DNA of 64,000 nucleotides, taken from a virus. The DNA is taken from the IMG/VR virus record IMGVR_UViG_3300034284_000578, positions 1 to 64,000 of that record; one strand, 5' to 3'. The notes below the pieces were generated by a model. It made no database searches, was not told the DNA's origin, and worked only from the letters and a program-made list of their open reading frames with translations. The first letter of the stretch is position 1. Each line of letters starts with the position of its first letter. Shown piece after piece: positions 1-64,000 of this stretch. Made by a program: the position numbers and the translations under genes.

Positions 1-18
1 TAGATCAGACCCATAGTA

Positions 19-55
19 GCCCCTGCGAACCCTAACCGGTTCGTGGGGGCTTTTT
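19..55 (+). terminator. Strong intrinsic terminator
   Basis: A 13-base stem (19-31 with 38-50, two G-T wobbles) closes a 6-base loop and is followed by five T. It probably ends the transcript of a gene left of the window. Confidence 0.85.
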
Positions 56-316
56 CGTTTGCCGTGTTGCCGGGGAGCCACAGAAACTTTGATCCGCGAC
101 CCAAAGTGGATCAAAGCGACTCTGGCAGCTCGAGCACTCTGGCCTCCGGCTTCTATGGCTTGCCGCGCGATGTGCTGAAAACGCTATACTCGTAGGCGAA
201 ACATAGGGGTTTCTGGAGCAAGACTTGGCGGGAAAAACAGTATTTCTAGGGATATTTGGGTGGGACCCGGTGGGGCAAGGCTCCCCCATCCCCTGTTTCC
301 CTCAAATACTTCTCAT
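56..316. other. Intergenic region without a supported gene
   Basis: I see no gene with a start signal here. The stretch is visibly richer in G+C than its surroundings. It holds an inverted repeat with 9-base arms (CTTTGATCC at 87-95, GGATCAAAG at 108-116), which could be an operator or an RNA hairpin. The open frame on the minus strand across 32-289 has no ribosome site and runs through the terminator, so I leave it out. Confidence 0.5.
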
Positions 317-434
317 GGGACCCCTCCCCCCGGAAATCCTATACACAATTACTTGAGACCCCCACCCCGTCAAATCCTATAAATAATTCATAAAGGAACC
401 CCCACTCCCCCATATTCAATAAATATTTTATGGA
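317..434 (+). repeat. Three degenerate tandem repeats carrying late-promoter-like elements
   Basis: Three copies of about 38-40 bases start near 317, 355 and 395. Each has a C-rich half followed by an A+T half. The A+T halves carry TATACACA (340-347), TATAAATA (378-385) and AATAAATA (418-425). The middle one is a perfect T4-type late promoter element. The array lies 60-170 bases upstream of the protease gene and probably drives it. Confidence 0.6.
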
Positions 435-487
435 GATTTATCGAACAAACCCAGTTTTATATCGTATTAGTCTACAAGGAGATACCC

Positions 488-1891
488 ATGAAAACTATGT
501 TATTGATTATTGCAAGTATGTTCATGCTAGGTGGTGTGAGTGTTAGTAAACCACAAACAAATATTGATACTTTCTTTGTACACTGGAAAAATAGCGTAAA
601 TAAAGATGCTGTTCTATTGAATATTTCTGGCATTGAAAGCATAGAGCATTACTCTCATATACCAAATCTCACTATTGTAAAAATGATCAATACGGAAGCA
701 ATGGAATCAGCAGTTGCAGCACTAAAAGAAAATAGTGAAATTGAATTTATTGAAAAAGACCAAACATTCACTGCAACACGACACGAAGTCATTCCAAACG
801 ATGCAGGCTTTTCACAATGTTGGGGTCATCGCAACATAGGGCAGTCGGGTGGACTCATCAACTTTGATATGAACACCACGAATGCATGGTCAATTACAAA
901 AGGATTACCTAGTATTGTAATTATGGTTTTTGAAACAGGAGTTCAGCAAGATCATCCCGATATCAACCAAATTACCGGTCGTGATTTTACTACGGGTGCG
1001 GTAAATGGTGTAGCGGGAGGAGGTCCTAGCAGTATATTTGATAATCATGGCACAGCCGTGGCAGGATGTATCACAGCAATTATCAACAACTCAATTGGTA
1101 CGGTGGGGGTTGCACCAGACTGCAAGGTTGTCTCTGCTAAGGTGGGTACGGCAAATACGGCAGGATCATGGCAGGGGCAGACATCTTGGACGGTGAATGC
1201 AATTAATTGGGCAATCGCAAATGGTGTCCGTGTCACCAACAACAGCAATGATTACGGTACGGCTTCCACCGCCATGACGAATGCATACACGGCTGCAAGA
1301 AATGCAGGAATTGTCAATTTTGCCAGTTCAGGAAATTCTGGAAATACAACAATGGGATATCCAGCAACTGCTTCAAGCGTGAACGCAGTAGGTGCTTCAA
1401 GTAGAAACGGGCAAAGGGCATCCTTCTCCTCGTATGGAACAAAACTTGCATTCATTGCACCTGGTCAGTCTATCTACACCACGGATCGGACAGGAACGAA
1501 CGGATATGGATCGGGGGACTACACCACGATTGACGGCACATCGTTCTCATCGCCATATGCAGCAGGGGTAGCAGCGTTGATTCTTTCGGTCAATCCTTCT
1601 CTTTCGGCAGCACAGGTGGAATCGATCATGCAGTCAACATGCAGGGACATCGGGACAGTAGGGTTTGATACCCTCACGGGATGGGGAATGCTGAATGCTG
1701 ATGCGGCAGTCCGTGCTGCTCAACCGCTACCATGTCCTGCCGATCTCACCCGAGATAGAGTTGTGAACGGAACGGATCTTGGACAGATGTTAGGTGCTTG
1801 GGGAACAGCGCAAGCCGATATCAATGGTGACGGAACCACTGATGGATCGGATTTGGGTATTCTCCTTGGTACATGGGGTTCTTGTCCATAA
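488..1891 (+). CDS. Secreted subtilisin-like serine protease with C-terminal dockerin-like pair
   Basis: A 467-residue S8-family protease. It has a signal peptide (about residues 1-20), an I9-like propeptide (about 27-95) and the subtilase fold. His187 lies in NHGTAVAG and Ser352 in GTSFSSP. The usual catalytic Asp position reads FETG, so it is Glu149. Two calcium-loop repeats of dockerin type (DxNxDGxxxxxDLGxLLGxWG, about residues 417-467) end the protein, a layout common in Planctomycetota. An AAGGAG site lies before the ATG. It is probably exported and may act on host surface proteins or in lysis; this role is inferred. The Glu raises the question whether it is active. Confidence 0.85.
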   Translation: MKTMLLIIASMFMLGGVSVSKPQTNIDTFFVHWKNSVNKDAVLLNISGIESIEHYSHIPNLTIVKMINTEAMESAVAALKENSEIEFIEKDQTFTATRHEVIPNDAGFSQCWGHRNIGQSGGLINFDMNTTNAWSITKGLPSIVIMVFETGVQQDHPDINQITGRDFTTGAVNGVAGGGPSSIFDNHGTAVAGCITAIINNSIGTVGVAPDCKVVSAKVGTANTAGSWQGQTSWTVNAINWAIANGVRVTNNSNDYGTASTAMTNAYTAARNAGIVNFASSGNSGNTTMGYPATASSVNAVGASSRNGQRASFSSYGTKLAFIAPGQSIYTTDRTGTNGYGSGDYTTIDGTSFSSPYAAGVAALILSVNPSLSAAQVESIMQSTCRDIGTVGFDTLTGWGMLNADAAVRAAQPLPCPADLTRDRVVNGTDLGQMLGAWGTAQADINGDGTTDGSDLGILLGTWGSCP

Positions 1892-1899
1892 AAGAAAAA

Positions 1900-1930
1900 C
1901 CTCCCATCAAGGGAGGCTCTCTATTTGTTC
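1900..1930 (+). terminator. Intrinsic terminator after the protease gene
   Basis: CCTCCC (1900-1905) pairs with GGGAGG (1911-1916), followed by a T-rich tract. It lies between the protease gene and the convergent minus-strand micro-gene and may serve both. Confidence 0.7.
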
Positions 1931-1942
1931 TTTGTTATTTGT

Positions 1943-2113
1943 TTAGTTTTTTAGGTTTCCCTTTTCATCACGATTACCGTGAATCTTTCCACCGTCTTCC
2001 TTCTTGGGTCCACCGGGAATGCTCGCTGTCGATTTGCTCATTCCCTTCTTTATGGCTTCGATGTTTGCTGCTGCTTCCCACATCTTCTTGATATTATTTG
2101 GTATCTTTGACAT
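1943..2113 (-). CDS. 56-residue basic micro-protein, paralogue of the divergent neighbour
   Basis: Translation of the minus strand from ATG at 2113 gives a 56-residue hydrophilic protein beginning MSKIPNNIKKMWEAAA. The plus-strand gene at 2188 begins MSNIPDNIKKMWEEAA, so the two are clear paralogues facing away from each other. A GGAG-type ribosome site (reads AAGGAGC on the minus strand) and a TATAAATA element (2133-2140) lie upstream. Function unknown. Late expression suggests a virion or packaged protein. Only the first 16 residues or so are shared; the tails are G/K/D/N rich and disordered-looking. Confidence 0.75.
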   Translation of the reverse strand: MSKIPNNIKKMWEAAANIEAIKKGMSKSTASIPGGPKKEDGGKIHGNRDEKGNLKN

Positions 2114-2132
2114 AATTGATGCTCCTTCTTGT

Positions 2133-2140
2133 TATTTATA
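2133..2140 (-). promoter_or_regulatory. T4-type late promoter element (minus strand)
   Basis: TATAAATA read on the minus strand, 20 bases before the ATG at 2113. Confidence 0.7.
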
Positions 2141-2143
2141 GAA

Positions 2144-2152
2144 TGATAAATA
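2144..2152 (+). promoter_or_regulatory. Late-promoter-like element (plus strand)
   Basis: TGATAAATA, one mismatch from TATAAATA, 35 bases before the ATG at 2188. With the minus-strand element it forms a back-to-back late promoter pair. Confidence 0.55.
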
Positions 2153-2187
2153 TTACGAAGAAATACATAATAAAAAGGAGAACACAT

Positions 2188-2361
2188 ATGTCAAATATAC
2201 CAGATAACATTAAGAAAATGTGGGAAGAAGCCGCCAGTAAATATGGAAAGAATTCACGCGGCAAAGATTCAAATTCTATTGGTAAAATAGGTGATAAAGA
2301 TAAACCATCACTTCATCAAGAACCGGTCAAAAAGTATCCAAAACCAGAAGATAAAAAATAA
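2188..2361 (+). CDS. 57-residue micro-protein, paralogue of the divergent neighbour
   Basis: The protein starts MSNIPDNIKKMWEEAASKYG and continues as a charged, low-complexity tail rich in Lys, Gly and Asp. I chose the ATG at 2188 because AAAAGGAG stands just before it and because its N-terminus then lines up with the minus-strand paralogue at 1943-2113. Function unknown. The helix-forming N-terminus plus disordered tail would suit a small DNA- or capsid-associated protein, but that is a guess. Confidence 0.8.
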   Translation: MSNIPDNIKKMWEEAASKYGKNSRGKDSNSIGKIGDKDKPSLHQEPVKKYPKPEDKK

Positions 2362-2376
2362 AAGTAAACCATAAAA

Positions 2377-2407
2377 AATCCCCGGAGCAATCCGGGGATT
2401 GTGTTTT
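2377..2407 (+). terminator. Intrinsic terminator
   Basis: A perfect 10-base stem (AATCCCCGGA 2377-2386, TCCGGGGATT 2391-2400) with a GCAA tetraloop and a GTGTTTT tail. Confidence 0.9.
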
Positions 2408-2412
2408 AAATA
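2405..2412 (+). promoter_or_regulatory. Late-promoter-like element
   Basis: TTTAAATA, one mismatch from TATAAATA, 13 bases before the ATG at 2425 and directly after a terminator. Confidence 0.45.
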
Positions 2413-2424
2413 CTACATATTTTT

Positions 2425-3234
2425 ATGGCGCAAACTAATAGCACACAAAAAGGTACATTATACGAAGCCAATGGATTCAAGCTTCTGAACAAATATGGAC
2501 TGGTTGCTGGTCCTGGCCCCGCCGGCGGGGCATCAAACATTCCAGATTTACAAATTATATTAGCATCTGGGGGGAAACCAGCCGGGTTAGAATTAAAAAT
2601 GTCACCCACCTCGGCCGGCGGTTTAGTTATGCAATACATTAAAGGTAAATGGGAACTGGGTGATACTGGTGGAAAAGAAGAAAAAATATTCTTAGAAAAA
2701 ATAGCAAACGATAACAATATATTACAAATAGCAAATAGAAAAACATCGCCATGGGGAAAGCGCGTGCCATATTTACAATATGATTCTGCTGGTAATAAAA
2801 TTTATCGGGGAAATATCACACCAAAACAAGCATATAAAAAAGATATTGCACAGTATGGTGCATCAAATGAAATACATGTAAATGTCGATCCATCTTCTGT
2901 TATCAGTTACTACAATACAAAAAAGTGCTACTATATGAATGTTGGCACACATGGATTTTATCTTCTTGGATCAAAAGATCCATTGGGTTTAAACGATGAA
3001 CTTAACAGGATGAAAGAGCCATTAATTCCTAATTTTGCTTTTCCGGTGCATATTAGATGCAGATGTCAACCCAAAGGAGGTGATAGTTATAATTTTAATA
3101 TGGTATTAACTATGAAAGCGGCAGGAAAATCTCCTTACAATTTACTGCCAATAATTGAAAGTACTGGAACCATCGATATGCCTGAATTTAACACATCACA
3201 AAATAAGATATTATTGAAAGCATTTGGAGTATAA
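2425..3234 (+). CDS. Candidate PD-(D/E)XK-fold nuclease
   Basis: A 269-residue soluble protein. The N-terminal third shows the arrangement expected of a PD-(D/E)XK nuclease: Pro40-Asp41, then Glu56-Leu57-Lys58 (PD..LELK), flanked by predicted beta-strands. The rest is unrecognised and includes a CRCQP stretch near residue 211. The next gene starts 2 bases after the stop, so they are co-transcribed. Placement among late genes could mean a packaged or DNA-maturation enzyme. The nuclease call rests only on the motif and needs a profile search. It could be a structural protein that resembles it by chance. Confidence 0.5.
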   Translation: MAQTNSTQKGTLYEANGFKLLNKYGLVAGPGPAGGASNIPDLQIILASGGKPAGLELKMSPTSAGGLVMQYIKGKWELGDTGGKEEKIFLEKIANDNNILQIANRKTSPWGKRVPYLQYDSAGNKIYRGNITPKQAYKKDIAQYGASNEIHVNVDPSSVISYYNTKKCYYMNVGTHGFYLLGSKDPLGLNDELNRMKEPLIPNFAFPVHIRCRCQPKGGDSYNFNMVLTMKAAGKSPYNLLPIIESTGTIDMPEFNTSQNKILLKAFGV

Positions 3235-3236
3235 AC

Positions 3237-3545
3237 ATGGTCAACACATTTAATCCAGCAGATCCATTCTCTGAAGATTTCAGTTTTGAATTCTCGGATA
3301 CACCCGAACAAACAATTCAAAAGGCACAAGAAGAAGCCAATGATGCAATTGATGAGGCAAAAGAAGCAGCAATTGCAAAATACACACAAAACATGCAATC
3401 GTTGGAAAAATTAATTCTTCCACTTTTATATAATCTTCTAAAAAATCCCGACAAGGATTATATTAAGTGGCCAGATCGTACTGTTGCAATCACCAAACAG
3501 ATTGATAAGATTACGAGTCTAACAAGAAAACCATTAGAGATATAA
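3237..3545 (+). CDS. Small acidic helical protein of T4-like phage type
   Basis: A 102-residue protein with an acidic N-terminus, a long predicted coiled-coil (about residues 25-65, rich in Glu, Ala and Lys) and a C-terminal segment LLKNPDKDYIKWPDRT. I recall similar 'YIxWPxR' endings in small uncharacterised proteins of marine T4-like phages. It is coupled to the upstream gene and ended by a terminator. Function unknown. Confidence 0.75.
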   Translation: MVNTFNPADPFSEDFSFEFSDTPEQTIQKAQEEANDAIDEAKEAAIAKYTQNMQSLEKLILPLLYNLLKNPDKDYIKWPDRTVAITKQIDKITSLTRKPLEI

Positions 3546-3550
3546 TAAAA

Positions 3551-3577
3551 AACCCCAGATCAACCGGGGTTCTTTGT
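3551..3577. terminator. Terminator between convergent genes
   Basis: AACCCC (3551-3556) pairs with GGGGTT (3566-3571), followed by CTTTGTTT. It stands between the plus gene ending at 3545 and the minus gene ending at 3594. Confidence 0.75.
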
Positions 3578-3593
3578 TTATTGTTTATTTAAA

Positions 3594-3794
3594 TTATTTA
3601 CTGTTTCTTTTTTCTTCTAAGATTGCATCAAGATTGATGTTATATTGTTCTACGATGTCGGAAATTACACTTTCGAGAAGTTGAATATACTCTTCTTGTT
3701 CTTGAATGCGTTGTTCGTTTAAATTAGCGGGTTGTCCTACGGATTCATGAACGTAGGTTTTTGTTAATTCATTTAACCATCTTGAGTCTGTCAT
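3594..3794 (-). CDS. 66-residue coiled-coil protein
   Basis: The minus-strand ATG at 3794 is preceded by TAGGAG and by a perfect TATAAATA late element, so the gene is very likely real. The product is mostly one predicted amphipathic helix (NEQRIQEQEEYIQLLESVIS) and has no membrane segment. Function unknown; a late, possibly virion-associated, oligomeric protein is plausible. Confidence 0.75.
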   Translation of the reverse strand: MTDSRWLNELTKTYVHESVGQPANLNEQRIQEQEEYIQLLESVISDIVEQYNINLDAILEEKRNSK

Positions 3795-3814
3795 AGTAAT
3801 CTCCTAGTTTATTT

Positions 3815-3822
3815 TATTTATA
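3815..3822 (-). promoter_or_regulatory. T4-type late promoter element (minus strand)
   Basis: TATAAATA on the minus strand, 21 bases before the ATG at 3794. Confidence 0.7.
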
Positions 3823-3883
3823 CAAAATAGAAATTCTATTTTAAGGCTAGACAAGCCAAAATAATCCAGTACTATATACCCCT

Positions 3884-3906
3884 ACACCCCAAGAAGTGCG
3901 GGGTGT
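3884..3906 (+). promoter_or_regulatory. Leader hairpin with AAGAAGTGC loop
   Basis: ACACCCC (3884-3890) pairs with GGGGTGT (3900-3906) around the loop AAGAAGTGC. It lies 33 bases before the outer-membrane protein start. Two other hairpins in the window have nearly the same loop (9391-9410, 16560-16580). It may be an RNA-protein binding site or an mRNA stabiliser. Confidence 0.5.
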
Positions 3907-3938
3907 GTCTGTACTGACATTTTTATAAGGAGAAATGA

Positions 3939-4688
3939 ATGAATACAGGTTATACAGTTTTGACTGCACTCGCAGTCTCTGGTTCAGCAGTTGCTCAAAA
4001 CGCTGCTCCTGCTCCAGCATCAAGTTGGGATCTTCAATGGTCATTCAACGAGACAGTAGAAATTCACACCTTCAAGGGTAATGGTTCTACTTTGGTTGGA
4101 CTCAACCAAAACCTCTCATTGGATATCAACAAAGATTTCCACATTGATTTGGATGTTCCAGTTTACACACAAGATAACAACACTACTGTTAGCAACATCA
4201 ACCTAGGCGCGGCTTGGGACGTATGGAGCGGACAGAATGATGTTATTGGTAACTGGGGAGTATCTGTTGGTGCTGGTATGTACATCCCCGTTGGTTCGGA
4301 ATACTTCCGCAATGCTAACGTAGATCCATACCTCAACGCTGCATTTAACTGCAAGCTCTGGATGTTTGATTTTACTCAAACTGCCGGATATCGGTTCAAT
4401 GGTGGCGAATCCTATATCACTTGGCTTGGTGCAAAGACAAATTCAGATGTCGTTTCTTTGGGAACCGGTCTATCATATGACTGGAATGCCTTCAAGTTCG
4501 GTCTTGAATTTGATCAATTGTACTATGTCAATAGTGGTGAAGCACAACTCTTCCTTGGCCCAACAGTCAATTGGAGTGTTGCTTCAAATGTAAACTTGAA
4601 CATGGGAGTAGGTATTCCTGTGTATCAAGATGTTGTTACGCCCGAAGCGAATGCAATCGTTACGGCTGGTTTGGGAATCAAGTTCTAA
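3939..4688 (+). CDS. Outer-membrane beta-barrel protein
   Basis: A 249-residue exported protein. It has a signal peptide ending AVA-QN (cleavage near residue 20), then alternating hydrophobic/polar strands rich in Tyr, Trp, Asn and Gly, and a terminal Phe (GLGIKF), the classic outer-membrane insertion signal. Spacing suggests roughly 8-12 strands. AAGGAG stands 8 bases upstream of the ATG; an overlapping ATG at 3935 is out of frame. Phage-encoded barrels can change host envelope permeability or block superinfection; which applies here is unknown. The next gene encodes a small membrane protein and may be a partner. Confidence 0.8.
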   Translation: MNTGYTVLTALAVSGSAVAQNAAPAPASSWDLQWSFNETVEIHTFKGNGSTLVGLNQNLSLDINKDFHIDLDVPVYTQDNNTTVSNINLGAAWDVWSGQNDVIGNWGVSVGAGMYIPVGSEYFRNANVDPYLNAAFNCKLWMFDFTQTAGYRFNGGESYITWLGAKTNSDVVSLGTGLSYDWNAFKFGLEFDQLYYVNSGEAQLFLGPTVNWSVASNVNLNMGVGIPVYQDVVTPEANAIVTAGLGIKF

Positions 4689-4713
4689 TTCATTTATTTA
4701 AAGGAGATTAAAA

Positions 4714-4881
4714 ATGGAACAAACACAAACATGCACAAAGAAGTGTCCCCTCGGTGGTTTCTGCTGGAAGAACCCAACTCATTGGTTCTTTTTCCTTGCG
4801 GTACTACCTTTTGCTGTTGCTGGCGCTGCTGTTTTTGTCAACATGGTCAACAACGCAGTTTCAGCCGTAGCCGGTAAGTGA
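4714..4881 (+). CDS. 55-residue membrane protein with Cys-rich N-terminus
   Basis: A small gene with AAGGAG 8 bases before the ATG. Residues 1-20 hold three cysteines (Cys7, Cys11, Cys17). Residues about 23-43 form one hydrophobic helix (WFFFLAVLPFAVAGAAVFV). The tail is short and polar. It follows the outer-membrane protein by 25 bases, in the same unit. Function unknown; an envelope-acting or superinfection protein is possible. Confidence 0.75.
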   Translation: MEQTQTCTKKCPLGGFCWKNPTHWFFFLAVLPFAVAGAAVFVNMVNNAVSAVAGK

Positions 4882-4889
4882 TATAAATA
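4882..4889 (+). promoter_or_regulatory. T4-type late promoter element
   Basis: Perfect TATAAATA immediately after the stop codon at 4881. The next feature is a terminator at 4925, so it would make only about a 60-base transcript unless the terminator is read through. Confidence 0.6.
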
Positions 4890-4924
4890 CTTACAACCCC
4901 ACCGAAGATAGCATCTCCGGTCCG

Positions 4925-4956
4925 ACAACCTCCCCTCAAAAGGAGGTTGTTTCTTT
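4925..4956 (+). terminator. Intrinsic terminator
   Basis: ACAACCTCC (4925-4933) pairs perfectly with GGAGGTTGT (4942-4950), followed by TTCTTT. The tail runs into the next TATAAATA element. Confidence 0.9.
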
Positions 4957-4963
4957 ATAAATA
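4956..4963 (+). promoter_or_regulatory. T4-type late promoter element abutting a start codon
   Basis: Perfect TATAAATA ends 5 bases before the ATG at 4969. By T4 late-promoter spacing, transcription would start at or next to the A of the ATG. Confidence 0.75.
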
Positions 4964-4968
4964 CACAT

Positions 4969-5388
4969 ATGAAGACCTTTAAACAACATTTAACCGAAGT
5001 GGAAAATTGGGACAACCAAATAGCCACAAACGATGAAACAGGTAAAACGTATCGTGTTAAAGACATGTATGACTATGCCAAAAACAATGGTAAATTCGTG
5101 CAAGATTTACCTATCAAAGATACAGATGCTTTGGAGTGGTGGGATAAGTCATATTCTATGGATAAACCCGAAAATGTAAAAAGAATGAAAAACGCAGATA
5201 CTTCTTTTCCTGTACTTGCTGTTGAATATGAAAAGGGAAAGTATTCTATTACAGATGGCTTAAATAGAATTAAAAAAGCACACTCATTAGAAAATAAAAA
5301 GACCATACCTGCATATATCATAAGTAATTCTGATATGAAAAATATAAAACCTGTAAATAAAGAAAATGATTCTGACAAGGTAGATTAA
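4969..5388 (+). CDS. Packaged-protein candidate: capsid-targeting N-terminus plus ParB-like domain
   Basis: A 139-residue protein. It starts MKTFKQHLTE, which matches the length and layout of the T4 internal-protein capsid-targeting peptide (MKTYQEFIAE), including an L/I-x-E site at residues 8-10 where the T4 prohead protease gp21 cuts. The rest carries a ParB/Srx-like signature (YSITDGLNRIKKAHSL, about residues 92-107). It is therefore a candidate for a protein packaged in the head and delivered with the DNA. The next gene has the same N-terminus. No ribosome site precedes the ATG, which sits at the predicted transcript start. Function after delivery unknown. Confidence 0.75.
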   Translation: MKTFKQHLTEVENWDNQIATNDETGKTYRVKDMYDYAKNNGKFVQDLPIKDTDALEWWDKSYSMDKPENVKRMKNADTSFPVLAVEYEKGKYSITDGLNRIKKAHSLENKKTIPAYIISNSDMKNIKPVNKENDSDKVD

Positions 5389-5392
5389 GACA

Positions 5393-5551
5393 ATGAAATC
5401 GTTTAAGCAACATCTTCTTGAATTTATTCGTCGTGAGGGTAGTCAATATGTGGTACGCTCTGAGAAGGGTAAAAATATGGGCAAGTTTGATACTAAAGCG
5501 GCCGCAAAAAATCGTCTGCGACAAATTGAGTATTTTAAACACGCAAAATAA
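5393..5551 (+). CDS. 52-residue packaged-protein candidate with capsid-targeting N-terminus
   Basis: The ATG at 5393, four bases after the preceding stop, opens a 52-residue basic protein beginning MKSFKQHLLE. As in the upstream gene, residues 8-10 (LLE) form a gp21-type prohead protease site. The mature part would be about 42 residues, very rich in Lys and Arg, fit to bind packaged DNA. T4 internal proteins IPI-IPIII are small and basic in the same way. No other domain is recognisable. Confidence 0.75.
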   Translation: MKSFKQHLLEFIRREGSQYVVRSEKGKNMGKFDTKAAAKNRLRQIEYFKHAK

Positions 5552-5559
5552 AATAAATA
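5552..5559 (+). promoter_or_regulatory. Late-promoter-like element abutting a start codon
   Basis: AATAAATA (7 of 8 to TATAAATA), ending 5 bases before the ATG at 5565, the same spacing as at 4956-4969. Confidence 0.55.
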
Positions 5560-5564
5560 CTTTC

Positions 5565-5846
5565 ATGAAGTCAGAATTTTCTCCAAATGACTTTGAGAAC
5601 TACATCAAAGCAATGTTCGGGACACCACCCGAACAGGGAGGAAATTCTCCAAAAGACGCGCACGAAGAAGGTGGAGAAGATATTGAATGGAGAATGCGCG
5701 AAATTGTTCAAGAACTGGTAGATAAACAAAAAGGCGGAGAAGCATTAACACAACAAGAGTTGGTTTTGCTACAAAAAGCCAAAAAATATTTAAGAGTTCG
5801 AGTTTCTGATTATTACAGAGATCTTGAAGATGATGTACAACCATAA
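5565..5846 (+). CDS. 93-residue acidic helical protein
   Basis: I take the ATG at 5565, since it sits at the position predicted by the late element just upstream; an upstream ATG at 5418 would overlap the preceding gene in another frame. The product begins MKSEFSPNDFENYIKAMFG, then has a Gly/Pro/Glu-rich linker and a long charged helix (about residues 35-90). It has no LxE cleavage site at residue 10. Function unknown; late. Confidence 0.7.
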   Translation: MKSEFSPNDFENYIKAMFGTPPEQGGNSPKDAHEEGGEDIEWRMREIVQELVDKQKGGEALTQQELVLLQKAKKYLRVRVSDYYRDLEDDVQP

Positions 5847-5849
5847 ATA
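5842..5849 (+). promoter_or_regulatory. Late-promoter-like element
   Basis: CATAAATA (7 of 8) overlapping the stop of the preceding gene, 17 bases before the ATG at 5867. Confidence 0.5.
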
Positions 5850-5866
5850 GGTTAGTGAGGAATAAA

Positions 5867-6190
5867 ATGAGATTAAACGAAGCAGAAACCGCCGCGCAAA
5901 AAAGTGTAATGCCAACTTCAACATCAATGCAAAATGCAAATGCAGCAGAGATTGAAAAGGCAAAAACACAAAATGTTAAAAGTCCCGATAGAAAATGGTT
6001 TATTCATCGTGTTGTGCAGCAATTAATACCAAGTTTATCTGCTCAAGTTGTCATGGCAAAGCAACAAGAAGCAGAAATGCAGCAACAAGAACTAGAAGCA
6101 CAACAACAAGCCGCTGAACAAGGACAACAAGGCGCTGAACCGGGACAAGAAGAAGCACAACAACAAGAAAATCCTGAGCAATCTGCTTGA
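5867..6190 (+). CDS. 107-residue Gln/Glu/Ala-rich low-complexity protein
   Basis: TGAGG lies 6 bases before the ATG at 5867; a GTG at 5855 is possible but would bury that site. The N-terminal 65 residues are Ala/Lys/Thr-rich with one hydrophobic helix (WFIHRVVQQLIPSLS). The C-terminal 45 residues are repetitive Gln, Glu and Ala. It has no membrane segment. Function unknown. The late element upstream suggests a virion or assembly protein. Confidence 0.7.
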   Translation: MRLNEAETAAQKSVMPTSTSMQNANAAEIEKAKTQNVKSPDRKWFIHRVVQQLIPSLSAQVVMAKQQEAEMQQQELEAQQQAAEQGQQGAEPGQEEAQQQENPEQSA

Positions 6191-6214
6191 TTTTTTACTC
6201 GTACCTTGTATAAT
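6187..6214 (+). promoter_or_regulatory. Sigma70-like promoter
   Basis: TTGATT (6187-6192), 16-base spacer, TATAAT (6209-6214). It begins a block of non-late genes ending with the GMP reductase. Confidence 0.7.
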
Positions 6215-6257
6215 TTGTTCGTTATGAGCAAATTTATACCTTTTTTCGGATAAGTAT

Positions 6258-6578
6258 ATGAAAAAAGCAAGAAAAAAGTACGAAGCCCTCATAGAATATG
6301 CTAAAGATGGCGTATATGAGTTGTTTTTTTATGAACAAGGACAGTATAAGAAGATAGTGGAGTCCGAATCCCCTTCGGATTTGCTGCATTATCTACTTGA
6401 AAAGCACGAAAATAATGTTATAATCCGTATTCCACCAGTAATTAAAGAAATTATTGATTGTGAAGCGTTTGAATATCATAAATGGGTTTCAAATATCGAA
6501 AAAGAATTACTAAATGGAATACAACAAGCCATTAATGACATCACTGAATCAGATGAAACCGACCAATCGGACATCTAA
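6258..6578 (+). CDS. 106-residue protein of unknown function
   Basis: The protein is hydrophilic with a basic N-terminus (MKKARKKYEAL), a central mixed alpha/beta part (about residues 15-70) and a Glu/Asp-rich tail. I recognise no family. It lies 44 bases downstream of a sigma70-like promoter and overlaps the next gene. Confidence 0.65.
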   Translation: MKKARKKYEALIEYAKDGVYELFFYEQGQYKKIVESESPSDLLHYLLEKHENNVIIRIPPVIKEIIDCEAFEYHKWVSNIEKELLNGIQQAINDITESDETDQSDI

Positions 6579-6927
6579 CACCAAAAAGTACGACATAACT
6601 GAAACAGATTATGAAGTCGTGGAAATTCCAAGTGTCGGTGGCCGTACAATTAGACAAATAAGACCAAAACCAGTAAAATATCCACATTATTATGTTAATA
6701 ATGAAGAACTGTCACTTGATGATTTTGAGTGGGAAGAAAAAAATATTATGAATGAACAAAATGTACAACCAAAAATGTTTAGTATCGCCGAAGTGAGAGA
6801 ACTTGTTGCAAAGGCATGGGAAGACGGTTACACTACCTCTTCTGAAGATTCTTTCCACAACAAGAACACTCCATATGGTAAGTCGGATTTCTTCAAGGAA
6901 TTTTACGCCAATTACAATAAGGATTAA
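6553..6927 (+). CDS. 124-residue protein of unknown function
   Basis: The start is uncertain: ATGs at 6514, 6535 and 6553 are in frame and none has a clear ribosome site; 6553 gives the shortest overlap with the upstream gene. The C-terminal half (IAEVRELVAKAWEDGYTTSS) has the look of a conserved helical phage protein. It ends 2 bases before the GMP reductase start. Confidence 0.65.
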   Translation: MKPTNRTSNTKKYDITETDYEVVEIPSVGGRTIRQIRPKPVKYPHYYVNNEELSLDDFEWEEKNIMNEQNVQPKMFSIAEVRELVAKAWEDGYTTSSEDSFHNKNTPYGKSDFFKEFYANYNKD

Positions 6928-6929
6928 TT

Positions 6930-7991
6930 ATGAAAGTTGAAGATGATGTGAAGTTGGATTTTGCTGATGTACTAATTCGACCAAAACGAAGTGAACTAAA
7001 CAGTCGTAAAGAAGTTTCACTTTCACGCAGATTTGATTTTGACAGTTCTGGAATGCATGTTGCTTGGGATGGAATTCCTATTGCAGCGGCAAATATGAGT
7101 GGTATTGGTACTTTTTCTGTTGCAGAAAAACTATCTCAACACAGAATGTTAACTTGCATTCATAAGTTTTACACAGAAGAAGAGTGGATGAAAAATTACG
7201 ACAAACAACTTGTAAGCAATCCAGACCTTGATTGCTTTGTTTATAGTATGGGAATGGGTTCAAATTCTTACGAAGAAATCGTTAAAGCAACCAATATTCT
7301 CGATTATTGCTCTGCTGTAAAATTTATTTGTATTGATGTTGCAAACGGTTACACGCAAAAGTTTGTAGAATATGTTTCAACTATTCGTAAAATTTTTCCC
7401 GGTAAGATTTTAATTGCTGGCAATGTAGTAACCCGTGAAATGACAGAAGCATTAATTCTTGCTGGTGCAAATATCGTAAAGGTAGGAATTGGTCCTGGCT
7501 CAGTTTGCACTACTCGCAAGGTTGCTGGTGTTGGATATCCCCAACTGTCGGCAATTATGGAATGTGCCGATGCCGCACATGGTCTTGGTGGGCATATCAT
7601 GGCTGATGGTGGTTGCATATGCCCAGGTGATGTTGCAAAGGCATTTGGTGCCGGTGGCGATTTCGTGATGCTTGGTGGTATGTTTGCGGGCTCTGATGAA
7701 GCAGCACAACATGATGAATCTGGAAACAGAGTGTTTTACGGAATGTCATCAGAAACCGCAATGAACAAGTTTTCTGGCGGTGTAGCCACTTACCGAGCGT
7801 CAGAGGGTAAGACTATCAAGGTTAAGCAAACTGGTCCAATCGACAATACCGTTCAGGAAATTCTTGGTGGTGTTCGTTCGGCTTGCACCTATGTTGGCGC
7901 CAAGCGTCTGAAGGATCTGCCAAAGTGTACGACATTCGTTCGGGTAAACCGCCAAATCAATTCCGTATTTAATGGACAGGAAATTGCTTGA
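6930..7991 (+). CDS. guaC: GMP reductase
   Basis: A 353-residue (beta/alpha)8 enzyme of the IMP dehydrogenase/GMP reductase family. GMP reductase turns GMP into IMP and ammonia with NADPH. The catalytic cysteine is Cys193 in GPGSVCTTR. The phosphate-binding segment reads ADGGCICPGDVAKAFGAG, then GGDFVMLGGMFAG, which fits GuaC better than GuaB. The length matches GuaC and there is no CBS-domain insert as in GuaB. In a phage it may recycle host guanine nucleotides to balance the purine pool. This gene is uncommon in phages. Its stop codon overlaps the next promoter's -35 box. Confidence 0.9.
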   Translation: MKVEDDVKLDFADVLIRPKRSELNSRKEVSLSRRFDFDSSGMHVAWDGIPIAAANMSGIGTFSVAEKLSQHRMLTCIHKFYTEEEWMKNYDKQLVSNPDLDCFVYSMGMGSNSYEEIVKATNILDYCSAVKFICIDVANGYTQKFVEYVSTIRKIFPGKILIAGNVVTREMTEALILAGANIVKVGIGPGSVCTTRKVAGVGYPQLSAIMECADAAHGLGGHIMADGGCICPGDVAKAFGAGGDFVMLGGMFAGSDEAAQHDESGNRVFYGMSSETAMNKFSGGVATYRASEGKTIKVKQTGPIDNTVQEILGGVRSACTYVGAKRLKDLPKCTTFVRVNRQINSVFNGQEIA

Positions 7992-8015
7992 CAAACAACG
8001 GAAATGCAGTATAAT
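7988..8015 (+). promoter_or_regulatory. Near-consensus sigma70 promoter
   Basis: TTGACA (7988-7993), 16-base spacer, TATAAT (8010-8015). It overlaps the guaC stop and drives the noncoding stretch and tRNA-Lys that follow. Confidence 0.85.
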
Positions 8016-8019
8016 TATG

Positions 8020-8328
8020 AGCATGACAGGAAACACAGTACCTTCAACGGAGTGTTAACAATGATTACTATTTAAATGTTTTGAACCTTTTTATTATGTA
8101 ATGTTAGCACATCGCGTGTGCATTTGATGGAGTATCAAGTCTCATAGAATGCATCCGATCAGGACAAGGTGTGAGGAACACCCCCTAGCAACTAAAACGA
8201 GATTGTGAAGGTTGCGGAAGGTTTTTGAGAGGACTTGTCTCTCAAGTGTGTAGAAAAGTTTACGGATAACTTTCTACATAACTACGAAACCGTCATAAAG
8301 TTTACGGTTCTTTACAAAACCGTTTCAC
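8020..8328 (+). ncRNA. Structured noncoding leader or small RNA, no gene seen
   Basis: No open frame above 20 codons lies between the promoter and tRNA-Lys. Several hairpins can be drawn: GGTGT/ACACC (8168-8182), a GAGAG/CTCTC pair near 8230-8250, GTAGAAA/TTTCTAC near 8250-8280, and ACGGTT/AACCGT near 8304-8323. It may be a phage small RNA or a processed tRNA leader. It matches no RNA family I know. Confidence 0.4.
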
Positions 8329-8401
8329 GCCTCTATAGCTCAGTTGGCAGAGCATTCGGCTTTTAACCGATAGGTCGCAGGTTCGACCCCTGCTGGAGGC
8401 A
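8329..8401 (+). tRNA. tRNA-Lys (anticodon UUU)
   Basis: A full cloverleaf: acceptor GCCTCTA/TGGAGGC, D-arm GCTC/GAGC, anticodon loop CTTTTAA, T-arm loop TTCGACC. The 3' CCA is not encoded. Confidence 0.93.
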
Positions 8402-8474
8402 CTTCCAAAAGCAAATAAACTTAACGGCAGAGTTTATTTGTGTTTAAGTGAATGCCGGTTTGAAAGGTTTCGTT

Positions 8475-8729
8475 ATGACAACTATTACTAAGAAGGATCG
8501 TGTACTTAACTATCTCCACAGCGGTCGTGGTCTTACTTCCGCACAGGCTCGCAGGCTCTTCGGTGTGAAGAACTTCCGCGCCACCATCAGTAACATCAAG
8601 GAGACTGTTGAGCGTTACGGCAACTGGCGTATTGTTTCGCACACGAACCGCGACGGCGACACTCGCTACTTCATGAAGCGCGTGGCTCTCGTTGGTCCTT
8701 CTAACTACACCGTTGGCGGCTGCCGCTAA
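8475..8729 (+). CDS. Small winged-helix DNA-binding protein
   Basis: The ATG at 8475 has GAAAGG upstream; the open frame extends to a GTG at 8448 without support. The 84-residue product has a helix-turn-helix (SAQARRLFGVKNFRATISNIK, split here by me as residues about 22-42) followed by a wing-like beta pair ending GDTRYFMKR. Marine T4-like phages often carry such small HTH proteins near tRNA clusters. A regulator role is likely but its target is unknown. Codon use is more G+C rich than neighbouring late genes. Confidence 0.75.
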   Translation: MTTITKKDRVLNYLHSGRGLTSAQARRLFGVKNFRATISNIKETVERYGNWRIVSHTNRDGDTRYFMKRVALVGPSNYTVGGCR

Positions 8730-8758
8730 TCGGTAAATCCTCGGGTTGAGGGTTGAAG

Positions 8759-8790
8759 GAGCGGAGCATAAATAACTCCGCTCTTTCTTT
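8759..8790 (+). terminator. Intrinsic terminator
   Basis: GAGCGGAG (8759-8766) pairs perfectly with CTCCGCTC (8776-8783), followed by TTTCTTT. Confidence 0.88.
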
Positions 8791-8792
8791 AA

Positions 8793-8863
8793 TGCCCTGT
8801 GATGTAACGGTAACATGGGAGGCTTTGAACCTCCTCTTCTTGGTTCGAATCCAAGCGGGGCAG
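8793..8863 (+). tRNA. tRNA-Gln (anticodon UUG)
   Basis: Acceptor TGCCCTG/CGGGGCA, anticodon stem GGAGG/CCTCC around CTTTGAA, T-arm CTTGG/CCAAG. No encoded CCA. Confidence 0.9.
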
Positions 8864-8865
8864 TT

Positions 8866-8937
8866 GCCACTTTAGCTCAATGGTAGAGCAGTGCTTTTGT
8901 AAAGCACAGGTTGCGGGTTCGAGTCCAGTAAGTGGCT
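8866..8937 (+). tRNA. tRNA-Thr (anticodon UGU)
   Basis: Acceptor GCCACTT/AAGTGGC, anticodon stem GTGCT/AGCAC around TTTGTAA. Two bases separate it from tRNA-Gln. No encoded CCA. Confidence 0.92.
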
Positions 8938-8957
8938 TTTCTGAATAAGGAGATGTT

Positions 8958-9143
8958 ATGGAAGGTAAACACGGCGCTGGTAAAGGTGATGCTTATCGCC
9001 GAGTAGACTGGGATAAGTATTCAGAAAACTATGACAGAATCTTTGGAAAGAAAGGAAATGACAATGATTCAACTAGTAGGATTGACGACGGGCGAACAAC
9101 TAATCGCAAAGGTAGAGCAACAGGAAAACGGTCTTCTTCTTAA
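8958..9143 (+). CDS. Small Gly/Lys-rich protein (KHGAGKGDAYR type)
   Basis: The start has AAGGAG 7 bases upstream. The first 32 residues (MEGKHGAGKGDAYRR then a DKYSENYDRIFGKK stretch) resemble a short conserved protein of T4-like phages. The last 25 residues are low complexity and overlap the next gene in another frame over 80 bases, which is unusual. Function unknown. Confidence 0.65.
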   Translation: MEGKHGAGKGDAYRRVDWDKYSENYDRIFGKKGNDNDSTSRIDDGRTTNRKGRATGKRSSS

Positions 9144-9372
9144 GAAGGCTGCCATTCTTGTTCCGGCAGGTAAGGGAGAACTCGGAATGGCTCCGTGGAT
9201 TCCTTATGGTGAGATTGAGAATGGTATTTTGGTCCGCTGGAACGCAATTGCTTGGCATGTTGATGCTAAGATGGATCTTGCAAATCACTACAACAGTGCA
9301 TTTGGCAATGGCTTGGTTGTTCCGGTGCAGCAAGAAGTTGTTGCTCCTGAACTAAAATTAGTTGAAGGTTGA
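9064..9372 (+). CDS. Lsm/Hfq-like small beta-barrel protein candidate
   Basis: I chose the ATG at 9064 because AAAGG lies 8 bases before it; the ATG at 9058 is too close. The 102-residue product starts MIQLVGLTTGEQLIAKV and continues as short strands (GLLLKKAAILVP, GEIENGILVRWNAIAWHV), the pattern of the Lsm-like small proteins common in marine T4-like phages. Such proteins may bind RNA; the role here is inferred from the fold pattern only. Confidence 0.7.
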   Translation: MIQLVGLTTGEQLIAKVEQQENGLLLKKAAILVPAGKGELGMAPWIPYGEIENGILVRWNAIAWHVDAKMDLANHYNSAFGNGLVVPVQQEVVAPELKLVEG

Positions 9373-9390
9373 TTCAACTTCTGATATAAT
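9362..9390 (+). promoter_or_regulatory. Sigma70-like promoter with extended -10
   Basis: TTGAAG (9362-9367), 17-base spacer, TGATATAAT (-10 at 9385-9390). It precedes tRNA-Arg and the gene at 9514. Confidence 0.65.
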
Positions 9391-9420
9391 GCGGGTATGA
9401 AAGTGCCCGCATTATTCTTT
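9391..9420 (+). terminator. Hairpin directly after the promoter, terminator or leader structure
   Basis: GCGGGTA (9391-9397) pairs with TGCCCGC (9404-9410) around TGAAAG, then ATTATTCTTT. It could end transcripts from upstream. It shares a GAAAGTGC/GAAGTGC loop with two other leader hairpins. Confidence 0.55.
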
Positions 9421-9494
9421 GTTCCCGTAGCTCAGTTGGATAGAGCATTCGCCTTCTAAGCGAATGGTCAGTGGTTCGAATCCACTCGGGAACG
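9421..9494 (+). tRNA. tRNA-Arg (anticodon UCU)
   Basis: Acceptor GTTCCCG/CGGGAAC, anticodon stem TTCGC/GCGAA around CTTCTAA, T-arm AGTGG/CCACT. No encoded CCA. Confidence 0.95.
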
Positions 9495-9513
9495 CTTTGA
9501 AAGGGTTTATATT

Positions 9514-9969
9514 ATGATTACAACAACATCTACAATTTACGGCGAAGGTCAGCGTTTCACTTCTTCAAACTATCAGGGTTCAACTTACATGGGTGTTTCG
9601 TACACACTACCACTTAAGTTTGATGGCTCTTTGAGCATGACTACTGAAACTAAAGAAGCAATTGAAATGCCAACGGTTAGTAATTATACCAATACGGCTA
9701 CTCCGTTCTTTATGGGTTCATTTGATGGTTTTTGGATTCATAAGTTGTATCGTGAGGGTAATTTGGTGTATACTGTACAGGGTGTAGATCAGGATATGTT
9801 TTTACCAATTGCACACGATTATGTTGAAAGTGTCGCAATGATTACTGCCGGAAATGAAAGTATTCCGTGTCCCGATTGCCCTGTTCGTCCGCCAGTACCA
9901 GCACCGAGCGTGTCCGTTATGCTTGGTGTTGCGGCTTTGTTTGCGATCTCGCGTAAGCGAAAGATTTAA
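9514..9969 (+). CDS. Protein with PEP-CTERM-like C-terminal sorting signal
   Basis: A 151-residue protein. The last 24 residues form PAPSVSVMLGVAALFAISRKRKI: a P-x-P motif, a hydrophobic helix and a basic end. This is the layout of PEP-CTERM anchors processed by exosortase in Planctomycetota and some other Gram-negatives. A Cys/Pro-rich spacer (PCPDCPVRPPVPAP) precedes it. I see no N-terminal signal peptide, which PEP-CTERM proteins normally have, so it may be only a C-terminal membrane anchor. The body is beta-rich. It directly abuts the next gene. Function unknown. Confidence 0.7.
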   Translation: MITTTSTIYGEGQRFTSSNYQGSTYMGVSYTLPLKFDGSLSMTTETKEAIEMPTVSNYTNTATPFFMGSFDGFWIHKLYREGNLVYTVQGVDQDMFLPIAHDYVESVAMITAGNESIPCPDCPVRPPVPAPSVSVMLGVAALFAISRKRKI

Positions 9970-10347
9970 ATGACTAATACAACTCTCGATTCTTTGCTTG
10001 ATGTTGCTTATCCTATTTGCCTGGATATTCCCAGGCAAAAGAAGCATGTCTCAATTATTGTGCATAAGCACAAGATTGTTTCTGTTGGTATGAATCGTTT
10101 CAAGACTCACCCCAAGGCGAAGGAAATTGGCTATATGTACGAAGAAATGCATTCCGAACTGGACGCATTTCAGAAGATCGAAAAGCGGCTTCTTGGAAAG
10201 AAGTTGCACCTAATCAATATTAGGTTTAATCAATTTGGCGACATGCGTATGGCTCGTCCTTGTGAACTTTGCATGCCTTGGTGTGTTAAGGTTTTTCACA
10301 GCATTCGTTTTACTACAAATGATGGTTTTGAGCAGTTGGCATACTAA
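9970..10347 (+). CDS. Cytidine-deaminase-fold protein
   Basis: A 125-residue protein with the zinc site of the cytidine/deoxycytidylate deaminase superfamily: His61-x-Glu63 (MHSELDAFQK) and Cys98-x2-Cys101 (RPCELCMPWC). Small divergent members of this kind are common in marine T4-like phages. The substrate is unknown; a nucleotide or an RNA base is possible. The ATG follows the previous stop with no gap. No nucleotide-specificity motif that would prove a dCMP deaminase is visible. Confidence 0.75.
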   Translation: MTNTTLDSLLDVAYPICLDIPRQKKHVSIIVHKHKIVSVGMNRFKTHPKAKEIGYMYEEMHSELDAFQKIEKRLLGKKLHLINIRFNQFGDMRMARPCELCMPWCVKVFHSIRFTTNDGFEQLAY

Positions 10348-10381
10348 ATAGTTGTGGACATTCTAATAAGGAGATACCTTT

Positions 10382-10741
10382 ATGCGTATTCAGGAAATGT
10401 GTTACGAACTCCGCAATCTCGCCCGCAAGGAAGAAGATTTACCCAAAAAGGATCTCTATTATCAAAGCGCAAAAGCACTTGAAACTTTGTTGAATATGGT
10501 TAAAATGGGCGATCTCATCGTTGCAGAAATGGAAGTATGCAAAAAGAATCCCGACAAGTGCCGTCCATGTGATTGGCAAGCAGAAGCACCCAAAGAATGG
10601 CCAATCAGCGAAGAACCAATCAAAATGATAGATGACTTCATCAAAGAATTGGCAGTGTTCCAATACATTGATCTGAAGGCACGGCACGGAGCAGAGAACG
10701 ATTACGGTTACTGGCACGACAAGCGAGAATATAAAGAATGA
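10382..10741 (+). CDS. 119-residue protein of unknown function
   Basis: AAGGAG lies before the ATG. The product is mostly helical with a Cys/Trp-containing middle (CKKNPDKCRPCDWQAEAP) that might bind a metal. Its stop overlaps the next ATG by four bases. I recognise no family. Confidence 0.7.
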   Translation: MRIQEMCYELRNLARKEEDLPKKDLYYQSAKALETLLNMVKMGDLIVAEMEVCKKNPDKCRPCDWQAEAPKEWPISEEPIKMIDDFIKELAVFQYIDLKARHGAENDYGYWHDKREYKE

Positions 10742-11013
10742 CCTACAGATTACACATCGACATTCCAATTAACGGCGACGAAGCGCAAGCACTCGAAGTT
10801 GCACGAGAGATTATTCGTTTTTGCTATGACAATGGCATTTCTGAAAAGAGAATGCGTGAACTTGGTCTAGAGCAAATCAACTACCGTCTTGGTCATGACG
10901 AAGATCGCCAGAAGAGTAACTACTTTATGAAGACTCCTTCTGGCCATGTGAACAACAAAAAGTCCAAGATTGTTTATACTACCTCCTTGACAAACGAAGA
11001 AGAATCAGTATAA
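10738..11013 (+). CDS. 91-residue protein of unknown function
   Basis: The ATG overlaps the previous stop (ATGA). The N-terminal half has a beta-helix-helix pattern (YRLHIDIPINGDEAQALEVAREI); the rest is hydrophilic. The gene ends within the promoter of tRNA-Ile. Function unknown. Confidence 0.7.
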   Translation: MTYRLHIDIPINGDEAQALEVAREIIRFCYDNGISEKRMRELGLEQINYRLGHDEDRQKSNYFMKTPSGHVNNKKSKIVYTTSLTNEEESV

Positions 11014-11014
11014 T
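10987..11014 (+). promoter_or_regulatory. Near-consensus sigma70 promoter
   Basis: TTGACA (10987-10992), 16-base spacer, TATAAT (11009-11014), 14 bases before tRNA-Ile and overlapping the end of the previous gene. Confidence 0.85.
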
Positions 11015-11027
11015 ACATCTATAACTT

Positions 11028-11099
11028 GCGCGATGGGCGGACGGTTTTCGCAGGCCGACTTATAATCGGTTCAATCAGGTTCGATTCCTGAATCGCGTA
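11028..11099 (+). tRNA. tRNA-Ile (anticodon UAU)
   Basis: Acceptor GCGCGAT/ATCGCGT, anticodon loop CTTATAA, T-arm TCAGG/CCTGA. It reads AUA, a codon common in this A+T-rich DNA. UAU needs no lysidine modification, unlike the host-type CAU. The D-arm (GCG/CGC) has a large loop. Confidence 0.82.
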
Positions 11100-11102
11100 C
11101 TT

Positions 11103-11303
11103 ATGACACTGCCACAAGAAGAAGTTCAAAGTTTACAAGCAGTTCGTAGATTTCTTTACGATCTACTTGATCCGTCAAAGACTCCTCGCGTCCCTAAGGC
11201 AATTCGGCAGCGAGCGTACAGAGTTTGTAAGCACTTCCCTATGGATTATTCCATAGAACAACGCTACCCGGATGTTTTTCAAAATGACAAGCAAACAATT
11301 TGA
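11103..11303 (+). CDS. 66-residue protein of the BPSL0761-like phage family
   Basis: The protein holds the pattern RRFLYDLLDPSKTPRVPKAIRQRA, which is typical of a short family widespread in phages and some bacteria (helical, about 65-90 residues). Its function is unknown. The ATG follows tRNA-Ile by 3 bases; the 3' end overlaps the next gene. Confidence 0.7.
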   Translation: MTLPQEEVQSLQAVRRFLYDLLDPSKTPRVPKAIRQRAYRVCKHFPMDYSIEQRYPDVFQNDKQTI

Positions 11304-11709
11304 TTTTGAAGATTGGAAAGCAAAGTATCCCCTGTGCTTTAAGAATGAAGGTTGTTGCATTCTTTTTGGTATAGAGTGTGGTATTGGTTGGACTGAAATT
11401 CTTCATGAACTTCTACAAAAGATAGAAAACTATCTTGATGCCAATCGTGATAAGTTTGTGGATGTTGAATTCCCATTCCGCATAGATCAGGTCAAAGAAA
11501 AGTTTGGCACTCTTCGTTTCTATGTTAGTGGTGCCGATAATCAAATTTTTGATTGGATTATTGAAGCGGAAAGAAAGAGTGGCAAGACTTGTGAAGTTTG
11601 TGGTAATCCCGGTCAAGTTTGTGTAACTCAAGGTGGTTTTTGGCTTAAAACAGTTTGCGAAGAACACCGAATGGATCGTTATGTTCCTTACACGGAGGAC
11701 GGCAAGTGA
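11284..11709 (+). CDS. 141-residue protein with C-terminal zinc-ribbon-like motif
   Basis: The ATG at 11284 is preferred over 11272 because the overlap with the upstream gene is shorter. The central part reads FPFRIDQVKEKFGTLRFYVS and the C-terminus has CEVCGNPGQV followed by a CEEHR pair, a likely zinc site. This resembles a family of uncharacterised bacterial and phage proteins (KEKFGxLRFY...CExCG). The stop overlaps the next GTG start. Confidence 0.7.
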   Translation: MTSKQFDFEDWKAKYPLCFKNEGCCILFGIECGIGWTEILHELLQKIENYLDANRDKFVDVEFPFRIDQVKEKFGTLRFYVSGADNQIFDWIIEAERKSGKTCEVCGNPGQVCVTQGGFWLKTVCEEHRMDRYVPYTEDGK

Positions 11710-11930
11710 GCGACCAAGAACTCAACGACTTGCTAAAGGAGTTTGACAACCCGCATCATTGCTATCCGCAGAGTTTGGTTGATGCCATCCGCCTGTTGGT
11801 CAAGGAGCGTGACGAGGCGAGGCGCGAGGTGTGCCAGTTCCGATCCACTTCATACCCACATGACATGAAGGAAGTGTATGAAATTGCGGATTCCCGTGGC
11901 TGGGATTGCTTCAAGGAGGGTGGCAAATGA
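11706..11930 (+). CDS. 74-residue protein with GTG start
   Basis: The GTG at 11706 overlaps the previous stop (GTGA). The product begins SDQELNDLLKEFDNP and has one long charged helix. Its base composition is richer in G+C than most neighbours. Its stop overlaps the ATG of the methyltransferase gene. Function unknown. Confidence 0.65.
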   Translation: MSDQELNDLLKEFDNPHHCYPQSLVDAIRLLVKERDEARREVCQFRSTSYPHDMKEVYEIADSRGWDCFKEGGK

Positions 11931-12472
11931 GCGAAACTCGTAACATCATCGATCACTATCATTACTGGAAGCACGAAGATATTGTTGCAGATCTTGACAC
12001 CAAGCGCAACAACTTTACTGTTCTTTGTAGTAATCTTGGAAATGATTTCAATATTGCTACGGTGATTCGTAATGCTAATGCATTTCTAGCCAACTCCGTT
12101 TGGATTTATGGAAATAAGCAATATGATCGTCGTGGAACTGTCGGTACACACAACTACACCCACTTCCGCCATTTTAAGGAAGATCAAGAAGCAGAACTTC
12201 TAAAGGCAATGCGTGGCATGTATGTTGTTGGAGTTGACAATGTTGGAGATGCTAAGCCAATTGATGAGTTTAGTTGGCCGTGCAGTAAGCCTGTCCTCAT
12301 GATTTTTGGACAGGAGCAGATTGGAATCCCGAAGAAACTGCTTGACTTGTGTGATGAGTTGGTGTATATTAGGCAGTATGGATCAGTGAGAAGTCTAAAT
12401 GTTGGAACAGCCAGCGGTATCGCAATGTACGATTACTGCTCTAAGGTTTGCAACGGAGTGCAAATAGGTTGA
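11927..12472 (+). CDS. SpoU/TrmH-family RNA 2'-O-methyltransferase
   Basis: A 181-residue SPOUT methyltransferase. Motif 1 is NIATVIRNANAF, motif 2 is VLMIFGQEQIGIP and motif 3 is SLNVGTASGIAMYDY, which together form the trefoil-knot AdoMet site. The family methylates ribose 2'-OH groups of tRNA or rRNA; the length is near TrmH/TrmL catalytic cores. AAGGAGG precedes the ATG, which overlaps the upstream stop. Placement inside the tRNA cluster suggests a tRNA substrate, perhaps the phage tRNAs; this is inference. The usual Asn and Arg of motif 1 (Nxx...RxA) are present. Confidence 0.85.
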   Translation: MSETRNIIDHYHYWKHEDIVADLDTKRNNFTVLCSNLGNDFNIATVIRNANAFLANSVWIYGNKQYDRRGTVGTHNYTHFRHFKEDQEAELLKAMRGMYVVGVDNVGDAKPIDEFSWPCSKPVLMIFGQEQIGIPKKLLDLCDELVYIRQYGSVRSLNVGTASGIAMYDYCSKVCNGVQIG

Positions 12473-12529
12473 TAAATACATTCGCTGGGCCCCGGCGATA
12501 TTATGATGAAGTGATTATTGGGGCTTTCT

Positions 12530-12603
12530 GCACCTATAGATTAACCGGCTAAATCCCCGCCCTTTCAAGGCGGTGACTCGGGGTTCGAGTCCCCGTAGGT
12601 GTA
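12530..12603 (+). tRNA. tRNA-Glu (anticodon UUC)
   Basis: Acceptor GCACCTA/TAGGTGT, D-arm GATT/AATC, anticodon stem CCGCC/GGCGG around CTTTCAA, T-arm CGGGG/CCCCG. No encoded CCA. Confidence 0.92.
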
Positions 12604-12650
12604 CTAAAGTTAAGATTCTGTTCAAAATATGGTAAGGCAAACATACTTGC

Positions 12651-12917
12651 ATGGAAACAATACTACTTTCGATATCAGGTCTGTGCGCTATCATTGCCTT
12701 TCAAATTTGGTACTATAGAACTGCTTATCACAATGGTTATCAAGATGGAAACCATAGTGGCATCAGTCAAGGGCTCTTTATGGCAAAAGAGCGTGAAAAC
12801 AAGCGGTCGTCGTATAATGGCTCATTACGCGGGTTTTCCAAACCCGACATGAGAGTTCGATTCTCTCCTACCGCACTTTATGATGACAAAACTAATAAAA
12901 TCAAGATACGGAGTTAA
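12651..12917 (+). CDS. Small membrane protein whose frame runs through tRNA-Gly
   Basis: The first 22 residues form one hydrophobic helix (ILLSISGLCAIIAFQIW), followed by a polar AYHNGYQDGxxxG segment seen in small phage membrane proteins. No stop occurs before the tRNA-Gly gene at 12803, so the frame continues through the whole tRNA and 14 codons beyond. The true protein is probably about 50-88 residues; the last third may be translated by accident of the overlap. Function unknown. Confidence 0.55.
   Translation: METILLSISGLCAIIAFQIWYYRTAYHNGYQDGNHSGISQGLFMAKERENKRSSYNGSLRGFSKPDMRVRFSPTALYDDKTNKIKIRS
12803..12875 (+). tRNA. tRNA-Gly (anticodon UCC)
   Basis: Acceptor GCGGTCG/CTACCGC (one mismatch), anticodon stem CGGGT/ACCCG around TTTCCAA, T-arm GAGAG/CTCTC. 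It lies wholly inside an open reading frame. Confidence 0.88.
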
Positions 12918-13140
12918 TCGCCTCATTACAGAAGAAGCGGACGGTTCCCTGACAATTGAAGGGGAATCTCTGTTCTATCGTTGCTCTGGCAACGAGAAGG
13001 ATCTAGAGATGTTCGACTTTGAAGGTGGACCATTTTTAATGGTCGGAGATCCTATGATGGAGTTCGAAGGCACCATCAAGTCGATTGAATTGCTAGAATC
13101 CAAAGACAACAATGTTAGAATAAAAGTGAGATGTGAATGA
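12880..13140 (+). CDS. 86-residue protein of unknown function
   Basis: The ATG is 5 bases after tRNA-Gly and no ribosome site stands out. The second half has alternating strands (GPFLMVGDPMMEFEGTIKSI) suggesting a small beta-barrel. The stop overlaps the next ATG. Function unknown. Confidence 0.65.
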   Translation: MMTKLIKSRYGVNRLITEEADGSLTIEGESLFYRCSGNEKDLEMFDFEGGPFLMVGDPMMEFEGTIKSIELLESKDNNVRIKVRCE

Positions 13141-13310
13141 GCGAACACATAGAACAACGACTAAGAAATATGGCTAATAAATGGCACGATGCAAACCGCG
13201 AGGTGTTTGAAGTTTGCCGTGATGCCGCAGAAGAGATTCGCGTACTTAGAGAAATACAGAAGGTAAAAAATGAATATGGATCACAACGACTGGTTGAAGG
13301 AGCAGACTAA
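13137..13310 (+). CDS. 57-residue helical protein
   Basis: The ATG overlaps the preceding stop (ATGA) and the frame is open for 57 codons. The product is strongly helical (NMANKWHDANREVFEVCRDA). Its 3' end overlaps the next gene by 41 bases. Function unknown. Confidence 0.6.
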   Translation: MSEHIEQRLRNMANKWHDANREVFEVCRDAAEEIRVLREIQKVKNEYGSQRLVEGAD

Positions 13311-13509
13311 TCGCTCTCCTGAGCGTTCTTGGGAGTTTGAAGATGTTTTGATGAATAATCAAGCATTGCGTTTGCGTAATCAAATGTTGGAAATTGAAAA
13401 CGATAAGTTACGTGAACGAGTTTTAAATTTAGAAAAAGAAATTTCTCAAATTAAGCGCGAGGCCATGCAAAAGTTTCAAAATGGTTGGGGAAAGGGTAAG
13501 GATGAGTAA
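13270..13509 (+). CDS. 79-residue coiled-coil protein
   Basis: The middle (QALRLRNQMLEIENDKLRER and onward, about residues 31-65) has heptad spacing of Leu/Ile and is a likely coiled coil. AAGGT lies upstream. The stop overlaps the next start. Function unknown. Confidence 0.65.
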   Translation: MNMDHNDWLKEQTNRSPERSWEFEDVLMNNQALRLRNQMLEIENDKLRERVLNLEKEISQIKREAMQKFQNGWGKGKDE

Positions 13510-13774
13510 CGAAGAAAAGATTAAGCAACTTGAAGAAGAAAATAAGAAACTTAGAGAAACTATGTTCCGCGCATGGGCTATCCTCGTAGACTATGATGGA
13601 TACTACAGCGAAACGCTAAAAAAGGGCGATGTGCATGGATTGGCTTCTATTGTAAAAGAAGCAGTGCATATTCTAAATACTCCTCGCCGCGACGCACTTG
13701 ATAGACTGGCACAATTAGATGAAGAACTTGGTCTATATGACGACTTTATAAGCGATCAAAAGGAAATGGACTAA
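13502..13774 (+). CDS. 90-residue protein with short coiled coil
   Basis: I take the ATG at 13502 (AAAGGGTAAGG upstream) over 13481. The N-terminus is a Glu/Lys coiled coil (KIKQLEEENKKLRETM). The rest is helical. It overlaps the preceding gene by 8 bases and is followed by the tmRNA. Function unknown. Confidence 0.65.
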   Translation: MSNEEKIKQLEEENKKLRETMFRAWAILVDYDGYYSETLKKGDVHGLASIVKEAVHILNTPRRDALDRLAQLDEELGLYDDFISDQKEMD

Positions 13775-13916
13775 ATAATCTTTGGTATTGTTGATATTGG
13801 ATTGAAATGCGAACAACACAGGGGTTCGATTCCCCTCGGCTCCATTAGCCTAACCGAAATAGATTCTGCAAGTCTATTAGAGATGGCGAGTAAAGTCCTC
13901 TTTGCAGGGGGCAATT

Positions 13917-13936
13917 CCTGAAGCCCGGGCTTCAGG
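13917..13936 (+). other. Perfect palindrome in the tmRNA intervening segment
   Basis: CCTGAAGCCCGGGCTTCAGG is a perfect 20-base palindrome lying just before the 5' end of the coding piece. It probably folds as a processing hairpin in the precursor. Confidence 0.6.
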
Positions 13937-14012
13937 TATTTAAGGGGCTGAACTGGCTTCGATTGGCGCAGAGTAATGAAGAAGGAGATACCCGACACGG
14001 GTAACAAGTGTC

Positions 14013-14066
14013 GTAAATAAACAGTTGCAAAAATTGATTGCCGCACCAATGGCAATGGCTGCTTGA
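14013..14066 (+). other. tmRNA tag reading frame
   Basis: Aligned to the usual GTC-GCA-AAC resume site, the codons read GTA AAT AAA and on to a TGA at 14064. The encoded tag is VNKQLQKLIAAPMAMAA (after the alanine carried by the tmRNA itself). It ends in Ala-Ala, as degradation tags do. The Val resume codon and the Gln/Lys-rich start are unusual. Confidence 0.75.
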
Positions 14067-14105
14067 AGCAGTGGGGTCTGATCCACCCGCGACTGAACGG
14101 ATCAC

Positions 14106-14133
14106 GGTTGTTGGGGAGAAATCCTCAACAACC
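14106..14133 (+). promoter_or_regulatory. Hairpin at the 3' side of the tmRNA coding piece
   Basis: GGTTGTTGGGGA (14106-14117) pairs with TCCTCAACAACC (14122-14133) with one mismatch. No T-run follows, so it is a structural or processing element rather than a terminator. Confidence 0.55.
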
Positions 14134-14135
14134 AC

Positions 14136-14164
14136 TTGCATTGAAGACAGAGGCATGATATAAT
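14136..14164 (+). promoter_or_regulatory. Sigma70-like promoter with extended -10
   Basis: TTGCAT (14136-14141), 17-base spacer, TGATATAAT (-10 at 14159-14164), 10 bases before tRNA-Leu. Confidence 0.65.
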
Positions 14165-14173
14165 ACAGTTCAC

Positions 14174-14256
14174 GCCCGCATGGTGGAATGGCAGACACAG
14201 CGGATTCAAAATCCGCTGCCCTAAGAAGCGTGTAGGTTCAAGTCCTACTGCGGGTA
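14174..14256 (+). tRNA. tRNA-Leu (anticodon CAA)
   Basis: Acceptor GCCCGCA/TGCGGGT, anticodon stem GCGGA/TCCGC around TTCAAAA, a long variable arm, T-arm GTAGG/CCTAC. A normal class II leucine tRNA. Confidence 0.92.
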
Positions 14257-14260
14257 CTAC

Positions 14261-14334
14261 GGCACGGTAGACCAATCGGCAGAGTCAATAGACTTAAAAT
14301 CTGTGTAGTGTGGGTTCGAGTCCCACCCGTGCTA
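14261..14334 (+). tRNA. tRNA with Leu anticodon UAA but short variable arm
   Basis: Acceptor GGCACGG/CCGTGCT, anticodon stem ATAGA/TCTGT around CTTAAAA, T-arm GTGGG/CCCAC. The anticodon UAA means leucine, but the variable loop is only 5 bases, unlike any normal leucine tRNA. Which synthetase charges it is open. Confidence 0.82.
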
Positions 14335-14337
14335 CTT

Positions 14338-14526
14338 ATGAATCCAAAGTATTACACAATCGAACGAATCAACAAGGCGCTACTAGAATTGTCTACGCCT
14401 CGTGCTTTAATGCACGAATATACTACTGATAGTATTGTTGATTTATTAAATGATGTTCGTGATGAGTTGATGGGATTTTATCACAAACAGGATATTCGTC
14501 GTAGATTCGACGAGGAGAGCGGTTAA
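14338..14526 (+). CDS. 62-residue helical protein
   Basis: The ATG at 14338 follows the tRNA by 3 bases; the open frame upstream is the tRNA itself. The product (MNPKYYTIERINKALLELST then a DSIVDLLNDVRDELMGFY stretch) is helical and soluble. Its stop overlaps the next ATG by one base. Function unknown. Confidence 0.65.
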   Translation: MNPKYYTIERINKALLELSTPRALMHEYTTDSIVDLLNDVRDELMGFYHKQDIRRRFDEESG

Positions 14527-14747
14527 TGGCTAAGGGAAAAATTAAAAACAAAAACAAGAAGCCAACTGCAAACGAAGAGTATTATTTTGTTGCACATGTT
14601 GATGCCAACGGAGAAGTAACATCATTACTTTTAACTGATGTTGAATATAACCGAGCAAAGATAAGAGCAGAGAACAATCCAGAAGATGTACCGGAACATT
14701 TTATTGTGTTCCATCAGGAGCATAAAGATGGCAAAGAAGAGAGTTAA
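14526..14747 (+). CDS. 73-residue basic protein
   Basis: A Lys/Asn-rich N-terminus (MAKGKIKNKNKK) precedes a small alpha/beta part (EYYFVAHVDANGEVTSLLLT). It overlaps genes on both sides. Function unknown. Confidence 0.65.
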   Translation: MAKGKIKNKNKKPTANEEYYFVAHVDANGEVTSLLLTDVEYNRAKIRAENNPEDVPEHFIVFHQEHKDGKEES

Positions 14748-15099
14748 AAAGTCTATTGATAAAATTACAAAATTATGGTCACCAAAAGGTGCCATCAATT
14801 GGGTTTTAGATGAAACTTTTGATAAGTTTACATTCCGTTTGAAGTACGCACCAATTGCTGTTCTTCTAGAAGAACACGGTTACTTGAGAGAAGCCCAAGG
14901 TTGTCTTATTGAACAACATAAGGGCGAAACCAAGAATTATTATGATAACCCAAAGCGCAAAGATTTGCAAATTCGTATTGAATTTGTAGAAGAAAAGATT
15001 ATGGCAAAGTATTATGGGCTTCAAGATGCCATTGAGCGCATGGACTATTATGACTCATTAGAAGCCAGAACGAAACAAGAAAAGACAGAAGAAAAATGA
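14728..15099 (+). CDS. 123-residue protein of unknown function
   Basis: CAGGAG precedes the ATG at 14728. The protein is basic at the start (MAKKRVKKSIDKITKLW), then helical with a HGYLREAQGCLIEQHKGE segment. The stop overlaps the next ATG. No family recognised. Confidence 0.7.
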   Translation: MAKKRVKKSIDKITKLWSPKGAINWVLDETFDKFTFRLKYAPIAVLLEEHGYLREAQGCLIEQHKGETKNYYDNPKRKDLQIRIEFVEEKIMAKYYGLQDAIERMDYYDSLEARTKQEKTEEK

Positions 15100-15476
15100 A
15101 TACTTTGTTTGTAGATGATAGTACTGAGCGTTGGAGTGAATATTCCAAGCAAGCAACAGAAATGAATTGGTGTGCGGCTTGGGCTATCAACTATAATGCT
15201 GCAACTAATGGTTTTGGTTATCGCCAATACGATATTGTGTTTTTAGATCACGATCTTGGTGAAGAGGATAAGACCGGTTATGATGTTGCAAAATACATGG
15301 TAGAGCATAATATTAAGTGTGGTATGGTCGTTGTTCATACCATGAATCCTGTTGGTGGAAACAACATACATACTTTGCTTCAGAATTTTGGTTACAAAAT
15401 TCTTAAAGTTGCCGGTTGTTGGAATGATCCGGTACTGATGAGAAGTTTGGACGGAATTTTGAGAAACATTCCCTGA
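15096..15476 (+). CDS. Cyclic-phosphate processing receiver-domain protein (cREC type)
   Basis: A 126-residue single-domain protein with a receiver-like fold: Asp7-Asp8 after the first strand (LFVDDS) and YDIVFLDHDLGEE (Asp50/Asp52), then VVVHTMNPVGGNNI. The FLDHDLG motif with a downstream His-x-N is the mark of the cREC family, which is proposed to process cyclic phosphate ends of RNA or nucleotides. It is not a two-component regulator: it lacks the usual Lys. Amid the tRNA genes, a role in RNA end repair is attractive but inferred. Its last 7 bases overlap tRNA-Asn. Confidence 0.75.
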   Translation: MNTLFVDDSTERWSEYSKQATEMNWCAAWAINYNAATNGFGYRQYDIVFLDHDLGEEDKTGYDVAKYMVEHNIKCGMVVVHTMNPVGGNNIHTLLQNFGYKILKVAGCWNDPVLMRSLDGILRNIP

Positions 15477-15542
15477 TAGCTCAGTTGGTAGAGCGGCGAG
15501 CTGTTAACTCGCATGTCACTGGTTCGAGTCCAGTTCGGGGAG
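15470..15542 (+). tRNA. tRNA-Asn (anticodon GUU)
   Basis: Acceptor TCCCTGA/TCGGGGA, anticodon stem GCGAG/CTCGC around CTGTTAA. Its first bases overlap the stop codon of the upstream gene. Confidence 0.94.
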
Positions 15543-15559
15543 TTTTCTTTTATATTTAA

Positions 15560-15632
15560 GCCCGAGTAACTCAGCGGCTAGAGTGCTTCCTTTACACGGA
15601 AGAAGTCGTCGGTTCGATCCCGACCTTGGGTA
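15560..15632 (+). tRNA. tRNA-Val (anticodon UAC)
   Basis: Acceptor GCCCGAG/CTTGGGT, anticodon stem CTTCC/GGAAG around TTTACAC, T-arm GTCGG/CCGAC. Confidence 0.92.
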
Positions 15633-15636
15633 TTTT

Positions 15637-15718
15637 GCGAGTGTACTCAAGCGGCAACGAGGACAGACTGTAAATCTGTTGTCATTCGACTTCGGGGGTT
15701 CGAGTCCCTCCGCTCGCA
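15637..15718 (+). tRNA. tRNA-Tyr (anticodon GUA)
   Basis: Acceptor GCGAGTG/CGCTCGC, anticodon stem ACAGA/TCTGT around CTGTAAA, a long variable arm as in bacterial tyrosine tRNAs. Confidence 0.92.
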
Positions 15719-15722
15719 TTCT

Positions 15723-15811
15723 GCGTAGTTCAGTTAACGCTGACTAGAATCGCCTACTTGCAAGGGGTGATTTGATACAGAGCAACAGAGGTGCAAGTCC
15801 TCCACTACGCT
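15723..15811 (+). tRNA. Aberrant tRNA-like gene, isotype unclear
   Basis: A perfect acceptor pair (GCGTAGT/ACTACGC) and a T-arm with loop TGCAAGT are present. The middle is odd: AATCGCC/GGTGATT can pair into a 7-base stem around an 11-base loop containing CTTGCAA, then a 3-base variable stem TTG/CAA. The anticodon could be UGC (Ala) or GCA (Cys). It is either a degenerate tRNA or a tRNA mimic. Confidence 0.6.
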
Positions 15812-15814
15812 TTT

Positions 15815-15904
15815 GGATAGATGGCCGAGTGGTTTAAGGCTGCGGTTTACTAAACCGCCGTAGGTACTAGATACTTACCGGGGGTTCGAATCCCTCTCTA
15901 TCCG
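15815..15904 (+). tRNA. tRNA-Ser-like (anticodon ACU)
   Basis: Acceptor GGATAGA/TCTATCC, discriminator G, long variable arm: all serine features. The anticodon stem GCGGT/ACCGC encloses TTACTAA, so the anticodon reads ACU instead of the usual GCU. Confidence 0.85.
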
Positions 15905-15906
15905 TT

Positions 15907-15980
15907 CGGAGAGTAGCACAGTTTGGTAGTGCGCCTGGTTTGGGACCAGGAGGTCGCAGGTTCAAATCCTGTTTCTCCGA
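15907..15980 (+). tRNA. tRNA-Pro (anticodon UGG)
   Basis: Acceptor CGGAGAG/TTCTCCG, anticodon stem CCTGG/CCAGG around TTTGGGA, T-arm GCAGG/CCTGT. Confidence 0.94.
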
Positions 15981-15984
15981 CTAT

Positions 15985-15992
15985 TATAAATA
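15985..15992 (+). promoter_or_regulatory. T4-type late promoter element abutting a start codon
   Basis: Perfect TATAAATA, 8 bases before the ATG at 16001. It marks the return to late genes after the tRNA block. Confidence 0.75.
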
Positions 15993-16000
15993 CTGGCACT

Positions 16001-16459
16001 ATGAAGAACTTCTCACAATATTTAAATTCACAAGAAGATTGCGGATGCCAAGAACCCGTTGAAGAGCAAATTGGCTCTTTCTTAAAGGGTGCATTGGGTG
16101 GTGTTGGTAAAGCAATAGGTTCTGCCGCTTTAGATGTAGTTGGTGGACCTTTGGGTAAAGCCGCTGTATCCGGTGGTATGGAAGCAATGCAACGTCGTAA
16201 AGAGGGTGCAGAAATGTTGGACAAGGAAGTGATTCGTTGCCATGAAAGATTGGCTGCACTCCAAAGACAACATGCTAGCGCCAAGGGTAATCCAGATAAA
16301 CAAAAATTAATTCAACAAGACTTTGATGAACTTAAAGTGGAATGTGGCAAGATAGAGGCTTCTAAGAACGTAGACAAAGCAGAAAAGGCTTTGGCTGGCT
16401 TAAGAAGAGACAAGGCGGCCGCTATGAGAACAAAGGGAGCATCTTCCTTCACTTTATAA
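16001..16459 (+). CDS. 152-residue Ala/Gly/Lys-rich late protein with MKxFxQxL N-terminus
   Basis: The ATG sits 8 bases after a perfect late element. The first residues MKNFSQYL resemble the capsid-targeting starts at 4969 and 5393 but lack the L-x-E site at residues 8-10. A Cys/Gly stretch (DCGCQE), a Gly-rich hydrophobic segment (FLKGALGGVGKAIGSAALDV) and a long basic coiled coil (about residues 62-145) follow. It is probably a virion or packaged protein. Function unknown. Confidence 0.75.
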   Translation: MKNFSQYLNSQEDCGCQEPVEEQIGSFLKGALGGVGKAIGSAALDVVGGPLGKAAVSGGMEAMQRRKEGAEMLDKEVIRCHERLAALQRQHASAKGNPDKQKLIQQDFDELKVECGKIEASKNVDKAEKALAGLRRDKAAAMRTKGASSFTL

Positions 16460-16530
16460 GGCCACTCTTATAAAAGTCTACATACCTGTGTATGTGCGAC
16501 ACAGGCCCATAAAGACCTAAGACCCAAAAC

Positions 16531-16558
16531 TTGACTTACAACTAAATAAGACTATACT
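16531..16558 (+). promoter_or_regulatory. Sigma70-like promoter
   Basis: TTGACT (16531-16536), 16-base spacer, TATACT (16553-16558), 41 bases before the ATG at 16600. Confidence 0.7.
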
Positions 16559-16559
16559 A

Positions 16560-16585
16560 GAGGACGAGAAGTGCGTCCTCTTTTA
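16560..16585 (+). promoter_or_regulatory. Leader hairpin with AGAAGTG loop, possible attenuator
   Basis: GAGGACG (16560-16566) pairs with CGTCCTC (16574-16580) around AGAAGTG and is followed by TTTTATTT. It starts one base after the -10 box, so it lies at the very 5' end of the transcript or overlaps its start. Confidence 0.55.
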
Positions 16586-16599
16586 TTTGGAGTTATATT

Positions 16600-16794
16600 A
16601 TGAATCGCAAGAGACATTGGGATGAGTTTGATATGGCTGCTGAGAGGGAAGGTAATGCCTTCAAGAAGCAAGTCACTACACAAATTGCCAAACGGGGTCT
16701 CGGTAAGGTGACACTTAAGACGCGAAAGATGCACGGTGATGCTTTTTTCGCAGTTCAGCGTAAGACTGTCAAGAACTCTTTCTTTGTGAGGTAA
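16600..16794 (+). CDS. 64-residue basic protein
   Basis: TTGGAG lies before the ATG. The product (MNRKRHWDEFDMAAEREGNAF onward, split by me) is rich in Lys and Arg and likely nucleic-acid binding. The next gene starts 3 bases after its stop. No family recognised. Confidence 0.65.
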   Translation: MNRKRHWDEFDMAAEREGNAFKKQVTTQIAKRGLGKVTLKTRKMHGDAFFAVQRKTVKNSFFVR

Positions 16795-16797
16795 CAA

Positions 16798-17010
16798 ATG
16801 GCTAAGTGTAAGAATTGTGAAAAGAATATTCCCAAGGCTCGTCAGGAAGCACTTCCTGGCGTAGATACCTGTGTTGGTTGCTCAGAAGCAAAGCCAATGA
16901 TGGGTTTTATGGATTGGGCACACAAGACTGCTCCAGAACTGGTTATGGTCAGCACTGCAAATCAAGAGAATATTCGCAGAGCAAAACGAATAAATGTTAG
17001 AGCCAGATAA
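16798..17010 (+). CDS. Small C4 zinc-finger protein, DksA/TraR-like
   Basis: A 70-residue protein with CxxC-x17-CxxC (Cys4, Cys7, Cys25, Cys28; CKNCEKNIPKAR then CVGCSE), the zinc-finger layout of DksA/TraR C-terminal fingers, which bind RNA polymerase. The coiled-coil arm of DksA is missing. It might modulate host transcription. This is inferred from the zinc motif; other zinc-ribbon roles are possible. Confidence 0.7.
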   Translation: MAKCKNCEKNIPKARQEALPGVDTCVGCSEAKPMMGFMDWAHKTAPELVMVSTANQENIRRAKRINVRAR

Positions 17011-17019
17011 CTTGCCTAT

Positions 17020-17027
17020 TATAAATA
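17020..17027 (+). promoter_or_regulatory. T4-type late promoter element
   Basis: Perfect TATAAATA ten bases after the upstream stop, with no gene before the terminator at 17152. Confidence 0.7.
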
Positions 17028-17033
17028 TAAGTG

Positions 17034-17178
17034 GTTGGAGGGATTTGAATACCGGGGATCGATTAGGAGACAGTGCCGCGAACACTGGAAACCATTGATT
17101 ACGCTATTCATGCGCTTGAGGAATTTCGCTACCTTTCGACCGTCAGGGGAGCCGGACTCCAAAAGAGTCCGGTTCTTT
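17034..17178 (+). ncRNA. Candidate late-expressed phage small RNA
   Basis: Between a perfect late element and a strong terminator lie about 145 bases without a supported coding frame. A CAGTG/CACTG hairpin near 17070-17090 can form. The one ATG frame (from about 17110) runs through the terminator stem and has no ribosome site. The arrangement is that of a stand-alone small RNA. Its target is unknown and I recognise no family. Confidence 0.55.
17152..17178 (+). terminator. Intrinsic terminator
   Basis: CCGGACTC (17152-17159) pairs perfectly with GAGTCCGG (17165-17172), loop CAAAA, tail TTCTTT. Confidence 0.9.
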
Positions 17179-17215
17179 ATCTATAAAGGTAGAGGTTCCC
17201 GGAGTACTAAATAGT

Positions 17216-17223
17216 TGTAAATA
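17216..17223 (+). promoter_or_regulatory. Late-promoter-like element
   Basis: TGTAAATA (7 of 8 to TATAAATA), 16 bases before the ATG at 17240 and after a terminator. Confidence 0.4.
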
Positions 17224-17239
17224 ACAGGAGTAATGGCAT

Positions 17240-17842
17240 ATGGCAATCGACTTTTTTGTATTCCGACAAGTAACCCAATTAATTGAACAAAAACTAGAAG
17301 AAGCAAGAAAGTCTGCACCCAAGGCTTATACTGCTGCTACCGATGCAAGTGGTGCATTTGCTGGTGATATTGCCAAATCAAAGGCTGCTACAGCACCAAA
17401 TCCAAAATATACAGATCAGGGAGTAATCTCTAGTGTTACTGGTAAGGCAAGAGAAGAATCTGCTAAAAAAATCCACGACACCATTGGTGGGCATTTAAAG
17501 GGTGGTAAGGGTGTGGCAGTATATCTACACAAAGAACCAAAGTTTGGTGACGAGCATGAAGGTGAATTAGAAAGACACTACATCGTTCCTCACACAGATG
17601 GACACTATTTGGTAAGTGGAAAAAAGACAACAAAGATTGCTAGTATGTCACCAGGCTCTCATGGATTTATTTCCATCATGCCTCACTCTTCTGGACGCCG
17701 TTCTGCTTCGCCTATGGGTTATATTCCAGCGGGCGTCGGACATGAACAACATGTTCGCACATTTGATTCAGGACAAGTGGAAAGAAGTGGATTGGGTAAA
17801 GGATTCAAGATGCGATTACGGGGTACACCTACCCTAGATTGA
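17240..17842 (+). CDS. 200-residue late protein of unknown function
   Basis: AGGAG lies 9 bases before the ATG; an earlier ATG at 17232 is out of frame and short. The N-terminus is helical (QVTQLIEQKLEEARK), then an Ala/Lys-rich stretch. The second half is His/Gly/Ser-rich (ERHYIVPHTDGHYLVSGKK, SPGSHGFISIMPHSSG) and beta-like. I recognise no family. Its position after a late element suggests a virion-associated or delivered protein. Confidence 0.75.
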   Translation: MAIDFFVFRQVTQLIEQKLEEARKSAPKAYTAATDASGAFAGDIAKSKAATAPNPKYTDQGVISSVTGKAREESAKKIHDTIGGHLKGGKGVAVYLHKEPKFGDEHEGELERHYIVPHTDGHYLVSGKKTTKIASMSPGSHGFISIMPHSSGRRSASPMGYIPAGVGHEQHVRTFDSGQVERSGLGKGFKMRLRGTPTLD

Positions 17843-17851
17843 AGTTAAAAA

Positions 17852-18526
17852 ATGTTTAATCATGATATAGTGAAAATTGAAGACAATCTAAAAACAGAAG
17901 AAGTAAACGGAAAAAGATACTATGTGGCACCAGATGGAAACAAATATCCATCGGTGACTACTATAACTGGTTGGAAAAAGAGAGCATTCTTTGCAGAGTG
18001 GCGAAGAAAAAATCCAGACGAGTCTCGCAGAGTTCTTTCTCGCGGAACCTCATTCCACTCCATAATTGAAAATTATTTGATGAACGAAGACGCCGTGGTC
18101 GAAGAGAAGAAAACATCTCGTCCCGGTGATTATTACATGTTTGCTCAAATTAAAAGTGAATTGGATAAGATAAATAATATTAAAGCGATTGAAACTGCTT
18201 TGTGGTCTAGCACACTTCGAATGGCAGGAAGAGTCGATTGTATTGCAGAGTATGATGGGAAACTCTCTGTCATAGATTTTAAAACAAGCAAAGCAATTAA
18301 AGACGAAAAAGATATTCAAGAATATTTTATGCAAGCAACCGCATATGCAATAATGTTTCAAGAGAGAACAGGAATTTCCATTAGAAATATCGCAATTCTA
18401 ATGTCATGCGAAGATGGTTCTATTATGGTATACCAAAAAGATCCAATCAAATATGTTGCTAGTTTGAAGACTGCAATAGATGAATATTACGAGGAAAACG
18501 TAAATGAGTTATCCATTTCCCACTGA
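17852..18526 (+). CDS. PD-(D/E)XK exonuclease of RecB/MGME1 type
   Basis: A 224-residue nuclease. The catalytic core reads MAGRVDCIAEYDG (Asp128 region) and LSVIDFKTSK (Asp142, Lys144 region), preceded by a helix with RGTSFHSIIENYL that supplies the His/Glu side. This layout is that of the single-domain RecB-like exonucleases common in marine T4-like phages. It likely degrades host DNA or trims DNA ends in replication or recombination. Its 3' end overlaps the next gene by 23 bases, so the sugar-modification block seems to be read through from here. Confidence 0.82.
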   Translation: MFNHDIVKIEDNLKTEEVNGKRYYVAPDGNKYPSVTTITGWKKRAFFAEWRRKNPDESRRVLSRGTSFHSIIENYLMNEDAVVEEKKTSRPGDYYMFAQIKSELDKINNIKAIETALWSSTLRMAGRVDCIAEYDGKLSVIDFKTSKAIKDEKDIQEYFMQATAYAIMFQERTGISIRNIAILMSCEDGSIMVYQKDPIKYVASLKTAIDEYYEENVNELSISH

Positions 18527-19379
18527 TACATGTGTAGTAGCATGTTCAGGACCATCTTTAAATAAAGTAAATGTTGCTTCATTAGGTTTACCTGTATGTG
18601 CAATAAGTACAACAATTCGTTCAATACCAAATCCTGATTTTTGGTTTATTGCGGATCATTTAAATGAAATGCATGGTCAAGAGGGGCAAGATGCTTGGAA
18701 TAACGAAAGCATAGTAAAGATTGTTCCAAATAAAGTAGGTAAAACGCCTGGCAGAAAAGTAATAACTCACGCCTATCATGAAGGAAGAGAACCAAATCAA
18801 CATTATCAAACTTTGCTTTTTGATCCAAATAAACCATTACTTCGGGGACCGCATAAAACGTTAACATTCGCAATACAATGGCTTCATGTATGCGGCGTAA
18901 AAAATATTATCTTTGCCGGGAACGATTTAGAAGCATTATCTTTTGATACAAAATATTCCTATGAATTAAAAAATTTTGATACAAAGAAACAACACAATTT
19001 TAAAAAGACATTAGATCAAATAAAAGGTGCATTAGTTTCTTGGTATCCGGTTGCTTTATCAAAAGGTTATAATTGGTATTCTTGGGAATGTGGATCTGTA
19101 TTTGAATCGTTTGTTCCAAAATTCAATGAAGAAATTTTGCAAAACGTTCAGAGATTTCCGACTGCTCCCAGGCAAGTATATTCCTCAATAGAAATAAAAG
19201 AAGAACAAAAGAGACAAGAGCACATTAAAGAAATTAAAGAACTCCAAAAATTATCCGAAGAGGATCGCAATAGGAGGGAATATTTTCGAATGATGCGTCA
19301 AAAAGAAAACAAAGAAGAAGATCGTAAAAAAATAAATATGCAAACTTATTTTGATTTGGTGCAAAAAAGAAGAAAATGA
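18504..19379 (+). CDS. Rossmann-like protein of DUF115/MptE-like type
   Basis: A 291-residue protein. The start CVVACSGPSLNKV is the nucleotide-binding loop seen in DUF115/MptE-like proteins, which are often found with surface-sugar genes. The strand GVKNIIFAGNDLE and ISTTIRSIPNPDFWFIAD fit the same fold. The C-terminal 70 residues are a highly charged coiled coil (KEEQKRQEHIKEIKELQKLS). The role is probably in glycan transfer or sugar-nucleotide handling. It heads the glycosylation block. Confidence 0.6.
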   Translation: MSYPFPTDTCVVACSGPSLNKVNVASLGLPVCAISTTIRSIPNPDFWFIADHLNEMHGQEGQDAWNNESIVKIVPNKVGKTPGRKVITHAYHEGREPNQHYQTLLFDPNKPLLRGPHKTLTFAIQWLHVCGVKNIIFAGNDLEALSFDTKYSYELKNFDTKKQHNFKKTLDQIKGALVSWYPVALSKGYNWYSWECGSVFESFVPKFNEEILQNVQRFPTAPRQVYSSIEIKEEQKRQEHIKEIKELQKLSEEDRNRREYFRMMRQKENKEEDRKKINMQTYFDLVQKRRK

Positions 19380-20002
19380 ATAACTTACATTTTGTTTCTT
19401 ATTACACGGATAATGGTATTTACCGAGAACTTGCAAAAGATTTAGAAAAAAGTTTGCAAAAGCATTCACTAAAATACACCATAGCATTGGAAGAAAATAA
19501 AGGTTCTTGGGTTAAAAATTGTGCTATTAAGTCTCACTTTATAAAAAAAATGTTAGAGACGCACAACCCCAACGATTGTGTTGTTTGGATCGACAGCGAC
19601 GCACAAATAATTAAATATCCAGATTTGTTTTTATTGGGTGATCAAGAATTTATGATTCGGGGAGAACCAGGCGGTAGAAGTAAAGTGCCGGCTGGTAGAG
19701 AACGAATTCATTTACCCAACAACTGGCCAACAAATGTTTCTCCTTGTTGGTTTAATTCTGGAACTATATTCATGCGAGTGTGTGAAAATAGTATTAGATT
19801 GTGTAATCGTTGGATTGAGATGCAGGAACAAAATCCAACTCATTGGGATCAATGGACTCTGCAACAGGCTTGGTGTGACATACAACCCAAGACAGAGTTT
19901 TTACCACAGTCTTATTGTCAGATAGATAGAATGCACGGTCGTCAAGGTGCAGTGATTTTACATCGTTTAGCTTCAGTAGAACAGAAAGTGAATAGACAAT
20001 GA
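19376..20002 (+). CDS. Glycosyltransferase, GT-A fold
   Basis: A 208-residue protein with VVWIDSDAQIIKYP (DxD near residue 74), the metal/sugar-nucleotide site of GT-A enzymes, and a PCWFNSGTIFMRV acceptor-side strand. It resembles the next gene (VVWTDADARFKQYP), so the two are probably paralogues. ATGA overlaps join it to both neighbours. Donor and acceptor sugars cannot be told. Confidence 0.75.
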   Translation: MNNLHFVSYYTDNGIYRELAKDLEKSLQKHSLKYTIALEENKGSWVKNCAIKSHFIKKMLETHNPNDCVVWIDSDAQIIKYPDLFLLGDQEFMIRGEPGGRSKVPAGRERIHLPNNWPTNVSPCWFNSGTIFMRVCENSIRLCNRWIEMQEQNPTHWDQWTLQQAWCDIQPKTEFLPQSYCQIDRMHGRQGAVILHRLASVEQKVNRQ

Positions 20003-20658
20003 TATCAGTTATTACATTTTATACACCAGAATACAAAGATGAGGCGGCAGAATGGCGTAAAAGTTGTCACGAACATGTACAAAGACCAATTGATGCAACA
20101 CATCAAGTAAATGTAGATTATCAACAATTTCCATTCAAGTCTTATGATATGCCAAGTAAAAAATCTTGGGTTCATAATTGTACGATGAAAGCGGAAGTCA
20201 TATTAAAAGCGATTGACGAACTGCACTGTGGTGTTGTTTGGACTGATGCGGACGCAAGATTTAAACAATATCCAAAATTGTTTGAACAATTGGAACAGTA
20301 TGATTTTGCTTGTTACTGGATTCCAAATGTTTGGAATCAACCAAAAAATGCACATTTGAAGCCTTGGACTCGCGGCAATGAAGCACTTGCTGGAGGCACT
20401 TTGTTTTTTAACAACACATCAATTGCTATAGATTTAATACATGCATGGAAAAAACAAAGTGAAGCAAATCCGACTGTATGGGAACAACAAAGTCTTCAGA
20501 AGGTGTGGGAAGAGTTTGATAACAAAGGTTTGCGTACATTTAATTTACCACAATCTTATTGCAAAGTATTTGATTGTAAATGGTTTGAACCCGAACAACC
20601 TGTAGTAATAGAACATACGCAAGCAAGTCGCAGATTAAAGAGTAAAGTGGGTAAATGA
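19999..20658 (+). CDS. Glycosyltransferase, GT-A fold, paralogue of the upstream gene
   Basis: A 219-residue protein. VVWTDADARFKQYP holds the DxD near residue 79; ALAGGTLFFNNT and LPQSYCKVFDC match the equivalent segments of the 19376 product (FNSGTIFM, LPQSYCQIDRM). The order and spacing of the shared motifs support a tandem duplication. ATGA overlaps on both sides. Confidence 0.75.
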   Translation: MISVITFYTPEYKDEAAEWRKSCHEHVQRPIDATHQVNVDYQQFPFKSYDMPSKKSWVHNCTMKAEVILKAIDELHCGVVWTDADARFKQYPKLFEQLEQYDFACYWIPNVWNQPKNAHLKPWTRGNEALAGGTLFFNNTSIAIDLIHAWKKQSEANPTVWEQQSLQKVWEEFDNKGLRTFNLPQSYCKVFDCKWFEPEQPVVIEHTQASRRLKSKVGK

Positions 20659-21356
20659 CAAATTTACATAATACATTTTCAGAAAATGAAGTTGTTTGGT
20701 TAACATTACCAAGCGCAAATATAAAAATGGCTAAAAAAACTTTCCCAATGTGGAAAGCAAAAGGTTATAAAATTGCTGCTATAGTTCCAGACAATTTGTT
20801 TAGCGAATATACGAATATCACTGATATTGCGGTGAAGGAAAGTACTATTGGTGGATATTCTGGTTGGCCTAAAGCAGTAAATCATTTATCGAAATTATTA
20901 TCTAATATTGAAATAATTATTGCGGCTGGCGACGATATGCATCCAGATCCCAACTATGAAGCATACCAACTTCGTTTACAATTTGTTCGCCATTTTGGTG
21001 GTACTTTTGGTGTAATGCAACCATACGGTGATAAGTTTGGAAGCATGGCTTGTGAAACCTGTGAGCAAATATGTGGAAGTGCTTGGTTGGGAAAAGAGTT
21101 TAGGGAAAAGATCAATCAAGGTAAAGGCCCAATGTGGGAAGAATACTGGCACATGTGGGCGGATACGGAACTTTATCAAGTTGCGACTAAATACAATTGC
21201 TTATGGATAAGAGGCGATCTAAGTCAATTCCATGAACACCGTTTACGCGGCACACATGGGTTTAGACCTACTATTCCGTCTGGAAATATGAAGGTTGCTC
21301 AAAAGATATACGAAACACGAAAAAAGAATAATTTTCCGGGAACAGAATTATTATGA
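20655..21356 (+). CDS. Glycosyltransferase-like protein
   Basis: A 233-residue protein with IIIAAGDDMHPDPNYEAY (DD site near residue 93) and MWADTELYQVATKYNCLW, the pattern of a small GT-A domain. A Cys-rich loop (ACETCEQICG) is unusual. ATGA overlaps on both sides. The specificity is unknown. Confidence 0.65.
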   Translation: MTNLHNTFSENEVVWLTLPSANIKMAKKTFPMWKAKGYKIAAIVPDNLFSEYTNITDIAVKESTIGGYSGWPKAVNHLSKLLSNIEIIIAAGDDMHPDPNYEAYQLRLQFVRHFGGTFGVMQPYGDKFGSMACETCEQICGSAWLGKEFREKINQGKGPMWEEYWHMWADTELYQVATKYNCLWIRGDLSQFHEHRLRGTHGFRPTIPSGNMKVAQKIYETRKKNNFPGTELL

Positions 21357-22018
21357 TAGATTTATTAATTAAATATCCAACGAGATCCAGACCAGATTTA
21401 TTTAAACGAATATTAACAGAATATGTAAATAAACTTTCTGGTACTTTGAAAGTAAAGTTTATCATTTCTATGGATCTAAACGATAGCAGTTGTAATAATG
21501 ATGCTATGCGTCACTTTCTAGAAAATATGAAATCTAAAGTTGATTTAGAATATCATTATGGAACTAGTAGAAATAAAATAGATGCATGTAATCGAGATGT
21601 CCCAAGTGATGGTTGGAAAGTTTGTGTGTTGGTTTCTGATGATATGACACCAAGAGTGCAAGGCTATGATAAGGTTATTATAGATGATATGCATAAACAT
21701 TTTCCAGATTTGGATGGTGCTTTAAATTATAATTGTGGTGGTCATGCGTATCCAAAAGTTATGGTTCTTTCTGTAATTGGAAATCCATATTACAAAAGAT
21801 TCAATTACATATATCATCCAGAGTATACTAGTTTGTTTTGTGATGAAGAACAAACTGTTATTGCCAGATCTTTAAATAAAATTGTTGATATAAACAATAA
21901 AATTATTACACACGATTGGAATGATATAAAAGACGATTTAAGAAAACATACAGAAAAATACTATCAAACCGACAAAGCAGTTTTTGAAAACAGAAAAACA
22001 AAGGGATTCCCACTATGA
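21353..22018 (+). CDS. Glycosyltransferase-like protein
   Basis: A 221-residue protein starting MIDLLIKYPTRSRPDLFKRI, with VCVLVSDDMTPRVQGYD (DD near residue 97) and IARSLNKIVDI. The YPTRxRP start and VSDDM site are familiar from small family-2-like transferases in phages. ATGA overlaps on both sides. Confidence 0.68.
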   Translation: MIDLLIKYPTRSRPDLFKRILTEYVNKLSGTLKVKFIISMDLNDSSCNNDAMRHFLENMKSKVDLEYHYGTSRNKIDACNRDVPSDGWKVCVLVSDDMTPRVQGYDKVIIDDMHKHFPDLDGALNYNCGGHAYPKVMVLSVIGNPYYKRFNYIYHPEYTSLFCDEEQTVIARSLNKIVDINNKIITHDWNDIKDDLRKHTEKYYQTDKAVFENRKTKGFPL

Positions 22019-22605
22019 GTATTTTATGGACAATTGGTATTTTGCATTTACCAAAACGCGCGCATGTTTATAATCAATTACTTGCGGAACTCAATAAACA
22101 AATTGCAGCAGGAAATGCTCAAGATAAAATTGAGATCATAACCGAAACCGATAATGGTGAAAACACTGTAGGGAAGAAAAGAAATACAGTATTAGATAAA
22201 GCAAAAGGTGAATATGTGTGTTTTATCGACGATGACGATATGATCACGGAAATTTATGTTTCCAGAACACTTAAAGCATTAGAATCAAAACCAGATGTTG
22301 TTGAACTGGTTGGATTCCTACCAAAATACAATTTGCCATTTATCCATAATTTAAACTGCGGTGGTCATTTTAGAAAAGATGGTATTCAATTCCGTACACC
22401 AAATCATTTGAATACTATTAAGACAAGTATTGCTCGACAAGTCCGGTATCCTGAAATTTCTCACGGAGAAGATCAAGATTATTCTCACCGCTTGTGGGAT
22501 AGTGGATTAATGAAAACAGAAGCACTGATTGGTGATCGGATGTATATCTACCAATTTGATTCTGCAAAATCTGAAACAGTAAAGTTTATGAAGAGAAATA
22601 AATGA
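22015..22605 (+). CDS. Family 2-like glycosyltransferase
   Basis: A 196-residue protein. GKKRNTVLDKAKGEYVCFID followed by DDDM (DxD region, residues about 66-74) is the GT2 core; HGEDQDYSHRLWDSG supplies the catalytic ED pair. The domain is shorter than free-standing bacterial GT2 enzymes. It overlaps both neighbours by ATGA. Confidence 0.75.
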   Translation: MSILWTIGILHLPKRAHVYNQLLAELNKQIAAGNAQDKIEIITETDNGENTVGKKRNTVLDKAKGEYVCFIDDDDMITEIYVSRTLKALESKPDVVELVGFLPKYNLPFIHNLNCGGHFRKDGIQFRTPNHLNTIKTSIARQVRYPEISHGEDQDYSHRLWDSGLMKTEALIGDRMYIYQFDSAKSETVKFMKRNK

Positions 22606-23543
22606 AAAAAATAATATCATATAGTCTTTGGGGAGATTTACCTCTGTATACCGTTGGTGCAATTTCAAACGCAAAACAAGCAAAAGAAATATATCCCGGA
22701 TGGATATGTCGTTTTTATATTCACGAACCATCAGTTCCTCAATGGGTAGTTGAAGAATTAAAAAAACAAGATAATGTAGAAATTGTATTTTACAATGATA
22801 ATGTTGGTTGGGGTGGAATGCTTTATCGTTTTTATCCTGCCACAGAAGATGATGTTGAGGTAATGCTAAGTAGAGATACCGATAGCCGACTTTCTCTTAG
22901 AGAAAAGGCATGTGTGGATCAATGGTTAGTGAGTACAAAAAAACTTCATGTTATAAGAGATACTTGCGTACATCAATCCCAAGTGATGGGTGGATTGTGG
23001 GGTGCTAAAAGGGGTTATTTAAATTGGATTAAACCTCATATTGATTTTATGTTAAACGAAGTAAAAAATGGATCTGCGAGAAAAGGTTGCGATCAAGATT
23101 TTTTAAACTCAAAAGTTTATTTGTATGCTGTTGGTGAAATAGACGCAAATTGTGACAAAATTAATAAATTAGGAACATATGATCCAAATCAAATTAGTAT
23201 TATTTCTCATGATGATATTGCATTTGGTTGTTTGAGGTTTCCCGGTTTTAGCCGACTTCCTCATGTAAATGATGAGATGCGAAAAATGCCTATTCCTAGA
23301 AAATATGGCGAATGCTATCATGCGTGTGTGCATTGTGGGTTAAAACACGATAATAAATATATTGGAAAAGTTCAGTCTTTAACACAAGATGAAATAAAAT
23401 ATCTGAATTTAAGTGAAGAAGAAAAACAAAATAGAGAAAATATTATTAAATACTATAAACAGTATCTAATAAATCAATATCAATATGGATTGAGTCCAGT
23501 TCAACACGAACACGGTTCTGAACATATAAAGGAAACAGAATGA
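22602..23543 (+). CDS. Glycosyltransferase-like protein (SYSLWG type), copy 1
   Basis: A 313-residue protein beginning MKKIISYSLWGDLPLYTVGA. It has SRDTDSRLSLREKACVDQWL (DxD near residue 91) and HVIRDTCVHQSQVMGGLWG. The gene at 27587 encodes the same series of motifs, so the two are paralogues. The C-terminal 60 residues are a charged extension absent from the other copy. A sugar transfer role is inferred from DxD and context. Confidence 0.72.
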   Translation: MKKIISYSLWGDLPLYTVGAISNAKQAKEIYPGWICRFYIHEPSVPQWVVEELKKQDNVEIVFYNDNVGWGGMLYRFYPATEDDVEVMLSRDTDSRLSLREKACVDQWLVSTKKLHVIRDTCVHQSQVMGGLWGAKRGYLNWIKPHIDFMLNEVKNGSARKGCDQDFLNSKVYLYAVGEIDANCDKINKLGTYDPNQISIISHDDIAFGCLRFPGFSRLPHVNDEMRKMPIPRKYGECYHACVHCGLKHDNKYIGKVQSLTQDEIKYLNLSEEEKQNRENIIKYYKQYLINQYQYGLSPVQHEHGSEHIKETE

Positions 23544-24655
23544 AAATTTTTAATTTAGATTTACACATTTCAGTAATAGCCGACATTCAAAAAATTCTAA
23601 CAGATTTAGGTCACGAAGTAACAAGTTGGAATATGTCTGGACATAATTGGGTATTCGGTAGAGGTAAAATGGCAACAGATGTCATAACACAAGAAAATTG
23701 GCATAATATAAGTGAAGAAATGTGTGATGCATTTTATACTCGTTATAAGAATGAATTAGATCAATATGATGCATTTTTAACAACACATCCACCCGTTTTT
23801 TCCAGATTATTTAAAAATTGGAATAAACCTATTATTATGGTTGCCTCTATTCGATATGAGTGTCCATTTTCCACTAGACCACAAGAATGGGAAAAATTTA
23901 ACAATTTTTTGATAGAGGGTGTTGATAAAGGTCAAATCACTTTAGTTGCCAATAGCAAATATGATGCAGAATATGGTAAATATTTTTTGAATAGAAGTTT
24001 TACACATATACCAAATTTATGCGAATACACAAATGTTCATTATAATCCAACAAAAAATCATTTTTTATACTATTCTAGATTTAATAATTATGGTCAATAT
24101 TGCAATGGCGAAATACCAAACTTGATAGAAAAAAGTAAAGCATTAGGACATAAATTTAAATGGAGCGATTTAGTACAATATAAAGGTATAGTTGGTGTTC
24201 CTTATAATGTATCAACGATGTCGATGTTTGAATACTATACTCAAAATATACCAATGTTTTTTCCTTCAGTTGATTTGATGTTAAAAATGAAAGAAAAGCA
24301 TGGTAATCAAATTCTAGGAGAAACCAGTTGGAATGAAACATGGAATATGCAACCGCACCATTATCCTACGGAATGGAAAGAAGGATCGGTGATCAAGCCT
24401 GGCCCAAATGATCCAAACCATTATCAAGATTTAAATAAATTCAAAAACTGGTTACCATTGGCAGATTTTTACGACACAGAATGGATGCCACATATTCAAT
24501 ATTTTAATAGTTGGGATGAACTTAAGAATAGATTATCTACAATTAAAAATGATGAACTTATGAATATAAGCAATAATATGAAATCTATGAATATCATTCG
24601 TAAACAACGAGTGTATGATAATTGGAGAAACATATTACAAAAGGTTAAATTATGA
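23540..24655 (+). CDS. Family GT-B-like glycosyltransferase
   Basis: A 371-residue protein. It starts MKIFNLDLHISVIADIQKIL and has TLVANSKYDAEYGKYFLNRS, a mid-protein strand typical of GT-B enzymes, then a C-terminal half with MSMFEYYTQNIPMFFPSVDL. I see no DxD. The two-domain length fits GT-B. ATGA overlaps on both sides. The sugar is unknown. Confidence 0.62.
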   Translation: MKIFNLDLHISVIADIQKILTDLGHEVTSWNMSGHNWVFGRGKMATDVITQENWHNISEEMCDAFYTRYKNELDQYDAFLTTHPPVFSRLFKNWNKPIIMVASIRYECPFSTRPQEWEKFNNFLIEGVDKGQITLVANSKYDAEYGKYFLNRSFTHIPNLCEYTNVHYNPTKNHFLYYSRFNNYGQYCNGEIPNLIEKSKALGHKFKWSDLVQYKGIVGVPYNVSTMSMFEYYTQNIPMFFPSVDLMLKMKEKHGNQILGETSWNETWNMQPHHYPTEWKEGSVIKPGPNDPNHYQDLNKFKNWLPLADFYDTEWMPHIQYFNSWDELKNRLSTIKNDELMNISNNMKSMNIIRKQRVYDNWRNILQKVKL

Positions 24656-25299
24656 TACCATATATTTGTGAACAATTTACTAAACATTTTAATAAAGATG
24701 ATATTAAAACTATATTCCAATTAGGTGCTTCTGATGCTCATGATACTATAGAAATGCTTTCGTTTTATAATCCTGATGTTTTAGTATTTTTTGAATGTCA
24801 TCCGGGAATTTTACACTGCGGTAGAGATGTTGTAAAAAATTACATTGGTAAAACTAAATTGTATTTTATAGAAAAAGCAATACATTCATATGTTGGACAA
24901 CTTGATATATGGTCTGTACCTTTAGATGATCCTAGAAAAGAAGGATTTGAGTCTTCTTCTATTTTTAGAAATTCTACAATTATAGAACAAAATATATTAA
25001 AACTACCATGTACTACTTTAGATGAAGAAGCAAAAAGATTAGGAATAGATAGTATTGATCTATTGTGTGCGGATGTAGAAGGAAATGAATTTAATGCATT
25101 TACAAATCAAAATATATTACATAAAACAAAATATATAATAACTGAAGTGGGTGTAGACAGAAACTGGAGACCGGGAAATCCAGTTTTAGATGATTTAGAA
25201 ATATTACTTTCCGGATATGGATTTGTTAAGAAAGATTTTTATTGGGGTCATGTTGGATGTTGTGGTGAAGCATTATTTGTAAACGAAAGGATAATCTAA
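24652..25299 (+). CDS. FkbM-like AdoMet methyltransferase
   Basis: A 215-residue protein. The AdoMet loop reads IFQLGASDAHDTIEM (about residues 20-34), followed by VLVFFECHPG and IDLLCADVEGNEFNAF, which are FkbM-family marks. Such enzymes O-methylate sugars or other small groups. It lies among sugar transferases, so a glycan substrate is likely. Confidence 0.75.
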   Translation: MIPYICEQFTKHFNKDDIKTIFQLGASDAHDTIEMLSFYNPDVLVFFECHPGILHCGRDVVKNYIGKTKLYFIEKAIHSYVGQLDIWSVPLDDPRKEGFESSSIFRNSTIIEQNILKLPCTTLDEEAKRLGIDSIDLLCADVEGNEFNAFTNQNILHKTKYIITEVGVDRNWRPGNPVLDDLEILLSGYGFVKKDFYWGHVGCCGEALFVNERII

Positions 25300-25303
25300 T
25301 AAT

Positions 25304-25873
25304 ATGGAAAATCATTTAGGTGGGTGTATAATAGAAGGTGACATTGGAACATTTGCTCCACAAGTTTGGGACAAATTAATAGAAGTGTATAAACCAAAAA
25401 CTTTTTTGGATATTGGTTGTGGTGCTGGACACTCTTTAAAGTATTTTTTAGACAAAGGTATTGACGGTATAGGAATTGAAGGATGGGTTGAAGCAATAAA
25501 AAGATCTAAAGTTTCCGGTAATATCATTCAACACGATTATACTTTAAATGAATATGAACCAAAATCAAATTTTGATTTGGCATGGTGCTGTGAATTTGTT
25601 GAACACGTTGAGGAAAAGTATATTAACAATTTTATGAAAACTTTTTCAAAATGTAATGTTGCTGCAATAACACATGCAGTTCCAGGTCAACCTGGCTATC
25701 ATCATGTAAATTGTCAAGTAGCACAATATTGGATAGATGTGTTTAAACAATATAATTTTTCCTACAAAGAAGAATTATCACTATCACTTAGACGTTTATT
25801 GAGAGATGAAAATGGTAATCCCTTACCAAATGGAAATCACGTGATGAATACTTTAATGGTATTTGAGAAATAA
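25304..25873 (+). CDS. Class I AdoMet methyltransferase
   Basis: A 189-residue protein with TFLDIGCGAGHSLKYF (AdoMet-binding loop, residues about 30-45), GIGIEGW and FDLAWCCEFVEHV, the methyltransferase-11/23 pattern. It starts 4 bases after the previous stop. Likely a sugar or fatty O-methyltransferase of the same glycan pathway. Confidence 0.78.
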   Translation: MENHLGGCIIEGDIGTFAPQVWDKLIEVYKPKTFLDIGCGAGHSLKYFLDKGIDGIGIEGWVEAIKRSKVSGNIIQHDYTLNEYEPKSNFDLAWCCEFVEHVEEKYINNFMKTFSKCNVAAITHAVPGQPGYHHVNCQVAQYWIDVFKQYNFSYKEELSLSLRRLLRDENGNPLPNGNHVMNTLMVFEK

Positions 25874-25877
25874 AACC

Positions 25878-26777
25878 ATGATTGATATATCAACTAATAG
25901 AGAGTTATACTTATTTGATTCTGTAGAGAGAGTATTCCAATCACTAGAATACGCAAAATCTCTTCCAATCCCAGATTGGCAAGAAGAAACTATTTTTCAT
26001 TTTTATTGGAGAGTACCAAAAGAATTTGGTAGAAAACAAGTTTTACCAGTAAAATCAGCAATAGTGACTCAGGATCTTTCTAAGACTAAAATAATACTAT
26101 GGTCTAATGTTGATTTAAGTGATAATCCATATGTAAAACCATTACTTCCGTTTATAGAACTTAAAATATGGAATCTCGAAGAAGAAGTAAAAAATACTCC
26201 TCTAGAACATTCTAAAGTTATAAAAGGAGTAGTTGACGATCCTTTGTGTTATTTGGGTGGAGATTTATTTAGATTATTGTGTTTGTACAAATACGGTGGT
26301 GTATATATTGATATGGATGTTGTAGTATTGCGAGACTTTCTACCAATACTACCATATGAATTTATGTATCAATGGGGTTCATCTGGAACTGTTCCAACTG
26401 GTGGAGAACCAATATTGAAGCAAAACGGTGCTATAATGAGACTCAAAGCGAATAGCATATTGGCAAAAGATTTACTAAAAGAACTAGAATTAACACCAGC
26501 AAAACCAAATACTACTTGTTGGGGAACAGAATTATACCATAAAGTTTGGAATAAAAATAAAAATTGGATAACATTTCCTTGTGCTTGGTTTAATACAGAA
26601 TGGGGAATGAGCAGAACAATACAACCTTTTAAGAAAAATTATGAAGGTAATGAAAGTTCTGAATTGTTTGATGGTGCATTTACTTGGCATTGGCACAATA
26701 AATGGGATGAACCAATTCAGGATGGCTGTAAATTTCAAATTCTAGAAAATTTAGTAGAAGAAAAATTTAAAAATTGA
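25878..26777 (+). CDS. Glycosyltransferase of the DxD sugar-transferase (GT32-like) family
   Basis: The ATG at 25878 is chosen over a TTG at 25863 that would overlap the previous gene. The 299-residue product has GGDLFRLLCLYKYGGVYIDM then DVVVLRD, the Gly_transf_sug/Och1-type core with its DxD near residue 142, and a C-terminal HWHNKWDE. These enzymes add hexoses or N-acetylhexosamines. Confidence 0.82.
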   Translation: MIDISTNRELYLFDSVERVFQSLEYAKSLPIPDWQEETIFHFYWRVPKEFGRKQVLPVKSAIVTQDLSKTKIILWSNVDLSDNPYVKPLLPFIELKIWNLEEEVKNTPLEHSKVIKGVVDDPLCYLGGDLFRLLCLYKYGGVYIDMDVVVLRDFLPILPYEFMYQWGSSGTVPTGGEPILKQNGAIMRLKANSILAKDLLKELELTPAKPNTTCWGTELYHKVWNKNKNWITFPCAWFNTEWGMSRTIQPFKKNYEGNESSELFDGAFTWHWHNKWDEPIQDGCKFQILENLVEEKFKN

Positions 26778-26786
26778 AGGATAAAA

Positions 26787-27584
26787 ATGAAATTAAGTAA
26801 TTTAACTTGCGATGTTTTACAAAATCGTTCATCTATGTGTGAACTTGCAAAACATTTTGGTACAGATAAGCATGATCATGGATACACAAAAATATATCAC
26901 GAAATAATGAAAGATAAAAAAGAAGAAAAAATTTCAATATTAGAATTGGGTATATATCATGGAAGCTCAATAAAAATGTGGCATGATTATTTTAAGCGGG
27001 GATTAATTTGTGGCACAGATAATGGTCGAATTGTAAAATATTCTAAGATACAATCGAGCGGAAGTTGTGAAAATCCGAGCAAGGATGATGTTGAACTACT
27101 AAAAGAAGGTAAAGTATTTAATACGGATTTTTCTTGGTTAGAAAATGAAAGAATAAAATGCTATACCGCAGATCAGCGTTCATATGAACAAATGAAAAAT
27201 GCATTTAATCATTTTGGTACAGATATGTTTGATTATATTTTAGATGACGGTCATCATTTTCAAGAACATCAACAAAAATCTTTAGGTTTCTTATTTCCTC
27301 ATGTAAAATCTAAAGGATTCTATATTATAGAAGATGTTGTTTGTGGAAATAGTTTACGTGCTGGTATGTTTTGGGGTCAAAAAAGAGAAGATTGCAGTGA
27401 TTCTACTGATGATGTTTTTACTAAATTTATAAACAATAATATCTTAGAATCGGATTATATGACTACAGAGCAACGAGATTATATCATTAATAATATTGAA
27501 GATATTCATTTATGGTCTCACGGAGGACACGATAAATCACCAGTAACCGGATCTTCTAAATTGTTAGTTATTAAGAAAAAATAA
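26787..27584 (+). CDS. AdoMet methyltransferase, CmcI/sugar O-methyltransferase type
   Basis: A 265-residue protein. ELAKHFGTDKHDHGYTKIYH and ISILELGIYHGSSIKMW form the N-terminal part, and MFDYILDDGHHFQEHQQKS with GFYIIEDVV the metal-binding part, matching the MycE/CmcI-like class I methyltransferases used on sugars. AGG stands before the ATG. It is the third methyltransferase in the block. Confidence 0.8.
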   Translation: MKLSNLTCDVLQNRSSMCELAKHFGTDKHDHGYTKIYHEIMKDKKEEKISILELGIYHGSSIKMWHDYFKRGLICGTDNGRIVKYSKIQSSGSCENPSKDDVELLKEGKVFNTDFSWLENERIKCYTADQRSYEQMKNAFNHFGTDMFDYILDDGHHFQEHQQKSLGFLFPHVKSKGFYIIEDVVCGNSLRAGMFWGQKREDCSDSTDDVFTKFINNNILESDYMTTEQRDYIINNIEDIHLWSHGGHDKSPVTGSSKLLVIKKK

Positions 27585-27586
27585 GC

Positions 27587-28381
27587 ATGAAAATTATAAG
27601 TTATTCTCTTTGGGGAAATAAAGCATTGTATGTTATAAATGCGATTAAAAATGCAGACATTGCTGCTGATATATTTCCAGAATGGAAATGTCGATATTAT
27701 GTTTCTCCAAATGTAAAACAAATATTTATCGATGAACTTAAAAAAAGAAATAATACCGAAATCATATTTCAACCTCAAGATGAAAATTGGAATGGTATGT
27801 TTTGGCGTTTTTATGGCGCAGAAGATGCTAAAACGAAAAATGATGCAATGATAAGCAGAGATGCAGATAGTTTATTAAATGAGAGAGACAAAGCATGTGT
27901 GGATCAGTGGTTGAGCAGCGATAAAGATTTTCACATAGTTAGAGACATGTGCGCGCATAATGTAAAAATAATGGGCGGGGTTTGGGGAGTTAGGAATAAT
28001 ATATTGGGAAATATTAAAGAATTAATAAATAATTATTCTAGAAAAAATAACAACAATAGAAAGAATATAGATCAAGAATTTTTATGGGATATAATTTACC
28101 CAATAGTAAAAGATAAAGCATTTGTACACGACGCATACAAGTTTTTTAATGATGGTGGTGTTCCTCCTCCTATACGAAGATTGGGACCTTATTTGCCCAG
28201 TGAAAAACCCAACAATCAAGATTGGCCTACACTTGATGATCCATATAGAACAGTAAAAACCAATAAATTAGTATATTGTGGTTGGTGTCATAGAATACAC
28301 GATAATGATTTTATAGGAAAACTTAATCAAGATTTTAGTGAAGAAGATAAACAAAAATACCCATTTCAGGAGACAGAATAA
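27587..28381 (+). CDS. Glycosyltransferase-like protein (SYSLWG type), copy 2
   Basis: A 264-residue paralogue of the 22602 product. Shared segments: IISYSLWG at the start, SRDADSLLNERDKACVDQWL with the DxD near residue 92, HIVRDMCAHNVKIMGGVWG and CGWCHRIHDNDFIGKL near the end. The two copies are separated by five unrelated genes, so duplication was followed by insertion or shuffling. It touches the next gene (stop and ATG overlap by one base). Confidence 0.72.
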   Translation: MKIISYSLWGNKALYVINAIKNADIAADIFPEWKCRYYVSPNVKQIFIDELKKRNNTEIIFQPQDENWNGMFWRFYGAEDAKTKNDAMISRDADSLLNERDKACVDQWLSSDKDFHIVRDMCAHNVKIMGGVWGVRNNILGNIKELINNYSRKNNNNRKNIDQEFLWDIIYPIVKDKAFVHDAYKFFNDGGVPPPIRRLGPYLPSEKPNNQDWPTLDDPYRTVKTNKLVYCGWCHRIHDNDFIGKLNQDFSEEDKQKYPFQETE

Positions 28382-29229
28382 TGTACGCACAGTGGAAATC
28401 TTTTGACGATCATAGTTATCCTTATATAACGGGAAATAGTATTGCAGTAAAATGTAAATATGTTTGGAACTATGATGGATATAAAATAAATCCAAAATCC
28501 AACAACCATAATTGGGCATTTATTAAAACTGATTATATTGGTGAGTTTTTTTCTGAAGTTGAATTAAAAGAACCATCTATAATATTTACCCATAACAGTG
28601 ATTATCCTATTAATGAAGGATATTTGAGATATTTGGATAATCCTAAAGTGTTGGTTTGGTTTGCACAAAATGTAGCAATTAAACATCCAAAATTAAAACC
28701 GTTTCCCATAGGAATTGCAAACGCGGGTTATTCGCATGGTGATATTTCTATTGTAAATAAAATACGAAGTCAAAATAATAAAAAAGAAAATATGTTCTAT
28801 GCAAATTTTAATATCAATAACAACAAAAATGAAAGAGAGTATTGTTTACAACAAACGGGAATTGGACTCCGAAATGAGGTTAATGGTGGATGGAATGGTT
28901 TTGCTGGAGGATATAAACTACCAACAACATTTGAAGGATATCTTGCAGATTTGAGTAAAAGTTATTTTTGTTTGTCTCCAAAAGGTAATGGTATAGATTG
29001 TCATAGAACGTGGGAAGCTTTATATATGGGTTGTATACCAATTGTTACAAAATCAGAAATAGCAGAAGCCCATAAAGATATGCCAATCATAATTTTAAAT
29101 GATTGGGCAGATTTTAAGAAAATAACTTTTGATGAAAACTTATATCACAAAGTTTGGAATAATTTTAATATTGGGGATCTTCATTTAGACAATTATTTGA
29201 AAAGAATAATGAAAGAGATACCCCAATGA
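28381..29229 (+). CDS. Exostosin-like glycosyltransferase (GT47 type)
   Basis: A 282-residue protein. The C-terminal core LSKSYFCLSPKGNGIDCHRT followed by WEALYMGCIPIV is the exostosin/GT47 signature (sugar-nucleotide-binding half, residues about 195-222). The N-terminal half is less conserved. The family builds polysaccharide chains. ATGA overlap with the epimerase gene. Confidence 0.75.
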   Translation: MYAQWKSFDDHSYPYITGNSIAVKCKYVWNYDGYKINPKSNNHNWAFIKTDYIGEFFSEVELKEPSIIFTHNSDYPINEGYLRYLDNPKVLVWFAQNVAIKHPKLKPFPIGIANAGYSHGDISIVNKIRSQNNKKENMFYANFNINNNKNEREYCLQQTGIGLRNEVNGGWNGFAGGYKLPTTFEGYLADLSKSYFCLSPKGNGIDCHRTWEALYMGCIPIVTKSEIAEAHKDMPIIILNDWADFKKITFDENLYHKVWNNFNIGDLHLDNYLKRIMKEIPQ

Positions 29230-30134
29230 AAATTGTAGTTACAGGTGGTTGTGGTTTTATTGGATCAAATCTAGTAGATGAATTAGTAAGACAAGGACAC
29301 GATGTTACTGTTTTGGATGATCTTTCATCAGATGCACATGATCAATTCTATTTCAATCCACAAGCAAAATACTATCATTATGATATTACAAATGAACATC
29401 TTGTAAATGGTGTATTTGATCGGCATGAACCTGAGTACGTTTTTCATTTAGCGGCAGAAGCAAGAATACAAAATTGTATTCTGAATCCCGGTAGAGCATT
29501 AGATATTAATACTTTTGGTACTCAAAATGTATTGAATGCTGCCAAAATGGTTAAAGCAAAACGTGTAATTTTTTCAAGTACTTCTGCGATCTATGGATTG
29601 ACAAATAAGGCAATTCAAAAAGAATCCGACAAACCAGATTGTTTAAATGCTTATTCATATTCTAAATTTTTTTCAGAAGGATTGTGCAAAATGTACTCCG
29701 ATTTGTACAATCTGGATACTGCTTGTTTTAGATATTTTAATGTGTATGGTCCAAGACAACCAAAACGCGGATCATATGCGCCTGTAATTGGTGTATTCTC
29801 TCGTCAAAAGAAAGCAAATCAATTAATGACGGTTGTTGGAGATGGTTTGCAAACCAGAGATTATATTCACGTATCCGATGTAGTTTCTGCTAATATTGCA
29901 GCAATGAATCACAATACAAATCTTTGTGGTAAGATAATGAATGTTGGAACTGGTACATCATATTCTGTTTTAGATCTTGCAAAAATGATGGGTGGAGAGT
30001 ATACTCATGTTGCACCAAGAACTGGAGAAGCAAGACAAACTTGTGCCGATATTTTTGTAATTAAACAAACTCTTGGATGGCAACCAACCAAATGTCTTAA
30101 GGAATATATGGAGAATAAAGAATATGATACTTGA
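29226..30134 (+). CDS. NAD-dependent sugar epimerase/dehydratase (GalE-like)
   Basis: A 302-residue short-chain dehydrogenase of the extended type. NAD loop TGGCGFIGSNLVDEL (residues 6-20), then DDLSS for the ribose, VFHLAAEARI, and the catalytic SSTSAIYG plus YSYSKFFSE (Tyr146, Lys150 region). FRYFNVYGPRQ is the substrate side. It likely makes the nucleotide sugar used by the transferases before it. The last 11 bases overlap gp33. Confidence 0.88.
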   Translation: MKIVVTGGCGFIGSNLVDELVRQGHDVTVLDDLSSDAHDQFYFNPQAKYYHYDITNEHLVNGVFDRHEPEYVFHLAAEARIQNCILNPGRALDINTFGTQNVLNAAKMVKAKRVIFSSTSAIYGLTNKAIQKESDKPDCLNAYSYSKFFSEGLCKMYSDLYNLDTACFRYFNVYGPRQPKRGSYAPVIGVFSRQKKANQLMTVVGDGLQTRDYIHVSDVVSANIAAMNHNTNLCGKIMNVGTGTSYSVLDLAKMMGGEYTHVAPRTGEARQTCADIFVIKQTLGWQPTKCLKEYMENKEYDT

Positions 30135-30345
30135 ATCTGGTGAATTAAATATTCAAAATGAAATTGAAAAAATAATTAAAAAGAAGAATTGTTCTTATAT
30201 GGATGCGGTTCTACAAATTTGTGAATTACACAATATAGATCCTTCATATATTGCCAAGCATTTGTCAAAACCAATTGTTGAAAAGATTAAAGCCGAAGCA
30301 CAGTCATTGAACTTCCTGCCCAAATCTTCTCGACTTCCTATTTGA
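30124..30345 (+). CDS. 33: gp33-like late transcription coactivator
   Basis: The ATG at 30124 opens a 73-residue protein (SYMDAVLQICELHNIDPSYI, then AEAQSLNFLPKSSRLPI). The SYMDAV and LPKSxxLPI patterns match the short gp33 of marine T4-like phages, which bridges RNA polymerase, the late sigma factor gp55 and the sliding clamp at TATAAATA promoters. It directly precedes gene 32, as in related phages. This is consistent with the many late elements in the window. The family call is from memory of the pattern. Confidence 0.72.
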   Translation: MILESGELNIQNEIEKIIKKKNCSYMDAVLQICELHNIDPSYIAKHLSKPIVEKIKAEAQSLNFLPKSSRLPI

Positions 30346-30370
30346 CTTACCTACATAATACGGTTATAAT
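30342..30370 (+). promoter_or_regulatory. Sigma70-like promoter of gene 32
   Basis: TTGACT (30342-30347), 17-base spacer, TATAAT (30365-30370). It overlaps the gp33 stop. Confidence 0.82.
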
Positions 30371-30404
30371 ACTTCGTATATCTGTCACACTTTAATACTT
30401 CGTA
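30367..30404 (+). repeat. Direct repeat in the gene 32 promoter/leader
   Basis: TAATACTTCGTA occurs at 30367-30378 and again at 30393-30404, 26 bases apart. The first copy overlaps the -10 box. The leader between is unstructured and A+T-rich. In T4, gp32 represses its own translation by binding such a leader. Confidence 0.65.
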
Positions 30405-30419
30405 CACGAAAGGATACAA

Positions 30420-31340
30420 ATGTCATTTAAAGATTTAAAGAAGAAGTCCACCGATCTCTCAAAGATCACCCAAGAGTTGGATAAGTTGAACAAGGGTGGT
30501 GCAGAGTCGTACAAGGACGACCGGTTCTGGAAGCCTGAACTGGATCAAGCATCAAATGGTTTTGCAGTAATTCGATTCCTACCGGTCGTTGACGGTGAGG
30601 ATGTTCCTTGGGCGCGTGTGTTTAGTCACGGGTTCCAAGGCAAGGGTGGATGGTTCATTGAGAACTGCCCAACTACACTAGGTAAGAAGTGCCCAGTGTG
30701 TGAAGCAAACAACGAACTTTGGAACAGCGGGATTGAAGACGACAAGACTGTTGCGCGTGATCGTAAGCGCAAGTTGAGTTATGTTGCCAATGTTTATGTT
30801 GTTTCCGATCCAAAGCACCCAGAGAACGAGGGTAAGGTGTTCCTCTTTAAGTTTGGTAAGAAGATCTTTGATAAGATCATGGAAAAGATCCAGCCCGAAT
30901 TCCCAGATGATTCTCCTGTCAATGTGTTTGATTTCTGGCAAGGTGCAAACTTCAAGTTGAAGATTCGCAAGGTTGCTGGTTATATCAACTATGACAAGAG
31001 TGAATTTGAAGAGCCAACTCCGCTTCTTGGTGGTGATGATGCAAAGTTGGAAGCACTTTGGAAGAAGCAGTATGCTCTTAAGGAGTTCACGAATCCCGAG
31101 AACTTCAAGTCTTATGACGAACTAAAGTCTAAGATGGAATCAGTTCTTCGTGGTGGCAGTGAAGGTAAGGCAAAGACTGCGGAAGAGATGGAGCAGATTG
31201 AGGACGCGGAGCAGCGTTTTGGTTCTGCACCAAAGTTCAAGAATCCTCCAAAGATGCCAGAAAAGAAGTCTCCGGTCGAAGATGATGCGGAGGAAGAGGA
31301 TGCGCTCTCTTACTTTGAGAAGTTGGCAAAGGAAGAGTGA
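30420..31340 (+). CDS. 32: gp32 single-stranded DNA-binding protein
   Basis: A 306-residue homologue of T4 gp32, which coats single-stranded DNA in replication, recombination and repair. The N-terminus is basic (MSFKDLKKKSTDLSKI), for cooperativity. The core has the zinc site His69, Cys83, Cys91, Cys94 (as H64/C77/C87/C90 in T4), and FAVIRFLPVVDGEDVPWARV. The C-terminus is acidic (EDDAEEEDALSYFEKLA), for partner proteins. AAAGGA stands before the ATG. Codon use is more G+C rich than in the late genes, suggesting strong expression. Confidence 0.93.
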   Translation: MSFKDLKKKSTDLSKITQELDKLNKGGAESYKDDRFWKPELDQASNGFAVIRFLPVVDGEDVPWARVFSHGFQGKGGWFIENCPTTLGKKCPVCEANNELWNSGIEDDKTVARDRKRKLSYVANVYVVSDPKHPENEGKVFLFKFGKKIFDKIMEKIQPEFPDDSPVNVFDFWQGANFKLKIRKVAGYINYDKSEFEEPTPLLGGDDAKLEALWKKQYALKEFTNPENFKSYDELKSKMESVLRGGSEGKAKTAEEMEQIEDAEQRFGSAPKFKNPPKMPEKKSPVEDDAEEEDALSYFEKLAKEE

Positions 31341-31368
31341 ACTAATTTTGTTTGAGTGTGATTTGGAG

Positions 31369-31399
31369 AAGACGGCTTAAACGCCGTCTTTTCTTTTTA
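31369..31399. terminator. Terminator between gene 32 and the convergent tail genes
   Basis: AAGACGGC (31369-31376) pairs perfectly with GCCGTCTT (31383-31390), loop TTAAAC, tail TTCTTTTT on the plus strand. Confidence 0.9.
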
Positions 31400-33274
31400 C
31401 CCTTGAGTTCCTAGAGCCGCATTTCTACCCAAATCTCTAGTAAGTAGAGCCTGCATGCCACTTTCATCTGGAGGAATTGCATTACCGTCTGATGCAATTG
31501 CGGACGAACTTCCACCACCAGCAACAGATGTTTTAGAATTATTGTAATAATTGTTTATTACAAGAGGTCTATTATCTGTTTGAGGCATTGCACTCAATTC
31601 ATTGTTAATACTTTTATTTGTTTGGTATTGCACACTTTCACTTGTTTGCATTTGTGCTGCTGGTGCGAGTTGTGTTCTTGGTGTTCCCCCAAATTCTACA
31701 GAAGGTTGTTGACTTTGGGTTGCCGGTGTCATTGCTTCTTGCAGTGAAGGTGTCTCAACTTTTGCTTGTCCTTCTGCTGTTGTTGGTGCTTCTACACCCT
31801 TCTTAAACCAATCACCTATTCCAGGCACAGAAGCCGCAAATTCATAAACTTCTTTTGGTCCTATTGTTTCTGCAACTAGATTACCAACGTATTCACCACC
31901 ATACATTCCAATAATTCCACCGAGTATTGAACCCAAAGGTCCTCCAACCAAACCTACAGCGGAACCTATGGTAGTTCCGATAAGGGAACCCATTCTTTTA
32001 CCTAATTCCGCACCAATTGCTTCCTTCTTTTGTTCTGGAGTTAAATTGGGATCTTGTTGTATTGCTGGTATGTTTAAGTATCCGATGATACCTTCAATTG
32101 CAGTACCAAGTAATGGTACTCTTTTTAAAGCAGGAAGTATTACGTTTTTACCAGGTCCTTTTAGGAATGCCATAGGATTTTTAATGGCTTTTGCTAATTC
32201 TAGACCACCTTGTCCAAGTTGTTGCACCATTCCTACCGCACCAGTGCCTATATTTCTTGCAGTTTGTAACATTCTACCAAAGAAGCCGGGCTTTGGTGCT
32301 GCTGCCGCTGCTTGTGCTGTTGTGGATGCGGGGGTTGAAAGTAGTTGAGCAGGACTTGTGGTTGGTGTTGACGGGGGTTGCATAACAAACCCTTGACCTG
32401 GAATGTTTTGTATTCCGGCTGCAACTGGGGCTACTGATTGTGCTATTGCTGGAGCAGCTGATCCAGCGGCACCAAGTGCAGTTCCAAAACCTAAACGCGA
32501 TAGTATTTTTGCGCCAAATTTTGATGCAGTTCCCGTTATTGCTGATTTTGTACCAGTTGCTGCTTTTGTTGTGGTATCAATTGCTTTAGCCGTCATTGTA
32601 ACTGGGGCTGATGCTCCTCGGACTTTTGCTAGTGCTCCTAATTTACTACTAGTTGCTATTTTTGCAATACGAGCAAGAGTACCACCCTTAGTACGTCCTT
32701 TTAGCAGAGAAGCAAGCATGGCGGCATCAGCAGCAGTATCCAACCATCCACCACCTTCTCCACCACCCCCACCTGTTCCAATTTTCTTCAAGATCTTTTC
32801 CATAAGAACTTTAATATCAATTAAAGTTTTATTTTGATCCATCTGCAAAGAAACTTGTTCTTGTTGAGCCTCAGCGGTTTCTCTTAGTTGTTCTGTCGAT
32901 TGTTGGGGTATTGGTGAACGAGTTTGTGCCTTTAACGACGCACTTTCATTTTGTATACCAAGTATGGTTTTTACTTTTTGGATTAAATCGTTTACAGTCT
33001 TTTTTATGTTGTTTGCTAAGTTTATGTAAATATCAAATGCTTTTTTGACAAACTTGTAATCTAATCCCTGAGTTTGTTTTTGTACCGCAGCATCCATTTT
33101 TTCTGACAGAGTAGATGACTCTGGACGGGCAATTCTTCTTCTTCGTGGTGGAGTCGTGTTTCTTTGAAAAGAAGAAACCATAGCAGTTCCAGTATTTGAG
33201 AACATTCGTCCAATACCAGAAACTGCTTTAGTGTTTTGTTTACCCTCGGATGTTATTGTTGGTAGTGCTAACAT
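31397..33274 (-). CDS. Tape-measure-like tail protein (gp29 position)
   Basis: A 625-residue protein, close to T4 gp29 (590). Residues 1-190 are basic and helical. The middle is Ala/Gly/Thr/Pro-rich with repeated helices (about 200-330). Glycine-zipper hydrophobic stretches (GTTIGSAVGLVGGPLGSILG, about residues 450-490) follow, and a Gln/Ser/Asn-rich tail. It directly follows the gp26 gene with its frameshift extension, the usual place of the tape measure after its chaperones. Its start is 3 bases after the extension's stop. It sets tail length and may enter the host membrane. The call rests on position and composition, not on residue identity. Confidence 0.65.
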   Translation of the reverse strand: MLALPTITSEGKQNTKAVSGIGRMFSNTGTAMVSSFQRNTTPPRRRRIARPESSTLSEKMDAAVQKQTQGLDYKFVKKAFDIYINLANNIKKTVNDLIQKVKTILGIQNESASLKAQTRSPIPQQSTEQLRETAEAQQEQVSLQMDQNKTLIDIKVLMEKILKKIGTGGGGGEGGGWLDTAADAAMLASLLKGRTKGGTLARIAKIATSSKLGALAKVRGASAPVTMTAKAIDTTTKAATGTKSAITGTASKFGAKILSRLGFGTALGAAGSAAPAIAQSVAPVAAGIQNIPGQGFVMQPPSTPTTSPAQLLSTPASTTAQAAAAAPKPGFFGRMLQTARNIGTGAVGMVQQLGQGGLELAKAIKNPMAFLKGPGKNVILPALKRVPLLGTAIEGIIGYLNIPAIQQDPNLTPEQKKEAIGAELGKRMGSLIGTTIGSAVGLVGGPLGSILGGIIGMYGGEYVGNLVAETIGPKEVYEFAASVPGIGDWFKKGVEAPTTAEGQAKVETPSLQEAMTPATQSQQPSVEFGGTPRTQLAPAAQMQTSESVQYQTNKSINNELSAMPQTDNRPLVINNYYNNSKTSVAGGGSSSAIASDGNAIPPDESGMQALLTRDLGRNAALGTQG

Positions 33275-33277
33275 TAG

Positions 33278-33466
33278 TTATTTTTTCTTTAATTGTTCTC
33301 TTCTTTTATTTATTTCCTCTACATGTTTTATTAAAAGATTTAGATAAATTTCTCTTTCCCACGGTATCATGTTTTCTAATTCAGTTAGGCTGTACTTGTG
33401 TTCTTGTAGGAGAAGAAAATTTGTTTTATACAAATTCTCTAAAGACTCACTCGCCAGCCCTAGTCG
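33278..33466 (-). CDS. -1 frame extension of gp26 (frameshift product), 62 codons
   Basis: The -1 frame is open from the slippery site to TAA at 33278, encoding SLENLYKTNFLLLQEHKYSL and TELENMIPWEREIYLNLLIK before a Lys/Arg-rich end. The YSLTxLxxMxPWER pattern is that of tape-measure chaperone partners made by frameshifting (the T of lambda G-GT). A full fusion would have 295 residues. A free 30-residue peptide from the ATG at 33370 is possible, but 32 codons of conserved-looking sequence before that ATG argue for the fusion. Confidence 0.72.
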   Translation of the reverse strand, partial: RLGLASESLENLYKTNFLLLQEHKYSLTELENMIPWEREIYLNLLIKHVEEINKRREQLKKK

Positions 33467-34164
33467 AAAAAATCTACAAATTTATCGAGAACAACCTTTA
33501 CTTTCTTTTGTGTAAATGGAGAAACTGCTTCTGATTCATAATAAATGGAAGGCATGGTATCGAAGAAATTACTTAATTTTTCATACATGTCTTGCGTAAA
33601 TTGCTCAACAAATTCTTGCAATTCTACTTTGGAATAATCTGATGCTTTATACTCAGATTCTTTATCATAAATTTTATTGATACAATTTACGATTAAATTA
33701 AATCCATTTTCAACCAATGGTTTTGAGGGATCTACAGACAAAATTGTACGCATATTGGGATACTTCATTTCTACAAATAAAGAATCTGATAATTTTAATT
33801 TGGTTTCATGTTTTGTAGATCTTTTTACAATAACTTTATTAAGATCAACGTCTACTTGAAATTTTTTACTAGTATCGGGATCAATTACATTAATTTTTAT
33901 AACTTCTCCCATAGATTTTTCGCGTAACTTTAAGAAAATATACTCTATGTCAAATGAAGGAACATCTTCAATATCAATCTTGTCTATTAAACAATTGCTA
34001 ATAACTTGATCCATTGCTAATAGTATTTGATCATTGTCTTTAGATTCTGCTGCTATTAAAAGAATCTTTTCTTCTTTAACTAAAAATGGTCTATATCTTA
34101 TCTTTTGACCATTTGATGGTAATTTCATTTCAAAGGTTGCAACGTCAATTTTTGGTAGTGGCAT
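33460..34164 (-). CDS. 26: gp26-like baseplate hub assembly protein
   Basis: A 234-residue homologue of T4 gp26 (208), which helps assemble the baseplate hub. The start MPLPKIDVATFEMKLPSNGQ, followed by KIRYRPFLVKEEKILLIAAE, is the family hallmark; VELQEFVEQF lies near the C-terminus. The last codons are GAT TTT TTC GAC TAG, containing a -1 slippery heptamer, so a longer form is expected (see the overlapping extension). It sits between the tail-tube gene and the tape-measure gene. Confidence 0.87.
   Translation of the reverse strand: MPLPKIDVATFEMKLPSNGQKIRYRPFLVKEEKILLIAAESKDNDQILLAMDQVISNCLIDKIDIEDVPSFDIEYIFLKLREKSMGEVIKINVIDPDTSKKFQVDVDLNKVIVKRSTKHETKLKLSDSLFVEMKYPNMRTILSVDPSKPLVENGFNLIVNCINKIYDKESEYKASDYSKVELQEFVEQFTQDMYEKLSNFFDTMPSIYYESEAVSPFTQKKVKVVLDKFVDFFD
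33466..33472 (-). promoter_or_regulatory. -1 ribosomal slippery heptamer
   Basis: On the minus strand the sequence reads T TTT TTC in the gp26 frame, a canonical X-XXY-YYZ site, two codons before the gp26 stop (GAC TAG). Confidence 0.75.
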
Positions 34165-34187
34165 AGTAAAATCCTATTCTAAATAAT

Positions 34188-34706
34188 TCAAATAACCGAT
34201 GCATCTCTATATGCAAAGGTAACGGTTTGTTTTAAGTACGAATCGCGTTCATCGTATGATAATTGAACGGCTTCTATATTGCTCAACATCGCATACGAAA
34301 GTTTAATTGTGAAAAGTTTTTTATCTTTTTCTGTATCAAGACAAGAAATGTCAATATCACCAACAACATCATCCAAATAACCAATAAAGTAGTCTCCATT
34401 TACATTTTTAACAATTCTGTTATTTATTTCGCTGTAAAATGTTTTAACTGGGTTTCCTAGTGCATCTAAACGAAAAGTTATATTACAAGTTTGTGCCGGA
34501 AGTTTAACGTATGGTATTTTTAGCAAAGGTTGAGTGTTGAATTGAAAATCCGCAGTACCTACTCCCAATGGTGGTATGTCAATACTTTCAGCATATCCAC
34601 TAAAATACAAATTAGCATTATTAAAGTTTAGATTTACAGTAAATCTATTTGGTCTTGCCAAACCTCTTATACTGTTTAGTGCTGTTTGTACGTCTGCGTA
34701 TGCCAT
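34188..34706 (-). CDS. Tail tube protein family member (gp19/gp54 type)
   Basis: A 172-residue protein, close to T4 gp19 (163). It has the tube-fold start RGLARPNRFTVNLNF, a middle PYVKLPAQTCNITFRLDALG, and the C-terminal YAMLSNIEAVQLSYDERD followed by TVTFAYRDA, where the last strand is typical of tube proteins. It could be the main tube or the tube initiator gp54, though gp54 is usually longer. It lies between gp2/3-like and gp26 genes. Confidence 0.75.
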   Translation of the reverse strand: MAYADVQTALNSIRGLARPNRFTVNLNFNNANLYFSGYAESIDIPPLGVGTADFQFNTQPLLKIPYVKLPAQTCNITFRLDALGNPVKTFYSEINNRIVKNVNGDYFIGYLDDVVGDIDISCLDTEKDKKLFTIKLSYAMLSNIEAVQLSYDERDSYLKQTVTFAYRDASVI

Positions 34707-35276
34707 TTAATTTCGTGTTTCCTTTAATATTTCGGAATACAATTTACTGGGAGAAATACCTTTAAACATTGGTAAAAATGCAAACTGAGTCCATTCTTCC
34801 GGTGTAGTTATTTTTGGTTTTCCGATTATATTGCTGACATTATATTGATTAAAAACAACACCAGTATATTTAGCAAATATTTTCTTATTCAATATTGACA
34901 TTATTTTGATACGAATTCTGTGTGGATCGGTTTCTTTGGGATTTAACATTAAAGTGTTCATTAACATGATCATTTTAAATCTATCCTTGGGGGGGATATA
35001 ATGCAGATTAATACCATAAAACCCCCCTCCCCCTATTCCAGTAACCAAAACTAAAGGATACCTGTCAAAAATTCTTGTGCGGGTTGATGGTTTGTATTTA
35101 AACAATAAAACCTGTCCCGGTAGTTTTCTTTTTATGTTTTTGGTGGTGTCTTTTAAAAAATCAGAGTAGTCTGTTACTTTGCCCGTTTTGTTGACTCCCC
35201 GCATAGAATCACGTAACCATTTTAAAGCGGATTGGGGTGTATTAATCGGTTTCGGTTTCTGTTGGTTCTTTTCCAC
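34707..35276 (-). CDS. gp2/gp3-like head-tail completion protein
   Basis: The start is GTG at 35276 or TTG at 35279, both overlapping the gp4 gene. The 189-190-residue protein carries LLFKYKPSTRTRIFDRYPLV followed by GGGGFYGINLHYIPPKDR, a pattern found in a well-conserved T4-like family annotated as DNA end protector (gp2) or tail completion (gp3) protein; I cannot decide which. It borders gp4, as gp2 and gp3 do in T4-like genomes. The next gene starts directly after it. Confidence 0.65.
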   Translation of the reverse strand: MEKNQQKPKPINTPQSALKWLRDSMRGVNKTGKVTDYSDFLKDTTKNIKRKLPGQVLLFKYKPSTRTRIFDRYPLVLVTGIGGGGFYGINLHYIPPKDRFKMIMLMNTLMLNPKETDPHRIRIKIMSILNKKIFAKYTGVVFNQYNVSNIIGKPKITTPEEWTQFAFLPMFKGISPSKLYSEILKETRN

Positions 35277-35706
35277 CAAATAACTCTTTCTCTGTTATTA
35301 TTTTAAATTTCCAATTACGCTTTTTAGCATATTCTTCTGCAAATGCCCACTTTGATTTATTTATTTGCCACTCGACTACTTCTTGCAAATAACCTTTTGT
35401 TATTTTTTTCTTTTTTGCTGGTTCTGAGCATTTTCTATGTGGTTTTATTTCAACCATGTAGGTTTGAATTGTTCCATCTTTTTCTTTTACTTCAATGATG
35501 AAATCTACAAAATATCTGTGATATTTTTTGTCAACAGGAGAAATGTAAGGTATTGGTAATTCTTCTGAAGCCCATTTAATAATGTTATCTGTGTTATCGC
35601 AAAATGTCATAAATTTACGTTCCCATAGAGAACGATAGACTATGTTGGTGGGATCACCTCTGTACTTTGAGGGATTCTTTGGCTTAAACTTACCTTTGTA
35701 CGACAT
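35242..35706 (-). CDS. 4: gp4-like head completion protein with nuclease-like fold
   Basis: The ATG at 35706 gives 154 residues, close to T4 gp4 (150). The start MSYKGKFKPKNPSKYRGDPT, then YRSLWERKFMTFCD is the family hallmark. RYFVDFIIEV (Asp) and YMVEIKPHRK (Glu-x-Lys) form a TnsA-like PD-(D/E)XK site. gp4 seals the filled head before tail joining. The gene begins the minus-strand tail/head block, back to back with the tail-tube cap gene at 35732. Confidence 0.85.
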   Translation of the reverse strand: MSYKGKFKPKNPSKYRGDPTNIVYRSLWERKFMTFCDNTDNIIKWASEELPIPYISPVDKKYHRYFVDFIIEVKEKDGTIQTYMVEIKPHRKCSEPAKKKKITKGYLQEVVEWQINKSKWAFAEEYAKKRNWKFKIITEKELFGGKEPTETETD

Positions 35707-35731
35707 ACATATATTTAGAAAAGGATTATAC

Positions 35732-36463
35732 ATGGGAAAAATAGTAAACTTTTTTGCACCAACTACAGGACAACCACAAAATTCTAAAATATTTTGTGTA
35801 ATTGATATACTTAAGAATACCAAAGTTCTGGAAGCAAACCCTTCACCAGAAAAGACTTATTATATGCAATTACCAAAAGAAATAACTGACGTTTTTAGTA
35901 TGGATTGGCAACAAGAAGAACTTGCGGGAACTACGTTAGATGCGATTGCTCAAAGACTTTTGGGATCGCAGGGACAAAGTTTTGATCTTATAGGGATTGG
36001 AAAAAGTATTGCTCCAGAATTTGCTGCACAAATTGGTCTAGGTGGTACTGCTAAAGAAGGATTGAGGCGTGCGGGAGAAGCGAAAAACCCAATTAATACT
36101 TTACTATTTAAAAATGCAAATCTTAGACAGTTTCAATTTAGTTGGGATTTTATGCCAATAAATGCACAGTCTGCTAACGACTATGAAACTTTTATAAATG
36201 ACATGAGAGAAAATATGTTACCTGAAATAAATGGAACGGGCTATAAAACTCCAAATATATTTAACATTGAAATGAAAGTTGGTTCTAAAGTTTTTCTTTC
36301 TGCTAAGAAATGTGCTTTAACTAATATGACAGTAAATCCATTTGGTTCTGGACTTCCCGCGTTTCACGAAGACGGTCATGCCGTGCATAATGTTGTGACT
36401 TTAGAATTCCAAGAATTGGTTCCAAGTACCAAAGAATCAATAAAGAATTTGTATAAAAAATAA
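35732..36463 (+). CDS. 48: gp48-like baseplate tail-tube cap protein
   Basis: I take the ATG at 35732, preceded by AAAGGA, over the longer frame from 35642. The 243-residue product has NTLLFKNANLRQFQFSWDFM, then PINAQSANDYETFINDMREN, the signature of gp48/gp54 proteins, which cap the baseplate and start tube assembly. T4 gp48 has 364 residues, so this is shorter. It begins the plus-strand baseplate block. Confidence 0.78.
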   Translation: MGKIVNFFAPTTGQPQNSKIFCVIDILKNTKVLEANPSPEKTYYMQLPKEITDVFSMDWQQEELAGTTLDAIAQRLLGSQGQSFDLIGIGKSIAPEFAAQIGLGGTAKEGLRRAGEAKNPINTLLFKNANLRQFQFSWDFMPINAQSANDYETFINDMRENMLPEINGTGYKTPNIFNIEMKVGSKVFLSAKKCALTNMTVNPFGSGLPAFHEDGHAVHNVVTLEFQELVPSTKESIKNLYKK

Positions 36464-36473
36464 GGATTAATAC

Positions 36474-37223
36474 ATGTATTTTAATAAACTAGGAACAACA
36501 GATTATCAAGGAACAACCATACCGGACATATTAAAGCGGGTGGTGGTTTCTGATCCTAATGTTTTAAATACAGATTTATTTGAAAAATACGACATCACTG
36601 AAGGTGAAACCCCCGAAAGTCTGTCTTTTAATTACTATGGCAAAGTTGATTACTATTGGGTAATAATGTTGTTGAACAACATCAAGAGTAGATATTTTGA
36701 TTGGCCTATGTCTTCCCAAGAATTGGGACAATATATTGAATCGAAATACGGAAATAAAAGTTCATTGTTTGTTAGCGACAATCAATTAATATCAAATCCT
36801 GTTCCTTTTTGCAACGCAAAATATGTGTTAAAAGGAACAACAGAATATCAAGTTTTAGGTTGTGACCGTGATTTGAATAAGTTGGAAGTTACCAAACTCT
36901 CCGATCCTGCTTCCGGAGATCCGACAATTGAAATAGATGACATATTAACTGTACTGGATAAAGATAAAAATTATTTATTTGGATTGTTTCCAGAAAAAAT
37001 AGTTTACGAAAATGCTTATAGTCTTCATCATTTTAATTTTTCAGATGAAAGAAACAATAGAGTACTACTACAAAGTTATATTTCTGGAGTAATACCACCA
37101 GAAACAATTACAAATCAAGAATATGAAAATAACTTAAATGAAGCAAAAAGATCTATAACATTGATCAAACAGGAATACGTTTCATTGTTTGTAAACAACT
37201 TTAAAACAATAGCACAGGGTTGA
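36474..37223 (+). CDS. 53: gp53 baseplate wedge protein
   Basis: A 249-residue homologue of T4 gp53 (196), a wedge subunit that joins wedges to the hub. The family pattern EGETPESLSFNYYGKVDYYW, then VIMLLNNIKSRYFDWPMS is plain, with a LysM-like fold. The C-terminal half is extended compared with T4. The stop is one base before the next ATG. Confidence 0.88.
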   Translation: MYFNKLGTTDYQGTTIPDILKRVVVSDPNVLNTDLFEKYDITEGETPESLSFNYYGKVDYYWVIMLLNNIKSRYFDWPMSSQELGQYIESKYGNKSSLFVSDNQLISNPVPFCNAKYVLKGTTEYQVLGCDRDLNKLEVTKLSDPASGDPTIEIDDILTVLDKDKNYLFGLFPEKIVYENAYSLHHFNFSDERNNRVLLQSYISGVIPPETITNQEYENNLNEAKRSITLIKQEYVSLFVNNFKTIAQG

Positions 37224-37224
37224 T

Positions 37225-38520
37225 ATGGTTCATAACGTTATATTAACAAATAAACCTAACATTTTATTAAATGGTGTTGACATAACAGAAGTTACGCTGT
37301 CGCTAACTTTAACTGAAAGTTTGTTCGATCCTGTATTGAAAGGTAACATTGTTGCTTTAAATACTCCAAGCACAAATTTATATCAGATAACAGGCGCGCT
37401 CGGTGGACTAAATGAAATTCAGTTTTCATTTCATAGCACAACAAATGAAGAACCCGAAAAAGAAATAACATCCAAAGATTTTTATGTTTACAATATTGTT
37501 CCGGAAAGCACAGATGCTGGTTCTTCTCTTGTAAAAGTGACTGCTTATTTTGCAGCAAAACCTCTTTTTACAAATAATATAAGAATGGTTTCAAAAAATT
37601 ATAATGATACCATTTCAAACATAGTAAAATCTCTATGTAAAGAAATAGAGATAGAATGTAATGTTGAAGCGACTAAAGGTAAAATTAAAAGAGTTTTGAC
37701 TTATGAATCACCATTTGGACATATTGTAAATTTAAGCAAACAAGCAGTGTCTGAAAATAATCCTAAAGATGTAGATTACACATTTTATCAAGATATAGAT
37801 GGCAAGTATTGGTTTAAACCTATTTCTTTATTTAAAAAACAACCAGTAAAATGGAAATATAAACAGTTTTTACCATATCCAGAAATGACATTAGATGAGG
37901 TAAAATATTCAATTTTGCGCCATTCTTGTGATTCATTTTCTCCAATACAAAATGCACTTCAAGGAATGTATTCTTCTGAAATAATTTCATTTGATACTAC
38001 AACTGGTGATTATTATTCCAAGACGCATGTGTACAATAAGGATAAGTATACTACTCTATCAGACAAACCAATATTAGATTTAAATGATAATGAAGAGTTT
38101 AAAAAAATAGCAAAAAGTGGTGTTGCAGTTCGAAGATTTACAAAACAAAGATTTTTACACGATCCTTCGGAAGAGGAATCGGGACAAGATGGAGTTGGTT
38201 TACAAGACGATTGGGTTGGGAATCGCATGGCATCTATGCAAAATATGGATCAAAGCATTGTGTATTTAAATGTTCCCGGTAACAGTGAAATGAAAGTTGG
38301 TGATTTAATTGAGGTTAGAAAACTTGTAAACGAATCTCTTATTGAAGAATCTGGTGAAAATTTAAAAGAAAAAGATGTATTGGGTACTGGTGTTTTCTTA
38401 ATCACCACTATTTCTCATGATATTGGATTAAAGAGTGGTGGTCCGTCCGATGCTTTGTCAGCAACATATATTATGCGAATTAAAGCAGTAAAAGATTCTA
38501 AGGGAGACGAATATGCCTAA
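37225..38520 (+). CDS. gp27-like baseplate hub protein
   Basis: A 431-residue protein (T4 gp27: 391). It has the phage hub fold: N-terminal tube-like strands (NGVDITEVTLSLTLTESLFD), a middle region DYTFYQDIDGKYWFKPISLF and a C-terminal barrel (YLNVPGNSEMKVGDLIEVRK). It lies directly before the OB-fold spike gene with an 8-base overlap, matching a gp27-gp5 hub-spike pair. Identity is by fold pattern and position. Confidence 0.75.
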   Translation: MVHNVILTNKPNILLNGVDITEVTLSLTLTESLFDPVLKGNIVALNTPSTNLYQITGALGGLNEIQFSFHSTTNEEPEKEITSKDFYVYNIVPESTDAGSSLVKVTAYFAAKPLFTNNIRMVSKNYNDTISNIVKSLCKEIEIECNVEATKGKIKRVLTYESPFGHIVNLSKQAVSENNPKDVDYTFYQDIDGKYWFKPISLFKKQPVKWKYKQFLPYPEMTLDEVKYSILRHSCDSFSPIQNALQGMYSSEIISFDTTTGDYYSKTHVYNKDKYTTLSDKPILDLNDNEEFKKIAKSGVAVRRFTKQRFLHDPSEEESGQDGVGLQDDWVGNRMASMQNMDQSIVYLNVPGNSEMKVGDLIEVRKLVNESLIEESGENLKEKDVLGTGVFLITTISHDIGLKSGGPSDALSATYIMRIKAVKDSKGDEYA

Positions 38521-39349
38521 TGATCATTTGGGTGATCCCAGTTTTAGATGGTGGTGGGGATGTGTAGAAGATAGAATAGATCCTTTACAAAAAGGAAGAG
38601 TCCGAGTACGCATCCACAGTTATCACAGTCCATTTAAAAAGGATATTCCCACCGATGCTTTACCTTGGGCTGAAGTAATTCAACCAGCAACAACAGGTAA
38701 TACCCCACAAGGTGCTCCAGTTGGGTTAGTCGAAGGGTTATGGGTCTTTGGATTTTTTAAAGATGGTGTTGAGTGCCAACAACCAGTTGTGCTAGGTTGG
38801 TTGCCCACTTTACCGGAAAATCCACCAAAAGAAGAAACTTCAGGTTCTGATACTTTACAACAAAAAGATTCAGAGGGAGAAACGTTCCAAAAAAATTATG
38901 GAGATGGGTTTAGAGATCCAAGAAAACAAGAAGATTTAAAAAACTTTCCATCAAAAGAAGTTAAAAGAGAATACCCATTTGGTAAAGGAAAGAAAACTAA
39001 AGACCGCGGTGTTCAATTAACAGAACAAGAACCAAAAAAACAAACGGATCGTTTTGGTAGAGCCATTGCTATAAATGATGCGACTAAAATTAAAGATACA
39101 ATTATTGGATTGAAGAAATTAAAAAGACCAGAAGGACTTTACGATCAAGCGTATGTTGCTGATATTGAAGTAGAAGAAGAATTTAAGTGTGGTGTTGTTA
39201 ACTTAAATGGTAAAAATACTGGCACTTTAAGTGGATTGGGTTCTGGTGATAATTCTGTAAAAAGTAGCATGGAGTCTTCTAAATTTGATAATTGGAAACT
39301 AGTAAAAGAAGAACCGCTGAATAGTGCAAATAAAAAGATTTTAGGATAA
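38513..39349 (+). CDS. 5: gp5 N-terminal (OB-fold) spike protein without lysozyme domain
   Basis: A 278-residue protein beginning with the gp5 OB domain: WWWGCVEDRIDPLQKGRVRV, then PWAEVIQPATTGNTPQGAP and VGLVEGLWVFGFF. T4 gp5 continues with a lysozyme domain and a beta-helix; here no lysozyme motif follows, only a Lys/Glu-rich linker with DRFGRAIAIND. The beta-helix is encoded by the next gene. Peptidoglycan breach must rely on another protein. Confidence 0.8.
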   Translation: MPNDHLGDPSFRWWWGCVEDRIDPLQKGRVRVRIHSYHSPFKKDIPTDALPWAEVIQPATTGNTPQGAPVGLVEGLWVFGFFKDGVECQQPVVLGWLPTLPENPPKEETSGSDTLQQKDSEGETFQKNYGDGFRDPRKQEDLKNFPSKEVKREYPFGKGKKTKDRGVQLTEQEPKKQTDRFGRAIAINDATKIKDTIIGLKKLKRPEGLYDQAYVADIEVEEEFKCGVVNLNGKNTGTLSGLGSGDNSVKSSMESSKFDNWKLVKEEPLNSANKKILG

Positions 39350-39353
39350 TAAT

Positions 39354-40958
39354 ATGTCTAATTGCGATGATAATTTAAAACCAACAGAATCAACTACCAG
39401 CACTTCTGGTATTAGAAATAATAAACCATCCTCAATTTTACCCCAACGCGAGCGTACCCAAAGAACAACTATTACTAAAGGGCAAAAAGTAACCGGAGGA
39501 ATAACTGCCGCAGATTTAACAGAAGATGGAACTGTTGGTGCTTCTTCCGGTTCTGCTAGTGGCGGTGGTGGTGCAGGACAAACTACATCTAAAGGTGGAG
39601 TTACTGGTAGTTCATCCCAAGCGCAAGCATCGGCTGCACCAGCAAAAACAAAAGAAGAAATACAAAAAGAAAAACAAAAGAAAAACGACGACGAACAAGT
39701 AACGCAATCGAATAAACAATGGACTCAACCAGAAACTGAACACGGCAGGAAACAAGGCGAAGAAATAGAAGGTAAAGATTTATACCCAAATCAAGAAAAG
39801 AAAAGCAAAGAATTTAAACCAGTATCAATATATCCATTTAATAAAACATATCAAACTGAAAGCGGCCACGTATTCGAAACCGATGATACTCCCGGTAGCG
39901 AAAGACTATCCGTTTTTCATCGTTCTGGTACAAATTTAGAAGTTTATCCTAATGGTGATTTCGTAGAGCAGCATGTGAGAGATAGTTATTTTCATGTTTT
40001 TCGAGACCAATATGTTCACTTGGGTGGATATTCTAGCGTAACCGTTGATAAGGGATTAAAGATTCTTATAAATGATGACGAAGAAGAAAACAGTAAAGAA
40101 GAAAATGTAAATTTTGATATTCATGTAGCGGGAAATGCAAATGTAAACATTTATATTCATAAAGGAAATATGAATGTTTCTTTGGTTGAAGGTGACGCAA
40201 ATATTCGTTTGAACAAAGGTGACGTAAATATACGTCAAGACAAAGGAAATTATAACCACACCGTTGCCGGCGATTACAATTTAGAAGTTGGTGGTCATAT
40301 GCACGTTGTGGTTGCAGGCGATGTAGTTAACGAAATAGGAGGGAACAGGGATGAAAGAATTGATGGGGAATTTGATCAAAAGTATCTGTCAAACTCTTCA
40401 GGCTATTTGGGCGAATATTTGTTGGGGGATAAAAGAACTTATGTCGGCGGAAATCAAATAACCGAAGTCAATGGTAATATTAACGAAAAAGGACAACACA
40501 AAAAACAAGAGTTACAATCTCAAGAAAAATCAATTTATGGTTCTTTTGTTACTAAAACTGGTGGTAATTGGTGGTTAGCATCAACCGCAAGTATACAAAT
40601 TGATGGACTTTCGGAAATTACAATTAAAGCAAAAAAGAGCATGGACATATTTGGTGCAGAATATACTGGTAAATTTAGATTGTATTCTGGAAATAGTCTA
40701 GAAATAATAGGTGAAAAATTTACAGTATTAAGATCTGCAACGGATAAAATAGAGCTAAAAACACCTAAAGATGTAACTCTAAAAACTCCATTGTTATACA
40801 AACCAGACGACAAAAAAGCACCACCATTCTCACCAGATCCAAAACCAATTAATTTGGATAATCCAAGTCAGTACGAAACTGCTAAACCATCGGAAACAGA
40901 ATCATTTATGAAAAATAACAAGAAAGAATGGACACCAACTGGCGCCAAAAATTCATAA
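39354..40958 (+). CDS. gp5 C-terminal type beta-helix spike protein
   Basis: A 534-residue protein. Residues 1-150 are disordered and rich in Ser, Gly, Lys and Gln. Residues about 200-400 are short repeats (NVNIYIHKGNMNVSLVEGDA, then NIRLNKGDVNIRQDKGNYNH) with a VxVxGxxxxxV-like period, the triple-stranded beta-helix of tail spikes. The C-terminus has LKTPKDVTLKTPLL. It is probably the membrane-piercing needle partner of the OB-fold protein. Confidence 0.78.
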   Translation: MSNCDDNLKPTESTTSTSGIRNNKPSSILPQRERTQRTTITKGQKVTGGITAADLTEDGTVGASSGSASGGGGAGQTTSKGGVTGSSSQAQASAAPAKTKEEIQKEKQKKNDDEQVTQSNKQWTQPETEHGRKQGEEIEGKDLYPNQEKKSKEFKPVSIYPFNKTYQTESGHVFETDDTPGSERLSVFHRSGTNLEVYPNGDFVEQHVRDSYFHVFRDQYVHLGGYSSVTVDKGLKILINDDEEENSKEENVNFDIHVAGNANVNIYIHKGNMNVSLVEGDANIRLNKGDVNIRQDKGNYNHTVAGDYNLEVGGHMHVVVAGDVVNEIGGNRDERIDGEFDQKYLSNSSGYLGEYLLGDKRTYVGGNQITEVNGNINEKGQHKKQELQSQEKSIYGSFVTKTGGNWWLASTASIQIDGLSEITIKAKKSMDIFGAEYTGKFRLYSGNSLEIIGEKFTVLRSATDKIELKTPKDVTLKTPLLYKPDDKKAPPFSPDPKPINLDNPSQYETAKPSETESFMKNNKKEWTPTGAKNS

Positions 40959-40961
40959 ATA
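40954..40961 (+). promoter_or_regulatory. Late-promoter-like element
   Basis: CATAAATA (7 of 8), overlapping the stop of the spike gene, 28 bases before the ATG at 40990. Confidence 0.5.
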
Positions 40962-40989
40962 GAGGCACGCACTTTACTGGGATATTCTT

Positions 40990-41628
40990 ATGTTTTCAAT
41001 ATTCAAATCAATCAGTCCTGAAATGTGGTATGCTGCTGGTGTTTCCATCATATCCTTTGCTATGGGAATTAGTTTTGCATTACTAAAGTTATTAAAAAAT
41101 ACAAAAAATAAAAAACATACATTGTTTTCCAACAATGGCACAGATTTTACAAAGTTACACACACAAGTAAATGAAGTTTTAACCGAGGTGAGAATACAAT
41201 TAGACTGTGCAAGAGCATATATTGCACAATTTCATAATGGTGGTGATTTCTTTAGCGGGGAAAGCATATTAAAGTTTTCCATAACACATGAATCTTGCTC
41301 TTTGGGTGTAGAACAAACCATAGATCAACAACAAGGAGTATTGTTGACTAGATTTATAGAAAAACTTAAAATATTACAAGAAGATGAAGCCAGAATAATT
41401 TTTACAAATACATTAACAGATAGTCATTTTAAAGGATTTATGGAAGCACGAAATACAATTGCATTTGTATTAGTTCCTTTAAAGAAAGATACCAGTCTAT
41501 CTCCATATGGTTATATTTGTGCTGAATGGTGTTCTTGGAATCATGCAGAACAAATAAATGCTGATTTTGTTCTAAATTTTCTTAAAAAAGACATACGAAT
41601 CTTAAATACTTTACTGATTAAACACTAA
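40990..41628 (+). CDS. Membrane-anchored GAF-like protein
   Basis: A 212-residue protein. One membrane helix spans about residues 11-33 (MWYAAGVSIISFAMGISFAL). The soluble part has CARAYIAQFHNGGDFFSGES and FVLVPLKKDTSLSPYGYICA, the pattern of a GAF-like sensory fold. Similar proteins occur in marine T4-like baseplate regions. Its role in the virion or in the host membrane is unknown. It ends at the gp25 start. Confidence 0.62.
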   Translation: MFSIFKSISPEMWYAAGVSIISFAMGISFALLKLLKNTKNKKHTLFSNNGTDFTKLHTQVNEVLTEVRIQLDCARAYIAQFHNGGDFFSGESILKFSITHESCSLGVEQTIDQQQGVLLTRFIEKLKILQEDEARIIFTNTLTDSHFKGFMEARNTIAFVLVPLKKDTSLSPYGYICAEWCSWNHAEQINADFVLNFLKKDIRILNTLLIKH

Positions 41629-42023
41629 TGGCAAAAATCAAAATAACAGATTTAAGTAACGATTTTACCAGCAACCCAATAACTGGTGATATATCCGTTA
41701 AAAAGGATCTGGATGCAGTAAAGCAAAGTTTGCGTAATTTGATGTTTTTGAAAAAGTTTGATAAACCATTTGATCCACTAATAGATGTGGGATTAAATGA
41801 GGTATTGTTTGAAAATTTCCCAGATGCAATTTTATCTGATATTATTACAAAAAAAGTAGAATATATAATTTCGAAATATGAAACACGAGCATTATTGCAA
41901 AAGGTAGAAGTACAAAACTTTGACGACAAAAATTTGCTGCAAATAGACATAACTTTTACTTTAAGAAATGAAGATCAAAGCACTCCACAGAGTCTACAAA
42001 TAAATCTTGAGAGGATCAGATGA
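41628..42023 (+). CDS. 25: gp25-like baseplate wedge protein
   Basis: A 131-residue homologue of T4 gp25 (132), the wedge protein from which the sheath grows. It has DVGLNEVLFENFPDAILSDI, then KYETRALLQKVEVQNFDDKN; the usual EPR motif reads ETR. The C-terminus LQIDITFTLRNEDQSTPQSL gives the last strands that link to gp6. It overlaps both neighbours. Confidence 0.88.
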   Translation: MAKIKITDLSNDFTSNPITGDISVKKDLDAVKQSLRNLMFLKKFDKPFDPLIDVGLNEVLFENFPDAILSDIITKKVEYIISKYETRALLQKVEVQNFDDKNLLQIDITFTLRNEDQSTPQSLQINLERIR

Positions 42024-43906
42024 ACCCAGATTTTTCAAAATTAGATTATAATGATATTAAACAAAATTTAATATCATTCTTAAAAACACAAGACAAGTTT
42101 AATGGCTATAATTTTGAGGGTTCTACTCTAAACATTCTTTTAGATATTTTAGCATACAACACACATTATCAATCATTATACAACAATATAACATTTAATG
42201 AAGCCTTTTTGGATACAGCGCAAAAAAGATCATCAGTTGTTTCTATTGCAAAAAATTTAGGATATACTCCAACTTCAACAACTTCAGCAACATGCTCAGT
42301 AGAAGTTAGTCGCCCCGCAAGTAATGGAATGTTGGATAGTTATGTTTTGGAAAAATATACTGCGTTTAAAGTAAATAAAGACACTTCTGTTTACTATTTT
42401 TATAATTTAAATGACGCTCTATTCACCGAAGCCGAAAAGGCTGAGGATGGCACAGTAACAACATTTTCAACAGGTGCAATTAATTTAAAAGAAGGAATAT
42501 TGCGTACAGTCAATTATGTAATTGATGGTTCCAATCCTTTCAAAAAAATAACACTAAGAAGCACAAAAGTAGACGTAAGCACAATAACTGTAACAGTACA
42601 AAGAAGTGTAACGGATGCTTCGGGTTCTTCTGATGTCTGGAGTGAAGCATCAAATATTACAGAAATAGATGGTAACTCTAATGTTTATTTCCTAGAAGAA
42701 GGACCTGATGAGTATTATAGAATATACTTTGGAGATGGAGTAATAGGAAAAAGATTAACAGAAGGTAACTTAGTTACAATTACATTCTTAGAAAGTTCTG
42801 GTTCTGAAGCAAATGGTATTGGTATTAATGATGACGTTCTTTCTAGAGTGTTCACATCTCCTGCTTTAAGTGATGCCACTATAGCCGTAGTAACACCCTC
42901 ATTTGGTGGTTCTGAAAGAGAAACAATACAATCTATTAAATATAAAGCACCAAAGGCATTTACAGCACAAGAAAGAGCAGTAACTGCAAACGATTATTCT
43001 GTTTTACTACAAAAAGATTTTGGTTTCATTAAATCAATAAAGTGTTGGGGTGGAGAAGAAAATGATCCACCATTTTATGGTAAAGTTTTTATTGCTATAA
43101 AACCAGAAAACCGGGCCGCTTTAACCCAAACCGAAAAAAATACAATTCTAAAGGGATTATCTAGAGACAGATCTGTTGTTGGTATAATTCCTGAGATTGT
43201 GGACCCAAACATCATTTACTTAATAATTAATTGCGATGCGAAAATTGACATAATTAAAAATAAAGGTTCTATAGAGCAACTTAAAACTAAAATTAAAACA
43301 GCAATAAACAATTACATCATAGACAATTTAGATGTTTTTGATGCCGATTTAATTTCAAATGAATTGGAAAGAACTATTTTGGATATCGATAGTTCCATTT
43401 TAAGTGCAACAATAACACCGCAATTAGAATATCGTTTAGCTCCAGTTTATAACATAAAACAAAATTACACAATAAAATTACAAAACAGATTGGTAAGAAG
43501 TGATTCTATAGAAAAACCAAATATTCAATCTTCGTTGTTTAATTGTCTTGATTATAAAAATGTAATTCGTTCGTGTAGAATATACGATGATGGTATTGGT
43601 AATTTGTACATTTCATTTGTGCAAGAAGGAAAAGAGTACTCTTTAGGTGCTTTGCAAAATATTGATTTAAGTTTGTCTGGTAATTTACCAGAAGCAATTG
43701 GAACTGTAGATTACACAACAGGCAAATTGCAATTAAATAATTTTAAACCACTTAGTTCTACAAATTCAATAATAAAATTCTTTGCAAATGTTTATGATTC
43801 TGATGTATTTGTAAACCCAGATACTATATTAAGTATTGATCAAGCAGATGTAAATTCAGTTGTAATAAATCTAGTAGAAAGCGCATTTAGAAAACCAATT
43901 AAATGA
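42020..43906 (+). CDS. 6: gp6 baseplate wedge protein
   Basis: A 628-residue homologue of T4 gp6 (660), the wedge core that forms the baseplate ring. The N-terminus PDFSKLDYNDIKQNLISFLK and STLNILLDILAYNTHYQSLY is the family signature; a J-like middle domain has YRIYFGDGVIGKRLTEGNLV. ATGA overlaps join it to gp25 and the next gene. Confidence 0.9.
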   Translation: MNPDFSKLDYNDIKQNLISFLKTQDKFNGYNFEGSTLNILLDILAYNTHYQSLYNNITFNEAFLDTAQKRSSVVSIAKNLGYTPTSTTSATCSVEVSRPASNGMLDSYVLEKYTAFKVNKDTSVYYFYNLNDALFTEAEKAEDGTVTTFSTGAINLKEGILRTVNYVIDGSNPFKKITLRSTKVDVSTITVTVQRSVTDASGSSDVWSEASNITEIDGNSNVYFLEEGPDEYYRIYFGDGVIGKRLTEGNLVTITFLESSGSEANGIGINDDVLSRVFTSPALSDATIAVVTPSFGGSERETIQSIKYKAPKAFTAQERAVTANDYSVLLQKDFGFIKSIKCWGGEENDPPFYGKVFIAIKPENRAALTQTEKNTILKGLSRDRSVVGIIPEIVDPNIIYLIINCDAKIDIIKNKGSIEQLKTKIKTAINNYIIDNLDVFDADLISNELERTILDIDSSILSATITPQLEYRLAPVYNIKQNYTIKLQNRLVRSDSIEKPNIQSSLFNCLDYKNVIRSCRIYDDGIGNLYISFVQEGKEYSLGALQNIDLSLSGNLPEAIGTVDYTTGKLQLNNFKPLSSTNSIIKFFANVYDSDVFVNPDTILSIDQADVNSVVINLVESAFRKPIK

Positions 43907-45834
43907 TAGAATTACTACTAAAAACACCAATAAATAACGACATCGTTTTTTCTGATGTCATTACTATAAACTATGAAGTAAGAGACACCAGTGGTGTATT
44001 TTCTAAAGTTGTTTTTGAAGTCAACAATCAAGTAATTGAAAAGACTGCACGTATAGATGTATTTCAAATTCAATTACCTGAAGGTGAATACATTCTAACT
44101 TGCTATGTTAAAAACAAATACAATAAAGAGATATTAGAGACAAGAAAAACAATATCTGTATCTACAAAACCAATAACTTTAGAACTAAAAAATAAACTAT
44201 CTTCTGTTGTAAGTTCAAGCATACCAGATTTTTTGGAACAAGATTATCAAACTTTTGTTGATTTTATCAAGTATTATTACATTTGGTTGGAATCTACAAA
44301 AAATGTAAATTTAATCCCACACACATTAGAACAATATTTTGATGTTGACACAATACCTCCGGAATTAGTTGATCGTTTTCAAGAAACATATTTAAGCACA
44401 TTTCCAAAACAATTTTCAATAGATAGAGAAACCGGAAATGCTCCGGATGTTACAAAAGTATTAAAAAGAATAAAAGACTTTTATTCCAAAAAAGGAACTG
44501 AAGATTCTTTTAGATTTTTGTTTAGAGTGATGTTTGATACGGAAATAACTTTTACGTATCCTAGAGAAAAATTATTAAAAGCATCTGAAGCACAATGGGT
44601 AGTTCCAAAATTTATAAGAGCAAAAAATTTAAATGAAGAAGATGCTGCTTTACTAATTGGCACCGAACTTTATGTTTTAGATGAAAATGGTTCAAAGACA
44701 TTTTCTGCTATAATAGAAGATACGTATACATTTTACTATGCAAGTAATCCAATAACCACTTTAAATTTAATAAATGTAACTGGAAATTTAAATAGTTCTA
44801 AAGTTTACTATAGCAAAAATGTATTTGGAGTAATAGAGGAATATAGTATTGATTTGTATTCTATGATAATAGATTACTATCTTTATAAATGCCCGGATTC
44901 TTTTGGTTATCCAATATATGATTTTGAAGTTGGAATGATCGTTAATTTGGTTAATTTGGGGACTGCTATTTGGCTATTGTGTAATGGTGGTGAAACCGTG
45001 GAAGCAATAACAGAAGATGGATGCACTCCACTTTATGGAGGAATTATAGATCCAGAAAGAATAGATTTACCTAATCAAAATTTAAAGCACGAAGATTTTG
45101 GAGCAGGATTTGAAGCCCAAATTAGTAAAGTGAACGAAAAGGGCGAAATAGAAGAAATACAAATATTAGATCCTGGATTTAATTGGGGATTAAATGTAAA
45201 TGGATATGGCACGCAATTTACAGGTAAGCCTAATCCCAAAATTGAAAGTACTGACAGACTTTATGATTGCAGAATACGTTATGTTACTGGTTATTTGTTT
45301 ACTGGAACTGGGTTTTATAGAAGTAAAAAATCACTGTTAAGCCAAATGGGCATTCTTCAAGATAATTTTTATTATCAACAAAACTCATATGAAATTGGTT
45401 CTAACGTTAATTCTTACAAATTTTCTGACATTTTAAAACAAAATGTACATCCTGCGGGGTATAAGGCATTTTATCGATATGATGTTTTAGACAATATTAT
45501 TGAAAAACGCGAATTGACTACTTCTGAGCCGGGATCATTTGAATTGCGTTTTGGTTTTGATGAAGATGGAAATACACTTGGTTCTGATGTTTATGAAAAT
45601 ATCATACAGACTGAATTTCAAACCTTTTCCAATTTTGCAAATTTTAAAATTGGTTTAGAACCACCTGAAGTTACTGATCTAAATATACTGGAAGAAGAAA
45701 TTATATACACCACAGATTTAGAAATTTCAACAAATGATATTCCAGAAGATTCTGACGGTATAGAAGATTCTCCGTTAGTAATTCCAAATGAATTAACTTC
45801 ACCTCCCAGATCTACAACAAGTCCTATAGAATAA
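43903..45834 (+). CDS. Baseplate wedge/tail structural protein (gp7/gp8-like position)
   Basis: A 643-residue protein. An Ig-like N-terminal domain (about residues 1-95) is followed by IPDFLEQDYQTFVDFIKYYY, then VLKRIKDFYSKKGTEDSFRF, a pattern of large marine T4-like wedge proteins encoded right after gp6. The C-terminal part has DPGFNWGLNVNGYG-like strands. Which T4 wedge protein it replaces cannot be said. It overlaps gp6 and is followed by the giant fibre gene 4 bases later. Confidence 0.7.
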   Translation: MIELLLKTPINNDIVFSDVITINYEVRDTSGVFSKVVFEVNNQVIEKTARIDVFQIQLPEGEYILTCYVKNKYNKEILETRKTISVSTKPITLELKNKLSSVVSSSIPDFLEQDYQTFVDFIKYYYIWLESTKNVNLIPHTLEQYFDVDTIPPELVDRFQETYLSTFPKQFSIDRETGNAPDVTKVLKRIKDFYSKKGTEDSFRFLFRVMFDTEITFTYPREKLLKASEAQWVVPKFIRAKNLNEEDAALLIGTELYVLDENGSKTFSAIIEDTYTFYYASNPITTLNLINVTGNLNSSKVYYSKNVFGVIEEYSIDLYSMIIDYYLYKCPDSFGYPIYDFEVGMIVNLVNLGTAIWLLCNGGETVEAITEDGCTPLYGGIIDPERIDLPNQNLKHEDFGAGFEAQISKVNEKGEIEEIQILDPGFNWGLNVNGYGTQFTGKPNPKIESTDRLYDCRIRYVTGYLFTGTGFYRSKKSLLSQMGILQDNFYYQQNSYEIGSNVNSYKFSDILKQNVHPAGYKAFYRYDVLDNIIEKRELTTSEPGSFELRFGFDEDGNTLGSDVYENIIQTEFQTFSNFANFKIGLEPPEVTDLNILEEEIIYTTDLEISTNDIPEDSDGIEDSPLVIPNELTSPPRSTTSPIE

Positions 45835-45838
45835 AATT

Positions 45839-48800
45839 ATGCCAAATATTACTACATCAATAACTATTCAGCCCACAATAAGCAGTTTGGATTCTTTAAT
45901 AAATAGTCCGAATAATGCATATAATCAAGCATTGGGATCTTTGCCGGATGTTCCGCCACCCCCACCACCATCAACAGATGTGGTTATTGAAACCGATACA
46001 ACAACAGATTTCGTATTCACTACAGACACAACAACAGATTTCGTATTCACTACAGACACAACAACAGATTTCGTATTCACTACAGACACAACAACAGATT
46101 TCGTATTCACTACAGACACAACAACAGATGTTGTTGTTCCTCCATTGGATACTGATGTATCCGCATTAGACTACACTGTTTGGGCAGCAGCATGGCAACG
46201 TGATGTAAATGTAAATGCACATTCTGTTGTTCCTATGATTTGGGTTGATCCTATGGGTGGATGGGGAGGACCAGGAACTACAGATGTATTTACAGATGAT
46301 GTGGTAAGTTCAACAAAATATAATCAATTTAAAACAACACTATTAAATGTACCAGAGGGAAGAAGAGTAATACAACCAACATTTTGGGCAGCAGTTCCAC
46401 CAAATTTAAATTGGTCACCTCTTACTTTTATTGATTATTATACTGCTTTGGATGGAACTACTTTTGATGGAAGAAATATTTCTTGGACACCATGGCAAGA
46501 AAATATTATTGATGATGCAAAAACAAGTTTTAATCAATTTTTGGGTAGATGTAAAGCGGATGGTTTAACTTTTAATTATATAACTGATAACACTTATTAT
46601 GGTGATGGTGGTGCCCCAAGTATATGGAATTTATCAAAACCACCTGTAAGTGATAGAGATGCATACAAGATATACGTTTCAACCACCGGAAATGATAATT
46701 GGACTGGTCTATTCCCATATACTACAGGAACAAATGGACCAGTAAAAACAATTAAAAAGGCATCTGAACTTGCTAGAAATTATACAGGCAATAAAAACGT
46801 TGAAATTCAAATTCGTCAAGGTACATATCGTATGCTTGGCACAGATGCAAATCCTATCTTTTACTTAAATGAATCGAATAGTGGTAAAGAAGGAAAGTAT
46901 ATAACTTATAGACCATATAAGAATGAAACAGTCGTTATAAGTGGTGCTGAGGAAATAAGCCACAGTGCATTTACTTTAGTCAACTCTTCAGATTCTAAGT
47001 GGAGCAGAATATCGGCAGAAGCAAGAGGAAATGTTTATGTTGCTGATATTTCTGGTTATGATATTGGGCCCGGAATTCCTTCCATGTGGAATGGTGGAAA
47101 TATGGGTGGTGATGTTGGTAATGTCCAAGATATGCCTGCTTTGCCTGAATTGATTTTCAATGGCAAAACAATGACTGTTGCTAGATGGCCAAATAAAACA
47201 TCACTCAATAGTAATGGATATACTTTTGGTGAATCTGCTGTAATTTCTTCTGTTGTCAGTAGTGGAACAAGCGGGGTGTGGTGTGTAGATCCAACTTATC
47301 TTGGAAGTAATGTCGATTTGTTAACAGATGGTCCGGCGGACGATGCAAGTTGTTATTGTGGTAGTGGTGCCCCACGTAATGAAAATTGCTTTCAAAATGC
47401 AACATTTACATATTCTTCAGATTATGATTCTGTTATTTCAACGTGGAGTAGTGCTGCAATAAATGATGGGATTTGGTTACACGGATTCTGGAGATGGGAT
47501 TGGGCCGATGAAGCATATAAAGTCGTATCCATTAATACTGGTTCTAGAACTATTACTGTAGCATCAAAGAAGTCACAATATGCTGTACAAAATTATTCAC
47601 TTTGCAATCCAACAACTGGAGCATTAGATTCAACAGGAACATATTTATCCAATCCAACACCAAGACGTTGGTTTGCTCTTAATATTTTAGAAGAATTGGA
47701 TACACCCGGTGAATATTACATCGATAGAGCCAACAAAAAGTTATATTTTTGGCCAACAGAAGCAATATCTGCTTCTTCAGAAATACGCATAACACACCGT
47801 GCAGTTGCTGGGCCCGGAGCAAAAGACGACGACGAGAATAGTTTTGAAGTTGGTTATCACCCAAACGGTTTCCCAGACAGAACATGTTCAAAGTGTTTCC
47901 CATATAAAGGTTGGGAGGACACCAATTATGGTTGGTATCAACCCGGCGGCGCTTTGCAATCAAGACATGTTTACAACAGCAAAAACACTTTAAAATCTCT
48001 ATTTAAATTATACAAAACAAAAAATATTATAATTGAGGGATTAACTTTCCGTGATAGTGCTGGTAGTGGAATTGAATTAAATCTATGCGAAAATGTAATT
48101 GTTCGCAAGTGCAAGATTTTTAACGTTAAAAAGGATGGAATAAATGCTATGGGTGGTAAAAATGTTACCATCGATAGTTGCACATTATATGATATTGGTA
48201 GAACTGCAATAATTAATACTGGCGGAAATAGACAAACTTTAGAACCAGCAAATAAATTGGTAACTAAATGTTCCATTAAACGATGGAATAGAAATAAGTA
48301 CAATTATGCTTCTGCTATAATTTTAAATGGCTGTGGCAACACTGCTTCTTATAATTTAATGTCTGATGGTAGTGCAGGTATACTGATTTATGGTGCAAAT
48401 CTAACTGTAGAATATAACCATTTACATAATTTGATTGGAGAAACGGATGATGCTGGAGGAATATATGCAGGCAGAAATACATCATTCATCAACAATGTAA
48501 TCAGATACAATTTCTTTAACAACGTAAAAACTAATCTTCCGGGTGGTTATTATTACAGCAATTCAACAGTTCCGAGTGGTTGTGTTACTGCTGAAAATAA
48601 AAATACAGCAGGAACACACGGTGTTTATTTTGACGATTTAATGTCAAATTGTTCCGTTATTGGAAACGTTTTTTATCAAATTGGTGGTGGTGAAGGATGT
48701 GCCGTATATTTTAATGGTGGTGTGAAAAACACTGTAAACAATAATCTTTTTATTGATTGTAATCGCGCATATGGTGCTGCGGTATCTACAAAAGGTTATT

Positions 48801-51800
48801 GGAATAATCATTTGAATGCTTCAAGAATAGCGATTGTTAATAATTTAAATTATCCTTGGTATGAAACTGGTGGACCGCTCGATTCAAATGGTAAAGAAAC
48901 AAACGTTAGTGGATATAGTCCATACACTTGGTATGGTTCTGGTAATGGAAATACTTCTTGGGCTAATAACTCTTTAGCGGGAATAATGCCTGTTGTTGAT
49001 ATAACTGCCCCAATATATCAACAAACATGCCCACAATTATCTCAAATGATTTCTGTAAATGCTTCAAAGGTTGCAACAATCGTTGAGGATGCTGCACAGT
49101 TTAAAAATAACACAAATAACAACGTAATAATTAATACTCCTTCGAATTCCGATAGGCTTGGAATTAACACCATTAGTGGTGAAACATGGTCGCAAGCAAT
49201 ATATGGAGGGTTTAATGTTGGTTCTGAATTAATAGAAGATACTAACACCGTTATTACTTTTGCTGAAAGAGCAAGTTTAAATTTCAAATTATCTGCTTCG
49301 GATTTGGCAACAATCAGAGCATCGTTGCCAACATTTGAAGATATTCCTTTTGAAAAAATACCAACATTATCTTATGTACCAGAATCTTATACTCAGCAAA
49401 CATATTCAAACTGTGCTGTAGATAATAGACATTACACTTGCGAAAGAGATTTTTCAGATCCAGATGCTTTGGAGGCCATAGTAACTGATAGTAGATTTAC
49501 AAGTACGGTAAATCCAGTAAATGGTAAAACGCTGTCGCAAGATTTTATGGATCGTTATAATGCTATTATTACTGAAACAAATGGCATGGATCGTTCCCTA
49601 TACACAAATCGAAGTTCCAGTTGGTATGTTTCACCAATAGCAACAGCATATAATGTACTATCTCCTAATTTTGGTTACATTGTAGATGTTGGTGAACCAT
49701 TTAGAATGCAACAGTTTCCGTGGTCCAATTCAAGTACAGATGCTGCAACTAGAGCATGGACTGGTGTGACTTTTGATTGGGGAATTTATTATAGAACCAC
49801 TTTCTTTAAGCAACCTCTTGCGAATAACGGTTATTCGAACGTCAAATATTCTATTGATTATTCTTATGCATTAAATGCCGAAGAAGCACAATATGTTCAA
49901 GATCAATATGGTGGTTGGCAAGGAGACATAAGAGAAGATTACCCAGACGCTTTGTATACTCCACCATTATATGGTGAATTGGAAACTGGAATGTTTAATC
50001 GTTACACTTATGCAATAAATCCAGAAAATGATGATCAAAAATATTTGATGGGATTTGTGTGGGAAAATCAAGATTTACCACAAGGTTATTTGAGATTTAC
50101 AAGTCCAATTTGGGTTGCATTCTTAAGAGATATGAAACTATTAAGAGGCATAATTAGATCAAATCCAAACGCTTGGCAAAAATTGACACCTTGGATACCA
50201 AGTCCAGATGGTGGTGATATATCTGGTTCTAGAATGAGATATTCTAGAAGTCAAGGAGAAACGGCATTACAATTCTGGAAAGAAATGATTTTCCATGCTT
50301 GCTTACATGGAACACAACATTTTAATTATTGGAATTCTGGAGCCACATCTACAGTTGGTACAACAAATACATTAGAGTTGCACAATATTTTAGAAGAATG
50401 GCGTCAACGAAGCGGAAATAGTAGAGCGCAACCAGTAACAAATAGTAGAATTGCTGTTAATTCTTCTGTTATTATTAGTGGCGGTAGATTGCTTAGTAGT
50501 AACAAGTATCTTTGGAGAGTAACGGCTAAACCATCATCTTCAGTAACACTTAGAGCATACGGCAATTCTCTTGACAGAACCGACATTCCACAAACAATAA
50601 CTTTAAATAATAACTCAAGAGGTGCTTGGCTTTTGACTGATAGTTCAGTTCCTCCAACTTATGTTCTTGATGAGGGTGGACAACAAGAAGATGTTGAATT
50701 GAAGTATATCACTTTGATGCGAGCAGATTATCATACTCAAATACACAGAGGTCGCGCCATATTTGGAGGCGCTTCTCACGACTATGGTAGTGGAATTGGA
50801 TTTGATCAAAATGGTAAATCTCTCTCGGCTCTTCAATACATTTATAACACAGGTATTACATGGTCAGCTCACTCAGTTGGTAATTTGAATTGGTATTATG
50901 CTGCAAATTATAGATTAGATTCTAATGGAAATGCCATACCTGTCGTAGTTCGGACATCTCCCACAACAACCGTAACTCACTGCAATAATGCATGTTATAG
51001 TAGTAGTGGTTGCTTCCAAGTACCAGGTATTCCTAGCATAATGTTTGTGAAATATATGTCCGAAACCGGCGAATGGGGAGCACCAATGCGTCCAAATGAT
51101 CCATTCCCAAATGGTGCTGGTGGTAGTTTTGAATTTGTAACGGTAAATGGTGTTGTGTTTACAAAACAACCAACAGATAGAGGAAAACCACTAGATTATA
51201 GTTTTACACATTATGGAAACAGCACCAATTCTTCTGGTATTCCTTATAGTTTCTGGGCAAGAACTCCAGCACAAAATGGAAGAAATGATTTGGCATATGA
51301 TTATACTTGGCAAGGAACAGTACAACTTAGACCTGGTCATGAACATGTCATTGACAGTAATAATTTAACAGTAAAATTACGTCAACCTAGCGATGGTGCT
51401 CATCCTAAAAATGAACCGGGAAATATATGGAAGTATAAAGGTTTCGTTTTTGCACCAATAAGACAAGATGATGGATGTGCTGATCATTTGTTTGTCGATC
51501 AATATAAAATGTTGTTAAACCTGTACAAAGCAGAGGAAGAATACAAATATTTTGTAATGAATTTGCCCACAGTACCTTCTTGCATTGTTCAAAGTGCAAC
51601 TTGGAAATCTTTAGTTGCAGAAGAATTTGTAAATGGTGTGTTTAAACCAAAAGAAATATTTGTAAACTATGAAGATGAATTAGTAGATCAAATTCGTTGT
51701 TTAAACATTACTGGCAGAACAGGTCCTAATAATTATGGTAGAATTAATAACCAACCACTAACCAATGAAATATGGGAAAGAATAGTTTCTTATATTAAAT

Positions 51801-54800
51801 TGACCAGAAAAATGAATTATCATATTAAATCGGTATTTGGACCACAAGTTAAAATATCGCACTATGATATGTTTAATTTACCATACTATCAGGAATGGAA
51901 ACAGGGTTGGTGGCCAGCAAAAGATGGTCTTATATGGTCGACGGATTATTACACGGATATAGATAATGGTTGTCCATTCTGTTCTGAATTGGACATAGAT
52001 TACCCAGGTGATGTTGCGTATGCTGCTTTACCTTTAGAACAAAAACTAGTTTTTATACGCAAAGCAGTCGAAGCATTACAGAGTAAAATATTTAAAATGG
52101 GTGCAGCGATTAGTAAAATGTGTCTATTTGAAAACGTAGAAGGACAACCAGATGTTCTTGACTTGAGACAAGAACTCTCAGAACTATTACCACAAATAGA
52201 TCCTAATTTGTTTATTATTGAAGGATTAAATCACTATCCAAATTCTGCACATGGTGAAATATGTAATAACGTTCACAAATATTATGCTGCAACTCCTAAT
52301 GGATTTAATGAAGCCGCAGATGTAAATTTCAAAAATAATTCAGAAATAAACAAAAGTAGACAACAATCCATACACCACAAAGAACAAGCCAGAGTTGGTA
52401 TGTTTAATAATCAACGATCTGGTAAATTGTATTCTTGGTTTGTTCAGGGAGTTTGTGGTTCTGATGTGGCGGAAGCCATGTATGAATATTACAATTCCAA
52501 TTTGAAAGATAATGCTGGATTTGTAAAATCTTGGACAGATACTAGCTTTGCTGCAACAGAAGTGTCTTCGTTCCCATCTACAGAAACAGATCCAAATCAT
52601 CTTGCTGGAGAAAGAATTTATAAAGTTAAATTTGCACCAAAAAATGCTTTAAGGAGAAGTTTTTTGAAACATATGCCATGGATTAACATGACAAATGATT
52701 TCTTAAATCGTTCTCAAATTGCAACAACAATCAAATATAAAGATGAGGTGATTTGGTCAGATAATAATATTTCCTCTGTTATAACTACAAATTTAAACGG
52801 AATAGCATCAGAACCAAAAGAATATCGCACTGAGGAGTATAACTTAAGACCATGTGCTCAAGGTGAATCACCAGTTTGTGTTTCAAATTGTCAACCAGGC
52901 GAAACACCAACGTTCAGTTGTAGAGATATAGTAGCAAATCCATATATAAAACCAAAACTGATAGAAGATAATTTTAAACTAAGAAACAATAATTTTGATA
53001 CATTTAGTTGTAGTTCAGGAACTGCGGTAGTAGGGACCAATAAATCACCAAATTGTGTATCTTATTGCCATGTTGATCCTGTTGTTCACGGTGCAGGTTC
53101 TACATCATATCCAACAACTAGTCTACTCAAAGCAAGAAGACACATTTATGGATTAGCGGTAGAGTATGCCGGTTATGATGATATGGTAGCAATACCTCTT
53201 GAAGATTTTCCAAATGACATATATTGGGGTGGTTATCTGGGTGCAAATGGGGGCTTTGATCCATTTATCACCACACCTCCTGCAACCGTATCGGCGGCTC
53301 AAGCACTTGATCGACCGGGTTGGCCTCATATTAGAGGAAGTGAAACTGCAAAACGAGCACAAGGATTAGGATTAATTCTTGCTGCAAGAAAAGATTATTC
53401 AATTTACAAATACATTAAAAACCCAACACAAACAAATGTTAGAGATTGGCCACAACCAGCGGCAAACTTTGATGTGGACAGAAGACCAGGTATTGCTGCT
53501 ACTATTACTGTATCTGGTGGACCAGGTGCTGAAGTAGTAATGGGCTATAGTGGTACAAACACAAATAGAGCAGAATTCTTTAAGAAGTGTTTGGATGGAA
53601 GTGGAAATCCAATACCAAATGTTGGTTTCCAAAAACTTATTGATAACTATTTTACATGGAACTATGATAAGGGTGTTCGTAGATTTATGATTTGGACACC
53701 AGGCGGAACTGTATACCACACATATCCAAATGGTGAACGGCCAGCGGTATATACCTCTGCCATCACAAGTTCAATGGAACGTAGAATTTATGAAATTTAT
53801 CAAGTCGCACAAGATGGTGTAACTACAGTAATTAATAAAATTGTAAATCCTGCCGAAGCATGTTGGAGAAATATAACAACTCCAGTTGATGTATTCCCAA
53901 CAGATGGACAAGTTAATACTCTTCTAATACCTGCAACTGTAGCAGAAGCAGAAAGTTATCCTCTTTGCTCTGATACTGATTGGAATGGAACTTCACCTTG
54001 CTTTGATCCTGAAGGTAGAAAAAATGAAGTATTGACTTGTATGGAGCAATGGATTGATTCTCATCCAGACGCAGATGTTGGTGTTTATATGGGTTATACA
54101 ATACCAACCTTAAATGGTGAACCCGAAACTGGAACACCAACAATTATTGGTGATGCTGGTGGTGGTGGTTGGTTGCAAAATGCAGGAGATGCTGTTTGTT
54201 GTGAACCTGAGTGTTCTTTCAGTTTACTTTCAGATGCAAGTAATGGACTTCCTGCTAATAATCAAATCAGAAAACTGTTAGTAAATGGTAATACAATATA
54301 TTCTGTAAATGCTGGTTCGGGTGGATTGTCTATATCCACTGATGGTGGTGCAACATATGTGACCAGAACAACAGCCAATGGTCTTGGAAGTAATACGATT
54401 AGTGATATTTTTGTTGTGGGTAATAATGTATATGCTGCAACTAACGGCGGATTATCTATCTCTACTGATGGTGGTCAAACTTTTATTAACAAAAGTGGTG
54501 GTTCTTCGGGTTTGGGGGGCACCAATTCAGCACATGTTGCTAGGATTAGTGGAGTTTTTGTAAAAAATAATACAATTTATGCCGCAGTTGCGGGAGTTTC
54601 TGGTCCAACAGGAGGACAAACCGGGCTAGGTATTTCAACGGATGGTGGTGCTACTTTTACAATGCGAAATAGGACTAACAGCGGTTTAGGTGGTGGTAGC
54701 AGCGGTTCAGCTTGTAATACAGTATTTGTTGACACCGATAACAAAATTTATGTTGGAACACAGACCGGAGGATTGGGGATTTCAACCAATGGTGGCACCA

Positions 54801-56509
54801 CCTTTACAATGAATGATTTTGGTGTCCAACTAGTTGACGTTCAACGTATAAAACAACTTAATAATAAACTTTATGTTGTTGCAAATAGAATTGGTATTTC
54901 TACTGATGGTGGACAAACATTTACCATTATTACACAAACAACTGCTCCGGGAATAATTCCTGGTTCTAATTTTATAGATTTGACACCAGTAACGAATGAT
55001 ATATTTTATACTAGTACGGGAACTGGTTTATACAAAACTATTAATAATGGACAATCTTTTACTAAAATTGATTTTGGTTACAATGGCTTATCACCAACAT
55101 TAAATAGTTCCACAATAGAAATACACAACAATCTACTTTATATTGCTTCGTCGGCCGGTGGAGGAATAAGAGTAGGAACTAATTGTTTGCCAGCACCTTC
55201 TATTAGAGGATGGCAAATTCCAAATCCAGAAAATAATCCGGCACATGCTGCATTCTTACAATCCGAATTACAACCTTGGATTGATATTGGAATTAATTTC
55301 CTTGGAATGGATGTTGGAGTTGGTATGTTTAATTACCAATATGGTGGTGCATTGTCGTTTGGAGCAAATCCAGTATCGAGAGAACCAGTTGGTGATTATA
55401 AACAATGGTTACAAACAACATTCCCAACCCTAAAAACAATCATTAATGAAGCAATACAACCCGACTGGAAAGCACCAGTATTGGATGAATTTAATAAACC
55501 AGTTGTTGGAAGAACTTATCCAAGAAAAACTCTGTTAAAGACAAATCGTGCAACAGAAGTATGTAAAGGTGTATTGGTTTCTTCTGAAACTTTGGGTGGA
55601 GAGCCTTGGAACACAGTATATACTGACGATTGCTGGCATAACAAAGGAAGAGAAAGATTTAGAAAACTAGATCCTGCTGGAAAAGATTACCGTACAGCGC
55701 AAGATCCTAATAATTTTGTTTATGCGCCAGGTGCATACCAATATTCTGCTTATATGATTCTTCTTAATGGTAATTTGAATTCATCAGAATGGAATATAGG
55801 ATTACACAGTAATGCAAATACCATACAAGGTTGGGGTGGCTTAGATCCAAATAAAATGTGGTGTTGGTATAGAAAAAATACAGAAATTGGTTTATTTGTT
55901 GAAACCTTTTATCTGTTAAGTAAAACAATGAGAGATGCATATAGATTACAAAATCCAAATGAAGTGGATGCCGCTGGAAATAACACATATAATAATCTTT
56001 GGCAATTCACTCCAGCATGGCATGATAAAGGAATTTCTACACCTACTCCCACACCAAGTGGTGTTGCGTCTTGGGATGGTAGAAATATATTGAGAGATAG
56101 TGATACCTACAACAAAGTAAGAAATGAAATGTTTGTCGAAGTTAAAAATTACATAGAAAGAGGATATGTTTATTGGACTTCTCTCGGTAAAGATGCATTC
56201 CAAGTGCTTAAAGATGTACATTCTGATCTATTGAGTTATGTTGCCGGATTTGAATCCGACGACAATATCTTCCCAGAAGACGAAATTACAGAAAATCGTG
56301 CTACAGTTTTGTCGGACGATGTAAAAAATAATATAATAATTTCTACAGTATCTACAAAAGATAATGAAACCCTGTTGGCAACAGTAATAAATAATGAGGA
56401 AATAATTACAACAGATTTTGGTACAGATACTAGTCCGTTTGGAGATCCAGAATTAGTGGATTTTGAACCCAGCCCAGGGGAATTTGGTGGTGGTGGATTT
56501 GGACCATAA
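45839..56509 (+). CDS. Giant 3556-residue fibre/adhesin with beta-helix and Asp-box domains
   Basis: One unbroken 10.7-kb frame. Residues 55-94 are four copies of TTDFVFTTDT. A glycosidase-like stretch (about 106-260; WAAAWQRDVN) follows. Residues about 274-1010 form a right-handed beta-helix (IYVSTTGNDNWTG; IIIEGLTFRDSAGSGIELN; VTIDSCTLYDI), as in pectate-lyase-like enzymes. Later regions are Trp/Tyr-rich and include a Cys-rich linker (about 2337-2407). Residues about 2794-3114 hold six Asp-box repeats (STDGGxTF), a beta-propeller mark. No signal peptide. It lies within the baseplate block, so it is probably a virion adhesin that binds or degrades host surface sugars. Catalytic residues are not identified. 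Confidence 0.75.
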   Translation: MPNITTSITIQPTISSLDSLINSPNNAYNQALGSLPDVPPPPPPSTDVVIETDTTTDFVFTTDTTTDFVFTTDTTTDFVFTTDTTTDFVFTTDTTTDVVVPPLDTDVSALDYTVWAAAWQRDVNVNAHSVVPMIWVDPMGGWGGPGTTDVFTDDVVSSTKYNQFKTTLLNVPEGRRVIQPTFWAAVPPNLNWSPLTFIDYYTALDGTTFDGRNISWTPWQENIIDDAKTSFNQFLGRCKADGLTFNYITDNTYYGDGGAPSIWNLSKPPVSDRDAYKIYVSTTGNDNWTGLFPYTTGTNGPVKTIKKASELARNYTGNKNVEIQIRQGTYRMLGTDANPIFYLNESNSGKEGKYITYRPYKNETVVISGAEEISHSAFTLVNSSDSKWSRISAEARGNVYVADISGYDIGPGIPSMWNGGNMGGDVGNVQDMPALPELIFNGKTMTVARWPNKTSLNSNGYTFGESAVISSVVSSGTSGVWCVDPTYLGSNVDLLTDGPADDASCYCGSGAPRNENCFQNATFTYSSDYDSVISTWSSAAINDGIWLHGFWRWDWADEAYKVVSINTGSRTITVASKKSQYAVQNYSLCNPTTGALDSTGTYLSNPTPRRWFALNILEELDTPGEYYIDRANKKLYFWPTEAISASSEIRITHRAVAGPGAKDDDENSFEVGYHPNGFPDRTCSKCFPYKGWEDTNYGWYQPGGALQSRHVYNSKNTLKSLFKLYKTKNIIIEGLTFRDSAGSGIELNLCENVIVRKCKIFNVKKDGINAMGGKNVTIDSCTLYDIGRTAIINTGGNRQTLEPANKLVTKCSIKRWNRNKYNYASAIILNGCGNTASYNLMSDGSAGILIYGANLTVEYNHLHNLIGETDDAGGIYAGRNTSFINNVIRYNFFNNVKTNLPGGYYYSNSTVPSGCVTAENKNTAGTHGVYFDDLMSNCSVIGNVFYQIGGGEGCAVYFNGGVKNTVNNNLFIDCNRAYGAAVSTKGYWNNHLNASRIAIVNNLNYPWYETGGPLDSNGKETNVSGYSPYTWYGSGNGNTSWANNSLAGIMPVVDITAPIYQQTCPQLSQMISVNASKVATIVEDAAQFKNNTNNNVIINTPSNSDRLGINTISGETWSQAIYGGFNVGSELIEDTNTVITFAERASLNFKLSASDLATIRASLPTFEDIPFEKIPTLSYVPESYTQQTYSNCAVDNRHYTCERDFSDPDALEAIVTDSRFTSTVNPVNGKTLSQDFMDRYNAIITETNGMDRSLYTNRSSSWYVSPIATAYNVLSPNFGYIVDVGEPFRMQQFPWSNSSTDAATRAWTGVTFDWGIYYRTTFFKQPLANNGYSNVKYSIDYSYALNAEEAQYVQDQYGGWQGDIREDYPDALYTPPLYGELETGMFNRYTYAINPENDDQKYLMGFVWENQDLPQGYLRFTSPIWVAFLRDMKLLRGIIRSNPNAWQKLTPWIPSPDGGDISGSRMRYSRSQGETALQFWKEMIFHACLHGTQHFNYWNSGATSTVGTTNTLELHNILEEWRQRSGNSRAQPVTNSRIAVNSSVIISGGRLLSSNKYLWRVTAKPSSSVTLRAYGNSLDRTDIPQTITLNNNSRGAWLLTDSSVPPTYVLDEGGQQEDVELKYITLMRADYHTQIHRGRAIFGGASHDYGSGIGFDQNGKSLSALQYIYNTGITWSAHSVGNLNWYYAANYRLDSNGNAIPVVVRTSPTTTVTHCNNACYSSSGCFQVPGIPSIMFVKYMSETGEWGAPMRPNDPFPNGAGGSFEFVTVNGVVFTKQPTDRGKPLDYSFTHYGNSTNSSGIPYSFWARTPAQNGRNDLAYDYTWQGTVQLRPGHEHVIDSNNLTVKLRQPSDGAHPKNEPGNIWKYKGFVFAPIRQDDGCADHLFVDQYKMLLNLYKAEEEYKYFVMNLPTVPSCIVQSATWKSLVAEEFVNGVFKPKEIFVNYEDELVDQIRCLNITGRTGPNNYGRINNQPLTNEIWERIVSYIKLTRKMNYHIKSVFGPQVKISHYDMFNLPYYQEWKQGWWPAKDGLIWSTDYYTDIDNGCPFCSELDIDYPGDVAYAALPLEQKLVFIRKAVEALQSKIFKMGAAISKMCLFENVEGQPDVLDLRQELSELLPQIDPNLFIIEGLNHYPNSAHGEICNNVHKYYAATPNGFNEAADVNFKNNSEINKSRQQSIHHKEQARVGMFNNQRSGKLYSWFVQGVCGSDVAEAMYEYYNSNLKDNAGFVKSWTDTSFAATEVSSFPSTETDPNHLAGERIYKVKFAPKNALRRSFLKHMPWINMTNDFLNRSQIATTIKYKDEVIWSDNNISSVITTNLNGIASEPKEYRTEEYNLRPCAQGESPVCVSNCQPGETPTFSCRDIVANPYIKPKLIEDNFKLRNNNFDTFSCSSGTAVVGTNKSPNCVSYCHVDPVVHGAGSTSYPTTSLLKARRHIYGLAVEYAGYDDMVAIPLEDFPNDIYWGGYLGANGGFDPFITTPPATVSAAQALDRPGWPHIRGSETAKRAQGLGLILAARKDYSIYKYIKNPTQTNVRDWPQPAANFDVDRRPGIAATITVSGGPGAEVVMGYSGTNTNRAEFFKKCLDGSGNPIPNVGFQKLIDNYFTWNYDKGVRRFMIWTPGGTVYHTYPNGERPAVYTSAITSSMERRIYEIYQVAQDGVTTVINKIVNPAEACWRNITTPVDVFPTDGQVNTLLIPATVAEAESYPLCSDTDWNGTSPCFDPEGRKNEVLTCMEQWIDSHPDADVGVYMGYTIPTLNGEPETGTPTIIGDAGGGGWLQNAGDAVCCEPECSFSLLSDASNGLPANNQIRKLLVNGNTIYSVNAGSGGLSISTDGGATYVTRTTANGLGSNTISDIFVVGNNVYAATNGGLSISTDGGQTFINKSGGSSGLGGTNSAHVARISGVFVKNNTIYAAVAGVSGPTGGQTGLGISTDGGATFTMRNRTNSGLGGGSSGSACNTVFVDTDNKIYVGTQTGGLGISTNGGTTFTMNDFGVQLVDVQRIKQLNNKLYVVANRIGISTDGGQTFTIITQTTAPGIIPGSNFIDLTPVTNDIFYTSTGTGLYKTINNGQSFTKIDFGYNGLSPTLNSSTIEIHNNLLYIASSAGGGIRVGTNCLPAPSIRGWQIPNPENNPAHAAFLQSELQPWIDIGINFLGMDVGVGMFNYQYGGALSFGANPVSREPVGDYKQWLQTTFPTLKTIINEAIQPDWKAPVLDEFNKPVVGRTYPRKTLLKTNRATEVCKGVLVSSETLGGEPWNTVYTDDCWHNKGRERFRKLDPAGKDYRTAQDPNNFVYAPGAYQYSAYMILLNGNLNSSEWNIGLHSNANTIQGWGGLDPNKMWCWYRKNTEIGLFVETFYLLSKTMRDAYRLQNPNEVDAAGNNTYNNLWQFTPAWHDKGISTPTPTPSGVASWDGRNILRDSDTYNKVRNEMFVEVKNYIERGYVYWTSLGKDAFQVLKDVHSDLLSYVAGFESDDNIFPEDEITENRATVLSDDVKNNIIISTVSTKDNETLLATVINNEEIITTDFGTDTSPFGDPELVDFEPSPGEFGGGGFGP
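46001..46120 (+). repeat. Four perfect 30-base tandem repeats in the fibre gene
   Basis: Four exact copies at 46001, 46031, 46061 and 46091 encode the 10-residue unit TTDFVFTTDT; a partial copy follows. Exactness at DNA level points to recent expansion. Confidence 0.95.
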
Positions 56510-56524
56510 TTAAAGGAACTATAA

Positions 56525-59002
56525 ATGGCAACATTCAGACAAAGAGGTAGAGAAAATAATGCAAAGGTGTTCATTAGTGATTTTGAAACTAAAACAAATA
56601 ACACTTATTTTATTTCAATTGGCAATGCTGTAACAAGTCCAGTTGCCTCGGTTACACGAGCAGCAGATACCATGCAAGCAGATCAAAATGCATGGAACAA
56701 TATGTTCTTTATGAACCAAATTTTCCGTTCAGATTTATCTCTAATGATAAAAAAGATAGATTGGATTTCCGGAACCAGATACGAGGCATTTGACAAAAAT
56801 AAAAATCAATATGAATTGAACGAAAAGTTTTACGCATATAATTCTGAAAACAATAGTGTGTATCTTTGTTTAGCAAGTCCCGAAAATGAAAACAGTGTAA
56901 GCACCTATCCACCAACAACTCAAGGTTTAAACCCAGAAGTTAAACCCGATGGATATACTTGGAAATTTTTGTATCAAGTTCGAGAAGAGAATCTAGAAAA
57001 ATTTGATTATCCCGGATTTCTACCAATAGAAAATGTAGGTGTTGAATTATATACAGACGAAAGAGTTTTACAACAAAATGTCGAGGTAAACACGGTAAAG
57101 GGTGCAATTGAATCGATTGATGTGGTTCAACAAGGTACTTCTTTCCCAGAAATAGTAAATAATAATTTTGTCTCGAATTTGTATTATGGTTATGCTACAG
57201 AAGATACTGTTGAGGGGGATGATATTCATACAGAATATTATTTTGACGCAGATCTTGAAGGAAGAACAGAACTTTCAAGAGTTGCCAATTTTTATGATAA
57301 TAACTATATAATACATTTTAAAAATGGTTACACTGCATTAATAGAAGAAACAGAAACAGTTACAAATCCCACATCGGGCAATCCTGCTATCAGATTTAAA
57401 ATATGTAATCTATTGTACGATTTAGGTTCATTTTCAGGTGATATTGAATTTATAATACCACCACTAAACGAACCATTTTGTATTATTCCTTATATAAGAG
57501 TAATTGGTAATGGTTCGGATGCGGTAGCAATACCTGTATTTGATCTTGATAAGAAAATTACAAGAGTAGATTTAATCTATAATGGAAAAAACTATACTTA
57601 TGCTGAAGCAAAGTTTTTAGTAAATTCCACTACAATTTTAAGCCCAGTTTTGGGATTAAATGGATTGACATCCAATATAGTAAAACTTCTTGGTGCAAAA
57701 CATGTAATGATATCCAAGAAAATTAAACCAATTACTACATTATCACAATCAGATCCAATACTATATTCTTCTGTAGAAAATACAGGAGTTGTATATAGCG
57801 GAGATCAGTATCTAGATGTTGTTTCTGAAAATACATATTACACTCAATTTTGTTTAATTAAAAATCCTAAGATTTTAAATATCAACACCAATTTACAAGA
57901 AATTGCCGGTTCGACTATTTCCGAAATACGAGAAATGGTAATAGAATCCATAGATCCCAAAGTAACTATAGTTGTTGGTACTCCACTTAATCCATATACA
58001 AATAGTACAAACTTTTTTGAAGTAGATGACATAATTGTTCGGGGACCAGATTCTAGACCAGATCAATTTCAAGCAAAAATAACAAATGTTTCTGTAAGTG
58101 GAATCAGTACGACTGTAGAGTGCGATTTAATTAATGGTGCATTTGAAACATATTCTGGTTATAGAATAAAAAACAATAAAAATACCTCTACAGATTTTTC
58201 CGATGATGAGTTTTTTCAATTTTTAGATTGTGAAGAAAATTGTTCAAATTCCATTTATGCAACCTATACCAATGTTTTTAATCCCACAGACTTTTCTTCG
58301 GATGATGCGCTTTTTGGGACAAGCAGTTATAAAAGTGCAGAAATATACCCACCCTTAAGTGGATATGTTTTTGTTAATCCTGTATATCCAAATAGAGCAA
58401 AAGTAAAAGTAAAAGATGCCGAACTTGGTTTCTTGCCGGCAAGATATGTAGATGGGGAATTTGTGCCTGGTGAAACTATAATTGGATTAAAAGATGTATT
58501 GGGTGTACCAACCATCACGGCAAAAGGTTCTCTAGTATCAATTAGTGAACCCACAGAAATATTGTCGGAAACCTCATTTGGTTATGCTTATATTTTAAAA
58601 TGTACCGTCAATCGTCCGGGTGCAGACACTATATACGATTTAGTTAATGAAGATGGTGTTTCTTTAGAAACTAATACCATTATAAAACAACCAAGCACTG
58701 GTGCTATTGGAAAAATAATTAGAGTGGGATTACCAACAGGCACGGATGGTTCCAGCACTGTATATCTTTATGTTAACAATTATAACGATAAATCTTTTTA
58801 TGCTTCTTCATCAATACTACAAACAATTAATGATTTATACGATCCAACAACTGCTGAAAATATGAATATTTACGTTCAGGAAGTTATTTTTAATCCAAGA
58901 CTTGTTCCATACTCTGGTGATTTGTTATATATAAATGATGCAGGTCCTGTGCAAAGACGAGTAGAAAATTCTGAAATAATAAAACTTTTAATAGAGTTCT
59001 GA
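56525..59002 (+). CDS. Large baseplate/tail structural protein (DGYxWKFLY type)
   Basis: An 825-residue protein starting MATFRQRGRENNAKVFISDF. It has VYLCLASPENENSVSTYPPT, then KPDGYTWKFLYQV (about residues 118-155), a signature repeated in large wedge proteins of marine T4-like phages. The rest is beta-rich. AAAGGA precedes the ATG. It follows the giant fibre by 15 bases and probably attaches it or other fibres. Confidence 0.75.
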   Translation: MATFRQRGRENNAKVFISDFETKTNNTYFISIGNAVTSPVASVTRAADTMQADQNAWNNMFFMNQIFRSDLSLMIKKIDWISGTRYEAFDKNKNQYELNEKFYAYNSENNSVYLCLASPENENSVSTYPPTTQGLNPEVKPDGYTWKFLYQVREENLEKFDYPGFLPIENVGVELYTDERVLQQNVEVNTVKGAIESIDVVQQGTSFPEIVNNNFVSNLYYGYATEDTVEGDDIHTEYYFDADLEGRTELSRVANFYDNNYIIHFKNGYTALIEETETVTNPTSGNPAIRFKICNLLYDLGSFSGDIEFIIPPLNEPFCIIPYIRVIGNGSDAVAIPVFDLDKKITRVDLIYNGKNYTYAEAKFLVNSTTILSPVLGLNGLTSNIVKLLGAKHVMISKKIKPITTLSQSDPILYSSVENTGVVYSGDQYLDVVSENTYYTQFCLIKNPKILNINTNLQEIAGSTISEIREMVIESIDPKVTIVVGTPLNPYTNSTNFFEVDDIIVRGPDSRPDQFQAKITNVSVSGISTTVECDLINGAFETYSGYRIKNNKNTSTDFSDDEFFQFLDCEENCSNSIYATYTNVFNPTDFSSDDALFGTSSYKSAEIYPPLSGYVFVNPVYPNRAKVKVKDAELGFLPARYVDGEFVPGETIIGLKDVLGVPTITAKGSLVSISEPTEILSETSFGYAYILKCTVNRPGADTIYDLVNEDGVSLETNTIIKQPSTGAIGKIIRVGLPTGTDGSSTVYLYVNNYNDKSFYASSSILQTINDLYDPTTAENMNIYVQEVIFNPRLVPYSGDLLYINDAGPVQRRVENSEIIKLLIEF

Positions 59003-59009
59003 GGAAAAT

Positions 59010-60944
59010 ATGACTTTTAAGAATCCAGATTTTAGTTCAAATTCACCATATTATGATGATTTTGAGGAAGCAAAGAACTTTCTAAAAATACTTTTTAAGC
59101 CTGGATATGCAGTTCAAGCCAGAGAACTGACACAACTGCAAACTATTTTGCAATCTCAAGTTGCAAAATTTGCTGATCATATTTTTCAAGATGGTAGTCA
59201 AGTTTTTGGTGGTAAAATACAAATTGTTAATACACCTTATGTTCGTTTAGAAAAATATACACAATCCACCATAGGTGCTACGACAAATTTAGCAAACGAT
59301 TATTTAACAAATCTTCCTACCAATTTATTAAAAGTTTATAGCAAATCTGGAACAACATTTACCGAATTAGCAACAGTAAAAATATCGTATTTTGAACCAT
59401 CCGGTTATTCTGCTGCTGATGATTATGCTGTTGCATTTTATAATGTAATTTCTATTGCAGAAACTCAAAACGGTACATTTGATATGCAACGGGAATATTA
59501 CATTGGTTCTTCCACTGCTGGACCATTTGTAAAAGTTATAAATCCAACACAACAAACAACAACACCAGTTCAATATACAGTTGAACCATTCGGAAATGGT
59601 TACTTAGTAACTGTGGATGATGGTATTTTTTACATAGATGGTTATTTTGTAACTACACAAAAACAAACAATATCTCTATTTAAAAAATCTTCTCAGTATG
59701 AATCTGATTTTAGTATTGACACCGGATTAACATATAACTGGGCAAGTCAAGGTGTCAGATTATTTAATAAACCATCACACAGAATTGGTTATACTATAAA
59801 TCGTCAAATTGTTACTGCTACAGAAGATAGTACTCTAAATGATCCAGCGCGAGGATTTTATAATTACAATGCACCGGGTGCCGATAGATACAAAATTTCT
59901 CTAGAACTTACTCAAATTGAATATCGTTCTGGTATTGTAGATATTGATAATTATGTTACAACCGATTTCATCCAAATTTTAAGAACAACAAATGGTGTAG
60001 TAGATTACATCAAAGATAAATCTTCTTATTCGCAGATTTTAGATTTATTTGCAAAAAGAACTCAAGACGAATCTGGTTCTTATACAGTTAAACCATTCAT
60101 TGCTGAAGTAAAAAATCATTTAAGAAAAGATAGATATGTTTTAACAGTTAGCAATGATTCAATTACAAGTATGTTTCCGGCTACATCTTTTAGACCAGCA
60201 ATAGATGGTTATGTGTGGGCGGGTTCTGCTGCATTTAATCCATATACTTCACCTTCATTAGCAAATGAACCATTTGTTATTGCAAAAATTGTGGATGTCA
60301 TTGGTGATTATGATGCAAGTTTAGCAACACCAAAATCATTAAAAATTGTGGTCGAATTGCAAAATGCAAATAAATTTGCATTTGGACCTGCTTCGTATTT
60401 CTTAAAAAATACAAGCACTGGTGCCATAACTGGATTTAATATAAGTGGTGTTGAATTACAAATAGATTCTAAAGGAACCTATTCCTTATCAGATGTGCCT
60501 GTTGGTGATCCAACTAAGATGACAATTACAATGCAACCCGGAAAGGCATATGTTTATGGTTATAATTATGAAACATTTGCACCAAGAAGCGTTGATTATG
60601 TTATAAATGGGAATCAAACAGATATAAAGGTAGTTACTGGTCAAAATGTAGAATTTGAAGTTGGAAATTATGTTAAAGGTGTATTTGTACCAAGAATAAC
60701 AACAAATACTATAAATTATGAACAAATGCCTTCTTTGGATTTGGTTGATGTTGATACAAATACATTTTTGATTTATCCTGCAAATACAACTACAGCAGAA
60801 AGAAGAATATATGCATGGGCCCCATTCCTTGGAGCAAGTGAAGATATACAAGGTGACATGATTGATATGGTGTATTTAACCGATAGTGAAGGATTAGATG
60901 GTGCGAGATTTCCACACGAAAGCGTAATCTTTGTGGCCGAATAA
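59010..60944 (+). CDS. DUF4815-type virion structural protein
   Basis: A 644-residue protein. The start NPDFSSNSPYYDDFEEAKNF, then LFKPGYAVQARELTQLQTIL and FADHIFQDGSQVFGGKI, is the hallmark of the DUF4815 family found in marine T4-like tails. Beta-strand repeats follow to ITMQPGKAYVYGYNYETFAP. Likely a baseplate-periphery or fibre-attachment protein. GAGG lies before the ATG. Confidence 0.8.
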   Translation: MTFKNPDFSSNSPYYDDFEEAKNFLKILFKPGYAVQARELTQLQTILQSQVAKFADHIFQDGSQVFGGKIQIVNTPYVRLEKYTQSTIGATTNLANDYLTNLPTNLLKVYSKSGTTFTELATVKISYFEPSGYSAADDYAVAFYNVISIAETQNGTFDMQREYYIGSSTAGPFVKVINPTQQTTTPVQYTVEPFGNGYLVTVDDGIFYIDGYFVTTQKQTISLFKKSSQYESDFSIDTGLTYNWASQGVRLFNKPSHRIGYTINRQIVTATEDSTLNDPARGFYNYNAPGADRYKISLELTQIEYRSGIVDIDNYVTTDFIQILRTTNGVVDYIKDKSSYSQILDLFAKRTQDESGSYTVKPFIAEVKNHLRKDRYVLTVSNDSITSMFPATSFRPAIDGYVWAGSAAFNPYTSPSLANEPFVIAKIVDVIGDYDASLATPKSLKIVVELQNANKFAFGPASYFLKNTSTGAITGFNISGVELQIDSKGTYSLSDVPVGDPTKMTITMQPGKAYVYGYNYETFAPRSVDYVINGNQTDIKVVTGQNVEFEVGNYVKGVFVPRITTNTINYEQMPSLDLVDVDTNTFLIYPANTTTAERRIYAWAPFLGASEDIQGDMIDMVYLTDSEGLDGARFPHESVIFVAE

Positions 60945-60956
60945 TTAACGGATACA

Positions 60957-60964
60957 CATAAATA
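60957..60964 (+). promoter_or_regulatory. Late-promoter-like element
   Basis: CATAAATA (7 of 8), 16 bases before the ATG at 60981, which also has AAAGGG upstream. Confidence 0.55.
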
Positions 60965-60980
60965 AGATAAAAGGGTAAAA

Positions 60981-63900
60981 ATGGCATTAACAACAGAAAC
61001 AGATAACGGTTATAAGAATGGTTTGTCAAACGAACTCATGAGAGTTTCGGGTGAAACTAGTCAAGCAACATACACTGCGAGTTGTTTTTCTGACAAGGTT
61101 CCCGATGTCATTAGAATTAACTTTTTAGATCCATTTAGAGGGAACTTTAGAACTGCTTACGATCCAACCCGAACAAATCTGGATGAAAGTTTAGATGGAC
61201 AAAGAGGGTTTCGTGAAGAAATATTTTTAGAAGCAACAAGTCAAGGTAATTATGATATTTTAAAACATTTTAGAGTTAAACAAATTGACGGTTTAACTGG
61301 TAATGTTGTAGCAGAAGGTATTCCTTTAAGATGGGTTCCACCATCAGCAGATGGAAGAGGTGGAACGTTATTCATAAAGGTACTATATCAAGATTTACCA
61401 AATCCTACAACTTTTAATCAAGCAAATGGTGTAATATATTGTGACGCAATTGATCAATTTACATATGGTGGGAAAACATATAGTGGTAATCCAATATCCG
61501 TTGGTACTACAATTAAATCTATACAAACAGTTTCTAACGTTTATAAACTAACAAGCGTTGAGGCTTATAATAGTGCCCCATCCACTCTACCTTGCGTTGG
61601 TGGTACAGAAGGTGTAATTACTTTGGGTAAAGGAATATATCAAAGCGGTCAAAGAGTAGTTTTGAAAGAATTATTAGCCGCAAATGGTTCTCCATGTACT
61701 AGTAGTTTTTCAGGTACGGGTGTAGTAATATCATCCACAATTGATACACTATCACAAAAAGTTTCGGTTTTCGTGGAGTTTGATCAACCACTAAACGATA
61801 CTGCTGGAGAGAACGGCAATTGTTCGAATTGTACAAATACATCTGAAAGACTAGTTCTCTGCACAGGAGATGCTTCTGGTAGTTGCTTATCATCATGTTG
61901 CATATATTCTATCGATAACGTTAGAAAAATAAGTACACCAGAGTGTGGTACTGTACAAAAAATATATTTTTCGGATGAGATTGCAGAAACCGGAGAATTT
62001 GTGCCTGGTAGAGAACTCTATCAATGGAAATATGAAAATTGTGGAAACCATCCCGGTAATGCGGCATTTTATACCACAAAACAAGCAGATGCTCAATCTA
62101 AAATTGTCGGTGAATATTTAAATTGGGATACGGCGACTAAAGTTCTTTATGTTCTTTGTCCAAATTCTATAATGCAAATTAAGTACGGAAACGTATATCA
62201 ATTAACAGAAACAGGAACTTTATTGTCTAGAGGTAGTGGTATATCTCCAACCAGTAAATTTGAAAGAAGAACAGGTTCATTTGTAAATCTGAGAAATACC
62301 ACAGAAACACCAACCTATATTTCTGGTAGAGAATATCAACAAGTTTGGGACAGTACATCAGGAGGAGAGTTACTGGTTCAAACATTGACCAGTACTTCAA
62401 CTTCATATAATACAAACTATGAATATGTAATTGGTGAAACTGTATTGCAAGCACTTACTGAAGATTTTGATGGTAATGTTGTTGGTTATGCTGCTGGTAC
62501 TGTTGTAGATTGGCAACCAAATACAACGGCTCTCGATAGTGTTCCAAGTATATTAACTATTAAAAGAAAGAAAATTGGTACAGAAAATCCTTTATTCATT
62601 GATACAAATGATCCATTAATTCCAGCCACAACAGAACTTGCTCGTTTTAGATTTGGTACAAATCTTGCACCAACCACTACAGGTACACTATTAAAAAATA
62701 CAAAAAGAAATATTCTTCCTTTGCGTGTGTTTGAAACAGTAAATACCACAGGAAATATAGCAACAGACTGGTATGATTTTAGTTCTGAAAATGTTGTTCA
62801 GAACTCCACAACAACTGAACTAACTGATACTGTTGTCGTTGCTTCTATAGGAACGATTGCTAAAGGATCATCAATAGGTTCTACCAGAATAAAGGCAATA
62901 AAATTAAATGCAGGAAATGTTTACGATATTTCGTTGATGAATACAAATATATTCTATAATGAGCCTGTTTCATTTAAAGATGTAACTCAAATTGGTAAAT
63001 CAAATATTTTAACAAATACTACTGGTGTGTCATATAGTTCAATTGAACCAGTTATAGAAGTACAACAAGACTATATTAGTGGTGAATATGTAACTAGAAT
63101 ATTTAATCCTACCTCAGATAAACAAATAATACCATTACCAGCAGGCGATGTAATTGAAAATGTAACGTCTGGATCTGGTAATTTTGGTTCTACTTTATTA
63201 ACAATACAACAAATTTTTGATGTAAATTTCCCATCAAATAGTGCAGAAGTTTTCATTGAAGGTAATATTAATGGTGCAGAATTTCCTAGTACATTTTCCA
63301 CAACATATTCATTTGCAATAGATCAACTTGGTAATAGTTTAAATTTGGTTAAATATAACAATTTAGCAGCTGCTAATGCTGAACCTTCAGACAACAATAC
63401 ACTGTATTATGATGTAATTGTAGCAGATGATGCAAATGTTGGTATAAAATTTAAGAAAAAATCAACAAGTACTGTTACTAGTATTATCTTTGGTTCTGAA
63501 GTAAAGTGTTCTGCATCAAATGTTATAAAGGAAAAACGACAAAAAACATTTAATGCTACAACTTATTTGACGTACAATACGTCTGGGCCATTTAAAGATA
63601 AATGGACTGCGATTATTCCCATTACAGGCGCTATTGATGTTTATAAATTAAATTCTGTTTTTGGTGTTTCCGGAACATCTTCACTTACAATAATTACAAA
63701 CAATGTAAAAGATTGGTTCGGTATTTCAAAGGAAACAGACGATTATTTGTATAAACCAAGTATTTTAGTTCTAAACGGAAACGGTGTCACAACAAATACA
63801 AATACTGATCCAAATCAAGGACCAATAACACCAACTGTACCAACTTTTGGTTTATTTGAGCGAGAAGGACTAACCGAAAATTATAGAGTAAAAATTAGAG

Positions 63901-64000
63901 TTAATGGTCTTGGATATGAAGGACCAACAGGTGGGGGAATTGTAGTCAGAGAATCTTATAAAGATACTAATGGTAATCTTTTAAGTGTTAAAAATATTCC
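60981..64000 (+). CDS. Large virion structural protein, cut by the window end
   Basis: The frame is open from ATG 60981 to the window end, at least 1006 residues, with no stop. It starts MALTTETDNGYKNGLSNELM and has VIRINFLDPFRGNFRTAYDP and LRWVPPSADGRGGTLFIKVL, then long Thr/Ser/Asn-rich beta-repeats with clusters of Cys (NGNCSNCTN, GSCLSSCC, about residues 275-315). It follows the DUF4815 gene behind its own late element. It is probably another baseplate or fibre protein. The family is not recognised with certainty and the C-terminus lies outside. Confidence 0.75.
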   Translation, partial: MALTTETDNGYKNGLSNELMRVSGETSQATYTASCFSDKVPDVIRINFLDPFRGNFRTAYDPTRTNLDESLDGQRGFREEIFLEATSQGNYDILKHFRVKQIDGLTGNVVAEGIPLRWVPPSADGRGGTLFIKVLYQDLPNPTTFNQANGVIYCDAIDQFTYGGKTYSGNPISVGTTIKSIQTVSNVYKLTSVEAYNSAPSTLPCVGGTEGVITLGKGIYQSGQRVVLKELLAANGSPCTSSFSGTGVVISSTIDTLSQKVSVFVEFDQPLNDTAGENGNCSNCTNTSERLVLCTGDASGSCLSSCCIYSIDNVRKISTPECGTVQKIYFSDEIAETGEFVPGRELYQWKYENCGNHPGNAAFYTTKQADAQSKIVGEYLNWDTATKVLYVLCPNSIMQIKYGNVYQLTETGTLLSRGSGISPTSKFERRTGSFVNLRNTTETPTYISGREYQQVWDSTSGGELLVQTLTSTSTSYNTNYEYVIGETVLQALTEDFDGNVVGYAAGTVVDWQPNTTALDSVPSILTIKRKKIGTENPLFIDTNDPLIPATTELARFRFGTNLAPTTTGTLLKNTKRNILPLRVFETVNTTGNIATDWYDFSSENVVQNSTTTELTDTVVVASIGTIAKGSSIGSTRIKAIKLNAGNVYDISLMNTNIFYNEPVSFKDVTQIGKSNILTNTTGVSYSSIEPVIEVQQDYISGEYVTRIFNPTSDKQIIPLPAGDVIENVTSGSGNFGSTLLTIQQIFDVNFPSNSAEVFIEGNINGAEFPSTFSTTYSFAIDQLGNSLNLVKYNNLAAANAEPSDNNTLYYDVIVADDANVGIKFKKKSTSTVTSIIFGSEVKCSASNVIKEKRQKTFNATTYLTYNTSGPFKDKWTAIIPITGAIDVYKLNSVFGVSGTSSLTIITNNVKDWFGISKETDDYLYKPSILVLNGNGVTTNTNTDPNQGPITPTVPTFGLFEREGLTENYRVKIRVNGLGYEGPTGGGIVVRESYKDTNGNLLSVKNI

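Follow-up and report, generated by a model that had tools for sequence, protein, structure and literature searches.

The window analysed here, a stretch of 64,000 nucleotides, comprises bases 1-64000 of a 108,576-nt IMG/VR contig. This virus record contains T4-like tail and baseplate genes, and 14 tRNA genes span 8.3 to 16.0 kb of the window. Amid the baseplate and tail genes lies an open reading frame of 3556 codons (45839-56509). A gene at 6930-7991, immediately preceding the tRNA cluster, matches a PHROGs family annotated as "dehydrogenase" (phrog_9582, E 1e-107), and its product reads like an IMP dehydrogenase/GMP reductase. No SmpB gene was found in the record, so any tmRNA encoded there must use the SmpB of the host.

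A preliminary description of this DNA had placed a phage-encoded circularly permuted tmRNA at 13780-14133. In agreement with this proposal, the merged permuted-tmRNA model of Rfam (RF04321) matched positions 13784-14066 of the plus strand over its full length, scoring 70.9 bits (whole-window E 1.3e-11) against a gathering cut-off of 47 bits. This score is lower than those of bacterial permuted tmRNAs (about 115-166 bits). The beta_tmRNA model (RF01850, cut-off 84 bits) scored below threshold both in the window (53 bits) and in 13 relatives (best 61.5 bits). The alpha_tmRNA model (RF01849, cut-off 50 bits) did not appear for the window in a list that omits weaker overlapping matches of the same clan, and reached 14.2 bits in one relative. 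Among tmRNA finders, ARAGORN missed this copy at its default setting and called it as a permuted tmRNA when the score was relaxed. Together with the T4-like tail genes and the covariation described below, the model match upholds the assignment to a phage-encoded permuted tmRNA, and the record can be taken as that of a phage whose tmRNA gene is circularly permuted and presumably two-piece. The locus was therefore correctly placed, but its ends shift: the gene starts near 13784 and ends at about 14105, where the second pseudoknot closes, or perhaps at 14132 if the last hairpin is included.

Pattern scans of IMG/VR yielded about 50 contigs with a homologous gene, from which 48 distinct precursors were aligned (mean column identity 82%). 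Default ARAGORN named 34 of these 48 as permuted tmRNAs and missed the other 14, so phage tmRNA surveys based on its default settings undercount. The 5' part of the upstream, or acceptor, piece (13784-13819) matches RF04321 and contains the 3' strands of P2, namely GGUAU (13784-13788), UGCG (13808-13811) and CAA (13814-13816). It is followed by the T-arm AGGGG-UUCGAUU-CCCCU (13820-13836), paired in 100% of the 48 sequences with double changes at 3/5 pairs, and by the 3' acceptor strand CGGCUCC with the discriminator A (13837-13844), after which CCA is not encoded. The partner of this strand, GGGGCUG (13944-13950), lies downstream, as first proposed, and is expected to form the 5' end of the coding piece at a putative RNase P site. 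The two acceptor strands thus flank a spacer, and their 7/7 pairs are kept in 48/48 sequences, with compensatory types at pair 4 (G-C, C-G, A-U), pair 5 (C-G, U-A) and pair 7 (G-C, A-U); the G3-U pair is invariant (48/48). The region from 13951 to 13992 holds the D-loop signature CUGGCUUCGA and the 5' strands of P2 (UUG 13963-13965, CGCA 13967-13970 and AUACC 13988-13992), as placed by RF04321 and by pairing across the 48 sequences. GGUAU pairs with AUACC and UGCG with CGCA; the P2 helices are 98-100% paired in the 48 precursors, with double changes at 7/9 pairs.

Immediately downstream, pairing across the relatives defines pseudoknot 1 (PK1, 13993-14028). Its stem 1 (CGACAC/GUGUCG, 13993-13998/14008-14013) covaries at 3/6 pairs, and its stem 2 (GUAAC/GUUGC, 14001-14005/14024-14028) is paired in 99.6% of cells. 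The G3-U pair, D-loop signature, P2 helix and tag-adjoining pseudoknot of the preliminary description are thus all present. Taken together, P2, the T-arm and PK1 were paired in 99.1% of cells of the 48 precursors, with double changes at 13/25 pairs. The covariation observed was not attained by any shuffled control, and pairing dropped to 34-54% in slid controls. One of the controls of the pair counts (control a) overstates significance, and sequence counts overstate the number of independent events, since the relatives are fairly close. Nevertheless, a single ancestor cannot account for positions at which several distinct pair types occur.

The probable tag frame (GCC GCA CCA AUG GCA AUG GCU GCU UGA, 14040-14066) encodes AAPMAMAA followed by a stop and has the features of a tmRNA tag: a short frame, a hydrophobic and alanine-rich degron end and a stop codon. 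The corresponding 8-codon frame, beginning at GCC or GCU 10-11 nt after PK1, is open in 48/48 sequences, and all of them end in AA and a stop. The encoded tags include AAPMAMAA, ANELAMAA, ANQLAMAA, AEELAIAA, ANYMAVAA and others, and for many relatives ARAGORN also puts the tag start at GCC/GCU. Two loci (L026 and L027) share their spacer and differ in their tag. Translation could instead resume at GCA 14027, where the context CAGUU|GCA resembles the resume site of E. coli and where relatives such as L009 give an in-frame ANIKAAPMRMAA followed by a stop; the tmRNA of this clade would then be a frameshifting one or a tag-less ribosome releaser. We consider this unlikely, because GUUGC forms the 3' side of stem 2 in PK1, and because about half of the relatives are out of frame from GCA, compared with none from GCC/GCU. 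The relatives differ by one base in length just after GUUGCAAA, and the extra base falls in the pre-tag spacer, where a length of 10 or 11 nt is harmless. A programmed frameshift, considered at first because about half of the relatives carry an additional base after GCA, was dropped for the same two reasons, the role of GUUGC in PK1 and the frame open in all relatives. Resumption at GCC, giving the tag AAPMAMAA, is thus the probable reading.

Three prime of the tag, a second pseudoknot (PK2, 14071-14104) was read by eye, without a pair-by-pair count. Its stem 1 is GUGGG/CCCGC (14071-14075/14086-14090) and its stem 2 is UGAUCC/GGAUCA (14079-14084/14099-14104); by eye, stem 2 appears re-paired in several sequence types of the relatives (GGUUUU/AAAACC, GGUC/GACC and UGAUCC/GGAUCA). 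A hairpin with the stem GUUGUUG...CAACAAC (14107-14132), conserved in part of the relatives, probably sits at the 3' terminus of the gene.

The preliminary description did not mention that the segment between the two tmRNA halves is itself structured. On the comparative evidence, the 99 nt of this intervening segment (IVS, 13845-13943) make up a conserved RNA domain, built of two hairpins whose loops can kiss, a conserved unpaired strand and, in some forms, a third hairpin. Of its core columns, 34/68 are invariant in the 48 sequences, which is comparable to the mature parts. The domain contains UUAGCCUAA and a first hairpin (13858-13878; stem 13858-13863/13873-13878, loop CUGCAA at 13866-13871) with double changes at 5/6 aligned pairs. 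A nearly invariant strand, GGCGAnnnAAGU (13885-13896), leads to a second hairpin (13897-13911; CCUC/GGGG, loop UUGCAG at 13902-13907), whose closing pair covaries. The optional third hairpin (13917-13936) changes on both sides of its stem among relatives and is absent from the 71-73 nt forms, the IVS ranging from 71 to 99 nt in length. The two hairpin loops can kiss through 6 bp in the window, and a C-G to U-A change preserves one kissing pair in L010 and, separately, in the L111/L114/L116 group. Seven IVS pairs show double changes, with a covariation score of 0.176 compared with 0.093 in shuffled and at most 0.068 in slid controls. The fold of the IVS by itself surpasses shuffled sequence by a small margin (z -1.5), and some of its stems are invariant and hence yield no covariation evidence. 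Two elements are unproven: the inner pair of the kissing helix (A-A/U), which is frequently disrupted, and a possible GCC/GGC helix, which is invariant. An antisense open reading frame over the region (13771-14055, minus strand) was set aside, since the RNA-level covariation and the changes in spacer length argue against coding.

Rfam searches with the window and 13 relatives, extended to E 10, found no family matching the IVS, ribozyme and riboswitch models included. Every non-coding occurrence in the pattern scans fell within the IVS of a tmRNA gene, and none was seen outside one. Another 16 pattern matches in genome contigs look like chance, none of them lying behind a T-arm. No IVS match was found among the isolated phages of the collection, and a model of the IVS domain (R1) did not match two bacterial tmRNA loci. 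A bacterial source was considered and set aside after R1 found no match in 490 sampled genomes (250 of Burkholderiales and 240 of Alphaproteobacteria), a search that used strict filters and for which these genomes included no positive control. Kinship to a 3' pseudoknot of alphaproteobacterial tmRNAs (AAGUCC...GCGGGG) was treated as coincidence, as it occurred in 1/21 parsed sequences. Twister, twister-sister, HDV-like and pistol ribozymes, to which the IVS bears some resemblance, were likewise rejected for lack of an Rfam match, and the order of pairs in the IVS does not fit their folds.

The preliminary description knew of no permuted phage tmRNA, and on this point the literature contradicts it. 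Of 133 unique phage tmRNAs in a screen of 18,146 phage genomes, 53 were reported to be two-piece, phage Melnitz being one of the carriers (PMC9004378, 2022), and RF04321 has been described together with 79 bacteriophage tmRNA sequences (PMC11915505). In our own Rfam searches, the permuted order was confirmed in Melnitz (a T4-like Methylophilales phage of the Kyanoviridae, MZ577097; RF04321, 113 bits) and in the isolated Stenotrophomonas phage Marzo (MZ326868), whose annotated tmRNA scored 119 bits as permuted. The same model also detected an unannotated permuted tmRNA in the isolated Caulobacter phage CcrColossus (JX100810.1, near 132.4 kb; L118:476-769; 83.8 bits). Permuted phage tmRNAs are thus already known, and the conserved structured spacer appears to be the new element. 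A literature search for such a spacer in permuted tmRNAs found none, most subscription papers being outside its reach, and we know of no report of one with a structure conserved across lineages.

The window tmRNA shares the permuted order, tRNA-like domain, P2, PK1 and tag with the RF04321 and RF01850 families, and differs from them in its long structured IVS and 8-codon tag. The spacers of permuted tmRNAs are normally short and discarded. Alphaproteobacterial two-piece tmRNAs have the same gene order and tRNA-like features as the window, but in 21 parsed sequences the IVS was simple and without shared structure, with a length of 8-56 nt (median 30) and an encoded CCA. The Melnitz tmRNA, in contrast to that of the window, is of the alpha type (106.7 bits) and encodes CCA. 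Read by eye, a simple inverted repeat (UAAACACUU/AAGUGUUUA) delimits its spacer of about 145 nt (L119:46074-46218), in which inspection revealed no IVS motif sequence. A short reading frame begins inside this spacer. Just downstream of the Melnitz tmRNA gene lies a glutamine riboswitch, and it was on account of this position that we rejected a similar riboswitch as the identity of the IVS. Marzo differs from the window in having no match to R1 and a longer tag (VAANDDSYTVRIAA and a stop). In another phage permuted tmRNA (IMGVR_UViG_3300027906_000087), a complete tRNA-Asn gene lies inside the IVS (L004:1412-1486).

With regard to the spread of the gene, the best match of the window gp6 among isolated phages was Melnitz gp6 (35% identity), and gp6 relatives were found in 6 of 15 tested carriers with 29-35% identity, often over part of the protein. 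The tmRNA and spacer of the carriers are, by column, about 82% identical. This difference suggests, tentatively given that the contigs are partial, that a cassette of tmRNA and IVS moves among phages. Furthermore, the variants of tag, spacer and pseudoknots seem to have been reassorted among the contigs of the 48 loci, which hints at intragenic recombination.

Two-piece tmRNAs are known to be made by RNase P and 3' processing, to receive CCA and alanine, and to act with SmpB in tagging proteins for ClpXP-type proteases. From the gene order, RNA fold, covariation, open tag frame and conserved spacer, we consider it highly probable that an intact permuted tmRNA gene of the phage occupies 13784 to about 14105 and works along the following lines. 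The locus would be transcribed together with the surrounding tRNA cluster. Host RNase Z or exonucleases would cut after A13844, with CCA added afterwards, and host RNase P would cut before G13944, releasing the 99-nt spacer. The two pieces, held together by the acceptor stem and P2, would be charged with alanine through G3-U, bind host SmpB and, during infection, rescue ribosomes that have stalled on broken mRNAs, the addition of (A)AAPMAMAA leading to proteolysis. Phages that destroy host mRNA might gain from such extra rescue capacity. As for the IVS, its most likely role is to help fold or cut the precursor. Its restriction, within what was scanned, to the position between the two halves favours this role, and the constant position, the preserved structure and the lack of a known family lend it moderate support.

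Alternatively, the IVS could be a regulatory or independent small RNA, such as a riboswitch-like sensor, a sponge or a decoy, released through tmRNA processing. Cuts of the RNase P and RNase Z type would indeed free a compact RNA of 71-99 nt, and the riboswitch of Melnitz indicates that structured elements do accompany phage tmRNAs, but the lack of a riboswitch match and the confinement of the IVS to tmRNA genes in the scans leave this a possible, less probable option. An undescribed class of self-cleaving ribozyme, separating the halves without host enzymes, seems distinctly improbable. Such a ribozyme would suit a small conserved domain that has a pseudoknot-type fold and invariant single-stranded stretches (UUAGCCUAA, GGCGA, AAGUCC) and sits between two RNAs in need of separation. 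Nevertheless, no ribozyme family matched, short or simple spacers seem to suffice for other permuted tmRNAs, and exact mature ends need cuts of the RNase P/RNase Z type, since an RNA cleaving itself within the IVS would retain tails. Finally, the gene might be a decayed copy, or an inhibitory decoy that titrates SmpB. The record's lack of SmpB could speak for this, as could the inhibition described for mycobacteriophage DS6A and its tRNA-like domain (PMC4131195). This reading is very hard to reconcile with a tag frame, two pseudoknots and pairs that have all been maintained, through compensatory changes, across the 48 sequences, and DS6A carries little beyond the tRNA-like domain.

A bolder and more doubtful interpretation than a folding or processing role is that phages have built a functional RNA of a new class into the spacer, be it a self-cleaving ribozyme, a ligand sensor or a small RNA that is released, and that the tmRNA-IVS cassette moves between distant phages. 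If so, ribosome rescue in the infected cell would be controlled or independent of host processing. The IVS is in any case a small, directly testable RNA, and the maintenance of a pseudoknotted spacer in dozens of phages suggests that production of the two-piece tmRNA may be a controlled step during infection.
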